Shown here: in pieces, positions 1 through 64,000 of the stretch | Numbering within the stretch: the stretch's first letter is position 1 | Layout: every line of letters starts with the position of its first letter | Source of the DNA: Candidatus Methanomethylicaceae archaeon | GTDB taxonomy: Archaea; Thermoproteota; Methanomethylicia; Methanomethylicales; Methanomethylicaceae | Assembly (NCBI GenBank): GCA_015660995.1 | Contig: JACTUC010000001.1 | Coordinates: forward strand, 62,001-126,000 | Length of the DNA stretch: 64,000 bases | Direction of reading: 5' to 3' | The notes under the pieces: generated by a model | Databases searched by the model: none | Told to the model about the DNA's origin: nothing | The model's input: the letters and a program-made list of their open reading frames with translations, nothing else | Made by a program: the position numbers and the translations under genes

Positions 1-2
1 GC

Positions 3-557
3 ATGGGTATGGGGATCGAGCAGAGCGTGAAAGAAGGGGTGGTTGAGCTCGTCGATCAGCTCAATGCCGTTGGGAAGGCAATGGTGATCGATGCGGACGC
101 GCTCAAAGCTCTTGGGGAGCTGCGGAAGTATCCGCAGTTTAACTGTGCAGTCCTAACGCCACACGCAAAGGAATTCTTTGACCTGACGGGCGAAAAGCTC
201 CGCGACGAGCATTCGGCGGGCTGGCAGGGGCGTGTTGATACAGTGACACGATGGGCTTCAAGGCTGAACGTCACAATCCTCCTCAAGTCAAGGTTCGATA
301 TCATCGCTGACGGCAAGAAGTATAAGGTCAAGACCATAGGCAATGCAGGCATGACCGCTGGGGGCACTGGCGACGTCTTGGCAGGGGCGGTAGGTGCCAT
401 CCTCTGTAGGGGCAGGAACCCATTCAGGTCTGCAGCTGCCGCTTCATTCCTGAACTCTTACGCAGGTGACCTTCTTGCTGCAAAGTACGGGCATCACTTT
501 ACGGCGCGTGACTTGGTGGATTCCATACCGCTTGCGCTGAAGGAACTCAACATATAA
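3..557 (+). CDS. nnrD: ADP-dependent NAD(P)H-hydrate dehydratase (NnrD-like), 5' part outside the window
   Basis: VIDADALKAL, LTPHAKEF and GNAGMTAGGTGDVLAG motifs typical of the carbohydrate-kinase-fold dehydratase. Confidence 0.85.
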   Translation: MGMGIEQSVKEGVVELVDQLNAVGKAMVIDADALKALGELRKYPQFNCAVLTPHAKEFFDLTGEKLRDEHSAGWQGRVDTVTRWASRLNVTILLKSRFDIIADGKKYKVKTIGNAGMTAGGTGDVLAGAVGAILCRGRNPFRSAAAASFLNSYAGDLLAAKYGHHFTARDLVDSIPLALKELNI

Positions 558-637
558 CTCACCCTAATGCGTACGCCAATAAGAGAATCCTTTTTTATGA
601 GCGTGAGCGGAGAGTAGATCGAGGAAATATTGTAATA

Positions 638-3046
638 ATGGTGATTTTTGTGGTAGATGCTTTACCTCTTGACAAATATCGCAGGGTATCCGACCCGGAC
701 AAGCTTGAATGTGACTCCACTAGCGAGCTGAAACCGCTTGAGGAGATAGTGGGCCAGGAAAGGGCACTAAAAGCCCTCAAGTTCGGCCTTGAGATAAAGG
801 ACCCTGGCTTTAACGTCTACGTCGCTGGGATGCCCGGCACGGGAAGGAGGACCACCGTCGGCAGTTTTTTGGATGAGCTGGCGAAGACGAAGCCGAAGGC
901 GGACGACTGGATCTACGTGAACAATTTCGACAGCAAGGAGTACGAACCAAACGCGATTAGGCTGCCTGCAGGAATGGCCAACCAGTTCAAGGACGACATG
1001 GATTCCCTAATCACTGATGCACGCAGGGCAATTCCCAAGGTCTTCGAGAGCGATGACTATGCAGCTCAGAAGGCTGCCACCACAAAGTCCATAGAAGATG
1101 AGAAAGCGAAACTCTTCTTACAGATAAACGCTAGCGCTCAGCAGCAGGGGTTCGTTATCCAGACCAGCCCAGTGGGGCTTGTCACCATACCAGTAATCAA
1201 TGGCAAGCCGCTCCGCGAGCAGGACTTCCTAGCTCTGCCTATGAAGACGCAGCAGGATATTGCGATCAAGAGAGAGAAACTCAACGCAGATTTGAGGAGC
1301 GCCTTCCGCCAGCTCAAAGACTTGGACTCCAAAGGCGCGGAGGAGGTGGACAAGCTCAACCGCCAGGTCTCGCTCTACGCCATCGATCACCTGATCGCCG
1401 ACCTCAAGACAAAGTATAAGGACGTACCCGAGATCTCGGAGTTCATCGACACCGTACAGAGCGACATTCTCGACAACCTGGACTTGTTCGTGGGTGAGCC
1501 GCAGCAGCAGCTCCCGCCCCAGCTAGTAATGCCCTTCCTAAAGGAACTGCCCTTCAAGAAGTACGAGGTTAACGTAATAGTTGATAACTCCGACCTGAAG
1601 GGTGCCCCTGTCATAGTAGAACAGAACCCGTCGTACCAGAACCTCGTGGGCAGGATCGAGAAGGACGTACAGTACGGTATCGTCACCTCGGACTTCATGA
1701 ATATCCGTGCAGGAACGCTGCATAAGGCAAACGGCGGATACATTGTCCTTCCCGTCGAGGACCTCTTCAGGAACCCGCTGTCGTGGGACATCCTGAAAAC
1801 GACGCTAAAGACTGGGAAGATAACGATCGAGGAGCCAGCGGAACGGATGGGTCTGATAACTGCAAAGGGGATCAGGCCCGAGCCCATACCCCTCGACACT
1901 AAGGTCGTGCTCATCGGCACACCCATGATCTATGAGACACTCTATAGCCTCGATCCTGACTTCAAGGAACTCTTCAAGGTCAAGGCCGAATTCGATACCT
2001 CCATGGAGCGTAACCCAGAGAACGAGAAGAAATATGCGGGGTTCATCTGCACATTCTGCGGTAAATTCAAAATAAAGCCGCTCGACTACTCAGCCATATC
2101 GAAGATGGTGGAGTACGGGTCAAGACTCGCCGAGGACCAGGAGAAGCTCTCGACGCAGTTCTCCGACGTTGCTGACCTCATAAGGGAAGCGAACTTCTAC
2201 GCCATTCAAGAGAATACGGATTTCATCACGGCGAAGCACGTCGTCAGGGCGATCGAGGAGAAGACCTACCGCTCCAACCTCATCCAAGAGAAGATACAGG
2301 AGTACATCAAGAGGGGGATCTTCCTGATCGAGACGGTGGGAGAGAAGGTCGGGCAGGTAAACGGCCTGTCGGTGATCGGCTTGGGCGACATCTCCTTCGG
2401 CAGGCCATCGCGCGTCACCGCCAGCATAGGCGTAGGGCGCGAGGGGGTCATAGACATAGAGCGCGAGGCAGCAATGGGTGGACCAATACACACCAAAGGC
2501 GTAATGATCCTGAGCGGGTACTTGGCCAACAAGTATTCCCAAGATAAGCCCCTGAGCTTGACTGCAAGGCTTGTCTTCGAGCAGAGCTACGAGGGCGTAG
2601 AGGGCGACAGCGCGTCCAGTACGGAGCTCTACTCCATACTGTCAGCTCTATCGGGCCTACCGATAAAGCAGTGCCTTGCCGTAACTGGATCAGTTAACCA
2701 AAAGGGGGAGGTACAGGCGATAGGTGGCGTCAATGAGAAGCTCGAGGGGTACTTTGAGGTATGCAAGGCAAAGGGATTCACGGGCGAGCAGGGTGCGATG
2801 ATTCCTGCAAGCAACGTGCAGAACCTGATGCTGAAGGAGGAACTCATGCAGGCTGCCAATGCAGGCTTGTTCCGCATCTATCCTGTAAAGTCGATTGATG
2901 AGGGCATAGAGGTCCTCACTGGCGTCAAGGCAGGCGAGAGGAGACCGGATGGAACCTACGATGAAGGGACGGTCAACTACCTCGTGGACAAGCGCCTTAA
3001 GGAGATGGCGGAGAAGCTGAAGGAATTCACCGCAGGTGGCAAGTAA
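638..3046 (+). CDS. Lon-family ATP-dependent protease (LonB-like, AAA_32 type)
   Basis: N-terminal Walker A-like GMPGTGRRTT; C-terminal Lon protease domain with EGDSASSTELYSILSALSGLPIKQ (Ser) and GGVNEKLEGYFEVCKAKG (Lys) motifs. Confidence 0.85.
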   Translation: MVIFVVDALPLDKYRRVSDPDKLECDSTSELKPLEEIVGQERALKALKFGLEIKDPGFNVYVAGMPGTGRRTTVGSFLDELAKTKPKADDWIYVNNFDSKEYEPNAIRLPAGMANQFKDDMDSLITDARRAIPKVFESDDYAAQKAATTKSIEDEKAKLFLQINASAQQQGFVIQTSPVGLVTIPVINGKPLREQDFLALPMKTQQDIAIKREKLNADLRSAFRQLKDLDSKGAEEVDKLNRQVSLYAIDHLIADLKTKYKDVPEISEFIDTVQSDILDNLDLFVGEPQQQLPPQLVMPFLKELPFKKYEVNVIVDNSDLKGAPVIVEQNPSYQNLVGRIEKDVQYGIVTSDFMNIRAGTLHKANGGYIVLPVEDLFRNPLSWDILKTTLKTGKITIEEPAERMGLITAKGIRPEPIPLDTKVVLIGTPMIYETLYSLDPDFKELFKVKAEFDTSMERNPENEKKYAGFICTFCGKFKIKPLDYSAISKMVEYGSRLAEDQEKLSTQFSDVADLIREANFYAIQENTDFITAKHVVRAIEEKTYRSNLIQEKIQEYIKRGIFLIETVGEKVGQVNGLSVIGLGDISFGRPSRVTASIGVGREGVIDIEREAAMGGPIHTKGVMILSGYLANKYSQDKPLSLTARLVFEQSYEGVEGDSASSTELYSILSALSGLPIKQCLAVTGSVNQKGEVQAIGGVNEKLEGYFEVCKAKGFTGEQGAMIPASNVQNLMLKEELMQAANAGLFRIYPVKSIDEGIEVLTGVKAGERRPDGTYDEGTVNYLVDKRLKEMAEKLKEFTAGGK

Positions 3047-3101
3047 AAGCCATCTACCTCTCCTCTTTTCCCCTTTTATTCACAAGCTCCGGGGTTATGG
3101 A

Positions 3102-3608
3102 ATGGCTTCAGAAAATTTGATCAGGAAGAGGATAACCAAGGAGATGCCGCCAGATGCGCTTAAGAAACACATAGTGGAGTTCCTGAAGACGCAGAACATG
3201 TGCGTCCTGGCCACCTGCATCAGCAATTCACCAAGGGCCACTCCGATCGAGTACTACTCCAAGGGGATGACCCTCTACATGATTGCCGAGGAGGGCAAGA
3301 AGCTTGAGAACATAAGGGCAAACCCGCAAGTGAGCATCGGCATCTTTGCCCCATACAATGGCTGGATGAGCGTAAGGGGTGTCCAGATAACCGGCATGGC
3401 TAGGATAGTAAGCAGGAAAGAAAAAGCAGAATATAACGACTGGCTCTCCGTCTACAAGTGGCAGAGATCGGCGCAGGAGCTGGGGATAAAGACGCTCCCT
3501 GAGAACGTCAAGGCCATTAGGGTTGATGTGTTGAAGGTAGAGCTTACTGACATCTCCCTCAAGGAGAAAGGATATGCCGCGAGGCAGGTCCTGGTTAAGC
3601 GCAACTGA
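3102..3608 (+). CDS. Pyridoxamine 5'-phosphate oxidase family (flavin split-barrel) protein
   Basis: VLATCISNSPRATPIEYYSKGMTLYMIAEEGKKLENIRANPQVSIGIFAPYNGW split-barrel pattern; in-frame ATG at 3102 preferred over GTG 3036, which overlaps the lon end. Confidence 0.75.
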   Translation: MASENLIRKRITKEMPPDALKKHIVEFLKTQNMCVLATCISNSPRATPIEYYSKGMTLYMIAEEGKKLENIRANPQVSIGIFAPYNGWMSVRGVQITGMARIVSRKEKAEYNDWLSVYKWQRSAQELGIKTLPENVKAIRVDVLKVELTDISLKEKGYAARQVLVKRN

Positions 3609-3666
3609 TCCATGGAATAATTTTAAAGCCTCTTCACGCAAGTTACGTTAACGGAGCTGTTTCGCA

Positions 3667-3909
3667 ATGTCCGAGATGAAAGAGTACACAAAAGAGGAGC
3701 TTGCTAAATTCGACGGAAAGAACGGAACCAAAGCCCTGATAGCAGCAAATGGAAAGGTCTACGAGGTCACAGGCAACGACATGTGGGATAACGGTGAGCA
3801 TATGAGCATGCACAGCGCGGGACAGGACCTGACTGAGGGCTTGTCTGAATCTCCGCACGACGACAGCATATTCGAAAAGATAAAACTGGTAGGCACGCTG
3901 AAACAGTAA
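3667..3909 (+). CDS. Stand-alone cytochrome b5-like heme/steroid-binding domain protein
   Basis: 80 aa; YTKEELAKFDGKNGTKALIAANGKVYEVTGNDMWDNGEHMSMHSAGQDLT is the cyt-b5 core. Confidence 0.75.
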   Translation: MSEMKEYTKEELAKFDGKNGTKALIAANGKVYEVTGNDMWDNGEHMSMHSAGQDLTEGLSESPHDDSIFEKIKLVGTLKQ

Positions 3910-3945
3910 GGCTCGTTCCAATTTTACAGGTTATGGTGGGAAGCC

Positions 3946-4518
3946 ATGAAAGTCGTAGCATTCAACGGGAGCGCTCGGAAGGACGGCAACACCGCGACCT
4001 TAATCAGGGCAGTCTTCAAGGAGCTGGAGAAAGAAGGGATCGAGACTGAGCTTGTGCAGCTAGCGGGGAAGCCGATAAGGGGGTGCATAGCCTGCAGGAA
4101 ATGCTTTGAACGGAAGAACAAGCGCTGCTCCGTCGAGACTGACGATTTAAACAAGCATATTAAGAAGATGATTGCAGCCGACGGCATTATTCTGGGATCG
4201 CCAGTTTACTTCTCCAACCTAACGCCGGAGCTGAAGGCGCTGATCGACCGATCGGGCATGGTCGCCAGGGCAAACAAAAACATGCTAAAGCGCAAAGCTG
4301 GTGCAGCAGTCGTCGCCGTGAGGCGGGCGGGCTCAGTGCTGACCTTCGATACTATAAACAACTACTTCCTCATCAACGAGATGATAATCCCTGGGTCGTC
4401 ATACTGGAACATGGGCATTGGAAGGCAGGTGGGGGAGGTCGAGAAGGATGAAGAGGGCATGGAAACGATGGCAGACCTCGGGAAGAACATGGCCTGGCTC
4501 CTCAAGAGGCTCCGCTGA
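3946..4518 (+). CDS. NADPH-dependent FMN reductase / iron-sulfur flavoprotein-type flavodoxin
   Basis: [36 protein letters not shown] and CIACRKCF followed by [21 protein letters not shown]. Confidence 0.85.
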
Positions 4519-4545
4519 GACCGCTACCTGAAGGGATCCAAAATT

Positions 4546-5115
4546 ATGACATGCAGAAAATGCGGAACTACCCTCGTTTATGGCCCGAAGGTTGGGAGAA
4601 GCGCCGACACTGGCAAGTTCTCAGTAACCATAAGCAACCTGCCGACGAAGGTCTGCCAGAAGGGGTGCTCAGGCTTCTACTGGTACCATTCCGAACTGCC
4701 TGAAGAGATCGTTGCCATCGTGACGCGCGACTCTGCAAAATGGGCAAAAAGTGCGGGCACCGTAAAGGCTAAACAGATCTGCAGAAAGTGCGGAAAGGAC
4801 CTCGTGGAAGGAGGGATGGCGCTCTTCAGATTCGAGAAGATCCCTTACATCAATAGGGGGAAAATCGCAGTAATTCCCAACCCCTTCAGCAAGAAGGGAA
4901 GCGAGAAACCCTCCGCAGCGGGTCCAGAGGGAAAGATCATTGTGATGTTAAACGCTCCTTCGCTTGCCTGTTCGGGCTGCAACACCCATTACCTGCCACC
5001 GATCTCGGGTGACCCTGCCAACCCTTACTATAAGGACCTATTCATAGCAATAAGGAAAGCCATCACCCAGGACTTCATCTTCGACGAATCCGCCTTTAAT
5101 TACTGGCGAGAATGA
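4546..5115 (+). CDS. Duplicated zinc-ribbon protein, function unknown
   Basis: CRKCG...CQKGC and CRKCG...CSGC pairs. Confidence 0.55.
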   Translation: MTCRKCGTTLVYGPKVGRSADTGKFSVTISNLPTKVCQKGCSGFYWYHSELPEEIVAIVTRDSAKWAKSAGTVKAKQICRKCGKDLVEGGMALFRFEKIPYINRGKIAVIPNPFSKKGSEKPSAAGPEGKIIVMLNAPSLACSGCNTHYLPPISGDPANPYYKDLFIAIRKAITQDFIFDESAFNYWRE

Positions 5116-5156
5116 ATACCCAACTCTTATTTATCTGACCCTCTTTTCTGGAGGGC

Positions 5157-6047
5157 ATGGTAAAAAAGCCGATGAGCCACAGGACAGGGGTCCTGCTCAA
5201 TATCACGGCGGTCGCACTCTGGGGCACGGTCTTCGTCTTCTCTCAGATCGGCCTTCAGTTTGCAAACCCATACAACCTCGTCTTCATCCGCTTCGCCATT
5301 GCTTCACTGGCGATCTTTATTCTTATTGTGCCACTCAAGAATGGTTCGGAAATGATCAGCGCTCTGCGGAGAAAGACCATCTGGCTGCTCGGTTTCATCT
5401 ATATGCTCGGCTTCCTTTTCATGTACGTGGGACAGGACCTTAGCACAGCTTCGGAAGCAACACTGCTGACTAATCTTGCCCCGATACTTGTTCCGCCAGT
5501 TGCGGTCTCCTTACTGAAGGACAGGATATCGAAGCAGCAGGTCATTGCAATGGTTCTTGGGCTGATGAGCCTGCTCTTGGTCGCTACGCCGAATCTGGAC
5601 CTTGGGACATACCGGATCGTTGGCTACACCTTGATGTTCAGCACATCGATCTGCTATGCTCTCTTCACGGTGATGAGCAAAAAGTACGGTGCGGTCCATC
5701 TCGCCGACTCATTTGCAATCATACTTGTCATTACTGCCTTCCTTGCCCCGGTGGCATTCTTATTGGGAGGTTTAAGCCTATCCGCCTTATCCATCGCCTC
5801 TGTTGGCTGGTTCTCCATTATCTGGCTTGGCTTACCGTGCACAGTCCTAGCAATAACTATGTACCTTGAAGGACTTAGTGCCCTTGCTGCTTCTGAAGCA
5901 GGCTTCATCCAGCTCCTCCAGGTTGTCATAGGTCTCTTCCTTGCAGGGCTTATCCTTGGGGACTTCCTAAGTCCATACCAGATCTTAGGGGCTATCTTGA
6001 TCCTTGGTGCGCTAGTACTAGGCTCGATAAAAAATAAACCTGGCTAG
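5157..6047 (+). CDS. DMT superfamily (EamA) transporter
   Basis: About 10 hydrophobic helices; two EamA-like repeats (ALWGTVFVFSQIGLQF..., YALFTVMSKKYG...). Confidence 0.85.
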   Translation: MVKKPMSHRTGVLLNITAVALWGTVFVFSQIGLQFANPYNLVFIRFAIASLAIFILIVPLKNGSEMISALRRKTIWLLGFIYMLGFLFMYVGQDLSTASEATLLTNLAPILVPPVAVSLLKDRISKQQVIAMVLGLMSLLLVATPNLDLGTYRIVGYTLMFSTSICYALFTVMSKKYGAVHLADSFAIILVITAFLAPVAFLLGGLSLSALSIASVGWFSIIWLGLPCTVLAITMYLEGLSALAASEAGFIQLLQVVIGLFLAGLILGDFLSPYQILGAILILGALVLGSIKNKPG

Positions 6048-6089
6048 TGGCATCTAACCTTATAATCCAAAAAGATTAACTATAGAACC

Positions 6090-7172
6090 ATGGCGGGTCT
6101 CCGGCAGATCCCCAATCTGCGCCAGCCATTTGCTCCGCTCGCTCCCAAGATAGTGCTAATACTGCTGTCTGGGCTGCTGTCGATGTTCTTCGCAGAGGTA
6201 TTCTCTGGTTCATCCCCCATGTGGTTCACTTCAGGCTGGGGTGTCTTCGTAACTTGGCCTCTATATATGTCCCACCTTCTACTTTTAATCAACTTTGCAA
6301 TGATCTTCAAGAGAACCTCGCTTACCCAGCTCTACCTGTGGGGTGTGTTCTTCGGTCTGTATGAGTCTTGGATCACCAAGGTGATCTGGGCGGGTTACAT
6401 GACCTCAACACCGATGTGGGGCACGTTTCTAGGGTTCTCAGTCTTCGAGCTTTTCGTGATAGTCTTCTTCTGGCACCCTATAATGTCCTTCATAGTGCCT
6501 ATCCTGACATTTGAGATCTTGTCGGGCACTGCCAGAGAAGCTGGAGGCGGAGTCTTTGCCAGCCACCTGCCGATCCTATTGAAAAGGAAGCGGAATTGGG
6601 TCATCTTCCTGTTCATTATGATAATGGGCTCGGCGTTCCTCACGGTCGGCTCAAAGGCAAATTTGGTTGTCGCGGACCTGACGATACTTGGAAGTCTCCT
6701 GCTGATCTTCGTCCCATACTGGCTTGCGTCTAAGAAGTTTGCGCCCTTCTTCTCGATCCGCTCGCTCAGGCTTGGGAGACCCGGACTTACGATTCTAGTT
6801 CTGTACATGATTGGGTTGTACGTATGGGGATTCTTCTCTCTGCTCCCCGAAAGGATCGCCCCCCTGCTCACGATACTGCTAACTGTTTGCATCTACGCAC
6901 TCATTGCCGCCCTCCTCTTCATGGGCAGACCTGCTGATGAGAGGGCCGTCGAGGGGACAGCGCAGTCAACCCCTCTTTTCAAAACGAGGGAACTAGTCAT
7001 TTTGTTTGCAACCTTCATCGTAATGACGACCATGTTCAGTTTATTGCCGACAGCTGACTTTGTTGTATTCTTCATTATCAATTATGGCATGTTCGGGGCG
7101 GGTGTCGCCCTGCTCATCATTGCATTCGCGATGGTAGTAAAAAGCAGAATTCACCATAAAAGTGGAAATTGA
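6090..7172 (+). CDS. Conserved polytopic membrane protein, function unknown
   Basis: Many hydrophobic helices; open frame with archaeal-like codon use. Confidence 0.55.
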   Translation: MAGLRQIPNLRQPFAPLAPKIVLILLSGLLSMFFAEVFSGSSPMWFTSGWGVFVTWPLYMSHLLLLINFAMIFKRTSLTQLYLWGVFFGLYESWITKVIWAGYMTSTPMWGTFLGFSVFELFVIVFFWHPIMSFIVPILTFEILSGTAREAGGGVFASHLPILLKRKRNWVIFLFIMIMGSAFLTVGSKANLVVADLTILGSLLLIFVPYWLASKKFAPFFSIRSLRLGRPGLTILVLYMIGLYVWGFFSLLPERIAPLLTILLTVCIYALIAALLFMGRPADERAVEGTAQSTPLFKTRELVILFATFIVMTTMFSLLPTADFVVFFIINYGMFGAGVALLIIAFAMVVKSRIHHKSGN

Positions 7173-7209
7173 GAACTCTGTCCGAGAAGAATCAATTAAA
7201 TATAAAAAA

Positions 7210-7226
7210 GTGAGATGGGATCTCAC
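7210..7226 (-). terminator. Hairpin plus T-run at the end of the rubrerythrin gene
   Basis: Minus strand reads GTGAGAT-CCC-ATCTCAC followed by TTTTTTATATTT; the stem overlaps the stop codon. Confidence 0.55.
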
Positions 7227-7729
7227 TCGAACTTCTTAAACTGCTTGCCGGCGGTCGAGCAGACTGGGCACTTGCCAGGGACTTCGCCTTCAACAGTGTA
7301 GCCGCATACAGGGCAGATGTAAACCGCGCCTATCTTGATATCCTTCCCACCCTCGACTGACTGCTTAGCCTTCTCGTACATCGCTGCGTGTATCTTCTCC
7401 GCTTCGAGCGCGTAATGCGTGGACTTTACCGCGCCGTTCTCCTGCTGCAGCTCGGCTGTGTTCTTGTAAACCGGGTACATCTCACTGACCTCGAAGTTCT
7501 CGCCATCAATCGCTGCCTGAAGGTTCTCCTTTGGGTCACCGATGATTCCGAGCTCCCTTGCATGGTTTGTCGCGTGAACTCTCTCCGCGTACGCTATAGC
7601 CTTGAAAAGCCTCGCAACGTTTGGGAAGCCGTTCCTCTCCGCAACGTCTGAAAAGATGCCGTACTTCATATGCGCCTGGCTCTCGCCAGAGAATGCTGCC
7701 TTTAGAAATTCCTCAGTCATTTTTCTCAT
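7223..7729 (-). CDS. Rubrerythrin
   Basis: N-terminal ferritin-like AFSGESQAHMKY and C-terminal rubredoxin-like YICPVCGYTVEGEVPGKCPVCSTAGKQFKKFE. Confidence 0.95.
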   Translation of the reverse strand: MRKMTEEFLKAAFSGESQAHMKYGIFSDVAERNGFPNVARLFKAIAYAERVHATNHARELGIIGDPKENLQAAIDGENFEVSEMYPVYKNTAELQQENGAVKSTHYALEAEKIHAAMYEKAKQSVEGGKDIKIGAVYICPVCGYTVEGEVPGKCPVCSTAGKQFKKFE

Positions 7730-7832
7730 TGCATGACACCTATAACGCTACAATATACCCGCTTATATAAAAATTCGTCCCTACATTGATAAATGATTAA
7801 AAATAAAATGAGAAAAGAGAATTGCACTGGGG

Positions 7833-7994
7833 CTATAAGACTTTCTCGAACATGTCCTTTGGAGCACCACAAGCCGGGCATGTCCAATCCTCGGGTAGGC
7901 TATCGAATGATGTGCCCTTAGCTATGCCGGAAGCCAGGTCGCCGACCGCAGGATCGTAAACGTATCCGCAGACTGTGCATCTATACTGATCCAT
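7833..7994 (-). CDS. Rubredoxin (53 aa; below the ORF track cutoff)
   Basis: Manual translation [53 protein letters not shown]; CxxCGY...CPxCG; AGGAGGA-like SD just upstream. Confidence 0.95.
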
Positions 7995-8126
7995 GGTTTT
8001 TCCTCCTCAGCCATTTTGCGATTGACAAGATCGGACTAATCCTCCCCTTTAATATGACTTTTCCCTTTTACAGCAAATTAAAATATCCCATAAGGTTGAA
8101 ACAATACATTAAAACGGGGCTTTTGA

Positions 8127-9353
8127 GTGTTGAAGAGCAAGTACCCCATCGTAGTCTTCTGCGTCCTCTCCGCCCTGTACTTCTTCTCGATCATCCACAG
8201 GGTCGGCATCGCCGTGATCGCTGTAAACCTCATGCAGGAGTTCGGCACAGACGCGTCGCTCCTAGGGCTGATGTCGTCTATGTACTTCTGGCCATACGCT
8301 ATCGCCCAGATACCCGTCGGGATCATGCTGGACAGGATCGGGATAAGAAAAACCGTGACGATACTGAGCTTCATCGCTGTAATAGGGAGCTTCCTTTTTT
8401 CTGCAGCGCCCAATGTTTTGATGCTAGGAGCCGGTCGCGCGCTTGTCGGATTCGGCGTCGGTGGGTTCTACGTATCTTCTCTGAAGGCTATCGCAGTGTG
8501 GTTCTCGCCAAAGCGGTTCGCCACGCTAACGGGTGTACTGACATCCATTGGGAACATAGGCGGACTCATCGCCACCTCTCCCCTAGCGATCTTCGCACTG
8601 ATGATCGGTTGGAGGGATGCCTTCATAGTAATATCCTTCTTCATGTTCCTCTTCACGATCGTTGCATGGTTCGTGATAAAAGGTGAGGAGGGGGATCAGT
8701 TCAAGAGTCAGGGCAGCATTGGGCGCGACTTAAGAAAAGTCTTCTCGACCAGGGCATTTCTCAAGCTCACCCTAGTGCCAGTCTTCGTATACGGATTTTT
8801 TATCAGCTTCCAGGGGCTTTGGGGAGGCCTATTCCTGCACGACGTGTACGGCATGGCATCTGCCGGAGCAGCTTCATTCTTGGTATTTATTGCCCTTGGC
8901 TTCATGTTGGTGGGACCGCTTGCTGGCTTCCTGTCCGATCGAATCGGAAAAAGGAAACCAGTCCTGACCGCTGGGATATTGTTGAGCATCATTTTCTGGT
9001 TGATAATGGCCTTCGCTGGCAGCTCACTCGGACCGGTGGAACTCGCGGTCATGATGTTCTTGTTGGGCACCTCGTTCGCACTCTGCAACCTATATATGAC
9101 CGTGGCCAAGGAGCTCTTCGGCAAAAGCATCTGCGGGCTGGGGATAGCGAGTTACAACACCTTCGCCTTCATCGGTGCGGGCTTCTTCCAGTTCTTCATG
9201 GGCTTCATGCTAGATGCGACCTACGGTGGCACGAGGGTCTTCGCAGCGTACCAGCTCATATTTGCCCTAGGCGTTGTTCTATTAGCAGTCTCACTGCTTG
9301 CTGCGGTGCTTAGCAAAGAGACATTCAATTCAGAACCAGCCTGCCCCGGGTAA
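8127..9353 (+). CDS. MFS transporter
   Basis: 12-TM pattern; GIMLDRIGIRK and GFLSDRIGKRK MFS loop motifs. Confidence 0.85.
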   Translation: MLKSKYPIVVFCVLSALYFFSIIHRVGIAVIAVNLMQEFGTDASLLGLMSSMYFWPYAIAQIPVGIMLDRIGIRKTVTILSFIAVIGSFLFSAAPNVLMLGAGRALVGFGVGGFYVSSLKAIAVWFSPKRFATLTGVLTSIGNIGGLIATSPLAIFALMIGWRDAFIVISFFMFLFTIVAWFVIKGEEGDQFKSQGSIGRDLRKVFSTRAFLKLTLVPVFVYGFFISFQGLWGGLFLHDVYGMASAGAASFLVFIALGFMLVGPLAGFLSDRIGKRKPVLTAGILLSIIFWLIMAFAGSSLGPVELAVMMFLLGTSFALCNLYMTVAKELFGKSICGLGIASYNTFAFIGAGFFQFFMGFMLDATYGGTRVFAAYQLIFALGVVLLAVSLLAAVLSKETFNSEPACPG

Positions 9354-9577
9354 ATATCTTGTTTTTATACAGCATACAGCATGGTCGACCATATGAAGTC
9401 AGGAAAGATGCCGTTGAAATGCTACATACTGTAGTCCGGAAATGACATCTATGGGACCCCTATCTGTCTATTTCCTTGCCGTCCAGGCGAATACCTTAGA
9501 ATCTTCAATGATCGCTTCAAAGGCGAATCTAACTTTGCTTTATATTCAGGATTAGCGCATTCTTAATTGTGGTCAGA

Positions 9578-10093
9578 ATGGCAAAGATCCTTATTGTTAT
9601 TGCCGAGAAGGGGTTTCGCGATGAGGAATTCACTGAGCCTTACAAGATTTTAAAAAATGCAGGTCATGCAGTGACGGTAGCGAGTACTTCTGTTGGAGAG
9701 GCCCAAGGTAAGCTAGGGCTGCGGGTCAAGCCTAATGTTTCAATAGACCGCGTAGATCCTTCTCAGTACGACGCAATAGTTGTTGTTGGCGGGCCTGGCA
9801 CACCTGCATATATCTGGCCAAATACTGCTCTCCAGAAAGCCCTTCGAGCGGTTTATGATAAGGGTGGAATAGTTGCTGCCATATGCTTGGCGCCAGTCGT
9901 ACTAGCAAGAGCAGGATTAATCAAAAACAAAAAGTGCACGGTTTTTCCTACAACCGAATCGCTTACAGAAATTAAAGTTGCTGGTGGCCTTCTGCAGGAT
10001 CAACCTGTTGTTGTTGACGGAAGAATTGTAACTGGAAATGGCCCTGATGCTGCAACAACATTCGGAGAGGCGTTGCTTAAACTCTTAAAATAA
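9578..10093 (+). CDS. DJ-1/PfpI family protein
   Basis: KILIVIAEKGFRDEEFTEPYKILKNAGHAVTVAS and AAICLAPVVLARAGLIKNKKCTVFPT nucleophile elbow. Confidence 0.85.
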   Translation: MAKILIVIAEKGFRDEEFTEPYKILKNAGHAVTVASTSVGEAQGKLGLRVKPNVSIDRVDPSQYDAIVVVGGPGTPAYIWPNTALQKALRAVYDKGGIVAAICLAPVVLARAGLIKNKKCTVFPTTESLTEIKVAGGLLQDQPVVVDGRIVTGNGPDAATTFGEALLKLLK

Positions 10094-10265
10094 ACTCTTT
10101 CACCCTGGTATGAAAAAATAAAAATCACGTGAGGTCAAGCAAAGTATCTATCATGCGAATACTGAAGAGGTTTACATTGCTCCAAGTTCGCGGATTTACG
10201 AGCAGAGTTGGACGAGAGCATCCTTAAATTACGAATAAGGGTTATGAAATATCTGAGTTGGTTCA

Positions 10266-11030
10266 TTGAGCGAACTGAGAGCAAAGGAACCTGACTATGG
10301 CAATTGGGTGTCAATGAAATTACTTTATGTCTCAGGTTTGGTTAGCATTCTTCTTCTCTGCTTTTCTTTTATATTTCGAGCATTCATTGTCGGCGCATTC
10401 CTGTTCATATCGGTGTTAGCCTACTTCGCGTACGCGCGATACAAGTTCTCTCCGCGAGGCGGAAACGTACAAGCTCAAATCCGGGAATTGGTTTTGGACC
10501 GTTTGGATTGGGATGGAGAGGGGAAGGCGCTAGATATAGGGTGCGGAAACGCGCCTCTTACCATAAGGATGGCTAAAAAGTTCCCAAATGCGCATGTTGT
10601 TGGAATAGATTATTGGGGCGGGGTGTGGGAGTACTCAAAAAGTGTCTGCGAAAGAAATGCAGGGATTGCAGGGGTATCTGGTCGAGTAAGCTTCAAAAAA
10701 GCCAGTGCTTCCGTTTTGCCTTTCGAAGATGAGTCAATCAATGCAGCAGTCAGCAACCTCGTTTTTCATGAAGTGAAAGATGCCAAAGACAAACGAGACG
10801 TCATTAAGGAAGCCTTGAGAGTCATCAATAAAGGTGGCAAATTTGCTTTTCAAGATTTGTTTTTGGAGAAGCGAGTGTACGGCGAAGTCGATGATTTGCT
10901 TGAAACAATTAGAGGCTGGGGTATTGAAAGTGTAGACTTTCAGGATACAAGCCATTCAAGCTTTATTCCAAATGCGCTAAGGCTTCCATTTATGGTTGGC
11001 AAAATTGGCATTCTTTACGGGAAGAAATGA
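10266..11030 (+). CDS. Class I SAM-dependent methyltransferase, N-terminal membrane segments
   Basis: ALDIGCGNAPLTIRMAKKFPNAHVVGIDYW motif I and II, after two hydrophobic helices. Confidence 0.8.
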   Translation: MSELRAKEPDYGNWVSMKLLYVSGLVSILLLCFSFIFRAFIVGAFLFISVLAYFAYARYKFSPRGGNVQAQIRELVLDRLDWDGEGKALDIGCGNAPLTIRMAKKFPNAHVVGIDYWGGVWEYSKSVCERNAGIAGVSGRVSFKKASASVLPFEDESINAAVSNLVFHEVKDAKDKRDVIKEALRVINKGGKFAFQDLFLEKRVYGEVDDLLETIRGWGIESVDFQDTSHSSFIPNALRLPFMVGKIGILYGKK

Positions 11031-11216
11031 CGCTTTCGCTAGCATAATTTTACCAAATTCTTTTTTGGTCAGATTAAAAGGCGTTTACAGATTTGCAATC
11101 AGTATTAAATGGCGAATTCTTATACCCAAAGCTTAACGTATTTCCGTACGCGCAATAATGGAGATCTATCTGTTGTTGAAAAATCCGTTATTTGTCTAGA
11201 TCTAATGATGCAGTAA

Positions 11217-11831
11217 TTACTTCAAACCATCTAATCCTTGCACCTCTCTTTTCTGAAGTCCCGCAGTCCTCGACAGTGGCCTCCCTGAATCAGTCAGTAC
11301 CAACGCCACTAGGATTTCATTAGGTTTAGGCGCATCTGGCAAGCTTACAGTCATCGTGTCAAAGTGCGAAACAACCCAAATCGCTCGTTTAAAAACTATG
11401 GGCACATCGATGCCTGTCCCCATTGCTCCCATCTTGATGGTTGAAGGGATTATGGCCTTGCAATAATCCACGCCACCTAAAGCCCTCCTGACCGGTGCCC
11501 CAAACCTTGGGTGCGTTATGGCGTGGGGATGCTCGACCTCCCCGTCAATCCCGACTATGGCACCCTTCCCGTACCCATCTATCATCTCCTTTGCATCATT
11601 CGGGTTCACGTTGAGCGCCTTGAGCGCCTTCTCCACAAGTAGCCCTCCCAGCCTTTCCCCATAATCGAAAAGCAGGCTAAGGTCCTCCACATATCTGCCG
11701 GCGAATGGGTTCTTTATCACTGCAATAGCAGCGCCCTTCCTTGCCGGTCTTTCGAGCTTCTTGTCCGCTTCCATCAGCGTCTCTTCAATGACAGTAACGA
11801 TTTTGCGTACGACCATATCCTGCACGCTCAT
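11217..11831 (-). CDS. Amino acid synthesis family protein (DUF1185-like)
   Basis: RKIVTVIEETLMEADKKLERPARKGAAIAVIKNPFAGRYVEDLSLLFDYGERLG. Confidence 0.7.
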   Translation of the reverse strand: MSVQDMVVRKIVTVIEETLMEADKKLERPARKGAAIAVIKNPFAGRYVEDLSLLFDYGERLGGLLVEKALKALNVNPNDAKEMIDGYGKGAIVGIDGEVEHPHAITHPRFGAPVRRALGGVDYCKAIIPSTIKMGAMGTGIDVPIVFKRAIWVVSHFDTMTVSLPDAPKPNEILVALVLTDSGRPLSRTAGLQKREVQGLDGLK

Positions 11832-11888
11832 GAAAACACCATCTTACATTTAGCTGAATTGAAAATTAAGGCTTTGGATTCCCTCATC

Positions 11889-12281
11889 CTAGGCAACGGG
11901 CATATAGGATTGCGAGCCGCAATAAGGGCACTCGCTGAAGTCTTTGGTGAACTCCTTGCCGCATTTGTTGCACTTCATAAAATACGATTTCGGGATCTCC
12001 CTTTGCATAACAGCCCTGTTGCTGGTTTCGCCGATGTCTTCATGCGAACCCTCTTCCAGTTTCCTTACGACAACTGCAATCCCTTTGACCTCAGTGCCCC
12101 CAGTCAAGACAATGGATCTTGCTTTTACAGCGCCTGTATTGGGGATTATTGCTACGACTTCCTCATCAGAGTCTAGGCTATCCAAAAATGCCAAAAAGTC
12201 CTGGAGGTCCTTTTCAAAGTCCTCAATCCTGCAGTAATATATCTTCCATCCTGTTCCTTCATACTCTGATGTGAACGCCAT
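11889..12281 (-). CDS. Hypothetical protein with C-terminal zinc ribbon
   Basis: CNKCGKEFTKDFSECPYCGSQ. Confidence 0.5.
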   Translation of the reverse strand: MAFTSEYEGTGWKIYYCRIEDFEKDLQDFLAFLDSLDSDEEVVAIIPNTGAVKARSIVLTGGTEVKGIAVVVRKLEEGSHEDIGETSNRAVMQREIPKSYFMKCNKCGKEFTKDFSECPYCGSQSYMPVA

Positions 12282-12350
12282 CCTTTATCGGTAAAAAATT
12301 AACCGCTAACGTTTTAAGCTTATTTATTCCCTTCATAAATTCGATGTTTG

Positions 12351-12419
12351 ACAAGTTTTACTTGTTAACAAAAAGCATAAATACTGCAAAATACTTGTAA
12401 ATAGCAAGTAATAACAAGT
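12351..12419. promoter_or_regulatory. Cluster of ACAAGT/ACTTGT inverted repeats around the promoter of the 12433 gene
   Basis: ACAAGT-TTT-ACTTGT (12351-12365), ACTTG-TAAATAG-CAAGT (12393-12409) and an ACAAGT half site (12414-12419), flanking an AT-rich CATAAATAC element. Confidence 0.5.
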
Positions 12420-12432
12420 TTTGGCGATAGAA

Positions 12433-12915
12433 ATGTCTGAAAAAAGTGAGCTCAAAATAAGGCTGCAGCTCCTCGAAGGTGATGCAGTGAAAGAGACCCA
12501 CGACTACAACGTTGATGATAGGGAGAGGGCACTCTCGATATTCACTTCAGTACAAAAGAGGATCAACAGGAAGCTGGGTAGCCATGAAGACTTAGAGAGC
12601 TGGGGCAGATGGGACAACTGGCGCAAATTCTATGGCAGGAACTCTGACTACGGTAACATGATGGTTGAGGCGCTGCAAAAGAGGAAGATAGACTCTCCCG
12701 ATAAGGCGCTCTACGCACAGGACATCGCTAAGGCAGTGCTAGAGGATGGGCTCACGAAGGATGAGTTCAGCGAGTTCTTCTCTCGGCGGATCGGTCCACG
12801 CCACGTCATTGGCAGGATGAGCCAGGGTCTATCGCGAGTGGCGCTCAAGCTCGAGGCTCAGGGTGAGTTAAAATCGATAGGCGAGACTGGGCAGAAGCGG
12901 TACTTCCTAGCCTAA
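12433..12915 (+). CDS. Hypothetical protein with possible C-terminal winged-helix
   Basis: Open frame; C-terminus MSQGLSRVALKLEAQGELKSIGETGQKRYFLA resembles a wHTH wing. Confidence 0.5.
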   Translation: MSEKSELKIRLQLLEGDAVKETHDYNVDDRERALSIFTSVQKRINRKLGSHEDLESWGRWDNWRKFYGRNSDYGNMMVEALQKRKIDSPDKALYAQDIAKAVLEDGLTKDEFSEFFSRRIGPRHVIGRMSQGLSRVALKLEAQGELKSIGETGQKRYFLA

Positions 12916-12975
12916 CCCTTCCCTTTTTTAATATTAAGAGTTGTCAAATAAAAGAACAGGCAGGAATTAAAAAAG

Positions 12976-13602
12976 ATGACCTCTGCTGATCCCCTGAAGA
13001 ATATGGCAACTGCTATTCTGTCCGGAAATGGAAGCAAGGGGCTCGATTCAGCCAACAAGGCCCTTGCCGATGGCTTTTCAATCGATGACATCATAACTAA
13101 TGGCGTACTCAGCGCGTGGAAGGACTTCTGCGACTGGTACACCCGCGACCCGATGGGCTCACTGAAGGCATGGATGGACTGCGTCAACGCGACGCAGAAG
13201 ATCCTCAAACTGCTCGACTCAACGGTCAATGTGCAACCAAAGCCTCCCTTCTCTGTCATAGTCGCTACCGTTAAAGCTGAGGGACATACACTGATGAGGG
13301 ATATCCTGGCTCTGATGCTGAAGTCTAGAGGTTTGAAGGTCTATACCTCAAGGAGGGGCGTGCTTGTGGAGGACTTGGGTGAGCCTCTTTCTGACAGTTC
13401 GCTGAAATTCGTGGTCCTTTCCTGCATCGAGGATCAATCAAAACCTAACCTGGAAAAGCTTGTCAAGGGCATCAGAGCGAAAAGACCCGATATGCGAATC
13501 ATTGCGGGTGGCCCCCTTGCAGAGCTATCAGGTGCTGACATGGTGATAGCAGATCCTGTAAGGGTTTACGACACCTTAATGCATCTTGCCAAGAGTGGCT
13601 GA
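12976..13602 (+). CDS. Corrinoid (B12-binding-like) protein with helical cap
   Basis: Helical cap (ALADGFSIDDIITNGVLSAWKDF) then ATVKAEGHTLMRDILALMLKSRGLKVY...GGPLAEL, as in corrinoid proteins but with a degenerate cobalamin motif. Confidence 0.65.
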   Translation: MTSADPLKNMATAILSGNGSKGLDSANKALADGFSIDDIITNGVLSAWKDFCDWYTRDPMGSLKAWMDCVNATQKILKLLDSTVNVQPKPPFSVIVATVKAEGHTLMRDILALMLKSRGLKVYTSRRGVLVEDLGEPLSDSSLKFVVLSCIEDQSKPNLEKLVKGIRAKRPDMRIIAGGPLAELSGADMVIADPVRVYDTLMHLAKSG

Positions 13603-13619
13603 TCTCTTCTCATTACTAG

Positions 13620-14111
13620 TCAGTCAAGCTTCTTCCTTCCGAGCGCTCTCTGTACAACCTTCAGCAGGGGTACTCCGACAACGAAACATGCTATGAGTTC
13701 GCCTGCGAGTACTCCTCCATAGATCAACCAAAGCGGAATACCTTCGAAGAAGAGCTGCAAATAGGACCCGACTATCAGTGTCACCACTACAACCGGATAC
13801 ATGGATGCTAAGTACGGGTTCCCCCTGCTGAACTTTGCAGAGAGGATTCCCGCAATGAGGTTTGCAAGTGACCCAAAAATAATGTCCAGTGGACCTAGGG
13901 CATAGTAGGCGTTGGCCACTACTGCACCAAGGAAGAGGCCTATTGCTGAAGGTATTCCGAAAACCATAGCCAGGGGGAGCATGGCGTCGCTCAGCCTTAC
14001 CTGGATAAAACCATAAGTTAATGGTCCCCCGAGGGACGTCTCCACAATCGTTATCACGGCATACAGCGCTGCGAACAATGCTGCCACTGTTATTGCTAAA
14101 CTTCTTCTCAT
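13620..14111 (-). CDS. queT: QueT family transporter (queuosine precursor transport family, COG4708-like)
   Basis: ALYAVITIVETSLGGPLTYGFIQVRLSDAMLPLAMVFGIPSAIGLFLGAVVAN. Confidence 0.8.
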   Translation of the reverse strand: MRRSLAITVAALFAALYAVITIVETSLGGPLTYGFIQVRLSDAMLPLAMVFGIPSAIGLFLGAVVANAYYALGPLDIIFGSLANLIAGILSAKFSRGNPYLASMYPVVVVTLIVGSYLQLFFEGIPLWLIYGGVLAGELIACFVVGVPLLKVVQRALGRKKLD

Positions 14112-14185
14112 CTAAATCAGCCTCCCGACTCCGGGGTTTCTTAAAGGCGGAACGGGTGGGAGGTTCCACTCACCCGCCTCTGCGA
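14112..14185 (-). promoter_or_regulatory. Structured GC-rich 5' leader of queT, candidate cis-regulatory RNA
   Basis: Minus strand AGGCGG...CCGCCT and CGGGTG...CACCCG stems; loop CCTCCC complementary to the SD-containing GGGAGG; TATA-like TTTATAAG at about 14203-14211. Confidence 0.45.
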
Positions 14186-14354
14186 GGAGAGACGATTGTA
14201 AACCTTATAAACTTTTCATCAAAATCATCCTTCCTTAAGGAAAACTTCTGGAATATCTCCCCTGTTCATCCGAGCTAATCCTCTCCGCTTCTTCGAATTT
14301 TTGAAAACATTATGCTTTTATCACGTTTGCAACAATTAGTGAGCGGTGATTTAG

Positions 14355-15509
14355 CTGTCGTTCGCGCAGCGCATTATTGATCTCAAGGAGTCAGGCACCC
14401 TGAAGGTTCTTGACAAGGTGAGAGAGCTCCAGGCGAGGGGCGTCAACATAATACAGCTTGACGTGGGAGAGCCAGACTTCGCCACGCCGGGCAATGTCAT
14501 CAATGCAGCTGAGAGGGCAATGGAAACGGGGTTCACACACTACACGCCAAGTGCAGGCATACCCGAGTTAAGGGAGGCGGTCGCCGAAAAGCTCCGCATA
14601 AATAACCACCTCGACGTCAAGAAGGAGAATGTCGTAATCACGCCAGGCTCGAAGCAGGCGCTCTTTTATGCAGTGATGGCGCTTGTTGACGAGGGAGACG
14701 AGGTAATAATACCGACTCCCGCGTGGCCGTCCTATATGGAGATGGTCACTCTCGCTGGCGGGAAGGTGAAGGAGATCCCATCATCGTACGGCTTCCAACT
14801 CGACATCGAAGCTCTCAAGAGCGCCCTGAGCGACAAGACAAAAATGATCATCGTGAATTCACCATGCAACCCGACGGGGTACGTCGCGAACGAAAAGGAA
14901 CTCAAGGCGATAGCTGACATCGCGAAGGAGCACAGCATTTACGTCCTGTCGGATGAGATATACGAGAGGCTGATCTACGAAGGGGACCACGTGAGCATTG
15001 GCTCGTTCCCTGGCATGGACGAGCTTGTGATTACAGTCAACGGGTTCTCAAAGGCCTATGCAATGACCGGCTGGAGGTTGGGCTACATCGCAGCCTGCAA
15101 AACTATCATTTCAGCGGTCACGAAACTCCAGCAGCACTCTGCAAGCCAAGCCGCGTCGTTCGTCCAGAAGGCAGGGCTGGAAGCGCTTAAGCCAGAGACG
15201 GCTGTGAAGCCCATGGTCAAGGAGTTCAAAACTAGGAGGAACTATATATGCAATGAACTGAAGAAGATGAAAGTCTTCGACTTTCGTGTGCCGGCAGGAG
15301 CATTCTACATCTTCCCGGATGTATCGAAGACGGGAATGAACGGTGACAAATTCTGTGACCTTCTGCTCGACAAGGGCGTCAGCACAACGCCAGGTGAGGC
15401 ATTCGGGGGCTTTGGCTGGAACATACGCATTTCATACGCCAACTCGATGGAGAACCTGAAGGAAGCGGTCTCCCGCATGGAGACTGTGGTCGAGTCATTG
15501 AAAGCTTAA
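14355..15509 (+). CDS. PLP-dependent class I/II aminotransferase (AspC-like)
   Basis: SGTLKVLDKVRELQARGVNIIQLDVGEPDFATP...NGFSKAYAMTGWRLGY; conserved N-terminus extends upstream of GTG 14418, to a CTG at 14355 preceded by GGTGAT. Confidence 0.85.
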   Translation: MSFAQRIIDLKESGTLKVLDKVRELQARGVNIIQLDVGEPDFATPGNVINAAERAMETGFTHYTPSAGIPELREAVAEKLRINNHLDVKKENVVITPGSKQALFYAVMALVDEGDEVIIPTPAWPSYMEMVTLAGGKVKEIPSSYGFQLDIEALKSALSDKTKMIIVNSPCNPTGYVANEKELKAIADIAKEHSIYVLSDEIYERLIYEGDHVSIGSFPGMDELVITVNGFSKAYAMTGWRLGYIAACKTIISAVTKLQQHSASQAASFVQKAGLEALKPETAVKPMVKEFKTRRNYICNELKKMKVFDFRVPAGAFYIFPDVSKTGMNGDKFCDLLLDKGVSTTPGEAFGGFGWNIRISYANSMENLKEAVSRMETVVESLKA

Positions 15510-15569
15510 TCTTATGGACTGAATTTGCAGAGGAAACGAAGAAAAATGAATTAAAGGCAAAGTGAGACG

Positions 15570-16307
15570 ATGGACGAGACCCTGAGGAACCCGCATAGGC
15601 GGAAGCTGTTGGAGATGCTCTCCACGAAGAAAGCAGCGACCCCCAAGGAGATGGCGGACGAGCTCCAGATAGGCGTCACCACGGTCTACTATCACCTTGA
15701 GATGATGAAAGGTTACGTGGTGAAGACCCAACGCGGGGAATACGCCCTAACAGAGAAGGGCCTCGCGCTCTACCGAGAGACGCTTCAGGCGGACATGTCA
15801 ACTAAGACGCCAGTCAGCAGATTCATGCCCTATAGCATATTCGTGAGGCAGGTCTCCAAACCCCTTGTTTTTTTGCCACTGAGCATAGCTATTGCAACCC
15901 TCGAATATTACCTCTGCCAAACTTACTACTTTGCTCCGCTCCTGCTGGGATACACTGCCTTCATCGACACAGCTATGTTACCAGTCTATTACGTCGGGAA
16001 CATTGTTGTGCTCTTCATGATCTTTGAAGCTTCCTCATTCATCCTAACGCGCAGGTTCGGCGGCGAACTAGCGCTCTTCAACGGCATAATAGTCTCGAGG
16101 CTCCCGCTGATGCTTGCTCTCCTGGTACCAGTTTTTGGGTTGACCTCGTCGAACTCGTGGATAATCGCCCTTGCCATTGGTCAGCTGTTATGCATTGCTC
16201 TTCTCTCTGTTTACATATCGCTATCTAAGGGGATAAAGCAAGAAGTTCCAATCATAATCTGCCTCATGGTGCTTTACTTCAACCTTCTCTTCTACGTGAT
16301 GATCTGA
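15570..16307 (+). CDS. ArsR-like winged-helix regulator fused to membrane helices
   Basis: NPHRRKLLEMLSTKKAATPKEMADELQIGVTTVYYHLEMMKGYVVKTQRGEYALTEKG then 5-6 hydrophobic segments. Confidence 0.75.
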   Translation: MDETLRNPHRRKLLEMLSTKKAATPKEMADELQIGVTTVYYHLEMMKGYVVKTQRGEYALTEKGLALYRETLQADMSTKTPVSRFMPYSIFVRQVSKPLVFLPLSIAIATLEYYLCQTYYFAPLLLGYTAFIDTAMLPVYYVGNIVVLFMIFEASSFILTRRFGGELALFNGIIVSRLPLMLALLVPVFGLTSSNSWIIALAIGQLLCIALLSVYISLSKGIKQEVPIIICLMVLYFNLLFYVMI

Positions 16308-16344
16308 GTTCTCTACAATGCACCCAAATAGGCAGCGCCGCGTT

Positions 16345-16770
16345 CTATTTTCTCTCTGGTATGGTGTGGATCTCGATAACGTAATTATCGGGGTCGCAGT
16401 ACGAGACAGCGTAGTATCCTGGAACAAACTCGGGGTACTCTGCAGGGGCGAAGAGGGGCTCAAATCCGCCCTTCTTCATCGTGTCAGCAACCTTGTCCAC
16501 CGATGCCTTGTCGGAGACGAAGAACGCCACATGCTCAGCGACCACCATCTCCTCGCCCGTGGGAGGCAGGCGCTTGATCCTCGGTGTCTTGCCTTCGGAG
16601 ATCCAAACCTGAAAATTCTTGTTTCCCATGCCCAGACCCCCGTTCTCATCCATTATTATCTTGCAGCCAAGGGCCTTGAGAAGAGTCTCGTAGAATTTCC
16701 TGGATTTCTTGAGACTAGAAACCTCGATGCCTAAATGACCTATTATCGCCCTAAACTCTTTCTTTGGCAT
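16345..16770 (-). CDS. VOC (glyoxalase/bleomycin resistance) family protein
   Basis: IGHLGIEVSSLKKSRKFYETLLKALGCK...YYAVSYCDPDNYVIEIHTI. Confidence 0.8.
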   Translation of the reverse strand: MPKKEFRAIIGHLGIEVSSLKKSRKFYETLLKALGCKIIMDENGGLGMGNKNFQVWISEGKTPRIKRLPPTGEEMVVAEHVAFFVSDKASVDKVADTMKKGGFEPLFAPAEYPEFVPGYYAVSYCDPDNYVIEIHTIPERK

Positions 16771-16984
16771 AGATTATCACTATTCAACATTCTTCACAAG
16801 ATGCAAATAAGAATAATCATCCGAGCGCCACTCGAGTGCTAAGGGGCATTCATTGCCAATTGTTACCAGATGTATGATTATACACGAAATGATAACCAAA
16901 GTTGGAACTGCTATGGCTAAAGAAAAAACTGACTAACTGAATAAGAATTAAAATAGATCAAGAAAAAGGAAACATGCTGGGTTT

Positions 16985-18712
16985 TCAGGCAATAGCTGGC
17001 CGCCTTCGCACAAGCACTATGAGGGCGACGGCACCTGCTAAGACTATAACAGATGTCATCCCTACAGCTGTAAGTGTTGAGAAAAGCAGTGACGCCGGGA
17101 GTGCCTGCACGCTTGTCACACCATTGGAGCCGATATTCACCAAATACAGAGGGCTGCTGGCTGCCCCTACATTACCAACGCCAATGCTGGGGTCATGGGT
17201 TAGTGTCCCATTGAAATATGGGTAGGTGATGAACAGTCTTAAGTGGTTGCCATTCTCAATGTAAGCCGCTCCAACTGGCACGATTGTTACGACTCCATTG
17301 CTGTTCACCATCGCGAAGGGGACAAACCTGAAGAACCCTTCCAGCGTGGAGTTGGTATTCAGGGTGATCTTGTTCAATGAAGCCATCTTCAGGATCTTTC
17401 CTGCGAGATTATTGTTTGTAAGTATTGGCTTGTATATGAGCTGGCTGGCATCAGCGCTATTCCCGGTCAAGGGTATTGAAGCACCGCCGCCGTTTGCGGT
17501 GAAGCTCGCTGTATTAGCCGCTAGGGTTGCGTTGATATCAGTCATATTATCGAAGAAAGCCTCAAATCTTGTACCAGTAGCATTGAAGGCAGATGCATCA
17601 ACCCAGAGCGCTAGACCTGGCGAGATCGTGATGCTAGATGAATTCAGTAGTTGGATGGTCTTGGGCGCGAAGTTCCAATTCCAATTGCTGATGATCAAAT
17701 CCATCTTCATCTCGCCACCAGCAACGCTGTAGGACAAGGTTTGCCCGCTTTCACTGTATGACTCCGTAACAGGTTGGGCGTAGATCCTTATGACCAGCTT
17801 CACATTGTTATCAGAAAGGTCGAACTTTGGAGGGGCATTGATCATGGTGAAGGTGAAGGTTATGCCAATGCTGCTGCCACTGTTATCGTTTATTGGTGTT
17901 ATGCCGCTGAGACTCCATGCGCAGCTGTTGAAAGGTAGAAGCGCGGGGTGGAAGCTCGCTGCTAAATCCATGAGGTTTTCCCTTTGAGCGATCCTGTCGT
18001 CTATCAATTGCGTAGCTGCGTTCAATCCTGCCTTGAGCACGTTGCCTACCTGATTATTGGCTTGGGCAATTGCATCATCTGGATTATTGCCGGTATTGAC
18101 AGCGTTTATGGCATCATCGACTTTAGTGATTGCAAGATCAAGCGCGTTTGAAACATTGGTGTCGTTGGCGTACTGCTTGATATCCTGCAGTATAGTCAGC
18201 GCTGCCTGCAGCTTGATCATAACTGTTGTTCTGTTGCCTAGACCCAAGTTGACCAAGATGCCTGCGGTAGTTATGGCATCATCTGCCTTGACCAAGGCCG
18301 CTCCCGCCTTCTGGTAGGCCTGTGCCTTCATCGAGTCTATCATATTCATTTCTTGAACTAGCGTTACGAAGAGGGTGCTCTCTGCAGCGTTCTTCAACAG
18401 GAAGCTTGAATTGTTGTCGATCTGCGCATACTCGATCAGCCCCTTGAATTGGGCAACATATACCTTGTCCGATTGGTTATTGGCCCACCAGACGAACTGT
18501 GGCTCACCACCGTTATTGGGAAAGATCACAGTGTAGGCATCCGTTACTATCTTAGTATAGTTGCCAATTGCAGTGACCTGGGGCACATTTGTGTCCGACG
18601 CATGCATCTGGGCAGCAACCGGCGTTGCCGCTAACGCACTAATACTAAGAAGCAGGATAGAAAGCAGGCCGATCGTTAAGACTTTTATGCCTCTCATCAG
18701 TTTCACCATCAA
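16985..18712 (-). CDS. Large secreted, C-terminally membrane-anchored surface protein, unknown
   Basis: Signal peptide (LTIGLLSILLLSISALAATPVAA), Asn-rich beta regions, internal helical block, C-terminal TM helix followed by RRR. Confidence 0.6.
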   Translation of the reverse strand: MMVKLMRGIKVLTIGLLSILLLSISALAATPVAAQMHASDTNVPQVTAIGNYTKIVTDAYTVIFPNNGGEPQFVWWANNQSDKVYVAQFKGLIEYAQIDNNSSFLLKNAAESTLFVTLVQEMNMIDSMKAQAYQKAGAALVKADDAITTAGILVNLGLGNRTTVMIKLQAALTILQDIKQYANDTNVSNALDLAITKVDDAINAVNTGNNPDDAIAQANNQVGNVLKAGLNAATQLIDDRIAQRENLMDLAASFHPALLPFNSCAWSLSGITPINDNSGSSIGITFTFTMINAPPKFDLSDNNVKLVIRIYAQPVTESYSESGQTLSYSVAGGEMKMDLIISNWNWNFAPKTIQLLNSSSITISPGLALWVDASAFNATGTRFEAFFDNMTDINATLAANTASFTANGGGASIPLTGNSADASQLIYKPILTNNNLAGKILKMASLNKITLNTNSTLEGFFRFVPFAMVNSNGVVTIVPVGAAYIENGNHLRLFITYPYFNGTLTHDPSIGVGNVGAASSPLYLVNIGSNGVTSVQALPASLLFSTLTAVGMTSVIVLAGAVALIVLVRRRPAIA

Positions 18713-18842
18713 ATTCTTGGAACTAAGGGCTTTTAACCGATTCTTTTATTGGGGATTTTAGGAGAAATTCGAAAATTAGAAAATGAATAATACTTAATAC
18801 AATTCGAAAATCCCTATGTATTTCAACCATCCTATCATTTGA

Positions 18843-19052
18843 TTGAGGAATATGCGAGGGAAACTTGAATACCTGAATCAGTACATTGGAAAGAATACCC
18901 CAATCGCCCATAGGAGTGCCATAAGAGCCTTCCTTAAGGTATCGCTGAAGGTACAAATTTGTCGCTTCGAACACCTAGAACCTTACGCCGAGAAATACCT
19001 AAACGAAAAGCGAAGTCATATCAGCTTTAAGGACTTATCAAATAAATATTGA
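18843..19052 (+). pseudogene. Possible tyrosine-recombinase N-terminal (core-binding) fragment
   Basis: YLNQYIGKNTPIAHRSAIRAFLKVSL...LEPYAEKYLNEKR resembles an integrase N-terminal SAM-like domain; no catalytic domain follows. Confidence 0.35.
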
Positions 19053-19059
19053 TTCAAAT
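19031..19059 (+). repeat. Left copy of imperfect 29-bp direct repeat flanking the island
   Basis: GGACTTATCAAATAAATATTGATTCAAAT; 26/29 identical to 22621-22649. Confidence 0.7.
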
Positions 19060-19326
19060 AGTCATCTATACGAAAGATCTTGGGCATATGCACGCCCTTG
19101 GACCTGCATTGAACTGTATGTACAGTCTCATGGTGTTTTAGGCGTCTCTTGATTGTTCGCGATCACACTTCCGACTAACGGGGGCGAGGATATAACCGAG
19201 TTAACCATCACATATGATCGCCTATCATCAGAAACCGGTGCTGTTGGGTCGCCTTTCTGTTCTACATTTATTAACCATGAGCGTCTAACCATAAACAAAA
19301 ACCCAAGGAAAAAGGAAATTCATGAT

Positions 19327-19938
19327 ATGACAACCAATAATGCAAGGAAAAAACTAGTAAAGCTACTTCCCATTTTGATCTTAACTTTGCTAATAGGTAC
19401 AGTCAGCGCTGCTGTCTTTACCATGTACTATGGCAATGTGACTGCAACCGTCAAAACACCTGATGTGCAGTTAATTGCAGGCTCAGATTCAGCTACCAGT
19501 CCCATCGCCTATCCCAATGCCACCGTGACCGTTGCAAGCACATACGACTACGCAACGATAGCATTTAGTTTGTTCCCATCAGCTACTAATACACCTCAGC
19601 CCGCGACATACTACACCAATCTTACGCTGATAAAAAATACTGGTTCTGTGACCCACACAATTACTAACATAACCTTATCAGGCTTAACAAATATGGCTAA
19701 CCTCGGAAACGTAACAGTCTATTTATACAACGGTACCCAAACCGATAGCCCGACCACTGCAACTGCACAAGGTTATGCAACTTTAACTAGTGGTTCTACG
19801 GGGACAGTAACTCTTACGGGCATTCCAGTGACCCTTCCGGCGGGGGATATATGCTACATTGAAATTGTAGGTTATGCAGCTTCAGGTATAGCAGCTGGCC
19901 AGACTGTAGTATTTACGGTCTCCATTACATGGCATTAA
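19327..19938 (+). CDS. Small secreted beta-protein with SipW/TasA-type signal region (possible filament subunit)
   Basis: KLVKLLPILILTLLIGTVSAAVFTMYYGNVTATV signal region, then about 170 aa of Thr/Asn-rich beta sequence with no further TM helix. Confidence 0.55.
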   Translation: MTTNNARKKLVKLLPILILTLLIGTVSAAVFTMYYGNVTATVKTPDVQLIAGSDSATSPIAYPNATVTVASTYDYATIAFSLFPSATNTPQPATYYTNLTLIKNTGSVTHTITNITLSGLTNMANLGNVTVYLYNGTQTDSPTTATAQGYATLTSGSTGTVTLTGIPVTLPAGDICYIEIVGYAASGIAAGQTVVFTVSITWH

Positions 19939-19954
19939 ACACCACCAAGGGAAG

Positions 19955-22003
19955 TTGCAGCTAGAAAAAGGAGTGGGCACGGTGACGGATGCTCCGGTGA
20001 AGCGTTCAAGTAGCTCAAAGCATAGGCGCTTCCAGTTAGTCATGCCCCTTCTAATCATTTTCTCTATTCTTGCTATTACTCCGGCTGAAGCGTCAAATCA
20101 AACCATCGACTTCGCCCAATGCACATCCACGGTTAAGGCGCCGTCGGTAACTCTTGGAGTAGGAAACCAAAGCACCACATCTGTCTCTGCAACCAATGAC
20201 TACGCAACCATTACAACTACAGCCGGTTTAGCTTTTTATGAGAACGCCTCGGGTCCTTCAGGACCGACGCCGAGCGCGAATACCGCCCTAACCCCCTCCG
20301 GCAGCAGTGGCTCCTATGCGGTGAACCAAGGGACCACCGCTTACCTGTGGTCCCCCCAGTTCGGAAGCGCGACCACGATTGGCGCGGGGAGCTGGGTTCT
20401 GGGCTTATGGACGGCCTCGCCGAGCTACTTGGTGGGCTACGTTCCCATCACGCTCACGAACTCCCAGAGCACGGCGGTATCTGGGGGCACCCAAGTAATG
20501 ATCAATATGAGCTGGAATAATTACACCTCCTATTTGGACAATCCCGTGGACAATTACGTCTTCTTCAATAGCTCAGGCACGCCCCTCTACAGCTGGCTGG
20601 AGAACGGGACGTCTAGCAGCTCAACCAATTCCGTGGTCTGGGTCAAGCTCGATTCCAATGGGATTCCGGCCAACGGCGCAGTGACAATCTACGTTGGGTT
20701 CTACCCTCACGGAACGAACGTGCTCGGATGGAACAACGCTACTGGTGCATCGGCGCTGCTTGCAGGAAACTATGGGGTGAACTACGGCCTCTACGACAAC
20801 GGGAACCTCACGTTCACCTTCTATGACAACTTCAATGGCAGAAGCTTGAGTTCAAACTGGAATATAAGCACCTATGGTTCACCTACCATTACGGTCAACA
20901 ACGGTTTGAATGTAACGACGGCTAAGACATCTGCGACTGGTTATAATGAAAGCTGCATCTACGCCTCCTTCACCCCTCCTTCAGCGGGCATGATCATGGA
21001 GGTGAACTGGAGGCCGGTTGCTGGGACTTTTTCAAAATTCGGCATGGGGAACAATCTTACTGGCTCCAGCATGTTCAATAATATAAATGGATACCTTGTA
21101 AGGCCAAACTGGAATGCTAATACATCATTACTTCAGTGTTTCAAACCCCCAGTGAATTATACTGCAATCGCAACTCTGACAGAATCTAACAATTATGTGC
21201 TTGGCAATAACTATACGATGGGGCTTACATGGTCCACGGTTGCCTCCAACAATATGATAATCAATGATACCACAACTGGAAAGAGTGCATCGGTGACCGA
21301 TAAAACTTTTAACCCATTGAACGGAACGCAGATTGCTTTAGATGCGGCAGGCCAAGAAACATTTTGGTGGGTGCGGGTCAGGCAGGCTCTCCCCAACAAC
21401 GTGATGCCGACGGTCTCAAACGGCAGCATGACCATCCCGACCAATGCGTTGCTGGTGTCGGTTTACGTTACGAATTCATCAGGAAGCATCACCAGCACCA
21501 TAGCGAGCAATCAATCGCTCGTGATTGGGAGCACTGAAAGTCCATACCCGATGACCTTCGCCGGGGGTCAGGTCCCCGTCCCGGCGAACGGATACCTCAT
21601 GGTTTCGCTCTCTGCAGGCATTTACGCTTCCTATGTCGTCTACTGGGGAACTGGACAGGCGACGAATTTTAGCACGCCAAGTATTTTCAATTACGTTTTG
21701 TCCTTAAATAATTCGGGAACTGTTCCGTATAATGTCAACATTTCGGTTTTTAGCAGTTCTTTAATTACTAGGCTGACGAATTTGACTTTGTATCTTAACT
21801 CTACCATAAACGGGATTGCCATAACTAATGGTGTATTTACGCAATCTAGCTCGACTTTCACTTTGCCAGCTAATTCAACTTTGCAGGTGGCAGTGAATGC
21901 TATGGCTAATGCCTTTGGTAGCTCTAACATAATGCTGCTTTTGAAGATTACCCAGAACGTAAGACCATTTGCATATAATGCGATTAACCTGACGGTGAAC
22001 TAA
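19955..22003 (+). CDS. Large surface protein with DUF2341-like domain
   Basis: Signal sequence; VPITLTNSQSTAVSGGTQVMINMSWNNY...YVFFNSSGTPLYSWLENGTSSSSTNSVVWVKLDSNGIPANGAVTIYVGFYP matches the DUF2341 pattern; LamG-like FYDNFNGRSLSSNWNIS follows. Confidence 0.65.
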   Translation: MQLEKGVGTVTDAPVKRSSSSKHRRFQLVMPLLIIFSILAITPAEASNQTIDFAQCTSTVKAPSVTLGVGNQSTTSVSATNDYATITTTAGLAFYENASGPSGPTPSANTALTPSGSSGSYAVNQGTTAYLWSPQFGSATTIGAGSWVLGLWTASPSYLVGYVPITLTNSQSTAVSGGTQVMINMSWNNYTSYLDNPVDNYVFFNSSGTPLYSWLENGTSSSSTNSVVWVKLDSNGIPANGAVTIYVGFYPHGTNVLGWNNATGASALLAGNYGVNYGLYDNGNLTFTFYDNFNGRSLSSNWNISTYGSPTITVNNGLNVTTAKTSATGYNESCIYASFTPPSAGMIMEVNWRPVAGTFSKFGMGNNLTGSSMFNNINGYLVRPNWNANTSLLQCFKPPVNYTAIATLTESNNYVLGNNYTMGLTWSTVASNNMIINDTTTGKSASVTDKTFNPLNGTQIALDAAGQETFWWVRVRQALPNNVMPTVSNGSMTIPTNALLVSVYVTNSSGSITSTIASNQSLVIGSTESPYPMTFAGGQVPVPANGYLMVSLSAGIYASYVVYWGTGQATNFSTPSIFNYVLSLNNSGTVPYNVNISVFSSSLITRLTNLTLYLNSTINGIAITNGVFTQSSSTFTLPANSTLQVAVNAMANAFGSSNIMLLLKITQNVRPFAYNAINLTVN

Positions 22004-22062
22004 ATGTGGCGTGTTAGATCCAAGAAAAGGATCAACAAAGAAACTATGGGGGCGTTAATTTA

Positions 22063-22584
22063 ATGGCAGCTGTATTTGCGCCCCAGTTTTTCTTGCTTAT
22101 CGGTATTGAACTATTTCTGGCTGGAAGTATTGTGACAACGCTTCTTGAAGATTATTATCCTGCGTCTTTACCTTACATACTTGATGTCGGGGCCTTTGTC
22201 GGTCTAGTACAGCTTTGGTTTGGTCCAAATTATTTAGGTGGTCTTAATGAGGTTTTGCAGTTCTATTATTGTGTTGGGTTTGCATTGATTGCACTTTTGA
22301 GTTTAGTTGGGGCTAATGTTTATTTATTCTTGGCTAAGAGAAGGGTTTTTCTAAGCGGGGCTTTTGGGTTAGTCGTAACAGTTCCTGCTTGTCTAGTGCT
22401 ATTGTTCTTCGGCAGCGCTTATGTGAATGATATCCCAGTTGCTTTACCTCCTCTGCCGGTGTTATCTTGGACGGAGGTTTATGTGCTATTCTTTGCTTCA
22501 GCCGTGATCCTATTTTCAGCGATGGCGTTTTTGGTTTATCAAAGAAAACGCAAAAATATGCATGTGAAAAAACCAACTAAATGA
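22063..22584 (+). CDS. Small polytopic membrane protein, unknown
   Basis: About 4-5 hydrophobic helices, Lys/Arg-rich tail; follows the surface protein gene directly. Confidence 0.5.
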   Translation: MAAVFAPQFFLLIGIELFLAGSIVTTLLEDYYPASLPYILDVGAFVGLVQLWFGPNYLGGLNEVLQFYYCVGFALIALLSLVGANVYLFLAKRRVFLSGAFGLVVTVPACLVLLFFGSAYVNDIPVALPPLPVLSWTEVYVLFFASAVILFSAMAFLVYQRKRKNMHVKKPTK

Positions 22585-22620
22585 CCTTCATTTCCATCTA
22601 AATTATCACAAGGAATTTTC

Positions 22621-22649
22621 GGGCTGATCAAATAAACATTGATTCAAAT
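22621..22649 (+). repeat. Right copy of imperfect 29-bp direct repeat
   Basis: GGGCTGATCAAATAAACATTGATTCAAAT. Confidence 0.7.
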
Positions 22650-22852
22650 GTTTTCAGGTCATCATCAGTTACCATCAAAACTTGGGCTTTTTGAGAGTTT
22701 TAGTCCATTTTTTATGGTAATCTTCGAAAGAAAACTTAAAGTACACTTTAAATTCGAAAATTTAAATTTCTAGCTGATGGCAGAAATTCCAACCGCCTGA
22801 TGGTTCCACAAATATTATTTACTCCGCAGTTAAAACTAAGTTAGGTGTCTCT

Positions 22853-23218
22853 TTGGTCGGAAAACGGCGAGGAAGGAAGTCGCTGAAGAAGCTGCTGGAT
22901 GATGCTGTAGAGGCTGCTGAGGAGCGCTCCACAACAGTGGGTGCCCCCCTCCTCGAGGAACTGGACGAGCTCATCTGGCATGAGGATGAGATAGTTGTCT
23001 ACTCGCCTACAATGGTCGACCTGCCAGGAAAGGTCTACAGGGTAATGGGGGCCGGGCTGAGGCGCAGGGGCTTTACTGTCACCAAGCAGAGGGAGGTCGA
23101 GCTAAGGAATGACCGACTGATGTATGTCAACCGGTACATCGTCGAGGGCGACGGCGTGGGAGAGGAGGCGACCGTTTACGCAAGGCTCCACGACATGTCG
23201 ATAGTGGAGGCCATCTGA
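22853..23218 (+). CDS. Hypothetical protein (121 aa)
   Basis: Open frame with charged N-terminus; no recognised motif. Confidence 0.45.
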   Translation: MVGKRRGRKSLKKLLDDAVEAAEERSTTVGAPLLEELDELIWHEDEIVVYSPTMVDLPGKVYRVMGAGLRRRGFTVTKQREVELRNDRLMYVNRYIVEGDGVGEEATVYARLHDMSIVEAI

Positions 23219-23283
23219 GCCTCCGGGTAACTTTTTAAACAAATCGCCCCAGAAAATCTAGTCGCTAATAAAGGTGCATCACT

Positions 23284-24693
23284 TTGGATAGGCAGGTTGA
23301 CGCTATTATAATTGGAGGAGGTCCTGGCGGCTATGTCTCGGCCATCCGCCTCGGCCAACTAGGGAAGAAGGTCGTGCTGGTCGAGAGAGCAGAGATAGGC
23401 GGGACATGCCTGAATAGGGGATGCATACCGACTAAGGCACTGATACACGTGGGCAAGGTTGTCCGAGAGGCAACGCACGGGGAGAGGATGGGCATAAAGG
23501 CAGAAGTCTCCGTGGATTTCCATAAGACCCAGGCTTGGAACCGGTTTAACGTAGACAAGCGCCGCAGGGGTACCGAGTACCTCCTCAAAGCCAACGGGGT
23601 TGAGCTAGTTAGGGGGGAAGCCGCCTTTGAGTCACCTAGCACTGTAGTCGTGAAACCGCAGGGAGACAGGATAAAAGCGCAGGCAATCATTATTGCGACC
23701 GGTTCGAGACCATCGGATCTCCCTTCCGTAAAAGTAGACTCTAGACTCATACTGAGTTCAGATGACGTCTTCCAGCTTGATGAGGTCCCCAAGGAGATGG
23801 TCATCGTCGGAGGGGGTGCAATCGGCGTAGAGATGGCAACAGCCTTCGCCCCGTTAGGAACTAAGGTCACCATCGTTGAGATAATGGATCAAATTCTCCC
23901 AGGTCTTAGCCAGGATCTTATCGTTCCAGTAATTGACGCCCTTAGGAAGCTTGGCGTCGAGATCCACCTGAAGACCAAGGTTGTCGAGACGAAATATCTC
24001 AATTCTGAGAGCGGAGAGAGAGTCCAGCTCAGACTCGAGAACGGCATACAGCTCGACGCTGATCGCGTTCTAGTAGCCGTTGGTAGAAAGCCAAACACCG
24101 ACTCGCTCAATCTCGTGAAGGCAGGTGTCAATGTGGATCAGAAAGGTTTCATAAGGATCAACGATCGCCTGGAGACTAGTGCTATCTCGATATTCGCAGT
24201 GGGTGACGTCACTGGCCTGCCCTACCTTGCGCACAGGGCAATGGAACAGGGACTCTGTGCCGCAGAGATAGCAGCAGGGATCAGGGACACTTACCCCAAC
24301 CCTCCAATGCCCTCCGTTGTCTACTCCGATCCGGAGATCGCGTTCGTTGGCATGAGCGAGGCAGAGGCATCATCAAAGGAGGTGGATATCCTCGTTGGCA
24401 AGTTCCCGTTCACTGCCTCTGGCAGGGCCCAGACAATGGGCAGAATGGATGGCTTTGCAAAAGTGATAGGAGACAAGGAGGACGGCAGGATCATAGGTGT
24501 GCAGATGGTCGGCCCATCCGTCTCAGAGCTTATTGGTGAGTGTTCAATCCTCATAGCGAACTGCTTGACGTTGGAGGAGCTTGCATCCGGGGTGCACCCG
24601 CATCCTACGTTGAGCGAGGTGCTATCTGAGGCTGCAAAGCTTGCTCTAGGGAAACCACTCCACTACGAAGCACAGCTAGAGGCTAGGCGATAA
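23284..24693 (+). CDS. lpdA: Dihydrolipoyl dehydrogenase family FAD/NAD disulfide oxidoreductase
   Basis: GGGPGGYVSAIRLGQLG...GGTCLNRGCIPTKALIH...AVGDVTGLPYLAHRA...HPHPTLSE. Confidence 0.9.
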   Translation: MDRQVDAIIIGGGPGGYVSAIRLGQLGKKVVLVERAEIGGTCLNRGCIPTKALIHVGKVVREATHGERMGIKAEVSVDFHKTQAWNRFNVDKRRRGTEYLLKANGVELVRGEAAFESPSTVVVKPQGDRIKAQAIIIATGSRPSDLPSVKVDSRLILSSDDVFQLDEVPKEMVIVGGGAIGVEMATAFAPLGTKVTIVEIMDQILPGLSQDLIVPVIDALRKLGVEIHLKTKVVETKYLNSESGERVQLRLENGIQLDADRVLVAVGRKPNTDSLNLVKAGVNVDQKGFIRINDRLETSAISIFAVGDVTGLPYLAHRAMEQGLCAAEIAAGIRDTYPNPPMPSVVYSDPEIAFVGMSEAEASSKEVDILVGKFPFTASGRAQTMGRMDGFAKVIGDKEDGRIIGVQMVGPSVSELIGECSILIANCLTLEELASGVHPHPTLSEVLSEAAKLALGKPLHYEAQLEARR

Positions 24694-26743
24694 CCGGAAA
24701 AACCTTCGACTTGCCATCCTCTTTCTGGACCCGGAATATGTAATCCACAGATCCCTCGAGTTCCCTTTCGTGGGACACGATGATCGCCTGCACGAGATCC
24801 AGTTCCTTGAGAAGATCCCCGATCTTCCCAATCTGATCCTTGCTGAAGCCGTCCGTTGGCTCATCGAGTATAAGCAGGCCGGAGTCCACCCCGGCCCTCA
24901 TCTGCACTGTCTTGTTCAGCGCCAGCCTATAAGCTAGGGCGAGGGCTGTCCTCTCGCCTCCGCTGAGGTTTGTGACTTCTTGCTCGTAGGCATCTTGGGT
25001 TATAAGTGGCGTGAAGTTCTCGTCGATCCTCACACTTTTCGTCGGGTCGTCAACCAGGAAGGAAAACCACCGCCCGAACTCATCGTCCAGCTCCCTGTTG
25101 GCATTTGTCAGTATCGACAGCTCTATCCTGTCCATAGCTTCGGAGAAGTACTCGTCGAGCCAGTTGGAGTACTCAGTAAGGGTCTCTGCCTTCTTCCTGT
25201 CGCCCTCGATCTCGCTCCTCCTCTGTTCCAGTTCCTCGATCCGCATCTTCACCTTTCCGAGCTCGCCCTCCCTGCTGCCTTTCATGGCCCTGAGGCCCTC
25301 CAGCTTCCTCTCCAGCTGATCAATCTCCCGCTCATTCCGGTCGAAATCGACCTTTACAGCTTTGTAATCCGCAGCAGCTTTGGCAGCCTCGCCAGCCTTC
25401 CTCTCCAGCTCCCCTTTCTGCTTCTCTGTTGTCTTCAGTTCACCTTCGTCCTTCGCTATCTGCTCCTCTGTGTCGAATACCCTGTCGTGCAGGGCTGAGA
25501 TCTCGTTGTTGGCGGATTCGTATATCTTAGCCAATTGCCTCTCAACCTCCAGCTCCTTGATATCCCTCTCGACTATGCCCCTGTTCAGGTTGAGGGCGTC
25601 AAGCTCATCCCTGACCTCCTCGAGCTTCGCCTTGAATTCATCTGTGTCAACCCGCTGGTTGCAGGTAGGGCAGACCTTCTTATCGATGAGTGTCGCGAAA
25701 CTACTATGAATGTGGTTGGTTCTACCAAGCGCCTCCCTGTACTCCGAGAGCTTGGAACTCTTCTCCGCTAGCTTCCTCTCCGCCTCCTCCGAGGACATTG
25801 ATGGCTTCTTGAGACAGGCATTGATCTCGTCGATCCTTTTCCTCCAGCCTCTTACCTTCTCCCTGTTCGAACCTATACTGGAACCTAGCTGGGAGGTTCT
25901 CCTCGCTGAGTCTAGCAGCGCGGATCTAAGATCAGCCTCCTTCTTGGCTTCCCCTGTAAGCTCCTCCAGCCTTGTCCGCAGCTCTTCCCTGCTGGCTTTG
26001 TAACCATTCAGCTCCACTTCGGCGTCGAATATCTCCTCGCCTGTCCTCTTTATCTCGTCCTCGAGGTCTGGAACCTCCCCTCCGAGCGTTCCAATCTCCT
26101 GGTCTATCTCGGGCAGCTTCTTGGTCTTCTCCATCAGTATTTTTGATCTTGACGCCAGATCTTTGGAGAGTATGCGGGCATTATCCTTCGCAACCTTATA
26201 TTCCTCCAGCCTCAGCGCCTTCCTAATTGTCTGGAGCCTCTGTTCGGGGGCTTGCTCAAGGATCTCTTTCATCTCCTCCTGGGGCGTATAGACCGCGTAC
26301 CTGAAGATGACGCTCTTGGCCTTGGGGTCGACCGGCTCATTGTAGTTGAGGATCTTCAGCACCGCCTCCTTCATCTCCTTTGGCGAGTAGCTCGTCCTCC
26401 TGCCACCGTACTCGATCCAGCAGTCCTCTTGCTTCACTCCACCAGGCACCAGCGTCCCCTGGTTGAGTGTGCTCTTTCTCGCCCTCGAGAGGGACCTGTG
26501 AACCCGCACATCCTCGCCTTTCGTCTTGAAGTTCAGCTCTACCTCGCCAGAGTTCTTCCCTAAACTTAGGAGCGTCGTCCCTCTCTCATTGCCAAGCCCA
26601 AAGAGGGCGAACTCCACCGCGAGCAGTAGCGTCGATTTCCCGGACCCTATGCCGCCTTCGAATAGTATCGTCCCGCTTGGGAATTCCACTTCGCCGTCCT
26701 CGTAGGTCCTGATGTTCTTGAGCCTGAGCTTCTTCAGCAGCAT
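24683..26743 (-). CDS. rad50: Rad50 DNA double-strand break repair ATPase
   Basis: FEGGIGSGKSTLLLAVEFALFG Walker A, CPTCNQRV zinc hook, LSGGERTALALAYRLAL signature, LLILDEPTDG. Confidence 0.93.
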   Translation of the reverse strand: MLLKKLRLKNIRTYEDGEVEFPSGTILFEGGIGSGKSTLLLAVEFALFGLGNERGTTLLSLGKNSGEVELNFKTKGEDVRVHRSLSRARKSTLNQGTLVPGGVKQEDCWIEYGGRRTSYSPKEMKEAVLKILNYNEPVDPKAKSVIFRYAVYTPQEEMKEILEQAPEQRLQTIRKALRLEEYKVAKDNARILSKDLASRSKILMEKTKKLPEIDQEIGTLGGEVPDLEDEIKRTGEEIFDAEVELNGYKASREELRTRLEELTGEAKKEADLRSALLDSARRTSQLGSSIGSNREKVRGWRKRIDEINACLKKPSMSSEEAERKLAEKSSKLSEYREALGRTNHIHSSFATLIDKKVCPTCNQRVDTDEFKAKLEEVRDELDALNLNRGIVERDIKELEVERQLAKIYESANNEISALHDRVFDTEEQIAKDEGELKTTEKQKGELERKAGEAAKAAADYKAVKVDFDRNEREIDQLERKLEGLRAMKGSREGELGKVKMRIEELEQRRSEIEGDRKKAETLTEYSNWLDEYFSEAMDRIELSILTNANRELDDEFGRWFSFLVDDPTKSVRIDENFTPLITQDAYEQEVTNLSGGERTALALAYRLALNKTVQMRAGVDSGLLILDEPTDGFSKDQIGKIGDLLKELDLVQAIIVSHERELEGSVDYIFRVQKEDGKSKVFPVIA

Positions 26744-26750
26744 CGCGCCA

Positions 26751-28001
26751 TCAGCCCTCTGCCAACCTCTTTATGCCCAGCGTCTCGATGCCATCGGCAA
26801 CGATCCTGCTCTCGTAATTGCCTTCGGTCTCCCCCTCCTTCTTGGGCACCCTCAGCCGTGCAAGGAGCTCCTTAGCGATCTTTGCGGAACCGCGGCTCAG
26901 ATTTTCATCCTTTGTCCTTACTATCCCCTCCAGCTCATGCAGAACCCTCTCTTCAACCTCAGCACTGTCGTCGGCATTCACAGTTAGTTGTGTGACCTCC
27001 CTGGATCTGAGCTGGTTCCTGCTAAGGTGCAGGTACAGGGCGCCACGCTTCGTGAGGGTATCCCTGAAGGAGACGAAATCCACCTCGCTGGTCTTTCCAC
27101 TGGCGAGATCGCCTTGGACCTTGACAACGATCACTTTGTCTTTTACGTTCCCTACCTCAGCAAACACTTTAAGCTCATCATTAATGGCCTGTGCGGTCTT
27201 CCCAGCGGCATCAAACGGCTTGTATATACCCTCAAAAGCTGTCATGTCAATAAATTTGGTCTTGGCCGCTCCGTTCGCTTCCACTATGAAGAACCCCCGC
27301 CTCGCGCCCCTCACTGTCGCTTCCATGTCCGCCCCCCATCCAGTGAAGAGAGGGCCAGGGAAGACGACGCCTTTCTTGCCGGAGTGGTCTATTGCCCGGT
27401 GTAGGTGGCCGCCTGCATAGTAATCGAATCCGGTCGGTAGATCGGTTGAGGATATCCCCTCGTATCTCTCCCCCTCCAGCCTGTCCTCCTCTATCCCAGT
27501 GTGGAAAACAAATACCTTGAAACCTTTGAGGGAAGCTAGGAACTCCCTGTCGAGGTTGATGAACGCCTCCTTCTCCAGCGAAGCCCTCCTTCCAGAAATT
27601 CCAGTGATAAGTGCGCCACTCCGTTCGTCCGTTATTACAGATGGCCTGAGCCTACCATTAAAGGCTGAAGGTTTTCCCACCCTCACGAAGACACCTGCCT
27701 CATCGAGTATGTCTATGATCGAGGTGGAGTTGGGTGAGAAATCGTGGCTCCCGTACACCACGTAGATCTTCCTCCCGGTTTCAACAAACTTCATGAATGC
27801 CCTGACCGAGTCCCTGACAACTGCGAGGTCGGGAATGTTTACGTGGAATATATCTCCGCTTATAATAAGGAAATCCACATCTTCATCAATGCACCTCTGC
27901 AGAGACTTCTCCAGCGTCTCGATCTCGAGTCTCCTCATAACAGGATCTGACGTCGCCCCGAGGTGCAGGTCAGCCATGTGCCCGAACTTCATGTCAATCA
28001 A
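26751..28001 (-). CDS. mre11: Mre11 DNA repair exonuclease
   Basis: FGHMADLHLGA...LIISGDIFHV...YVVYGSHDFSP...GGHLHRAI. Confidence 0.93.
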   Translation of the reverse strand: MIDMKFGHMADLHLGATSDPVMRRLEIETLEKSLQRCIDEDVDFLIISGDIFHVNIPDLAVVRDSVRAFMKFVETGRKIYVVYGSHDFSPNSTSIIDILDEAGVFVRVGKPSAFNGRLRPSVITDERSGALITGISGRRASLEKEAFINLDREFLASLKGFKVFVFHTGIEEDRLEGERYEGISSTDLPTGFDYYAGGHLHRAIDHSGKKGVVFPGPLFTGWGADMEATVRGARRGFFIVEANGAAKTKFIDMTAFEGIYKPFDAAGKTAQAINDELKVFAEVGNVKDKVIVVKVQGDLASGKTSEVDFVSFRDTLTKRGALYLHLSRNQLRSREVTQLTVNADDSAEVEERVLHELEGIVRTKDENLSRGSAKIAKELLARLRVPKKEGETEGNYESRIVADGIETLGIKRLAEG

Positions 28002-28023
28002 CCGATCTTTGGCTTCACTTCTA

Positions 28024-29592
28024 TTAGAAGAATACCTGATCTGCCTTCCTCTGCGGTGTTTCCTCTTGCACCAAATCCTCGAAGAGCGGTGTATATATCG
28101 GGACGGGGAATTTCGAGAAGATTGAGCTGACTATCGATTCACCCTTGTCGAGCCCAGCTATGATCTGCTCATAGGCCGACAGATCCTGGGATGCACTCTC
28201 TATGAGCCTCCTCCTCTCCTGCGCCATCTCGTTGCCCATTATTATCTTCGTCCCTATGTTCGCGAGGATCTCGGGCGGGATCACAGAGACTATCTGAGTC
28301 ACCGCTATGAGCCCTATCTTGTACTTCCTCCCTTCCCTTGCTATCTTTCCGAAGATATTGTCGCCATAAGCTTCCCCCAGTACGCGCGGAGCCTCCTCCA
28401 GCACTATCCCGATCTGGGGTCTATCCCTCAGTACTCCTTGATCTTTGTACCCCTCATATCTATGGAACACTTCTTTCGTCACAGCACCAGTTATTATCAG
28501 CCCGGTCTCGTCAGAAATTGAGGAGCCATCAATGAGGACGATCTTCCCTTCCTCCATCCTATCTGCAATGTCATTGATCGTACTCTCGCCCATAGTCTCT
28601 ATGTTAAAGATCTCGTCCTCGCAGACAGGAGGCACACCCGTATTCCCAAGCTTGACCTTGAAGAGGTTGCCTATCTTCCTCCTGAGCGTCTGGACGCTGA
28701 TAAGCTGGATTCCTTTGACTTGGAGTTCCCCATCTCTCTCAGGCCTATCGGTCATTAATTCCCTTACCCAGTCTCTCTTGTACTCCCTGTAGAAGTGTTG
28801 CAGGGTGCCCACCTGTGCTTCGGTGAGCTCTAGGACGTCTGTGAGATCCCATGGCTTCAGCGACTTCAGGTTAATTATTAGCTTCTTTTGCCCGATAGGC
28901 TGGTTCTTGGAATAGTATACGAGAGATTTTGCAGCATCTGGATGATTCCTAAGCCCCTTGGCACCCCCAACGCCGAAGTACTCATTGTGGACATCCATCA
29001 CAAGAATTCCGAACTTATTGTGCCTCATTGCCTCCCAGAGCATTACTTTAACCATATTAGATTTACCCCTCCCCGTCTGGGCAGATATTAGGGTATGGTG
29101 CGAAAGCGCCTCCTCACCATTGAGGTAGTAATCAAAGTCAAGCGTCTTCGTTCCGCTCCTCAGCTTGCCGAGGAAGATTTCATTCTTGGGTCTCTCAAGG
29201 AACGAGAAGTCATCTCTGTCTATGGATCGCACCTTAGAGAGGAATGATGGGATGGATCTGGGTGATACTGCCTTGGGGCTCCCCCCGACCACCCTCACCT
29301 CGATTAGCGGGTTAATGTAGACCTTCCTGAATAGCCTCAGGTCCTTATCCGGGATCTCAATGTTGGGATTCGTACCCTCAAGCATGCTTCCAGAGCTCGT
29401 AAACAGGCGGTCCTCCCCAACGAGAGAGCCATACTCGAGGGCAGAGACCATGTAAATGTACCTGCGGGCTCCATCCTCGATTGCGACAAGGTCGCCGAGC
29501 TCCAGCCCGACGCCTTTCTTCTCCCTTATGATTAAGCTGGCGTTGTTTCCCTTAACGATCTGCCCGACTGTGGACATGTCCTTGCACCTCAA
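28024..29592 (-). CDS. herA: HerA ATPase
   Basis: [40 protein letters not shown]; adjacency to mre11 and nurA. Confidence 0.9.
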
Positions 29593-30660
29593 TTAGCGAA
29601 GCTCATCGAGGACATCGTGCCCGGTAAGCGCCCTCTCGACCTGCTCGAGCCTCGTCGCATCTTCCAGACTTAATCTATCGAGGATCAAGTCTCTTATGTG
29701 CATTGCTTCCTCCTGGCTCACCTTGGCGTATGTATGCGCATCGATGAGCGCATACGGGTAGCCAGGAAATGCAAAGTACTTCGAGTTTGACTGGAGCGAG
29801 TTTATGAGCCTTACCACACTGCTCTCCTGGGCCTCGTCGTGGACATCGAGCCTGAACGCCCTGTCAGCTCCCTCGTGGAGCCTGACAAAGAACACCTTTG
29901 CCCTGTGGGCCCACTCCTCCGACCTGCCCACGTCGACCATCCACTTGGTCAGCCCTCTTCGCCTTGCCAGCTGGTCAAGAAAACCCGCCAGAGGATAGCC
30001 CTCTTCAGTATATATCGTCGAACTTTTGGATAACCCCGCCACCACAACACCCCTCGCACTTGCCTCACCATAAACTGTGTTTGCTAACTCAGACTCGCTT
30101 GTGAAGGCTGTTTGGAGGGATCCATCCATGACGATGAAGTCGGCGCCAGATTTAAGCGCCTCCGAAACGAAGTTCCACTCGCAGAACCTCCTTGCCATGG
30201 ACTTCGCCCTCTCCAAGTCACCCCTGGTTCTGCCAATCTTGAAGTTATCGTCCTCTGAATCCACCCTGAGCGTTCCGAATGGGCATGCATTTTCCTCGGA
30301 AAAGACATCGGTCTCAAAGAAGACCTTGCTTCCTTCCGCGACCACTTTTGTTCTGGAGATGAACATCCACCGCTCCGCGAACTCGAGCTTGCCCATCCGA
30401 TCGAACTTGTTGCAGTAGACCCTATTGAGGACAAGCTCCTGCGATGGCGTCTTGAGGATGGGCGTTGACCCTCCATCAATCGCCGAGATTGCGCCCACTT
30501 CAACTCCTTCGGGGTCCATGCTCTCGTCATAGTTGATCTCCCTGATGCTTTCGCTGTTTAATGACACGTTGAAACCGTGCGCCGCCGTTCTCTCGGGGAA
30601 CTTCAGATTCTCCTTTACGGCATTCGTAATGCGGTCCAGGTAATCCTCCAAGAAGTGCAC
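29593..30660 (-). CDS. nurA: NurA 5'-3' nuclease
   Basis: AISAIDGGSTPILKTPSQELVLNRVYCNKF...FIVMDGSLQTAFTSE; likely start at GTG 30660 (the longer ORF overlaps the divergent promoter). Confidence 0.85.
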   Translation of the reverse strand: MHFLEDYLDRITNAVKENLKFPERTAAHGFNVSLNSESIREINYDESMDPEGVEVGAISAIDGGSTPILKTPSQELVLNRVYCNKFDRMGKLEFAERWMFISRTKVVAEGSKVFFETDVFSEENACPFGTLRVDSEDDNFKIGRTRGDLERAKSMARRFCEWNFVSEALKSGADFIVMDGSLQTAFTSESELANTVYGEASARGVVVAGLSKSSTIYTEEGYPLAGFLDQLARRRGLTKWMVDVGRSEEWAHRAKVFFVRLHEGADRAFRLDVHDEAQESSVVRLINSLQSNSKYFAFPGYPYALIDAHTYAKVSQEEAMHIRDLILDRLSLEDATRLEQVERALTGHDVLDELR

Positions 30661-30764
30661 CTCTGCTAAATGATATCTGCTTATAAAGTGGTATAAAATA
30701 TGGCTGGTCCTCCATTTTTCTTGCAAGTGAACATTTTTTATACCAGTGGAGAGAGTAACAGCGA

Positions 30765-31715
30765 GTGACCACCTTGCCAAAGATCGTCTTTGTCGGCCAT
30801 ACGTCTGTGGACCGTATCAGGAATGCTCGCGGGGAGAAGGTCCAGCCAGGCGGCGCAGCGCTTTACGCCGCAGTTGGCGCGAAGACTGTCTGCAGGGATG
30901 TTGGCATAGTCACTGCGATAGGCCACGATTACCAGTTCGGCGATGTTTTCAACGATTTCGAAAGCGCGACCGTGAAAAGGGTTAAAGAGAAGAGTACAGA
31001 GTTCTTCATCACGTACGACAAGGACTGGAACGCCTCCTACAGGAAAGTTTCAATCGGCCCCGGATCACAGATCACAACTAGGGATGTCCTCGGGTGCGTC
31101 GGTAGGGGTGCCCAGATAATCCATCTCGCACCCATGAACCCCCCCAAGGTAAGGAACATGGTCCGCGCGGTCAAAGAAGCGAACAAGGACGTCCTAGTGT
31201 CGATCAATTCTTGCATCAACTACCTTGACGATAAGGCAAACCGCAGAGCAGTGCTGGACGCTGCATCGCAAGCGGACATATTCATTCTTAACGAGAGGGA
31301 GCTGCATGCCCTGACTGGCATCGAGCTTGTCTCCAAGGCGATAAAGACGATAAGTGCGAAGACTCTCGTGCTGACGCTGGGGGAGATAGGGACAATAATC
31401 TCTTCGCCGGGAAGTACAGAGTTCATACCCGCCATGGCTGCAATAACCAAGAATGCCGTAGATGTAACGGGTGCTGGTGATACATGGTCAGGCAGCTTCA
31501 TTGCATCCTACTTCAGGAGCGGGAGCTGGATAAAGGCCGTCTCTTTCGCCTCCGTAGTCTCTGCGATCAAGTGCACTGGATGGAACTTCGAGAAGATACG
31601 TCGGCTGAGGTTCGAGAATGTCGAGGACATATACGACCTCGCGATCGCCCTGAAGGAGAAGGGGAGGCAACTCACACTCTCGGACGCCCTCAAGGCAGTG
31701 CGCTTGGAGTCATGA
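30765..31715 (+). CDS. PfkB family carbohydrate kinase
   Basis: VQPGGAALYAAVGAKTV...VDVTGAGDTWSGSFIA. Confidence 0.88.
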   Translation: MTTLPKIVFVGHTSVDRIRNARGEKVQPGGAALYAAVGAKTVCRDVGIVTAIGHDYQFGDVFNDFESATVKRVKEKSTEFFITYDKDWNASYRKVSIGPGSQITTRDVLGCVGRGAQIIHLAPMNPPKVRNMVRAVKEANKDVLVSINSCINYLDDKANRRAVLDAASQADIFILNERELHALTGIELVSKAIKTISAKTLVLTLGEIGTIISSPGSTEFIPAMAAITKNAVDVTGAGDTWSGSFIASYFRSGSWIKAVSFASVVSAIKCTGWNFEKIRRLRFENVEDIYDLAIALKEKGRQLTLSDALKAVRLES

Positions 31716-31789
31716 TACTGCGGTGAGGAGTTCCAAAGTAGATTCTCTAAGGTCGACTTGCTGAAAAAAATAAAAAAAAGATGAGCGCT

Positions 31790-31900
31790 TTACTTGAACT
31801 TGCCATGAGGCATAGAGCATGTTTTGCAGTACAATGTATTTTCAGGGATTTCTGCGCCACAACTGTGGCAATACGCTTTTCCAGCCTTCAATTTAGACAT
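31790..31900 (-). CDS. 36-aa zinc-ribbon microprotein
   Basis: Manual translation MSKLKAGKAYCHSCGAEIPENTLYCKTCSMPHGKFK; CxxC...CxxC; T-rich tract immediately downstream on the minus strand. Confidence 0.7.
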   Translation of the reverse strand: MSKLKAGKAYCHSCGAEIPENTLYCKTCSMPHGKFK

Positions 31901-31993
31901 AATTCTGCATTAATGAAAAATCGATATAAACTTTTTGAAATTTCATCGCGCTAATTTAGTCAGGCTGCCAAATAAGAATCCCATTGAGAATAG

Positions 31994-32647
31994 CTATCCC
32001 CTGCGTCTCCAGAGTTCCTCGAAGACCTCATCCATATTCGTGCCCTTCATCTGTAGGAGTAGTAGAAGGTGATACATTAGGTCTGCAGCCTCGTAAACAG
32101 TCCTTTCCTTGTTCTCTGCCAGCGCCGCTACGGAGACCTCTGCAGCTTCCTCGCTTACCTTCTTTGCAGCCTCCTTTATGCCTGCTTTGATCACCTTCGA
32201 GGTGTACGAACCCTCTTTCGGATTTTTCATTCGGTCGCGCATGAGCACCTCTAGTACCTCCAGGATCTCGGATCCACCCCTGTACTCCTTCAAAGCCTTG
32301 TAAAAGCAAGTAGGCTCCCCGGTATGGCATGCTGGACCGACCTGTCGGACCTTAAAAAGGATCGAGTCGCTATCGCAGTCGGTGTAGACTCCAAGTACGT
32401 ACTGATAGTGTTTGGACTCCTCGCCCTTCATCCAGAGCCTCTTTCTCGACCTGGACCAATAGTGCATCATCCCGGTGCGCATGGTCCTCTCTAGTGCTTC
32501 CCTGTTCATGAATGCTAGCATCAGCACCCTGCCTCTCTCATCAACTGCGATCGTTGGGATGATGCCGCTCAGCTTCTCAAAATCTAGTCCGCCCGCAATT
32601 TTGCTGATCTCATAATCGGTGAATTTTGCTCCTTCCATCATCCTCAC
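31994..32647 (-). CDS. hisIE: Phosphoribosyl-AMP cyclohydrolase / phosphoribosyl-ATP pyrophosphatase
   Basis: HYWSRSRKRLWMKGEESKHYQYV...DCDSDSILFKVRQVGPACHTGEPTCFY; C-terminal HisE EEAAEVSVAAL. Confidence 0.93.
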   Translation of the reverse strand: MRMMEGAKFTDYEISKIAGGLDFEKLSGIIPTIAVDERGRVLMLAFMNREALERTMRTGMMHYWSRSRKRLWMKGEESKHYQYVLGVYTDCDSDSILFKVRQVGPACHTGEPTCFYKALKEYRGGSEILEVLEVLMRDRMKNPKEGSYTSKVIKAGIKEAAKKVSEEAAEVSVAALAENKERTVYEAADLMYHLLLLLQMKGTNMDEVFEELWRRRG

Positions 32648-32650
32648 CTG

Positions 32651-33412
32651 CTAGATCCTTACCGGAATCCCTCTCTCCTTCAGATAATCTTTAACGTCTT
32701 TCACCGTATATTCCCCGTAATGGAATATCGAAGCAGCAAGCGCCGCGTCGGCGTTTCCTTCAGCGAAAGCCCTGTATATGTGCTCGGGGTTGCCAGCGCC
32801 GCCAGAGGCAATGACCGGAATGTTCACAGATTCGCTGACCCTCCTCGTCAGGTCCAGGTCGTACCCGTCCTTGGACCCGTCGAAGTCCATGCTCGTCAGC
32901 AGGATCTCGCCTGCACCCATCTCTTCGGCCTTTAAAGCCCACTGAAGGGCATCAATCCCTGTTGCTTTCCGCCCGCCATAGATGTAAACCTCCCAGTTCT
33001 CCACCCCTGTCCTCTTTGCATCGATCGCAGTGACTATGCACTGGCTGCCGAAGATCTGCGCTCCCTCTCTTATCACTCCTGGGTCGAGAACCGCTGCTGT
33101 ATTGAGCGAGACCTTGTCAGCCCCTGCAAGCAGCGCCTTCCTGACATCCCCATATGACCTTATTCCGCCACCAACAGTGAATGGTATCGAGAGCTCATAG
33201 GCAGTCTTCTGTATCATCTCGAGGACTGTCTCTCTATACTCAGACGAAGCTGTTATGTCGAGGAAGACTATCTCGTCCGCCCCTTGGCGTTCGTATGCAA
33301 GAGCCTGCTCTATCGGATCCCCTGCATCCTTCAGGTTCTTGAACTGTGTCCCCTTGACGACCCTTCCCTTGTTGACATCCAGGCAAGGGATTATACGCTT
33401 GGTCAGGGTCAC
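32651..33412 (-). CDS. hisF: Imidazole glycerol phosphate synthase cyclase subunit
   Basis: [29 protein letters not shown]...[13 protein letters not shown]. Confidence 0.95.
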
Positions 33413-34122
33413 TTCAGCGCCTCCACCGCCTTCCTGAGGTTGATGAACCCCTCGTACAGTGCCTTCCCCAGGATGACGCCAGCGACGCGAGAACCCTTCA
33501 GCACCATGAGATCGTTGATCGTGGTGAACCCACCTGCTAGATAGACCGAGCTTTTCAGGCTGTTAACAGCCTTAAGCGAATAGTCAAGGTTCGGTCCCTT
33601 CATCATGCCGTCCCTTTCGATTGAGGTCATCATTATGTTCCTGACCCCTGCCTCCTCTAGGCGCTGGCAGAGAGTCAAGGCATCAATCTGCGTCACTTCC
33701 TTCCACCCCTTCACCGCGACCCTTCCCATCAGGTGGTCGACCGCCGCCAGGACCTTCTCTGTGCCGAGCGACGCGAGTGCCTCCTTTATGATCTTCATCT
33801 CCGCGGCAGCCGTTCCGAAGATAATCTTGTGCGCCCCGGCGTCGGCGTATTCGCGCGCCTTCGCGAGGCTCCTTATGCCACCTCCGATCTGGCAGGGGAC
33901 TGCCGCCTCCTTTATCAAGTTTTTAATGATTTCGGTGTTGTCGCCAAGCCCGACGGCGGCATCCAGATCAATTATGTGGAGCACCTCGGCGCCGTTGCTC
34001 ACCCACCTCCTCACTGCATCTACCGGCTCATCGTAGTAGATGATCGCATCCTCGATCTTTCCCCTTGTCAACCTGACGCACTTGCCACTGGATATGTCGA
34101 CCGCAGGTATCACTTTTATCAA
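33409..34122 (-). CDS. hisA: ProFAR isomerase
   Basis: [19 protein letters not shown]...[32 protein letters not shown] start at 34122 overlapping the hisH stop. Confidence 0.93.
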
Positions 34123-34724
34123 CGTTTTGCATCCTCCAAAAAGTTCTTCAGGAAAATGAGCCCCGCCCTGCCGCTCTTCTCGGGGTGGAACTGGGTCCCG
34201 TAGATGTTGCCTTTCTTGACGATGGCTGGGATCGTAGTCCCATACCTGCACTCTGCCACAACGATGTCCTCCTCCGGCCTGCAGTAATATGAGTGCACGA
34301 AGTAGAAGAACTCGTAGTCCTTGATCCCCTTCAGAAGAGGTGTATCCCTTGTAGCGCTTATGGAATTCCAGCCCATCTGCGGCACCTTTACTGACTTTGG
34401 CAGCAGCATCACCTCTCCCTTTATCAGGTCGAGACCTTTATACTCCCCCCCTTCGAAGCTCTTCGAGAAAAGGAGCTGCATCCCCAGACATATACCGAGC
34501 AGCGGCTTCCTGCCTTCCCGAACCTGCCCCAGTAGTGCTCCGAACCTTTCCAGTGCAGCGGCGCCATCCCTGAATGCCCCGACTCCAGGGAGCACGACAA
34601 CGTCAGCATTATCCCTGCCTGCGGGGTCCCTGTCAGCAACGGTGACTTCTGCGCCAGCCCTCTCCAGCCCCCTTCTGATGCTCAGGAGGTTGCCAAGCCC
34701 AAGGTCAAGGAGGCATGCCTTCAT
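34119..34724 (-). CDS. hisH: Imidazole glycerol phosphate synthase glutaminase subunit
   Basis: LLDLGLGNLLSIRRGLERAG...LLGICLGMQLLFSKSFEGG...GTQFHPEKSGRAG. Confidence 0.93.
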   Translation of the reverse strand: MKACLLDLGLGNLLSIRRGLERAGAEVTVADRDPAGRDNADVVVLPGVGAFRDGAAALERFGALLGQVREGRKPLLGICLGMQLLFSKSFEGGEYKGLDLIKGEVMLLPKSVKVPQMGWNSISATRDTPLLKGIKDYEFFYFVHSYYCRPEEDIVVAECRYGTTIPAIVKKGNIYGTQFHPEKSGRAGLIFLKNFLEDAKR

Positions 34725-35305
34725 CAGATCTCACCCTTGGCGCTAGGCACGTCAGGGAACCCTCCTATAGACACAGCTGTCTTCAACGCAAGCGCCATCG
34801 CCTTGACCGCTGCCTCGACCCTATGGTGGTCATTGGTGCCGTAAAGCACCCTGATGTGGAGGTTGCACTGGAGCGACTGAGAAAGTGACTCGAGGAAGTG
34901 GAGGATGTCCTCCACTTTGGTATCTTCTATCACCGCCCCCTTAACCCCAAGGTAGATCCTGCTGTAAGCCCTGCCGCTCAGATCGATGACTGCCCTTGCA
35001 AGGGAATCGTCCATTGGTACGTAAGCGTAACCGAACCTCGCTATCCCTGCCTTTCCCCCGAGCGCCTCGTTCAGCGCCTTGCCCAGCGTAAGCCCAAGAT
35101 CCTCTATGACATGGTGCTTCAGGTCTCCAGAGGTCTCGACAAAGATGTCAATCCGGCTGTGCTTGGCAAGTGTCCTAACCATGTGGTCAATAAATACCGA
35201 GCCAGAGTTCCCTGCGAATTCGCCTTTTCCGTCCAGTCCAACGGTCACCCTTATCTCGACCTCTTTGGTCTTCCTCTTTACCTCTCCCTTCCTTGCCTTC
35301 TTCAT
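34724..35305 (-). CDS. hisB: Imidazoleglycerol-phosphate dehydratase
   Basis: FIDHMVRTLAKHSRIDIFVETSGDLKHHVIEDLGLTLGKALNEALG. Confidence 0.93.
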   Translation of the reverse strand: MKKARKGEVKRKTKEVEIRVTVGLDGKGEFAGNSGSVFIDHMVRTLAKHSRIDIFVETSGDLKHHVIEDLGLTLGKALNEALGGKAGIARFGYAYVPMDDSLARAVIDLSGRAYSRIYLGVKGAVIEDTKVEDILHFLESLSQSLQCNLHIRVLYGTNDHHRVEAAVKAMALALKTAVSIGGFPDVPSAKGEI

Positions 35306-36402
35306 TGCGGTTCCCTCATGGCTTTTTCTAGCTCCTTCACAAACTTCTGGTCGCTTGTCCAGTCGGCGACCGTCACTCTGAGGCAGTTGCTCAGCATTGG
35401 CAGGCCTCCCCTGTCCCTCACCTCTATGCCGGCGGCCATGAGCCTCTTTGCCACATCCTCAGACCGCCTCTCGCCGCCTATTACCCTGAACAGGATGAAG
35501 TTAGCGTCAGAATCGAAGGTCTTGATTCCGTTGATCATCTGGAGCTCCGCGAGCAGGTACTTCCTCTCCTCCTTCACCTTGTTCACGAAGGACTCGTAGA
35601 CCCTCCTGTTCTCGAGCACGATTTTACACATCTCCTGGGCCACCGAGTTAACGCTGAATGGGCTCTGGGCTGCCCTAAGCCACTCAATCATCTCGCTATC
35701 GCCCACCCCGTAGCCAATCCTGAGGCCGGCTAGACCGAACGCCTTGGAGAAAGTCCTGAGGATGAGCAGGTTGTTGTACTTTGTAGCCTCCCTCGTCAAG
35801 CTGTAGGGGGCAAAGTCAACATAGGCCTCGTCCAGCACCACCAGTCTGTCGCTATCCTCAACGACCCTAAGCACCTCGTCCCTAGAGAACTGCTTGCCAG
35901 TGGGGTTGTTCGGTGAACAGATGAATATCGCTTTGGTTCTCTCATTTACTTCAGAGAGGACCTCGGAGGCACTCAGATCGAAGCCCTCGTTGAGGAGTGA
36001 CTCGCACACGATGCCTCGGTTGACGCTCACATAAAACTTGTACATCTCGAAGGTCGGTGAGACAACGATCGCTTCCCCTCCACCGACGAAGACCTTTGCT
36101 GCAAGCTCAATGATCTCGTCAGATCCATTGCCAACAATTATCTGGTCCTCCCACGCGCCGATATACTCCGAAATCGCCTTTAGTGCTGTCCCGCCCTTTG
36201 CCGACGGGTACCTCCTAGCGTCAATCCTCTTAGCCACCTCCTGCAGCAGGGTGTTCGAGAAAGACTTGTCAATAAGCACGTTCTCGTTGAGGCTCATCCG
36301 CAGCATGCTCTCCGTCTCGGCAAGCTCTCCATAGAAGCGCTTCCTCCTGTTGGCGCTGAGGAGCTCCTTGGCGCGGCTGTCTATAAGATCACTTACGTTC
36401 AT
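35302..36402 (-). CDS. hisC: Histidinol-phosphate aminotransferase
   Basis: IVGNGSDEIIELAAKVFVGGGEAIVVSPTFEMYKFY...RTFSKAFGLAGLRIGY. Confidence 0.93.
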   Translation of the reverse strand: MNVSDLIDSRAKELLSANRRKRFYGELAETESMLRMSLNENVLIDKSFSNTLLQEVAKRIDARRYPSAKGGTALKAISEYIGAWEDQIIVGNGSDEIIELAAKVFVGGGEAIVVSPTFEMYKFYVSVNRGIVCESLLNEGFDLSASEVLSEVNERTKAIFICSPNNPTGKQFSRDEVLRVVEDSDRLVVLDEAYVDFAPYSLTREATKYNNLLILRTFSKAFGLAGLRIGYGVGDSEMIEWLRAAQSPFSVNSVAQEMCKIVLENRRVYESFVNKVKEERKYLLAELQMINGIKTFDSDANFILFRVIGGERRSEDVAKRLMAAGIEVRDRGGLPMLSNCLRVTVADWTSDQKFVKELEKAMREPQ

Positions 36403-37702
36403 TTTTCTTTCCTCCTTCGCCTTTTGCTTCCACTTCCATCATCCTCAACTCCACCGATCTTGCATGATTGAGCAACCCCTCTGCCTTACCTATGACAACA
36501 GCATCGCCGCCAATCGCTCCTATTCCCTCCTTGCTGCACCTGACAAACTCTCGAGACCTAAGGAAGTCCCTGACCGATAATGGGGAAGCCCTCCTCGCCC
36601 AGCCCATCGTGGGAAGAACGTGGTTGGTACCAGCCGAATAGTCGCCAAGCGCCACCGTGGAGTAGTCGCCTAGGAAGACCGCACCGGCGTTCCTGACCCC
36701 CTTCAAGACATCATCGCAGCACCTGCCCATCAGCTGGAGGTGCTCGGGCGCTGCCTCATTTATCGCCTCGATCCCCTCCTCCCTGTTCTTCACGACAACT
36801 ATCATTGACTCGAGCAGGCTTTTTTCAAGGATTTCCCTCCTTGGAGCCCTGGATGCCCTGTCCTCTACGATACCCTCGACCTCAGACGCTAGATCATTGT
36901 CCGGAGTGATGAGCATCGCTCTGGCTTCTGGATCATGCTCTGCCTGCGCTAGCATATCTGCGGCGATCCACTCCTCCCTGCCGCGCTCCTCCGCGTAGAT
37001 CAGAACCTCGCTGGGGCCAGCAGGCATATCGACCGCTACGTCGCGGGACACGAGCATCTTTGCCGCTTGGACGTAGATGTTGCCAGGCCCGACTATCTTC
37101 TCGACGCGCCTCACGGTCTTAGTGCCGTACGCCATTGCTGCAATCGCCTGTGCGCCACCTGCTCGGTAGACCTCGTCGGCACCAGCGAGGTAAGCAGCCG
37201 CCATGATCGCCTCCGGGATCTTTCCGCCTTTCCCGGGGGGTGTGAAGATCACGATCCTCCTAATCCCTGCTACTTTAGCCGGAATAGCAGTCATGAGCAC
37301 CGTTGACGGGTATTCCGCCTTTCCCCCAGGGACGTAAATCCCCGCGGACTCCAATGGATCGAAGGCGACCCCAACAGTGACTCCTGGAGCCGTCTCCATC
37401 GCCAGTGCCTCGGGGAGCTGGAGCTCCTGAAAGCTCCTGATTCTCTCCGCTGACTGCTCCAGAGCTATCCTTAGCCTACTGGGTATCGACTCGTAGGCGC
37501 CCTTCAGTTCCTTCTGGCCCACTCTGAGGTCAGCCGCACCCAGCCTGACCCCGTCAAACTTGTCGGTGAATTCGAGAAGTGCATCGTCGCCCCTCAACCT
37601 AACTTCGTTAACGATGGTTCCAGCCGAAGCAACAACGCTCTCCGGAATCCCTCGCCCGCGGGACACCCTAAACTCATCAAATTTCATGATCCTCATGAAC
37701 AT
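36389..37702 (-). CDS. hisD: Histidinol dehydrogenase
   Basis: AGIYVPGGKAEYPSTVLMTAIPAKVAG...VEKIVGPGNIYVQAAK...DMPAGPSEVLIYA. Confidence 0.95.
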   Translation of the reverse strand: MFMRIMKFDEFRVSRGRGIPESVVASAGTIVNEVRLRGDDALLEFTDKFDGVRLGAADLRVGQKELKGAYESIPSRLRIALEQSAERIRSFQELQLPEALAMETAPGVTVGVAFDPLESAGIYVPGGKAEYPSTVLMTAIPAKVAGIRRIVIFTPPGKGGKIPEAIMAAAYLAGADEVYRAGGAQAIAAMAYGTKTVRRVEKIVGPGNIYVQAAKMLVSRDVAVDMPAGPSEVLIYAEERGREEWIAADMLAQAEHDPEARAMLITPDNDLASEVEGIVEDRASRAPRREILEKSLLESMIVVVKNREEGIEAINEAAPEHLQLMGRCCDDVLKGVRNAGAVFLGDYSTVALGDYSAGTNHVLPTMGWARRASPLSVRDFLRSREFVRCSKEGIGAIGGDAVVIGKAEGLLNHARSVELRMMEVEAKGEGGKKNERK

Positions 37703-38322
37703 CCCTTAAGTCCTTCCTCGATCTTCTTGATCATATCATATTTGGTTTTGTATGAGACTTTATTGCATATCAGCCTAGCTGTGGACTCCATGATCCTACC
37801 TATAGGTCTAAGCCCGTTCTTCTCAAGTGTTTTCCCTGTCACTGAGAGGTCCGTGATTGCGTCAGCCAGCCCGAGGATCGGCGCTATCTCGACTGCACCC
37901 CTCAGTGTTATAACCTCCACCTGCACGCCATTGTCGGTGAAGTACTGCCTTGTTAAGTTGGGGAACTCTGTTGCTATTTTTGAGCCGCTTGCGAGTTCGG
38001 TCGGCAGCTTATAGGCACTCTCCCTCTTCACCGCAACCACGAGGTTGCAGTTGCCAAACGGCAGGTCGGCAAGCTCGTACACTTCCAGACCGGTCTCGGC
38101 GACGATGTCCCTGCCCGTAATGCCTAGATCTGCGATGCCGTGGTAGACATAGACCGGGATGTCTGTCGCCCTTACCATGAGGATCTGGACCCCAGCCGAG
38201 GTAGTGTTGGAGAGGTAAACCCTGTCATCTTTCAGTCTCTTCAGACCTGCGTGGTCGAGTAGATCGCGGGCAGGTTGCATCAGTCTCCCTTTATTTGGAA
38301 CAGCTATGATCAGACTCTTCAT
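37693..38322 (-). CDS. hisG: ATP phosphoribosyltransferase catalytic subunit, short form
   Basis: AVPNKGRLMQPARDLLDHAG...ITGRDIVAETG...GAVEIAPILGLADAITDLSVTGKTL. Confidence 0.93.
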   Translation of the reverse strand: MKSLIIAVPNKGRLMQPARDLLDHAGLKRLKDDRVYLSNTTSAGVQILMVRATDIPVYVYHGIADLGITGRDIVAETGLEVYELADLPFGNCNLVVAVKRESAYKLPTELASGSKIATEFPNLTRQYFTDNGVQVEVITLRGAVEIAPILGLADAITDLSVTGKTLEKNGLRPIGRIMESTARLICNKVSYKTKYDMIKKIEEGLKGCS

Positions 38323-38332
38323 AGGAAAACAC

Positions 38333-39478
38333 CTAGGCGCTGATCTTCCTGCCTGTGCGGATGTCAGTTATCTCTCCACTAACAAGAATGCCGTCCATTT
38401 CGCCGCCATAGGCATCCACCATGCAGGTAACTCCTTTGCGGCGCAGCTCCGAGGCAAAGAAGATCGCCTTCTCCGAGAACCCATCCTTGTAGAGTATCCT
38501 GGTTGCACCCCTAGCGCCATCAAAGTCGAACCCAGCCGCATCAAGCGCCCTGACGCAGAGATCGATACTCACGGCGAAGCCCGTTGCCCTCGCGTTGTCC
38601 AGGCCAAACTCCTTCATCATGGTGTCGTACCTCCCTCCGCCGCCGACGGGGACCCCAATACCACTGACAAAGACGTCAAAGACCGTGCCATTGTAGTATT
38701 TCATCTCCCTCAATGTCGTGAGGTCAACGCTGATCCTGCCTGCGCAACCGTGTGCCTCAAGGAGCCTGTACAGCTCATCGAAGTAGCTGGTGTACTTTTC
38801 CAGCCCCTCTACTATCTCCGAAAGTTCGCGCAGGACCTCTGGACCGCCTCTCTTCTTCATAATGAATGATAGGGCATCGAGGGCCTTCTGGTCTGTGGTG
38901 ACGTTACTGAGGTCCCCCACGGATTTCGATGCCAGTGCCTTCCTAAGCGGCTCGGTTGCCCCTATGCTGAACCTCTCGGAGAGCACCTTGAAGAGCTCCA
39001 CATTGCCAACGTCCACGCTGGCCTCCTTCAGCCCGAGCGTCTCCAGCGCCCCAAGCGTAAGCGCTATTACCTCCGCATCTGCCTCCACCTCCCTCCCCCC
39101 GACTAGCTCCGCACCTGCCTGCCAGAACTCCCTCTGTGAGAGGGTCTTTGCCTCGAGAAACCTTATGCAGTTGGCGATGTAGAATATCCTGCCCTCATTC
39201 TTTGCCTTTGACGCCAGCATCCTCGCAACCTGGGTTGTCACTTCCCCGCGCATAGAAAGCAGCTTGCCGTCCCCGTCCTGTACCTTGAATATCGAATCGG
39301 CAAAACCCTCCCCTGCCCCTCCCCTGATGATGTCGAAGTAGTCGACCGTGGAAGTCCTTACTTCTCTATAACCCCACATTCCAAATAACTTGCGGAACTT
39401 GTTCTCTACGAAAAGATACTTCTTAACTTCATCTGGTGAGAGATCCTTGAACCCCTTCGGCGTTTGGAAGCGGGTGAA
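38333..39478 (-). CDS. hisZ: ATP phosphoribosyltransferase regulatory subunit HisZ (HisRS-like); start unresolved
   Basis: HisRS-like motif series; conserved TRFQTPKGFKDLSPDEVKKYLFVENKFRKLFG lies upstream of ATG 39379 with no ATG/GTG/TTG in frame. Confidence 0.85.
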   Translation of the reverse strand, partial: FTRFQTPKGFKDLSPDEVKKYLFVENKFRKLFGMWGYREVRTSTVDYFDIIRGGAGEGFADSIFKVQDGDGKLLSMRGEVTTQVARMLASKAKNEGRIFYIANCIRFLEAKTLSQREFWQAGAELVGGREVEADAEVIALTLGALETLGLKEASVDVGNVELFKVLSERFSIGATEPLRKALASKSVGDLSNVTTDQKALDALSFIMKKRGGPEVLRELSEIVEGLEKYTSYFDELYRLLEAHGCAGRISVDLTTLREMKYYNGTVFDVFVSGIGVPVGGGGRYDTMMKEFGLDNARATGFAVSIDLCVRALDAAGFDFDGARGATRILYKDGFSEKAIFFASELRRKGVTCMVDAYGGEMDGILVSGEITDIRTGRKISA

Positions 39479-39548
39479 CTAAATTCCTTCTTTCAGCGCC
39501 CATAAATCTCTCCTATACGTAAGAAACCAAACCAGATATTTAAACATT

Positions 39549-39569
39549 TCCCACTTCTGTCCCACTTCT
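39549..39569 (-). promoter_or_regulatory. Tandem operator-like repeat upstream of the his operon promoter
   Basis: Minus strand AGAAGTGGGA-C-AGAAGTGGGA (11-bp period), followed by TATA-like TTTAAATA. Confidence 0.5.
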
Positions 39570-39648
39570 AAAAAAATAGAGCAAACCAACAAATTCTCCT
39601 CATACAACCCTTTTAAATGCACAGCATGGCGTATGCACAGAGGAACGG

Positions 39649-39987
39649 TTGATGAAGAAGGCGACGATGGCTCTGAAGGAGTGCTGCAACGAAAGCCTTC
39701 ATGCTTACAACGAACTCTCATCTAGCCTAAAGTCTGTAAAACCCATGGTTGGGAAGCCAGGTCAGAGGAAGTCGTACGCAAATCTCAAGCACATCGGCAC
39801 CACACTGTTGTTGATACCTTCTCCCGAACCGTTCACTGATGTCTTGGGACTTGCACTGATTGGAGCAGGTGTTGCCAAAGAGCGGTATCCGCCTCCTCTG
39901 ACAATAGCTGAGCTTTGCGAGGAGTCCAGGTCCGTTTTTAAAGGCCTGAACTCCTCGAAATCATTTGGTCGGGGCTTCCGGCTCTGA
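39649..39987 (+). CDS. Hypothetical protein (112 aa)
   Basis: Open frame; no motif recognised. Confidence 0.4.
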   Translation: MMKKATMALKECCNESLHAYNELSSSLKSVKPMVGKPGQRKSYANLKHIGTTLLLIPSPEPFTDVLGLALIGAGVAKERYPPPLTIAELCEESRSVFKGLNSSKSFGRGFRL

Positions 39988-40072
39988 CTAGTGCTGTGCG
40001 TCGAAGTGCGATAAATCAGCTGGGAAGCTTAATACCCCATTCTGCGAAGATATAACGGGCAAGTGATCTAGC

Positions 40073-40341
40073 TTGAAGCTCGAGCTCTTCATATCTTCTA
40101 CATGCCACAAGTGTGCAATGACCACGGCGATACTCAAGAAGTTGCTTGCAGAGAAAGGCTGAGGTACGAGGAGATAGTTGTGGAGCTGGACGTGGCAAAC
40201 TATCCATCCGCTCTTGATAGGCTCTCCACTATGGGCATAATGGGTACGCCTGTGGTGATCGCAGGAGGAAAGATGATCAAGGGGTACGAGGCAACTAATG
40301 AAACTCTAATGAGGGAATTTTTTGCAGAAGCGGGTCTTTGA
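40073..40341 (+). pseudogene. Glutaredoxin/NrdH-like thioredoxin-fold gene split by a frame change
   Basis: Frame A: MKLELFISSTCHKCAMTTAILKKLLAEKG*; frame B (-1): RLRYEEIVVELDVANYPSALDRLSTMGIMGTPVVIAGGKMIKGYEATNETLMREFFAEAGL. Joined, they make one redoxin with CxxC and cis-Pro GTPVV. Confidence 0.7.
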
Positions 40342-40481
40342 TCACTGTACTGCATGATGCGAGTGAGGTTCGCTTTCTTTATTCATCTCGATAAACTAAT
40401 ATCAACAATATTCGAGTACTCTATCTATTTTTTTAAATTACGCACTCAAAAATACTCTTAAAAGGGGAGGCCGATCAGAAA

Positions 40482-40503
40482 TAAATACCGCATTCGGTAT
40501 TTA
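40482..40503. promoter_or_regulatory. 22-bp perfect inverted repeat in the nrdD leader/promoter
   Basis: TAAATACCG-CATT-CGGTATTTA. Confidence 0.6.
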
Positions 40504-40520
40504 CGAGGGAGGTTACTCAG

Positions 40521-42692
40521 ATGACAGAGGTTATTCTTAACGGCAAATTGCCTCCTCCTGTACGCAGGAGCGATGGCGTCATTGTTCCGTTCGACAAGCA
40601 GTTGATAGTGAAGAGCCTTATCAAGGAGACCCAACTCGTTCAGACGTTCTATGGCGGTTCTCCAATGAAGGAGGAGGATGCCATTAAGATCGCAGAGGAG
40701 GTCGAGGAGGAGATAAGAAGCATGAAGCTTCGGTTCCTGAGCGGGCCGCTGATAAGGGAACTTGTCAGCGTGAAGCTCCTTGAGCATGGCTTCGATCAGC
40801 AGAGGAACGTCTACACGCGAGTAGGCATGCCGCTCTATGACGTCTACTCGATAGACAACTCGGAAGGGTATGAGGCGAAGGAGAATGCCAACCTGCAGGC
40901 TAACCCGGAGACTTTCCACAAGAAAAAGGCGGACTTCCTCAGCAAGGAGTCATACCTGCTCATGATTCCCCCGAACGTAGCGGACGCCCACTTGAGGGGC
41001 GACATCCACCTCCACGACTTGGAGTACTGGGGCACGAGGCCTTTCTGCCAGGACTGGGATCTCCGCTACTTCTTCTACCATGGGTTGATGCCCGATGGGA
41101 CTGGGACCCATACCTCAGTCGCTGGGCCTGCCAAGCACGCAGAGGTAGCAATACTCCACGCTGCCAAGGTACTGGGCGCGGCGCAGACCAACTTCGCCGG
41201 GGGGCAGGGCTTCTTCAACTTTACGGTTTTCATGGCACCCTACATCATGGACCTGGAAGAGAAGCGGATCCACCAGCTAGCCCAGATGTTCCTATACGAG
41301 ATGACACAGCTGTACGTTGCAAGAGGCGGGCAGCCAGTATTCTCCTCAATACAGATCGAGTCCGGTGTACCGAAGGTCTGGCAAGCCGCCCCTGTGGTCT
41401 CCCATGGCAAGGTATGGAATGACCTGACGTACGGTGACCTCGAGGACAAGGTCCACCTTTTCGCTGGCGCACTGTTGGACGAGTACATGAAGGGCGACGC
41501 AGTGGGCAAGATGTTCAACTTCCCCAAGCCCGAGGTAGTTCAGAGGACAAGGTATTGGAACGACAAGAACTTTGAGGACATAATGCTCAAGGCTGCGCAG
41601 CTCTCTGCCAAGTTCGGTTCGACCTACTATGACAACATGATACCAGCCTATAGAGGAGGTGAAGATGGGGTGTCCTGCTTCCAATGTTGCGCTTACTCCT
41701 TCTCCGAGGACGGCACTTCTGAATCCTTCCAGAAAAAGATCCACTTCGAGGATGGTGCCCACTTCAGTATGGGAGGCATGCAAGTAGTCACGCTCAATAT
41801 GCCGCGCCTAGCGTACAAGTCCGGTGGGGACGAAGCGAGGCTGCTGGAGATCCTCCGCGAGACCATGGAGACCGCCAAGCAAGCCCTAATGCTCAAGTAC
41901 TCGCTCATGAAGCGCCAGTTCGACAGAGGGCTGATACCGTTCGCATCCCAGAGGCCGAAGGGCGCACCCACAGCTGTCGATATCGACAATCTCTCCTCCA
42001 CAATCGGGTTTGTGGGCGTGAACGAGATGGTAGAGCATATGACTGGCTACCAGCTCCACGAGGATCCGTCCGCACAGAAGCTGGCGCTAAAGGTAGTTAT
42101 AGAGATGGACAAGATAAGGAAGGAGTTCGCTGACTCTACGGGCATGAAGTTCTCGATAGCCAGGACTCCAGCTGAGTCCGCGGCTCAGAGGTTTGCCGTC
42201 TCAGACATGATCCACTATACTAAGTTCGCTAGGGAGCTGGTCAAAGGCGACCTTGAAGCAGCGTTGCCGAGGTATCGGGAAACAAGGGACGTCCCTATCT
42301 ATTACACCAACGGTGCGCATGTCAACGTCTCGTCTGAGGTACCGCTGTACGACAGGCTCGCGATAGAGCAGAGGTTCTTCCCCATACTCAAAGGTGGTGA
42401 CATCTTCCACATCTGGCTGGGTGAGATCAACCCAGATCCTGAGGCGCTGCTGAAGCTCAATAGGAAACTCGCGCAGTCTTGGATAGGATACTGGTCGCAC
42501 ACCAAGGACATAACCATGTGCAGGACATGTGGTTACGTCGGGGGCGGGCTCAATGCCAAGTGCCCAATGTGCGGCAGCACGTCCGTCAAGAATTATTCGA
42601 GGATAACCGGATACTACCAAGATGTCTCCTCATGGAATGCTGCCAAGAAGCAGGAGCTCATTGATAGGCACAGGGTTAGGATATCCTCGTGA
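40521..42692 (+). CDS. nrdD: Anaerobic (class III) ribonucleoside-triphosphate reductase
   Basis: N-terminal ATP cone; HDLEYWGTRPFCQDWDLR; C-terminal CRTCGY...CPMCGS zinc site and YSRITGYYQDVSSWNAAKKQEL glycyl-radical motif. Confidence 0.95.
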   Translation: MTEVILNGKLPPPVRRSDGVIVPFDKQLIVKSLIKETQLVQTFYGGSPMKEEDAIKIAEEVEEEIRSMKLRFLSGPLIRELVSVKLLEHGFDQQRNVYTRVGMPLYDVYSIDNSEGYEAKENANLQANPETFHKKKADFLSKESYLLMIPPNVADAHLRGDIHLHDLEYWGTRPFCQDWDLRYFFYHGLMPDGTGTHTSVAGPAKHAEVAILHAAKVLGAAQTNFAGGQGFFNFTVFMAPYIMDLEEKRIHQLAQMFLYEMTQLYVARGGQPVFSSIQIESGVPKVWQAAPVVSHGKVWNDLTYGDLEDKVHLFAGALLDEYMKGDAVGKMFNFPKPEVVQRTRYWNDKNFEDIMLKAAQLSAKFGSTYYDNMIPAYRGGEDGVSCFQCCAYSFSEDGTSESFQKKIHFEDGAHFSMGGMQVVTLNMPRLAYKSGGDEARLLEILRETMETAKQALMLKYSLMKRQFDRGLIPFASQRPKGAPTAVDIDNLSSTIGFVGVNEMVEHMTGYQLHEDPSAQKLALKVVIEMDKIRKEFADSTGMKFSIARTPAESAAQRFAVSDMIHYTKFARELVKGDLEAALPRYRETRDVPIYYTNGAHVNVSSEVPLYDRLAIEQRFFPILKGGDIFHIWLGEINPDPEALLKLNRKLAQSWIGYWSHTKDITMCRTCGYVGGGLNAKCPMCGSTSVKNYSRITGYYQDVSSWNAAKKQELIDRHRVRISS

Positions 42693-43489
42693 GGACAATT
42701 GACGGTAGCGGATCTGACACAGGGAGAACGAGGCTGAGCGTTTACGCACCAGAGGTGGTGCCGCTCTCGCTCTGCGACTACATCGGCGAGCCCGCGTGCG
42801 TCGTATTCTTCTCGGGTTGCGACAACGCATGCGGATATTGCCAGAACTCCCGCCTTATGAAGGCTTCAGAAGAACATCTCATCGACCTGGACGTCATTGA
42901 GGAGAGCATAAAGAGGAACAAGCTGATCTCAGCATGCAAGGTGACAGGCGGCGAGCCACTTCTGCAGCCAGATGCCCTGGCAGAGCTGGGTAGGTTCGTG
43001 AAATCACTTGGTCTGAAATTCGGCGTAGACACAAACGGAACGCTTCCCCAACCATTGAAGGGCGTTCTGCCGCTATTGGATCTTGTCTCTATTGACGTCA
43101 AGACAGCGCTCAACGAGGAGGCGTACGGCAAGATTACCGGCACCTCGAATCCGTGCGTTGGCAAGGTCAGTGAGTCACTATCAGCAGTCTTTTCCTCGAA
43201 TGCTTACTGTGACGTGCGCATGGTAGTAATACCTGGGGTCAACGACTCGGGGGAGGTGATCAGGTCAGTTGCTGGGAGCCTGAGATCGCTGGGCTACGAG
43301 GCAAAAGCATGCAAAGGTGAAGCCAGCTTCACGCTTGCCGAGTTCATTCCGGAGTTCGCCTTCCAGGAGGAGTTCAGGAAGATCCGGAACCCCACCTCAG
43401 ATGAACTCAGATCCCTGGCGCTGTCCAGTGGACTTACGAACGCGAGGGTAACCCACAGGGTGCTTGGATTCTTCCAAAAGGTAGCATGA
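42689..43489 (+). CDS. nrdG: Anaerobic RNR-activating radical SAM protein
   Basis: FFSGCDNACGYCQNSRLM (CxxxCxxC); VTGGEPLLQPDAL; 4-bp overlap with nrdD. Confidence 0.9.
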   Translation: MRTIDGSGSDTGRTRLSVYAPEVVPLSLCDYIGEPACVVFFSGCDNACGYCQNSRLMKASEEHLIDLDVIEESIKRNKLISACKVTGGEPLLQPDALAELGRFVKSLGLKFGVDTNGTLPQPLKGVLPLLDLVSIDVKTALNEEAYGKITGTSNPCVGKVSESLSAVFSSNAYCDVRMVVIPGVNDSGEVIRSVAGSLRSLGYEAKACKGEASFTLAEFIPEFAFQEEFRKIRNPTSDELRSLALSSGLTNARVTHRVLGFFQKVA

Positions 43490-43515
43490 AGTCAGAGACG
43501 GAAAAAAATAGAAAA

Positions 43516-43536
43516 TGGCGCGCTTAAGGCGCGCTA
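43516..43536. terminator. GC hairpin between convergent genes
   Basis: GCGCGC-TTAAG-GCGCGC; on the minus strand followed by ATTTTCTATTTTTTT. Confidence 0.5.
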
Positions 43537-43546
43537 ATTGTTCTTC

Positions 43547-45391
43547 TTAATGCAAAAGCACCTGATTCAGCAGAGTTAGGCTGTTTAGGTCGTTCATCTG
43601 TACCATGCCATCTGATATTGTATAGAGTACATTACCTATGTACAGAGCCCTATTGATGTCGAAGCTGCCATTGGTATTAATGATGTCTTGATGTTGGGTT
43701 ATGGTTCCCTTAAGGACTAATCCGTTCTGCGCAGTTATGTTGAAGACACATACACCTTGCCAACTGATCCATTGGTAGGGGTCAGCAAAGCTTGCTGTCA
43801 CAGGAATTACCAACAATGATTCGGATTTATCAAAGAGGAATGCTTTGGGATTGTTGCTGACATCGCTGTAGGACCAGGTCGCCTGTATAGCATACTTGCT
43901 GATCTCCCTGGGGCTCGTCACGTTGGTAACGTCGAAGAGTGAGAGCTTTACATTGTTGTTCTCCCTTCCTACCCCGATGATTGTGTTCTGATCATAGGGT
44001 TGCATGTAGTCCGAGAAACCTGGAACATTTAGCAGGCCGATTACCTTGGGCTCGGTGGGTGTTGCGAGGTCTATCACGTAGAATGGGTCGATCTGCTGAT
44101 AGGTTACTAGGTAACACCTGTCGTCTACGAACCTAGCCGAATAGATCCTTTCGCCCTTTGCAAGACCCTCAAGGCTGCCAATAATATTCAATTTGTTATC
44201 GAGTACATAGATATTGTTCACGGAACCGTTGGTCGACAGGTCAGTCGTCGCGATCCTGAAGTTGCCATTGAACTCGTCCATGCTGAATTGGTTGAGCACC
44301 GTGCCAGGGACTGAGCCCTGCGCCTCTACAGTGACATTGTCGGCGTTGAGGCTCAATTTGTAGATCAGGGTCTTCTCCCCGGAGTCTCCGGAGCTGCTTA
44401 TTGAAAGCTGGTTTGTAATGCCAAATAATGGTTCGACATATGCTGGATACTTGGGCATTGTGATGTACATATTATCCTCTGAAACGTACATGCTTGATGT
44501 GTAGCTCGCAAGGAAAGTCTCATGCGTAGGAGCTGCAGTGTCATTTGATATGTTCACAGCGACGACGGTGATGAAGTTGTAGTACGGAGAGGGTATGTCG
44601 GCATAGCGCACATCGGTGGCCTGAATCGTTATGGTCTTATTGTTATCTGTTATGGTGGGAAGTATAATTGTCTGGTTATAGGTGTACGCGGATTCGCTGA
44701 CAACTGCATAGAGATAGTTGCCGATCACCCTGGAACCGGAAAGTGAGCCATCCATCACCAGGTCCCTGACAAGCACTGGAGAGGATCTGTCAGTGATATC
44801 ATAGACCTGGATGAGCATCTTCTGCACATTGTAATAAGCGGGCATGATGGCAGCATCGGAATTGCCCATCATGGTTGTCATACCATCAGCGAGCGGGTAC
44901 ATATACCCCCATTGGTTAGCGAGGATCACGAGCTTATTGCCGCTGACATAGAGGTCAAGCTGCCAGGTTCCATTCACTACGATCTTGGAGACGATTTCGG
45001 ACTGATTAGCCGGGGTGGCATTGATTATATAGACGATGCCCCCCGAGGCGACATAAAGGTACTGCCCATCTGTTTTCACGGTGTCTGCTTCGTCGACACC
45101 CTGGACTTGAATGTTGGTACCGGAATATCCACTCACATCGCTGCTAGACTGGGTTGCAGCAATAGTGGTGTCGCTTTTGAGCATCGAGTTAAATACCGAG
45201 TAGAATCCCCCACTGCTCTGGAGGCTGTTGTTGCCAATGTAATTTACCAGGTCGTCATAGCTCGAGAAAGTCTTGAGGTGGTCACTGGACGCATTGGTTG
45301 TACCCATAGTAACAAACGTGAGAGCCACTACTACTACCAGTGCCACTGAAATGCCGAAAATTATTCTATTTCTATCAGTGTTTTGCGACAT
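43547..45391 (-). CDS. Secreted beta-propeller domain protein (PF09826-like)
   Basis: N-terminal TM; GTNIQVQGVDEADTVKTDGQYLYVASGGIVYIINATP is the family hallmark. Confidence 0.8.
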   Translation of the reverse strand: MSQNTDRNRIIFGISVALVVVVALTFVTMGTTNASSDHLKTFSSYDDLVNYIGNNSLQSSGGFYSVFNSMLKSDTTIAATQSSSDVSGYSGTNIQVQGVDEADTVKTDGQYLYVASGGIVYIINATPANQSEIVSKIVVNGTWQLDLYVSGNKLVILANQWGYMYPLADGMTTMMGNSDAAIMPAYYNVQKMLIQVYDITDRSSPVLVRDLVMDGSLSGSRVIGNYLYAVVSESAYTYNQTIILPTITDNNKTITIQATDVRYADIPSPYYNFITVVAVNISNDTAAPTHETFLASYTSSMYVSEDNMYITMPKYPAYVEPLFGITNQLSISSSGDSGEKTLIYKLSLNADNVTVEAQGSVPGTVLNQFSMDEFNGNFRIATTDLSTNGSVNNIYVLDNKLNIIGSLEGLAKGERIYSARFVDDRCYLVTYQQIDPFYVIDLATPTEPKVIGLLNVPGFSDYMQPYDQNTIIGVGRENNNVKLSLFDVTNVTSPREISKYAIQATWSYSDVSNNPKAFLFDKSESLLVIPVTASFADPYQWISWQGVCVFNITAQNGLVLKGTITQHQDIINTNGSFDINRALYIGNVLYTISDGMVQMNDLNSLTLLNQVLLH

Positions 45392-45592
45392 GTCAATTAC
45401 CGCTATTATGATACTTTAAGGAACGTACTTTATCCTATACTTTGGAACGACCTGTTCTGAAAATAGAACACCCTTCACCATCCCCCAATCCCATAGTCTG
45501 AAGCTCAAGCTATTCTTGAAGTTAGAGGTTAAAGGCTGAATCCTGTGCAAACCATAAATAATTAGGCGTCCCTCCCTTCAATGGGGTTCTGA

Positions 45593-46111
45593 ATGGAGGA
45601 GAATTCCGACGGGCAGTCGTATACCGTTACCTGCGCAAGCTGTGGGCAAAAGACACTCATTGTCAAGGAGCTGTACTCTAAAGTGCCACGTTTCGGGATG
45701 TTGGTGCTCATATCCATGATCTGCTCCAACTGTGGATACCGCGTATTCGACAGCGTATCCCTCGAGTACAAGGGGCCAGAGCGGATCGAATTCAAGGTAA
45801 GCGGCCCAAAAGACCTATCGGCAAAGGTGATCAGGTCGACGACGTCGTCCATTGCAATACCTGAGCTCGGCATCGAGCTGAAACCAGGGCCGAGATCGGA
45901 TGCCTTCATAACAAACATCGAGGGGTTGCTTGATCGCTTCGCAGATGTGGCGGAGCAACTCGCAAGCAGTTCGGAGGGGATATTGCTGGAAAAAGCGAAC
46001 GCTGCCCTTGACAAAATCAGGCTTGCTATGGATGGCAAGGTCCCCTTCACGCTGATCATAGAGGACGAGTCGGGCAACAGCGCCGTTGTCCCTGAGGCTA
46101 CTGAAGAATGA
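45593..46111 (+). CDS. ZPR1-family zinc finger protein
   Basis: CASCGQKTLIVKELYSKVPRFGMLVLISMICSNCGYR and VIRSTTSSIAIPELGIELKPGPRSDAFITNIEGLLDR. Confidence 0.85.
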   Translation: MEENSDGQSYTVTCASCGQKTLIVKELYSKVPRFGMLVLISMICSNCGYRVFDSVSLEYKGPERIEFKVSGPKDLSAKVIRSTTSSIAIPELGIELKPGPRSDAFITNIEGLLDRFADVAEQLASSSEGILLEKANAALDKIRLAMDGKVPFTLIIEDESGNSAVVPEATEE

Positions 46112-46153
46112 TGGTGCTGACCGGGGATAACTGCTAATCTGTCTTCAAGCGTC

Positions 46154-47296
46154 TCAAAGAGACTTCAGTGCTTTGTCAAGGTCTTCAAGAATGTCGTCGA
46201 TCTCTTCAAGGCCTATGGAGAGCCTGAGTAGTCCCTCCTCTATGCCAAGCTCCTTCCTCTCTGCGGGGTTAATGCTCTTGTGCGAGGACGAGACGGGGTG
46301 CGTAATAAGCGTCTCTGCCCCCCCGAGGCTCGGCGCTGTTTTTATGAAGCTGAGAGACGTTAGGAGCCTGAGCGCCTTTTCGCCATTCTCGACCTCGAAG
46401 GAGACGACGCCGCCAAACCCTGGCATCAGCCTAGAGGCTAGCTTGTTGAATTGGCTGGACTTTAGGCCAGGGTAGAAAACCCGCTTGACCTTTGTGTGCC
46501 CTTCAAGGAACTCCGCCACTTCCTGTGCTCCCTTGTTCTGGCACTCCACCCTGAGCTTAAGGGTCTTGAGCCCCCTTATTATTAGGAAAGCCGCGAGCGG
46601 ATCCAGCGAGCCACCGAGGTTCCTCCTCCACTCCCAGAAATCTGCCATCCTCTCCTTTTTGCCGGAAAGGACACCGCCGATTACATCATTGTGCCCGCCG
46701 AGGTACTTCGTTGCGCTTTCCACGACGTAGTCCGCCCCCCACTCAAGAGGCCTGAAGTTAACCGGGGTAGCGAAGGTGTTGTCCACGACACTTATCGCGC
46801 CATTCTCTCTGCAGGTTTTGACGATCTCGGGCAGGTTCGGCACGCCAAGCGTCGGGTTGGTAATCGTTTCAATGAACGCGATCTTGGTGTCCCTCGTAAT
46901 GGATTTCACGAGGTCACCATTAAGCACGCACTTGACCCTTATGCCAAACTTCTCCAGCGATCTCAGCAACACCAGCGAGGCGCCATAGATCTCTTTTGAC
47001 GTGACTATCTCGTCGCCCTTGGAGACCGTACTGAGAAAGATAGTTGAAATGGCAGCCATACCTGAGCCAAAAGCAAGGCAGTCCTCGCCCTTCTCCAGTG
47101 CGTTTACCTTCTTCTCCAGCAGGTGAACGGTCGGGTTGTCCTCCCTGCTGTACTTCAGTTCCCTCCCGCGGATCTGCTCTCCGAATGGATGCTTGAAGAT
47201 CGCGCTCTGGTATATAGGCGGAATTATATAAAGCGGGTCCTCACCCTCGTGGATAGAGATGGAGCTTATACCCCTCTTCTTGCCAGGCTCGCTCAT
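46154..47296 (-). CDS. Cys/Met metabolism PLP-dependent enzyme (cystathionine gamma-synthase/lyase-like)
   Basis: YSREDNPTVHLLEKKVNALEKGEDCLAFGSGMAAIST...ESATKYLGGHNDVIGG. Confidence 0.9.
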   Translation of the reverse strand: MSEPGKKRGISSISIHEGEDPLYIIPPIYQSAIFKHPFGEQIRGRELKYSREDNPTVHLLEKKVNALEKGEDCLAFGSGMAAISTIFLSTVSKGDEIVTSKEIYGASLVLLRSLEKFGIRVKCVLNGDLVKSITRDTKIAFIETITNPTLGVPNLPEIVKTCRENGAISVVDNTFATPVNFRPLEWGADYVVESATKYLGGHNDVIGGVLSGKKERMADFWEWRRNLGGSLDPLAAFLIIRGLKTLKLRVECQNKGAQEVAEFLEGHTKVKRVFYPGLKSSQFNKLASRLMPGFGGVVSFEVENGEKALRLLTSLSFIKTAPSLGGAETLITHPVSSSHKSINPAERKELGIEEGLLRLSIGLEEIDDILEDLDKALKSL

Positions 47297-47342
47297 CGCA
47301 AAATCCCTACCAAGATTAAACATAATATATATTTTAAGCTAT

Positions 47343-47359
47343 CTCCAAATTACTTGGAG
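47343..47359. promoter_or_regulatory. Operator-like palindrome upstream of the Cys/Met enzyme promoter
   Basis: CTCCAA-ATTAC-TTGGAG next to AAAATATATATTAT on the minus strand. Confidence 0.4.
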
Positions 47360-47420
47360 TAATAATAGTAATACTTAACCAGTAGAAAGCCGCTCCTAAT
47401 GGGGCTTTCCGTCGGCATCA

Positions 47421-48839
47421 TTACCTGCTTTTTATGAAGAGGTTCCTCATTATCATCGACGGACCACCAGTCCAAACCGCTGCGCCCTGTTCTGGTTGGC
47501 CTTTGCCGCAGGTGGCTGCCTTGAAAATTAGATCCTTGCCTACAGCCTCGACGCTTGAGAATAGAACCTCCGTCGTAGCTTCGATTATGGGCGATCTCAC
47601 CGGCTGCTTCAGCTCTCCACCCTTGATCTGATATGCCTCCAGCCCGACGTACCTGTTGTTCCACCTTATGTCGTCAATGTTCCACTCTTGGAAGCTCTTT
47701 ATGAAGAGGCCATCCTTTACGGACTCGAAGAGCTCCTCCTCGGTGCGGTCGCCGGGCTCAGTGTACGTGTTGGACATCCTGATTATTGGCTCGCGGCTGT
47801 ATGCAGTCGCCCTCGCAGCAGAGTTGCTCTTTGCGCCCAGCTCGTACGCAGTCTCCCTGTTCTGAAGGAAGCCGCTGATGATGCCATCCCTAATCAGGAC
47901 TTTCTTCTCCGCCCTGACCCCCTCATCGTCATATGCATAATATCCGTTTGAGTTTGGGATCGCTGGATTGTCGGAGATGTTCACGGCAGGGCTGCCGATC
48001 CTCCTACCCAGCATGTCCCTCTTGACGTAAGACTCGCCGGCTTGTGCCGCCTCCCTCCCCAGGATCCTGTCCGCTTCCTGAGGGTGCCCACATGCCTCGT
48101 GGGACATTATTCCGGACACCTCGCCGCCCACAACGACATTGTACCTCCCAGGGTTTACTGCTTTGCCCTCCAGTAGGACTCTTGACATGCCCTCAGCTTC
48201 CTCCTTGGCAATGCTCGCTGGGTCCATCAAGTCAACCCTTTCCCACCCTCCAGACTCGCCGAGCTGGACAATTCTCTGGAGCGAGCCCTTTCCACCTTCG
48301 TACGCAGTCAGTATAAAGTAACCACTTATCCTCGGCACGGACGATGCAAGGGACGTGCCTTGGCTATTAATGTACTTCTTTTCCTCTAGATCCCCACCGA
48401 AGATAAGGAGCCGCTTGGGAAACTTCGCCCCTTTGACGCTGCTGATGGCTGCATCGACGCCTTTAAGGAGCTCTAGAACCTTTCCCGTATCGACCTCAGT
48501 AGGCAGCACCTTGCAATCAACCCCCCATGACCCCCTGTTAGCCTTCTCCTCAGAGAGCCCCACCCTACTCGAGGTCTTAGCCATAGCTTTCGCTGCTCTC
48601 AGAGCCCTCAGGCCATTCTCCCTGAGCGACCCCTTGGTAAGTATGTTTGTCGAGGCGAACGCCATCGCTCCCTTGAATAGGACCCTTATGGCTGCGCCAT
48701 ACGCTTCGCCATACTCTGGGGGTTCTGGCGTGCCATTCTTAACTACCAAGCTAAAGTCAACGTTCCTTTGGTGCCTCAGTTCCACATAATCTGCCCCTTC
48801 CTTCATCAAAAGATCTACAAGCCATTCGCCGTTATCCAT
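47421..48839 (-). CDS. tldD: TldD/PmbA family metalloprotease (TldD-type)
   Basis: GIMSHEACGHPQEADRILGREAAQAGESYVKRDMLG. Confidence 0.88.
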   Translation of the reverse strand: MDNGEWLVDLLMKEGADYVELRHQRNVDFSLVVKNGTPEPPEYGEAYGAAIRVLFKGAMAFASTNILTKGSLRENGLRALRAAKAMAKTSSRVGLSEEKANRGSWGVDCKVLPTEVDTGKVLELLKGVDAAISSVKGAKFPKRLLIFGGDLEEKKYINSQGTSLASSVPRISGYFILTAYEGGKGSLQRIVQLGESGGWERVDLMDPASIAKEEAEGMSRVLLEGKAVNPGRYNVVVGGEVSGIMSHEACGHPQEADRILGREAAQAGESYVKRDMLGRRIGSPAVNISDNPAIPNSNGYYAYDDEGVRAEKKVLIRDGIISGFLQNRETAYELGAKSNSAARATAYSREPIIRMSNTYTEPGDRTEEELFESVKDGLFIKSFQEWNIDDIRWNNRYVGLEAYQIKGGELKQPVRSPIIEATTEVLFSSVEAVGKDLIFKAATCGKGQPEQGAAVWTGGPSMIMRNLFIKSR

Positions 48840-48961
48840 AAGTGCGCCTCCGACATGACCAAAGCTGCTCGCCACCGATGCGGTAAGCCGAATGAAACTA
48901 ACTTCAAACCCATTCCTAATATACCTAATCCTGGAACACTAGAATGATGAGCTGAGGAAAA

Positions 48962-49900
48962 ATGCCCTACCCTGTAGAGATCATCAGTGCAGATGAGAAG
49001 CATCAGCTCTATTCAGAGTTGATGAAGAGCTCGCTGTTCACAAGGAAGGCAAATGTCTATGGTTGCTGTATCAAGTTCCTGACAGGAAGCAAGTCCTACG
49101 CGGACATATGGTCCGACAACTTCTACACTGCCGATGAGAACAACCGCTCCCACGGCAGGTTGCTTGCGGTGGAGGACCTGAGCCAGTCGCTTAGCGTCAA
49201 GTACGATCCGCTAACAAAGACCGCCTTCGCATACAATTTCGACTACTACGGTTGGATAAAGAGCCTGGCGTTAGCTATAACAGGAGATCTGCTCGAAGAC
49301 GCTCATGATATCCACTCCATCCATGGTGCCGCTCTGGATGTCAATGGCTCAGGCGTGGCGCTCATCGCTCCGAGCGGAACCGGAAAGACCACGCACAGCT
49401 GGGGGATGCTCAGGAACCCCGGCGTCAGGCTTGTGGCTGACGATTGGTTCTTCGTAAGGCTTTACCAGAAGAGCGCGATCGCCTACGGCTCAGAGAAAAA
49501 CTGTTACGTTGATGCCGACTTGGGCAAGATCTGGCCAGAGTTCCACGAGATTCTCGAGAATGTCGTGCTGGACAAGCGCGGGCGGGCTGTCGTTAACGCA
49601 AGGTGGGTTGTTGGCGCTGACGGAGTAGTCCCCATGACTACAATGAAGAAAGTTGTCCTCCTCAAGAGAGACCCCTCAGATCCCTCCATCATTAGAGAGA
49701 TCACGAAGGAGGAGGCGCTGAACATCTTGGTGAGCAACGATTTCTACAACCCGCACCTACTCGTGAAAGACAAGAGGAAGCTTGCCCTAAGGGCCTCGTT
49801 CTTCTCGGATCTCCTTGGTAAGATGAGGGTGTACATGGCGAACACCTCCGAAGCTCCAGCAACTGTTCAGGAGTGCATCTTCAAGGCTGTAAGTGCGTGA
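48962..49900 (+). CDS. HPr kinase/PEPCK-like P-loop protein
   Basis: ALIAPSGTGKTTHSWGMLRNPGVRLVADDWFFVRL. Confidence 0.65.
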   Translation: MPYPVEIISADEKHQLYSELMKSSLFTRKANVYGCCIKFLTGSKSYADIWSDNFYTADENNRSHGRLLAVEDLSQSLSVKYDPLTKTAFAYNFDYYGWIKSLALAITGDLLEDAHDIHSIHGAALDVNGSGVALIAPSGTGKTTHSWGMLRNPGVRLVADDWFFVRLYQKSAIAYGSEKNCYVDADLGKIWPEFHEILENVVLDKRGRAVVNARWVVGADGVVPMTTMKKVVLLKRDPSDPSIIREITKEEALNILVSNDFYNPHLLVKDKRKLALRASFFSDLLGKMRVYMANTSEAPATVQECIFKAVSA

Positions 49901-49979
49901 GCCGCTCTCGACCCTGATCATGCGAATATTTGAATATCGATAAATATCGGTCATTTCTTTCTAAAGAAAGGTAACCGTT

Positions 49980-51251
49980 ATGCAGCGGAAGCACCTTATC
50001 TACGTGCTCTTGGATGGCCTCGGCGACCTTCCAGTGAAGCTATTCAAAGGGAAGACCCCGCTCGAAGCCGCACGCCACCCCTTCATGAATAAGCTCGCAA
50101 AAAAGGCAAAGACTGGTGTGGTCTACACCGTGGGAAAGGGAATTGCACCGGAGTCCGACGTTGCAGTCATCAGCATGCTGGGATATGACCCCATCAAGAC
50201 TTACACAGGAAGAGGCCCGATCGAGGCCTTCGGCGCAGGGATGAACATGGAGAAAGGTGATCTCGCGGTTAGGTGCAACTTTGCAACGGTCGACGAGAAG
50301 ATGAATATACTGGACAGACGGTGCGGGCGTTCTCTCACTACGGAGGAGGCGGTAGTCCTAGCTGAGGCTGTCAATCGTGGCGTGAAACTGGAGAGCCACC
50401 CCGCCAGTTTCGAGTTCAGGAGCACAGTCGGGCACAGGGCGGTGTTGCTAATTAAGCCTGAAGGAGCCAAGCTCTCAGGCAATGTCTCAAACACGGATCC
50501 TGCCTACCAGAGAATGGCTGGGTTAGGGCTGTCGCTGAAGGAGTTCAAGAACACGGTGATCAAGTGCGAGCCCCTCGACAAGACGCCAGAGGCAAGACGG
50601 GCGGCTGAACTGCTCGAAGAATTTACTGTAAAGAGCAATACGGTCCTGAAAGGCCATCCTGTAAATGCGAGGAGGGTATCAGCTGGAAAGCTACCCGCCA
50701 ATGCTGTGCTATCAAGGGACGCTGGTTCGTGCCTTCCAAAGTTCAAGCCAGTGACAGAGCAGTACGGTCTTGAATTCGCGTCAATGGTGGAGATGCCTGT
50801 CGAGCGGGGCATTGCCCTCCTTTGCGGAATGGATCTAATCGAGCTACCCAAGCCATCTGGCGATCTGCGAATTGATTACAAGAAAAGGGCAAAGATGGCG
50901 TGTGAACTGGCTGCGGCTTATGACGTCATTTATATCCACATCAAGGGTCCGGATGAACCAGCACACGATGGTGATTGCGAGTCAAAGAAGAAAGCGATAG
51001 AGTTGATCGATGCCCACTTTTTCAAGAACCTTAAAGTGGATCTAGAGAACGTTGCTGTGGCAGTTACAGCTGACCACTCAACGCCATGCACCCTAAAGTC
51101 ACACTCGGACGATCCAGTACCGTTCATGATTTCAGGTTGCGGAATAAAAAGCGACGGTACGCGTGTGTTTGGCGAGCGGGAATGCAGCAATGGCTCGCTA
51201 GGCGTTATGAACGGGCAGGAATTGCTGCGGCGAATCTTCACTCTGCTGTAA
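49980..51251 (+). CDS. apgM: 2,3-bisphosphoglycerate-independent phosphoglycerate mutase, archaeal type
   Basis: HLIYVLLDGLGDLPVKLFKGKTPLEAARHPFMNKLAKKAKTGVVYTVGKGIAPESDVAVISMLGYDP; VAVTADHSTPCTLKSHSDDPVPFMI. Confidence 0.92.
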   Translation: MQRKHLIYVLLDGLGDLPVKLFKGKTPLEAARHPFMNKLAKKAKTGVVYTVGKGIAPESDVAVISMLGYDPIKTYTGRGPIEAFGAGMNMEKGDLAVRCNFATVDEKMNILDRRCGRSLTTEEAVVLAEAVNRGVKLESHPASFEFRSTVGHRAVLLIKPEGAKLSGNVSNTDPAYQRMAGLGLSLKEFKNTVIKCEPLDKTPEARRAAELLEEFTVKSNTVLKGHPVNARRVSAGKLPANAVLSRDAGSCLPKFKPVTEQYGLEFASMVEMPVERGIALLCGMDLIELPKPSGDLRIDYKKRAKMACELAAAYDVIYIHIKGPDEPAHDGDCESKKKAIELIDAHFFKNLKVDLENVAVAVTADHSTPCTLKSHSDDPVPFMISGCGIKSDGTRVFGERECSNGSLGVMNGQELLRRIFTLL

Positions 51252-51304
51252 TTTCGACAATCTTTTATATGTCGAGGTCTTGCCCATTTCTGAGGAAAAA
51301 GAAG

Positions 51305-51556
51305 ATGACGGCGCAAAAAAGACTCTACAGATCTAGAAAGGAAAGGTTTTTGGGCGGTGTCTGCGGCGGCTTTGCCAGTTATTTCAATGTGGACCCCACT
51401 ATCGTTCGGCTTATTTGGGTAGTGTTGTGCCTTGCTTGGGGCGCAGGAATTCTTCTCTACATCATCGCATGGATAATCATACCGCTAGAACCTCAGCTAA
51501 ATGCGACAACTAGCGCAAGTGGAACATCTACGGCGCCGTATGCAAACAATTCGTAA
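51305..51556 (+). CDS. PspC domain protein
   Basis: KRLYRSRKERFLGGVCGGFASYFNVDPTIVRLIWVVLCLAWGAGILLYIIAWIIIP. Confidence 0.88.
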   Translation: MTAQKRLYRSRKERFLGGVCGGFASYFNVDPTIVRLIWVVLCLAWGAGILLYIIAWIIIPLEPQLNATTSASGTSTAPYANNS

Positions 51557-51676
51557 GTGGCTAATACTCAGAGGCATGGTGCTGGCACGATTATCGTTGC
51601 TCTCATTGAAACCCTCCCACTTATTGCGGGCATTTAACCGGGATTTCTAATCAGAAAAAATGGCAGTCAGTTAGTA

Positions 51677-52531
51677 CTATTGCCGCCTCAGCCGCTTTCT
51701 AAAGTGCTCAGCCAGTCTAATGGCCTGCGTGGTCTCTCCTACATCATGTGTCCTCACAACGTGCGCCCCATTGAACACAGCAACTGCTGTAGCTGACAGC
51801 GAACCGTAAAGTCTCTCCGAAGGGTCCTCCAAGCCAAGAATCTCCCCTATAAACGACTTCCGCGAAACCCCGATGAAGACTGGTCTACCAAGTTCCCTTA
51901 GCCTCTCCAAGTTAGCAATTATAAGCGAATCCCTTTCGTACCAGGGCATCTTCCCCTTCCTGATGAAGCCTATTCCAGGGTCAAGCAGCACCTTCGATCT
52001 TTTGACCCCCAAAGACAGGGCTTTTTCGAGCTTTTCCTTCAGGCTGTCCGTTGTGGACTGGATTGGATCAGATCCGTTCTTTGAGTCCTTAGGTAGCATG
52101 ATGATAGAAGCATCATATTCAGAAGCGATCTGAAGAATCCTGCTGTTTGTTTCCCCGGAAATGTCATTGATTGCAGTCGCACCCGCTTCAACGGCAGCTC
52201 TAGCCACTTCTGCCCTCTGGGTGTCTGCTGAAATGGGGAGATCAAAATCCCTTGAGAGCGCTTTCACAACTGGCACAAGCCTCCTCTCCTCCTCCTTTGC
52301 ACCTATGGAGGCTTTCAGGTAAGGAGCGGTCGACATCCCACCAACATCAATCGCATCTGCACCGGCCTCAAGCATGCATGCTGCTATCTTAAGCGCGTCC
52401 TCAGGTCCGCAAACCACGGAGCCCTTATAGAAGGACTCAGGGCTGAGGTTGATTATCCCGACAACCCTTACCGGGTGGCTGTCGCCTACACTAAGCCTCC
52501 CAAGAAATCCGGCAATCCTTTCCATATACAT
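51677..52531 (-). CDS. folP: Dihydropteroate synthase family protein
   Basis: VVGIINLSPESFYKGSVV...GADAIDVGGMSTAPY...INDISGET...LDPGIGFIRKG...GVSRKSFIGEI. Confidence 0.88.
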   Translation of the reverse strand: MYMERIAGFLGRLSVGDSHPVRVVGIINLSPESFYKGSVVCGPEDALKIAACMLEAGADAIDVGGMSTAPYLKASIGAKEEERRLVPVVKALSRDFDLPISADTQRAEVARAAVEAGATAINDISGETNSRILQIASEYDASIIMLPKDSKNGSDPIQSTTDSLKEKLEKALSLGVKRSKVLLDPGIGFIRKGKMPWYERDSLIIANLERLRELGRPVFIGVSRKSFIGEILGLEDPSERLYGSLSATAVAVFNGAHVVRTHDVGETTQAIRLAEHFRKRLRRQ

Positions 52532-52669
52532 TGGATCGCAATATCCCGCTTAAAAGAGTCAGGTCTCCAATGGTCAATTACCATTTAGAATAGATGAAAA
52601 ACAGAGTAAAGCCTTTATATGAACAGTAATTAATGCATAAAACTGCAAATCCAGTTCTGGGGGATTGTC

Positions 52670-53200
52670 TTGGATACCTTTGACGCAATCCAAAGAAGGC
52701 AGTCCGTCCGTTCCTATCTTCCGACGCCTGTGCCTGAAGGTTTGCTCTCGCGAGTTCTGGAGGCTGCTCGCCTAGCGCCGTCGGCATCGAATAGGCAGCC
52801 TTGGCACTTCATAATTGTCAAGGACATTGGAAAGCGTGAGGCGATAGCAAAGAGTGGCCTCTATGGCAAATTCATGGTCGGATCCCCCGTCGTCATTGTG
52901 GGTTGTGGTGATAAGGAGGTTTCGCCAAAATGGTATGCTATCGATACGGCCATAGCTCTCGAGAACATCGTCATCGCTGCTGCCGGCGAAGGGCTCGGCA
53001 CCTGCTGGATAGGCAGCTTTGAGGAAGCCACAGTGAAGGAGCTCCTCAAGATTCCTGAACGCTATGGTGTTGTGGCAATGTTGACCTTGGGATACCCAAA
53101 GGAAGGCTTAGACGTTAATTGGAAGACCTTGCGTCTTTCTAGGAATAGGAAGAAGCTTGAAGACATAACTAGCCTAGAAGAATTCGGAACACCCCTATAG
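52670..53200 (+). CDS. Nitroreductase family protein
   Basis: AIQRRQSVRSYLPTPVPEGLLSRVLEAARLAPSASNRQPWHFIIV. Confidence 0.9.
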   Translation: MDTFDAIQRRQSVRSYLPTPVPEGLLSRVLEAARLAPSASNRQPWHFIIVKDIGKREAIAKSGLYGKFMVGSPVVIVGCGDKEVSPKWYAIDTAIALENIVIAAAGEGLGTCWIGSFEEATVKELLKIPERYGVVAMLTLGYPKEGLDVNWKTLRLSRNRKKLEDITSLEEFGTPL

Positions 53201-53219
53201 ACAAGGACTGTTCTTCTAA

Positions 53220-53672
53220 TCAATCACTTTCGCTCTTACCCATCTTCTTCAGAGCAAGGGCTCTATTCTCCAAAGCGCGTTGGAAATGAGGGCTGATCTC
53301 CAGAGCCATGTCGAAATACGGTATGGCATCCTCATACCTCTCAAGCCTCATCAAGGCTACCCCCTTTCCCTCCCAGGCAAAGGCGGTAATGGGATCGAGC
53401 TGAATGGCCTTGTCGAAGCAGTCAATCGCCTCCTGATACTTTCCAAGGTTGACGAGAGCTACACCTTTGCCTCCCCATGCGATCGCGTTCTGTGGCTCCT
53501 TGCCAATAGCCTCCTCAAAAAGCTTCAGAGCCTCTTCGTTGTTGCCACTCTGTAGATGGAGACGCCCAACTGTCATCAACTCCTCCATGTTCATATGGAT
53601 CAACATCTTTACTAGCGCGCAGATAACTAAGCCTTGCGCACAAACTCCATCAGAAAAGCGATATTCCTCCAT
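53220..53672 (-). CDS. Tetratricopeptide repeat protein
   Basis: Successive TPRs: NAIAWGGKGVALVNLGKYQEAIDCFDKAIQLDP, TAFAWEGKGVALMRLERYEDAIPYFDMALEISP. Confidence 0.88.
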   Translation of the reverse strand: MEEYRFSDGVCAQGLVICALVKMLIHMNMEELMTVGRLHLQSGNNEEALKLFEEAIGKEPQNAIAWGGKGVALVNLGKYQEAIDCFDKAIQLDPITAFAWEGKGVALMRLERYEDAIPYFDMALEISPHFQRALENRALALKKMGKSESD

Positions 53673-53717
53673 AACCTTTTTAATGTAAGTATTTTCTGAT
53701 CATAAGGGGACATTCTC

Positions 53718-54203
53718 TTGGCAGTAAAAAAGGATCCCTCGATTGGCAGAGTGTCCGTATTCGTTGAAGCTAGTTTCGATTACTCACACTTCCTGCCCGA
53801 AAATGACAGGTGTTTCCCGCTGCATGGGCACACATCGCTTGTCAATCTCGAGATCAACGGGGAGCTTCTAGCAACTGGAATGGTTATCGATTTCATCGAG
53901 GCCAAGAGAATACTCAAAGAAACGCTTTCTCTGCTTGACCACAAGCTCGTGACCAATAGGGCAAACGCAAGGTCAGAGGGCAATGGTAGGATTACGGTTT
54001 CATATAAGGACTTCGAGTTCCACCTACCTATGACTCAAGTCTTCCTCCTCGAAGGAGAGGCGACCTCTGAGAGCATCGCGCTGGCAATAGCAGAAAAAGT
54101 GATAGGAAGGATGCCCAAGAATATAGCGTCTATCAAGCTCACAATGACTGAGGGTCTTCGAAAAGGCACAGTCATAAGGATCAAACGGAGCGCAAAAGAA
54201 TAA
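53718..54203 (+). CDS. 6-pyruvoyl-tetrahydropterin synthase / QueD family protein
   Basis: FDYSHFLPENDRCFPLHGHTSLVNLEINGE...GMVIDFIEAKRILKETLSLLDHKLV. Confidence 0.85.
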   Translation: MAVKKDPSIGRVSVFVEASFDYSHFLPENDRCFPLHGHTSLVNLEINGELLATGMVIDFIEAKRILKETLSLLDHKLVTNRANARSEGNGRITVSYKDFEFHLPMTQVFLLEGEATSESIALAIAEKVIGRMPKNIASIKLTMTEGLRKGTVIRIKRSAKE

Positions 54204-54226
54204 CAGATCAGGCCTATCTATATAGC

Positions 54227-54937
54227 GTGTATCAGGAGGTCACCAGAACATTGCCCCAGCGGAAAGAGGTCCAGGATGAACTTGCTGAGATCCCCGTGGA
54301 AGCTGGAATATCCAATCTCCACACGATCTACAGGTGCGGCGGGCTCGTGTTTCCAATCGCGCTGACGGTAACGGTTCCTACCAGAAGTCGTGGTGCACAC
54401 ATGAGCAGGCTCGTTGGGGCAGTCCTAAGCAATACAGAGGGTAGGAACATCGAAGATGCACTAAGGCGCGTCTGTCGGGAAGTTGACATGACGCAGAATG
54501 GCTGCAGGGTAAGGTGCGAGTTCAGTTACCCATTTGAGGACCAGTTCATGGAAGTCTCGATAGAGCTTAAAGCCGTAGGAGGTATAAAGTACGCTTTCAT
54601 GAAGCACGGGATTACGGCATGCCCATGCAGCAAGGAGGAGTGCGGGATCGGTCACATGCAGAGGTCTCGCATTCGCCTCGAACTGTCATCTAAATCAGTG
54701 ATCGACTTTGTCGAGGTGGCAAAGAAGCTGGATTCTTGCTTTTCCGCCCAACTCTCTGAGCACCTCAAGAGGGACGAAGAGGCATCCAGGATATTGGAGG
54801 CGCAGAGTAGGTCGCGCTTCGTAGAAGACCTTGTCCGCGAGTGCCTGAAGCTCTTCCCTAGTGCACAGTTTATTGAGGCAAGAAGCTTCGAGTCAATCCA
54901 TGCCCATGACGCTATTGCCTTCTGGAGAAGGCAGTGA
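54227..54937 (+). CDS. GTP cyclohydrolase FolE2/MptA family
   Basis: VPTRSRGAHMSRLVGAV...YAFMKHGITACPCSKEECGIGHMQRSRIRLEL. Confidence 0.85.
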   Translation: MYQEVTRTLPQRKEVQDELAEIPVEAGISNLHTIYRCGGLVFPIALTVTVPTRSRGAHMSRLVGAVLSNTEGRNIEDALRRVCREVDMTQNGCRVRCEFSYPFEDQFMEVSIELKAVGGIKYAFMKHGITACPCSKEECGIGHMQRSRIRLELSSKSVIDFVEVAKKLDSCFSAQLSEHLKRDEEASRILEAQSRSRFVEDLVRECLKLFPSAQFIEARSFESIHAHDAIAFWRRQ

Positions 54938-55572
54938 GGAGCGGCGCGAACCAAATGGTATTAGCAACCATCCAGATCCTCTTGGCTGGGGTAGGGCTCG
55001 GCCTCTCTCTAGCGGTCCCACCTGGCCCCGTGAACGCAGTAATTGCGGTCCAGTCCTCCACAAAGTCCCTTATGAGCGGTTTCTCGGTCGGCTTTGGAGC
55101 CATGACCGCGGACGCGATCTTCCTGATTATCACTTATTATTTGGGCGGGCTGGTCATTGTCAATGACGCGATACGTGGCATACTATCAATCATAAGTTGC
55201 GCTCTTTTGGCGTACATGGCCTATCTGACATACGTCTCGCTGCGCAGCATCGGCCAGCTGGCTGAAAGAGGCAGAAAAAGCGCGCGACTGCCATATATAT
55301 CCGGCCTCACGATTGGCCTCACGAATCCTTTGCAGATCACTTGGTGGCTCAGCGTCGGTCTCTCCCTCATATCCAGTATCGGTCTCATAATAATAGTAGG
55401 TTTCTTTGCAGGAATCCTGCTTTGGATCACGCTCTTCCCCTTGGCAATGCGTTGGGCCTCAAGCCGGGTACCTTCTCTATACCGATGGGTCGTCTACGCT
55501 TCCACATTCCTCCTGCTGGCTTTCTCCGCATGGTTCTTATACAACGGGATCGCGATATTTTCAAAATTTTAG
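54934..55572 (+). CDS. LysE family translocator
   Basis: AVPPGPVNAVIAVQSSTKSLMSGFSVGFGAMTADAIFLIITYY; 6 TM segments. Confidence 0.85.
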   Translation: MRSGANQMVLATIQILLAGVGLGLSLAVPPGPVNAVIAVQSSTKSLMSGFSVGFGAMTADAIFLIITYYLGGLVIVNDAIRGILSIISCALLAYMAYLTYVSLRSIGQLAERGRKSARLPYISGLTIGLTNPLQITWWLSVGLSLISSIGLIIIVGFFAGILLWITLFPLAMRWASSRVPSLYRWVVYASTFLLLAFSAWFLYNGIAIFSKF

Positions 55573-55650
55573 ACCAGACAGCCATAAGTGGAGAGCATAA
55601 CCATAAATTGCTGTTCAACACTTTTATCCTTAAAATATGGGGCCTATCTC

Positions 55651-56112
55651 ATGATGCTCTACTTTGATGGCCTCTGCGAACCGTTAAACCCTGGTGGGGT
55701 AGCTACCTACGGTTTTGTCGTTTACGACAACAACAAGAAGCTGCACGAAGAAGGAGGCGTTGTCGGCGCTGGAATGAATGGCGAAGACGTCTCCAACAAT
55801 GTAGCCGAATACACAGCGATGATAAGGGGCATGGAACGTATTACCTCATTTGGTCATCACGGTACGCTTCGGGTGCGCGGGGACAGCCAGCTTGCCATAA
55901 GGCAGGTCACCGGAAGGTACTCAGTCAGGTCGAAGCGCCTTATCCCCCTGCACAACAAGGTCATGGAATTGAAACGCAATTTCACTGTTGTGAAGTTCGA
56001 GTGGATCCCTCGTGATCTGAATGAGGAGGCCGATGCCCTCAGCAGGAAAGCCTTCGATAGCTTCCTTGCGAAGAACCTCCAATCCTACGTGGACTACTAT
56101 AAAACGAAATGA
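55651..56112 (+). CDS. Type 1 RNase H (RnhA-like)
   Basis: LYFDGLCEPLNPGGVATYGFVVY...NVAEYTAMIRGMERI...LRVRGDSQLAIRQVTG...EWIPRDLNEEADALSRKA. Confidence 0.88.
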   Translation: MMLYFDGLCEPLNPGGVATYGFVVYDNNKKLHEEGGVVGAGMNGEDVSNNVAEYTAMIRGMERITSFGHHGTLRVRGDSQLAIRQVTGRYSVRSKRLIPLHNKVMELKRNFTVVKFEWIPRDLNEEADALSRKAFDSFLAKNLQSYVDYYKTK

Positions 56113-56423
56113 ACTTGCCGCACGAGCATCAAAAAAAGGAATTTTAGGGTCATGAGCTGGCAAAATCCATGACGAAATGCGCCATTGAACTGACACAATC
56201 TTCAAAGCCCTTCTCATCGCCATGACAGAATAGCAGTAGCCTAAAGGTAGCATAGAATTTTCAGAACTGGCTGGTGGACTGGCACGGCAAGAGCATGATT
56301 AGTCGCAACATGGCCTTCCGAACATTTCCATCCCCCACACGCTGGAATAGCAGCCTATTATCTGGTATTCGCAATGATGTTCCACTCTGGAAAGGTTTAA
56401 AATAAACTAGCAACTTTTGGGGG

Positions 56424-57347
56424 TTGCTGATCATGGTGCTGCATATGAAGTTCGCAACATTCGAAGACAAAAAAAGGACGTTCCCCGGAGTTATAAAGGA
56501 CGATCTGGTCATTAAACTTGGCTCCCTCCTCTCTCTAAGGGATTTAAACCTATCCGATTCAAACGATCTTCTTGCATTCATATCAAGATCGGACGAGACG
56601 ACTACGCGCCTCCTCAAGGAGGAGCTGTCATCGATCTCTGCCTCTGCAATATCCGCAATGGTGAAGAGTGGCGATGCCATGAAGCTTAGTAGGGTGAAGC
56701 TGAAGGCTCCGCTTCCAAGGCCGCCTGCCGTGTTCTGCCTAGGTTTCAACTACAGGTCGCATGCCCCGGAGCTCAAGCGGTCTGTACCAGAGGTTCCGGT
56801 CACTTTCATGAAGCCCTCAGCTGCCGTGGTCGGACCGGATGAAGATGTAGTGCTTCCGAAGGTGGCAAGCAGGGTGGACTACGAAGTTGAGCTTACAATA
56901 GTCATGGGCAAGGGAGGGAGGAATATCCCGAAGCAAGGAGCTTACCGCAGTATCTTCGGATATACCGTGCTCAATGACATCACAGCAAGGGACATCCAGC
57001 AGAGGGACTTCTCGCTCGCGAGGCCATGGCTAAGGTCTAAGGGGTTCGATACCTTTGCGCCATTAGGCCCATTCATTGTTACCCAAGATGAGATCGGCGA
57101 TCCAATGGACCTGGAGCTGAAGCTTGTTGTCAACGGGCAGGTAAAGCAACAATCGAGGACGAAGGAGATGATCTTTGACATTCCATCCATAGTCGAGTAC
57201 ATCTCCTCATTCACAAAGCTGGAACCTGGCTCTGTCATCGCGACTGGTACCCCTGAGAAGATCGGGCAACTGCACGATGGCGACATAATCGAGGCATCCG
57301 TAGAGAAGATTGGAATACTCCGTAACCGTGCAGTACTGGAGAGGTAG
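56424..57347 (+). CDS. Fumarylacetoacetate hydrolase family protein
   Basis: VFCLGFNYRSHAPEL...DYEVELTIVMGKGGRNI...GYTVLNDITARDIQQRDF...IATGTPEKIG. Confidence 0.9.
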   Translation: MLIMVLHMKFATFEDKKRTFPGVIKDDLVIKLGSLLSLRDLNLSDSNDLLAFISRSDETTTRLLKEELSSISASAISAMVKSGDAMKLSRVKLKAPLPRPPAVFCLGFNYRSHAPELKRSVPEVPVTFMKPSAAVVGPDEDVVLPKVASRVDYEVELTIVMGKGGRNIPKQGAYRSIFGYTVLNDITARDIQQRDFSLARPWLRSKGFDTFAPLGPFIVTQDEIGDPMDLELKLVVNGQVKQQSRTKEMIFDIPSIVEYISSFTKLEPGSVIATGTPEKIGQLHDGDIIEASVEKIGILRNRAVLER

Positions 57348-57410
57348 TTCCTTCGAGCCTGATGGCTGCATTAATCTCCGCTAGGTCCGGGCACACCTTT
57401 TTATATATGA

Positions 57411-58607
57411 TTGGTCTTCCGCTCTAAACTGAGAGGATTAGCAATGGACTACGATGCCATTGTCGTTGGCGCTGGCCCAGCTGGACTCATGGCAGCGAGG
57501 GCGATCGCCAAGAAAGGCTTTTCGGTGCTTATCCTTGAGAAGGACCGGGATCTCGGTACGAAGGCATGTGCTGAAGCAGTCTCATTAGCCGCCTTCGAGA
57601 CTGCGGGAATCAGCCCAACTCCTTCTATAATCTCCAATAATATTAATGGCGCCATAGTCTATCCCCCTGATGAGAGCAAGGGAATAAGGATGGTGGGTGG
57701 CTCCAACAAAGGGTTCATACTCAACAAGCCATTATTCCTCTGCGCCCTTGCCAGCGAGGCTGTGGCAGCCGGCTCCGACCTGCAGATGCGAGCGGAGGCG
57801 AAAGAGATCATAATGGAGGGTAGCTGGCCAAAAGCTGTTACATACGAGCAGAGGGGTGAAGTGAAGAGGGCCGGATTCAAGGTACTGGTTGGAGCAGATG
57901 GCGTGGGTTCACTTGTCGCGAGGAGCTGCGCCTTCAATATGGAGGGCAATGAGCTTATCCCCACAATGCAGTATGTCATGGTGAACTGCAACATACCTGA
58001 GAAGGACATGATACGCACCTACATGGGCAACGATATAGCTCCTTTGGGCTACGCTTGGGTGTTCGCTAAAAATGAGTACATGGCCAATGTAGGCATTGGT
58101 GTCAGAGGAGTTCCTGCAAAACAATACCTGGACAAATTCATTCAAAACCACCCTGACATGTTTAAGAATGCCAAAATTGTTCGGGAGGGAGGCGGGGGCG
58201 TGCCAATAGGAGGGCAGATTCCCGAGATTGTCAAGGGCAACGTAGTGCTATGCGGAGACTCAAGCGGGCAGGTAATACCGATCACGGGGGGCGGCATAAG
58301 GACAAGCATGGCAGCGGGGAAATGCGCAGGGGAAGCCATTGCCGAAGCCTTGGAGGCCAAAGACCTCAGCCTTCTGTCGAACTACCCCGAGAGGTACAAC
58401 GAGTACTGGGGCGCCAGGATCATCAGGAGCCTAAAGGTTCTCAAGGCGCTGGAAAAGCTCAGCGATGATGACCTCAACCTGCTTGCGGGGTTGATTACTG
58501 GGGACGATGTTGTGGATCTCGCAAATGGTCTTGACATCAGAAGGGTCGCGTCCAAGCTGTTGAAGCACCCAGTTGTTGCGATGAAGATCGCTTCTAAGCT
58601 CCTATGA
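57411..58607 (+). CDS. Geranylgeranyl reductase family FAD enzyme
   Basis: DYDAIVVGAGPAGLMAARAIAKKGFSVLILEKD...GADGVGSLVAR...LCGDSSGQVIPITGGGIRTSM. Confidence 0.85.
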   Translation: MVFRSKLRGLAMDYDAIVVGAGPAGLMAARAIAKKGFSVLILEKDRDLGTKACAEAVSLAAFETAGISPTPSIISNNINGAIVYPPDESKGIRMVGGSNKGFILNKPLFLCALASEAVAAGSDLQMRAEAKEIIMEGSWPKAVTYEQRGEVKRAGFKVLVGADGVGSLVARSCAFNMEGNELIPTMQYVMVNCNIPEKDMIRTYMGNDIAPLGYAWVFAKNEYMANVGIGVRGVPAKQYLDKFIQNHPDMFKNAKIVREGGGGVPIGGQIPEIVKGNVVLCGDSSGQVIPITGGGIRTSMAAGKCAGEAIAEALEAKDLSLLSNYPERYNEYWGARIIRSLKVLKALEKLSDDDLNLLAGLITGDDVVDLANGLDIRRVASKLLKHPVVAMKIASKLL

Positions 58608-58636
58608 GAGGATTTCATTTTTCTTTTTTTAACGGC

Positions 58637-59110
58637 TCACTCCCCTATTACTTCGATGACTACTCGCCTGCCAGATCTCGGGCCATCAAGTTCTAGGAAA
58701 AAGACGCTCTGCCACATCCCCAAGGTGAGTGATCCATTTTTTACCGGTATAACTACAGACGGTCCAGTGAATGCTGCAGCTAGATGTGCGGCAGCGTTGT
58801 CATCAATCCTGTCGTGTTGCCAGCTGGAACCGGAGCAGAAATCGTCAGAAGCCTTCTTCAGAATATCCTCCCTGAGACCGGCTTCGTTCTCGTTAATTAT
58901 TATGGCGCTTGTCGAGTGCATGGAATAGACGACACAGATTCCGTTATTGATCTCACTCTTCGTGACACCCTTTGACACTTCACCTGTAATGTCCACAAGT
59001 TCCTTCTGGTTGATTGTATCGATACGGATCTCCCCCAGCTTCACATTCAACGTGCTCCCCACTGTAAGTTGAGGTGGACGTTCTAAAAAGGTGTTTGATG
59101 GTGTACGCAA
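58637..59110 (-). CDS. YjbQ family (secondary thiamine-phosphate synthase-like) protein
   Basis: GICVVYSMHSTSAIIINENEAGLREDILK...NAAAHLAAAFTGPSVVIPVKNGSLTLGMWQSVFFLELDGPRSGRRVVIEV. Confidence 0.88.
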   Translation of the reverse strand: MRTPSNTFLERPPQLTVGSTLNVKLGEIRIDTINQKELVDITGEVSKGVTKSEINNGICVVYSMHSTSAIIINENEAGLREDILKKASDDFCSGSSWQHDRIDDNAAAHLAAAFTGPSVVIPVKNGSLTLGMWQSVFFLELDGPRSGRRVVIEVIGE

Positions 59111-59114
59111 TAGA

Positions 59115-59825
59115 CTAGAACTTGATTAGCCCCTGAGCTTCTTTTATGAGCTTGACTAAGTCCTGAACTACTGCTTTCAAGAGAACCTCGCCTTTCTCCT
59201 TAGTCGCCTTCCTCGCGTCCCCCGTTAGCGCGATCCCGTATAGCTTGAGATCCAATGCCCTGGAATAAAACCTGAACTTGGGAAAGACAGCATCGTGCAT
59301 CTTTGCGTATTTCATTTTTACGCTCTCCTCGTTGATTGCCAACATAGCGCTCGTCTCGTCCTCGCCAGCGTGCCCAGGCGCGCTGAATGTGCCTGCCACG
59401 CCCGTGCCAAGCTCCTTCCACCAGTCGAGCACTATTATGCTAAGGTCAGTCTTGCTCGAGATATCCCTAGCGGCCATGGAAATCGGAACTGAATTTCCGC
59501 CATGCCCGTTGATAACTACTAGTAGCCTTACCCCGTTGCGGTTGGCTTCCAGCATGACACTTCTGACGTACTTCGAGAGGGCATCGGGATCGATGTCAAA
59601 CGTTCCAGGAAAGTTTCTCATCGATTTGCAGGAGCCGTACCATATGGGCGGCAGGACCAGAAGGTTCAGCTCTGCGGCCACCTTCTCAACGATGTACTTT
59701 GGGATTATGCCGTCCGTCCCGAGCGGTAAGTGATCCCCATGTCTCTCCACACTGCCCACTACAATAAGGGCGGTCCCCTTATCCTCGGTGTCGAATTGGA
59801 TGCCCGTAAGTTCAGTAATCTTCAT
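59115..59825 (-). CDS. Creatininase family amidohydrolase
   Basis: VVGSVERHGDHLPLGTDGIIP...VVINGHGGNSVPI...GHAGEDETSAML. Confidence 0.88.
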   Translation of the reverse strand: MKITELTGIQFDTEDKGTALIVVGSVERHGDHLPLGTDGIIPKYIVEKVAAELNLLVLPPIWYGSCKSMRNFPGTFDIDPDALSKYVRSVMLEANRNGVRLLVVINGHGGNSVPISMAARDISSKTDLSIIVLDWWKELGTGVAGTFSAPGHAGEDETSAMLAINEESVKMKYAKMHDAVFPKFRFYSRALDLKLYGIALTGDARKATKEKGEVLLKAVVQDLVKLIKEAQGLIKF

Positions 59826-59960
59826 GACAATACACTGTTTTTCCCTATGTTCCCTAAGGTTTTAGCCTTTGTGATCACGCCAATTGTTAAACAGTTTAGT
59901 GTGCTACAAAAAGGAAGGAATTATATCATAGCTTACGGCGTAATAAGGCGAGGGTTCGAC

Positions 59961-61181
59961 ATGCTCAAAGTCGGCATTATCGGTAAGACAAATACTGGCA
60001 AGACCACGCTCTTCAACGCGGTCACGCTCCTGAACGCCGAGATCTCCAACTACCCCTTCACCACCAAGTCCCCAAACATAGGGATCGGCTACGTCAAGAC
60101 GCCCTGTGTCCATAGGGAGATTGGAGTGAAGGACAATCCTAAGAACTCTACGTGTCTAGATGGCTGGAGGTTCATACCAATCGAAGTGATAGATCTGCCT
60201 GGTCTCATAAAGGGCGCCTGGGAGGGCGCAGGCTTGGGTAACCAGTTCCTCTCGGTTGCTGCCCAGGCGGACGCGCTCCTCCACGTCGTGGACGCCTCTG
60301 GGAGCATAAACTCGAAGGGGGCGATATGCGAGCCCGGTATGGGTTCCCCGCTGGCTGATTACTACGACATCGAAGAGGAGCTCATCAAATGGTACACCAA
60401 GAACATAATGGAGAATGCTGACCAAGTGATCCGATTGTTAGAGGGAAAGAACATGGATCTGACCAAGGCCTTCCTCGAGGTCATGGCCGGGATAAAGGTT
60501 AAGGAAGAGCACATCAAGACAGCGCTTAATAGGACTAAGCTGGGTAGCATCCCGTTGGGTGACTGGGAGGACGAGGATTTTAAGAGCTTCGCCACCGAGA
60601 TAAGGTACCTCTCAAAGCCTACCCTCATAGTAGCTAACAAGATGGACATGCCCGTGTCAGAGAAGAACTTCCAAGGGCTTCAGGAAACCTTTGGCGAAAA
60701 GTTCGTTATTCCGTGCTCAGCAGACGTTGAGCTAGCTCTGAGGCGCGCTGAGAAGTCAGGAGTAATCTCATACGTGCCAGGGGAAGAGGGGTTCAAGATC
60801 AAGGACCTTTCCAAGGTGACTCCCAAGCAGAAATGGGCGCTCGACTACGTCAAGTCAAGGATGCTGGATAAATGGCTCAGAACTGGCGTAGACCTCGCAC
60901 TATCAGTGACCATATTTAAATTGCTCATGATGAATGTCGTTTACCCAGTAGAGGACGCAAAACACTACTCAGACAGTAAAGGAAATGTTTTACCGGATGC
61001 ATACATTCTGCCAAACGGCTCTACACCCTTCGATCTAGCCAAAGCTATCCATTCCGATCTCTCTGAAGGATTCCTCTATGCTATAGATGCCACTACGGGC
61101 TTTAGGCTTCCAAAGGACTACACAATTAGGGACAGGGATGTGATTACCATAGTCTCGACGAGGAGAAAGTCGAAGCCATAA
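59961..61181 (+). CDS. YchF/OBG-type GTPase with TGS domain
   Basis: MLKVGIIGKTNTGKTTLFNAVTLLNAEISNYPFTTKSPNIGIGYV; C-terminal TGS; true start ATG 59961. Confidence 0.85.
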   Translation: MLKVGIIGKTNTGKTTLFNAVTLLNAEISNYPFTTKSPNIGIGYVKTPCVHREIGVKDNPKNSTCLDGWRFIPIEVIDLPGLIKGAWEGAGLGNQFLSVAAQADALLHVVDASGSINSKGAICEPGMGSPLADYYDIEEELIKWYTKNIMENADQVIRLLEGKNMDLTKAFLEVMAGIKVKEEHIKTALNRTKLGSIPLGDWEDEDFKSFATEIRYLSKPTLIVANKMDMPVSEKNFQGLQETFGEKFVIPCSADVELALRRAEKSGVISYVPGEEGFKIKDLSKVTPKQKWALDYVKSRMLDKWLRTGVDLALSVTIFKLLMMNVVYPVEDAKHYSDSKGNVLPDAYILPNGSTPFDLAKAIHSDLSEGFLYAIDATTGFRLPKDYTIRDRDVITIVSTRRKSKP

Positions 61182-61221
61182 TATGTAGCCAATGCTTAGA
61201 TCGAAGTCAAGATGATCAATA

Positions 61222-61758
61222 TTGCAGCAGTTTGAGAAGACACTATCCTCCTCCCACCCCTTTTCTGGCCAGCTGATCAGATTAAGGGTTGATGAAGTAC
61301 TGCTACCAAATGGCAGGAAAACGTCTAGGGAAATCGTTGAGCATGGCGGGGCGGTTGCTATCATTGCTCTTCAAAGCAACGGCGTCCTCATGGAAAGGCA
61401 GTACCGCCATGCGGCAGGAAGGGTGATGTGGGAGATCCCCGCAGGGACGATTGAGAAGGGGGAGGAGCCAAAAGACTGCGCAATTAGGGAGCTTAGGGAG
61501 GAGACGGGCTATGAAGCCAAGAAGATGGAGGAGATCATCCATTTTTATGTGGCAGTCGGCTATAGCACTGAGGTCATACGAATCTTTCTCGCAACCGGGC
61601 TGAAACGGCATGGAGCAACCCTTGAGGAAGACGAGCAGATAGAAACGATACTGCTCCCTATAGGAGATGCACTGCGGATGGTGAAGGGCAACGAGATCGA
61701 GGATGCAAAGACAATTATCGGGCTTTTATCCTTAAGGGATAGGCTGAATGACAGATAG
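61222..61758 (+). CDS. NUDIX hydrolase (ADP-ribose pyrophosphatase-like)
   Basis: EIPAGTIEKGEEPKDCAIRELREETGYEAKKM Nudix box. Confidence 0.92.
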   Translation: MQQFEKTLSSSHPFSGQLIRLRVDEVLLPNGRKTSREIVEHGGAVAIIALQSNGVLMERQYRHAAGRVMWEIPAGTIEKGEEPKDCAIRELREETGYEAKKMEEIIHFYVAVGYSTEVIRIFLATGLKRHGATLEEDEQIETILLPIGDALRMVKGNEIEDAKTIIGLLSLRDRLNDR

Positions 61759-61773
61759 ATCTGGTGTCTGCTT

Positions 61774-62253
61774 ATGATTTCCAAAACAGTTCACATCTCA
61801 AGGATAAGGAAGAGCCGCGGCCAAGGATTCGAGAGGGATCTCGTAAAGAGATACAGGGATGTAGGCTGGTGGTCCTACCGCACCGGAGGGAATAGTGCTT
61901 ATCTCCCAGACGTGATGGCGACAAATGACGAGACAGGCGAGCTAGATGTGGTCGAAGGCAAGGCTGGGGCAAAAGATCACCTATATGTAGATTGGGATCA
62001 GATCCGGCGAGACATATTCCTCATCAACGGCTTCAAGCGCTACCCGAACAGAAGGATAGTGCTGGCTTTCAAGTTCCTTTCTAAGAAGAGGAAGGGTGAG
62101 GGTTACGAGAGGCGTAAGCTCAGGGAATACTACAAACTTGTGCCAGAGGAGATGTGGAAGAAGCTAGAGGGTCAGACGATCTCGTGCCACTACGAGAGGG
62201 GGTGCCCAGTTTTACCCGAGTACAGGCCCCCTTTCAAAGTCAAGGGAAGATGA
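61774..62253 (+). CDS. Hjc-like Holliday junction resolvase
   Basis: SRGQGFERDLVKRYRDVGWWSYRTGGNSAYLPDVMATNDETGELDVVEGKAG (E..R, PD..., xExK). Confidence 0.82.
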   Translation: MISKTVHISRIRKSRGQGFERDLVKRYRDVGWWSYRTGGNSAYLPDVMATNDETGELDVVEGKAGAKDHLYVDWDQIRRDIFLINGFKRYPNRRIVLAFKFLSKKRKGEGYERRKLREYYKLVPEEMWKKLEGQTISCHYERGCPVLPEYRPPFKVKGR

Positions 62254-62300
62254 GCTAAGGCTTATCTTTGTCTCCTTATATTTGAATCGAGGGATTAGCA

Positions 62301-62702
62301 TTGACGGAAGAGGGAAAAGATGAACTTGAAGCCATAAGGGCGAAGAAAATGGCTGAGTTTCAGCGCAGGTACTCGACCTCGAAGCAAGACGCTTCTCGAC
62401 AGCCTAAGAAGCCTGAGATCGACGACGAGACCCTTGTGAGATCAAACCTCTTTGAGAGAGGCGACGAGGTTCTCAATGCCGCCCTTGTTCAATATCCACA
62501 GGCAACCAGGCAGGTAATATCCAACATAGCTGGTCTATTCAGGTCTGGAAAACTCAAGGAACCGATACCTGGCGAAGAACTACTAGCCCTATTCCGCGAC
62601 CTTGGGATGCGTGTGCACCTCGAGACAACAATCAGCTATCTAAAAGATGGAAAGAGGATCACCTTGAGTGACAAGTTCAAGGGCAAGAAGCCCGATGATT
62701 AG
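62301..62702 (+). CDS. Hypothetical DNA-binding-like protein (PDCD5-like N-terminal charged region)
   Basis: Charged EAIRAKKMAEFQRRYS start; open frame between hjc-like and grpE. Confidence 0.4.
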   Translation: MTEEGKDELEAIRAKKMAEFQRRYSTSKQDASRQPKKPEIDDETLVRSNLFERGDEVLNAALVQYPQATRQVISNIAGLFRSGKLKEPIPGEELLALFRDLGMRVHLETTISYLKDGKRITLSDKFKGKKPDD

Positions 62703-62810
62703 TTTTTTTAAGAAAGATTCCATCAATCTCCGCAAAACCCCTACTAACCGTAACATATATATTTGTGTGCAATATATAACCTTCTGCAGAATTCCATCGT
62801 GGTGTCCACC

Positions 62811-63431
62811 ATGAACAGTCAGCCAGAGACTCCAGGCGAAGAGATAAGCCGTGATCAGGAGCCGCACACCAAGAACGGCCAAGCATCAAACACCATCACT
62901 GCGAATCAGGTAGATGCACTCATTGCCGCCTATGCGGAGGAGAAGAAGCGGTCTGCAGATTATCTGAACAAGCTGAAGTACCTGCAGGCGGACTTTGAGA
63001 ACTATCGCAAAAGGGTGGATCGCCAGATCGAGGAAGCCAAAAGGACCTCAAACGAGAGGCTTGTCATGGACCTTCTGGAAGTCATGGATGAGCTTGAGCT
63101 AGCAGTAAGCAACGGCAAATCGTGCGAGTCAGCCACGATTACGGAGGGAGTGGAGATGACGCTAAAGAAGCTAAGGAAGATACTCGAGGCCGAGGGTGTC
63201 AAGCCTATCGAATCAGTGGGCAAGAAGTTTGACCCGGACCTCTATTCCGTTATCTGCACAGCACCGAAGGAAGACGTGGAAGAGTCCACGGTTTTGGAGG
63301 AGTTGAGGAAGGGATACATCATGAACGGTAAGGTCATCAGGCCGAGTATGGTGAAGATATCCGTTAGGAATTCAGGATCAAAAAACAATAAAGAGAATGG
63401 TAATTTAAAGGAGGAAAAAAATAATGAGTAA
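62811..63431 (+). CDS. grpE: GrpE nucleotide exchange factor
   Basis: [45 protein letters not shown]...[12 protein letters not shown]; immediately precedes dnaK. Confidence 0.92.
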
Positions 63432-64000
63432 AGTTCAACCGGGAGAGAAAATTCTAGGAATAGATTTAGGAACCACAAATTCAGCTGCAGCAGTATATGA
63501 AGCAGGAAGGGCGACGGTAATACCCAGCGCCGAGGGAGCCACTGCCGCCGGAAAAATGTTCCCCTCTGTCGTGGCTTTCACCAGGGACGGCACGTTGCTT
63601 GTGGGCGAATCTGCAAAGAGGCAGGCAACAGCAAACCCTGAAGGGACGGTCTATGAAATCAAACGGAAAATGGGTACTGACTACAAGGTCGAGATCTTTG
63701 GCAAGAGCTATACACCGCAGCAGATTTCATCGTTCATATTGCAGAAGATCAAAAAGGACGCTGAGGTCTACCTAGGCACGACCGTCAGGAAGGCTGTAAT
63801 AACCATCCCAGCGCACTTCAACGACAACCAGAGGCAGGCGACCAAGGACGCTGGCGAAATTGCGGGCTTCGAGGTTATGAGGTTAATAAACGAGCCAACA
63901 GCCGCATGCCTCGCTTACGGGGTAGATAAACTTGACAAGGACATGAAGATAATGGTATTCAGCTTCGGAGGTGGAACTCACGACGTCACGGTTATGGACT
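63424..64000 (+). CDS. dnaK: DnaK (Hsp70) chaperone, truncated by the window end
   Basis: [29 protein letters not shown]...[22 protein letters not shown]...[12 protein letters not shown]. Confidence 0.95.

Follow-up and report, generated by a model that had tools for sequence, protein, structure and literature searches.

A candidate donor-strand filament operon on a repeat-bounded accessory island in the genome of a Methanomethylicaceae archaeon

Two archaeal surface filaments are the closest described relatives of the genes considered here, namely the bundling pili of Pyrobaculum calidifontis (subunit AbpA; PDB entry 7UEG) and the threads of Sulfolobus (subunit Saci_0406; 7PNB). The gene for the thread subunit is co-transcribed with that for Saci_0405, a protein of similar fold that has no predicted Sec signal and is the putative cap (PMC9715654). 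According to the same source, the manner in which archaeal donor-strand filaments assemble is unknown (PMC9715654). In Bacillus, a secreted subunit, an accessory subunit, and a signal peptidase are encoded together in the tapA–sipW–tasA operon.

We examined a stretch of 64,000 nucleotides of archaeal DNA (hereafter the window) in which a 3.6-kb island lies between two direct repeats. As the original prediction from the sequence had it, the island holds three co-oriented genes, all on the + strand, which we call P1, P2, and P3. We consider it likely that they form an operon for a donor-strand-complemented filament of the bundling-pilus and thread kind, with P2 as its putative adhesin and P3 as a putative assembly or anchoring factor, and that the operon reached its present position by site-specific insertion.

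The island is accessory. In another member of the same family (G003), which is syntenic here, the genes that flank the island in the window (a surface protein gene at 16985-18712 and a gene at 22853-23218) are adjacent, with about 275 bp and no island between them, and of the family members listed, at least 20 gave no hit in a search with the P1 profile. Two further relatives hold other genes in the same gap, named by eye from their translations: in G002 (L038, 8878-9970) what seems to be a piece of a type I restriction-modification gene, and in G013 (L042, 4777-10817) a large gene whose product resembles a restriction-modification enzyme. This gap, from the surface protein gene to the 121-aa gene on its other side (window 18713-22850), has the look of an insertion hot spot at which accessory genes differ from one family member to the next. 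The AT-richness ascribed to the island is real but mild, its GC content being 46.5% against 51.1% for the window (the 6th percentile of same-size windows); the P2 gene alone has 49.4%.

The bounding repeats had been reported as 29 bp long (19031-19059 and 22621-22649, 26 of 29 positions identical). They are genuine, and their fuller extent is 34 nt (left, 19026-19059; right, 22616-22649; both on the + strand), with 29 of 34 positions identical and a spacing of 3590 bp; the best pair of 24-mers in the surrounding 8 kb matches at 22 positions, as compared with a maximum of 20 in 100 dinucleotide shuffles. Each repeat contains a 22-bp core (19035-19056 and 22625-22646), TGATCAAATAAACATTGATTCA, which is an imperfect palindrome, ATCAA-N7-TTGAT, with 5-bp arms and a 7-bp spacer, and one of the mismatches between the two repeats falls inside the spacer. 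Both repeats are indeed followed by GTCATC and CTTGGGC, but the longer duplicated element proposed on that account was rejected: the right flanks are no more alike than chance would give (score 16, p = 0.18), and each has a better partner elsewhere in the genome.

The core occurs five times in the genome, in the two window repeats and at C27:33854, C21:369, and C21:3331, and each copy lies in intergenic, or almost intergenic, DNA. With up to three mismatches allowed it is absent from all 40 relatives searched, and it is on no viral contig searched. Two closely similar small genes of the Lrp ligand-binding type (L011 on C27 and L010 on C21) each adjoin a core copy, and one of them has a tRNA gene close by. 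The left arm of the site at C21:3331 resembles that of the left window copy, and its right arm resembles that of the right window copy. The right repeat is 88% identical to C21:3324-3398 over 75 bp, mostly in the core and right arm, while the left-arm match covers only about 26 bp, is gapped, and is equalled in score by 76 of 20,000 real segments matched for AT content, among which the sites themselves were counted. Meanwhile, the right arm of the left window copy resembles those of the C21:369 and C27 sites, which have both arms in common; for the left arm of the right window copy a partner was sought in the genome and none was found.

A left copy that looks hybrid and a right copy that shares one arm with C21:3331 are the pattern that a reciprocal site-specific insertion leaves. 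On these alignments we are somewhat inclined to such an event: the island would have been inserted by site-specific recombination between two half-sites, together equivalent to a site like C21:3331, and these, attL-like on the left and attR-like on the right, would now be the direct repeats. An alternative, which we find the less probable although it retains real weight, is that the repeats, whether regulatory sites scattered through the genome or short mobile repeats, played no part in the arrival of the island. The intergenic placement of the copies, the palindromic, operator-like core, and the proximity of two copies to the Lrp-type genes are all in keeping with it. Against it, homology extends for 26-75 bp outside the core and the partner switches at the core, as reciprocal exchange predicts, and a fragment of an integrase gene ends within one of the copies.

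This fragment, which the earlier reading overlooked, encodes the N-terminal 66 aa of a tyrosine recombinase/integrase (18852-19052 including the stop, + strand), and its 3' end lies inside the left repeat. Residues 3-57 are 40% identical to the start of an intact 386-aa protein with a Phage_integrase domain (PF00589) in G024, and the fragment is 36% identical to another Phage_integrase protein, in G027. Some archaeal integrase genes hold their own attachment site and are split upon insertion (PMC8371274), and the fragment resembles the remnant of a gene split in this way. The likeness to the suicidal (SSV-type) mode of integration is that an N-terminal integrase fragment runs up to the core of a direct repeat whose spacer is 7 bp long. 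In contrast to that mode, the window offers no tRNA target, and PF00589, not the suicidal-type PF16795, is the domain of the intact relative. Of the features expected for an SSV-type element, the int(N)-like fragment and the att-like hybrid repeats are present, but no int(C) was found in the genome, where the search for it yielded only a full-length 438-aa recombinase on C25, which is not a split half. Given the mismatch in the spacer and the lack of any recombinase gene between the repeats, the island is probably fixed now. The notion of a mobile or recombining module survives as to its accessory character and is unlikely as to present mobility. Relatives carry the genes without such repeats, an outcome that the original prediction had set down as telling against it; the repeats are accordingly a feature of the present insertion rather than of the filament system. 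No repeat pair was found bracketing the corresponding cluster of G337.

P1 (19327-19938, + strand) is a secreted, pilin-like protein of 203 aa with a signal peptide at about residues 1-28 and six N-glycosylation sequons. Its family alignment displays a signal peptide with a conserved VSA motif followed by an aromatic-rich strand. An AlphaFold model of a family member from a Bathyarchaeota genome (L122; pLDDT 84.6), built on an alignment that included the window protein (23% identity), was compared by Foldseek with 350,542 PDB chains; the best match was the P. calidifontis bundling pilus (E = 1.6e-6, TM 0.54) and the second best the Sulfolobus thread (E = 3.3e-5). The model of the window protein itself is weak (pLDDT 63.7), and its top match is 9BAB, another archaeal extracellular tube subunit. 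A sequence-profile chain leads to the same filaments. Searching the PDB directly by sequence, whether with P1, P2, or the P1 family alignment (A1), returned nothing significant, and the link came through an intermediate family, an alignment of mostly signal-peptidase-linked P1 members (A6): the comparison of A1 with A6 gave 99.6%, and the A6 profile matched 7UEG (E = 9.6e-11) and 7PNB (E = 1.8e-6), both over nearly the whole length. From the fold match of the modelled family member and this independent profile chain, P1 is a real homologue of the Pyrobaculum and Sulfolobus subunits. The family profile has a match in 63 of the 398 genomes of the phylum.

P1 had been put forward as a TasA-like filament protein. 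Its place in the bundling-pilus and thread group is upheld by both fold and profiles, but the TasA and camelysin families are absent from the Pfam matches of 19 members and from the NCBIfam matches of P1, and TasA is not among the fold matches listed. Type IV pilin features were likewise not seen: the signal of P1 is of the Sec type, ending VSA-A, with no prepilin-type N-terminus, and no gene for a secretion ATPase or TadC lies between the repeats. P1 would be exported by Sec and cleaved after VSA-28, whereupon its free N-terminal strand could complete the fold of the next subunit and so build up a fibre.

P2 (19955-22003, + strand; 682 aa) contains a P1-like pilin domain that is split by a large insert. 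The alternative start at GTG 19982, which has the better ribosome site, is likely and would give a protein of about 673 aa. The P1 profile matches only the two ends of P2, in order (residues 24-87 and 574-653), with 18.4 and 20.1 bits, or 22.9 bits when the ends are joined, as compared with a maximum of 8.7 bits in 500 shuffles; the insert, about 450-490 aa long, scores -1.4 bits. The protein has a DUF2341 domain above the Pfam cut-off, located in the insert, and a match to PHROG_7548 (E = 8e-11), and its DUF2341 region resembles proteins of archaeal filamentous viruses. DUF2341 has been proposed as a mark of archaeal type IV pilus tip adhesins (PMC4858521). Among the homologues of P2, short ones (188-208 aa) lack an insert and long ones have inserts that differ. 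P2 thus behaves like the minor subunit that the original prediction assigned to the module, its ends placing it in the same domain family as P1, and it may serve, in few copies, as an adhesive subunit, probably located at the filament tip.

P1 and P2 could instead be monomeric or S-layer-associated surface glycoproteins, with P3 as their membrane anchor. The abundance of sequons (28 in P2, beside the six in P1) would suit such proteins, as would the wide occurrence of jelly-roll folds, evident in the many lower-scoring hits to unrelated PDB and viral proteins. We nonetheless regard this explanation as unlikely, because the two top fold matches and the sole sequence-profile matches are filament subunits, and because sister loci in which P1 and P2 are paired with a signal peptidase parallel the tapA–sipW–tasA operon.

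P3 (22063-22584, + strand) is a polytopic membrane protein of 173 aa with four or five transmembrane segments and belongs to a conserved, unnamed family that has no Pfam entry and for which no characterised relative was found. It has matches in 29 of 398 genomes, about 20 of them strong. The P3 genes of nearly all relatives adjoin P1. At 22 loci P3 and P1 are in one cluster, about half of which also contain P2 (the P3 of L101 is counted from the family search, though absent from the mechanical ORF list), and the P3–P1(–P2) operon is conserved in other archaea, mainly Bathyarchaeota. The small membrane protein is accordingly borne out as a partner in the module. The order is P1–P2–P3 in the window and P1–P1'–P2–P3 in G337, and the P3 proteins of these two group together in a tree (support 99/98). 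Two open reading frames that read like homing-endonuclease fragments (9742-10128 and 17532-18218) flank the G337 cluster (L098).

The roughly 40 loci that were read fall into two layouts, P3–P1(–P2), in which no signal peptidase is encoded, and P1(–P2) accompanied by a SipW-like peptidase. A signal peptidase gene is present at none of the 22 loci of the former type and at 13 of 17 P1 loci without P3 (Fisher p = 3e-7, with relatedness uncorrected and the comparison loci picked for lacking P3). P3 adjoins P1 in nearly all relatives, no locus that was read combines it with a signal peptidase, and we therefore propose that it may serve as a membrane assembly or anchoring factor of the P3-linked subtype. 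P3 proteins of 161-174 aa pair with a long P2 and those of 226-239 aa with a short P2 or none (L099-L114 and L161-L164), which suggests two subtypes. As to the other layout, clusters of P1, P2, and a SipW-like peptidase in G027 (L047) and G024 (L155) adjoin a serine resolvase gene (PF00239), a hint that peptidase-type clusters may be mobile.

More tentatively, the P3-linked operons might constitute a distinct and widespread subtype of archaeal donor-strand filament, in which P3 is the assembly factor, or a substitute for the dedicated peptidase, and P2 is a replaceable tip adhesin with an insert swapped among lineages; this subtype would also spread by site-specific insertion. With its gene linked to that of the pilin in several families, P3 is a concrete and testable candidate for an assembly factor. 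The filament class would also be extended to the Bathyarchaeota and to a lineage in which the filament is an acquired trait.

A viral origin of the whole module was considered and rejected: that the island is what remains of an archaeal virus or plasmid once integrated there, with P2 as a host-recognition protein, would accord with the truncated integrase beside the repeat and with the 33-36% identity of the DUF2341 region to proteins of rod-shaped viruses, of a lipothrixvirus, and of Los Azufres archaeal virus 1, yet it is quite improbable, in that this similarity is confined to about 130-175 residues, none of the viral contigs searched encodes P2 or P3 or carries the core, matches in the viral fold library are generic only, and P3 and P1 lie in a chromosomal neighbourhood conserved in many Bathyarchaeota.

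Finally, the suggestion that the system might be undescribed holds only in part. The subunit class is known, but the literature searched yielded no account of the P3-linked subtype, the split-domain P2, or the occurrence on an inserted island (the main paper on bundling pili lay outside that search and may describe part of this). With the AbpA pili the locus shares the P1-family fold and an end-to-end profile link through peptidase-linked homologues, and here P1 has P3, rather than a SipW-like signal peptidase, as its linked partner. The Sulfolobus threads are next in both fold and profile, and P2 stands to P1 as the same-fold partner Saci_0405 stands to Saci_0406, except that P2 has a signal-like N-terminus and a large, adhesin-like inserted region whereas Saci_0405 has no predicted Sec signal. 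From the Bacillus TasA/TapA/SipW system the locus departs in having no camelysin or TasA match in Pfam and no SipW, either in the window or at the 22 P3-type loci; it resembles that system in that a small, secreted beta-sandwich subunit and an accessory subunit are encoded in one operon, and sister archaeal loci are linked to SipW-like peptidases.
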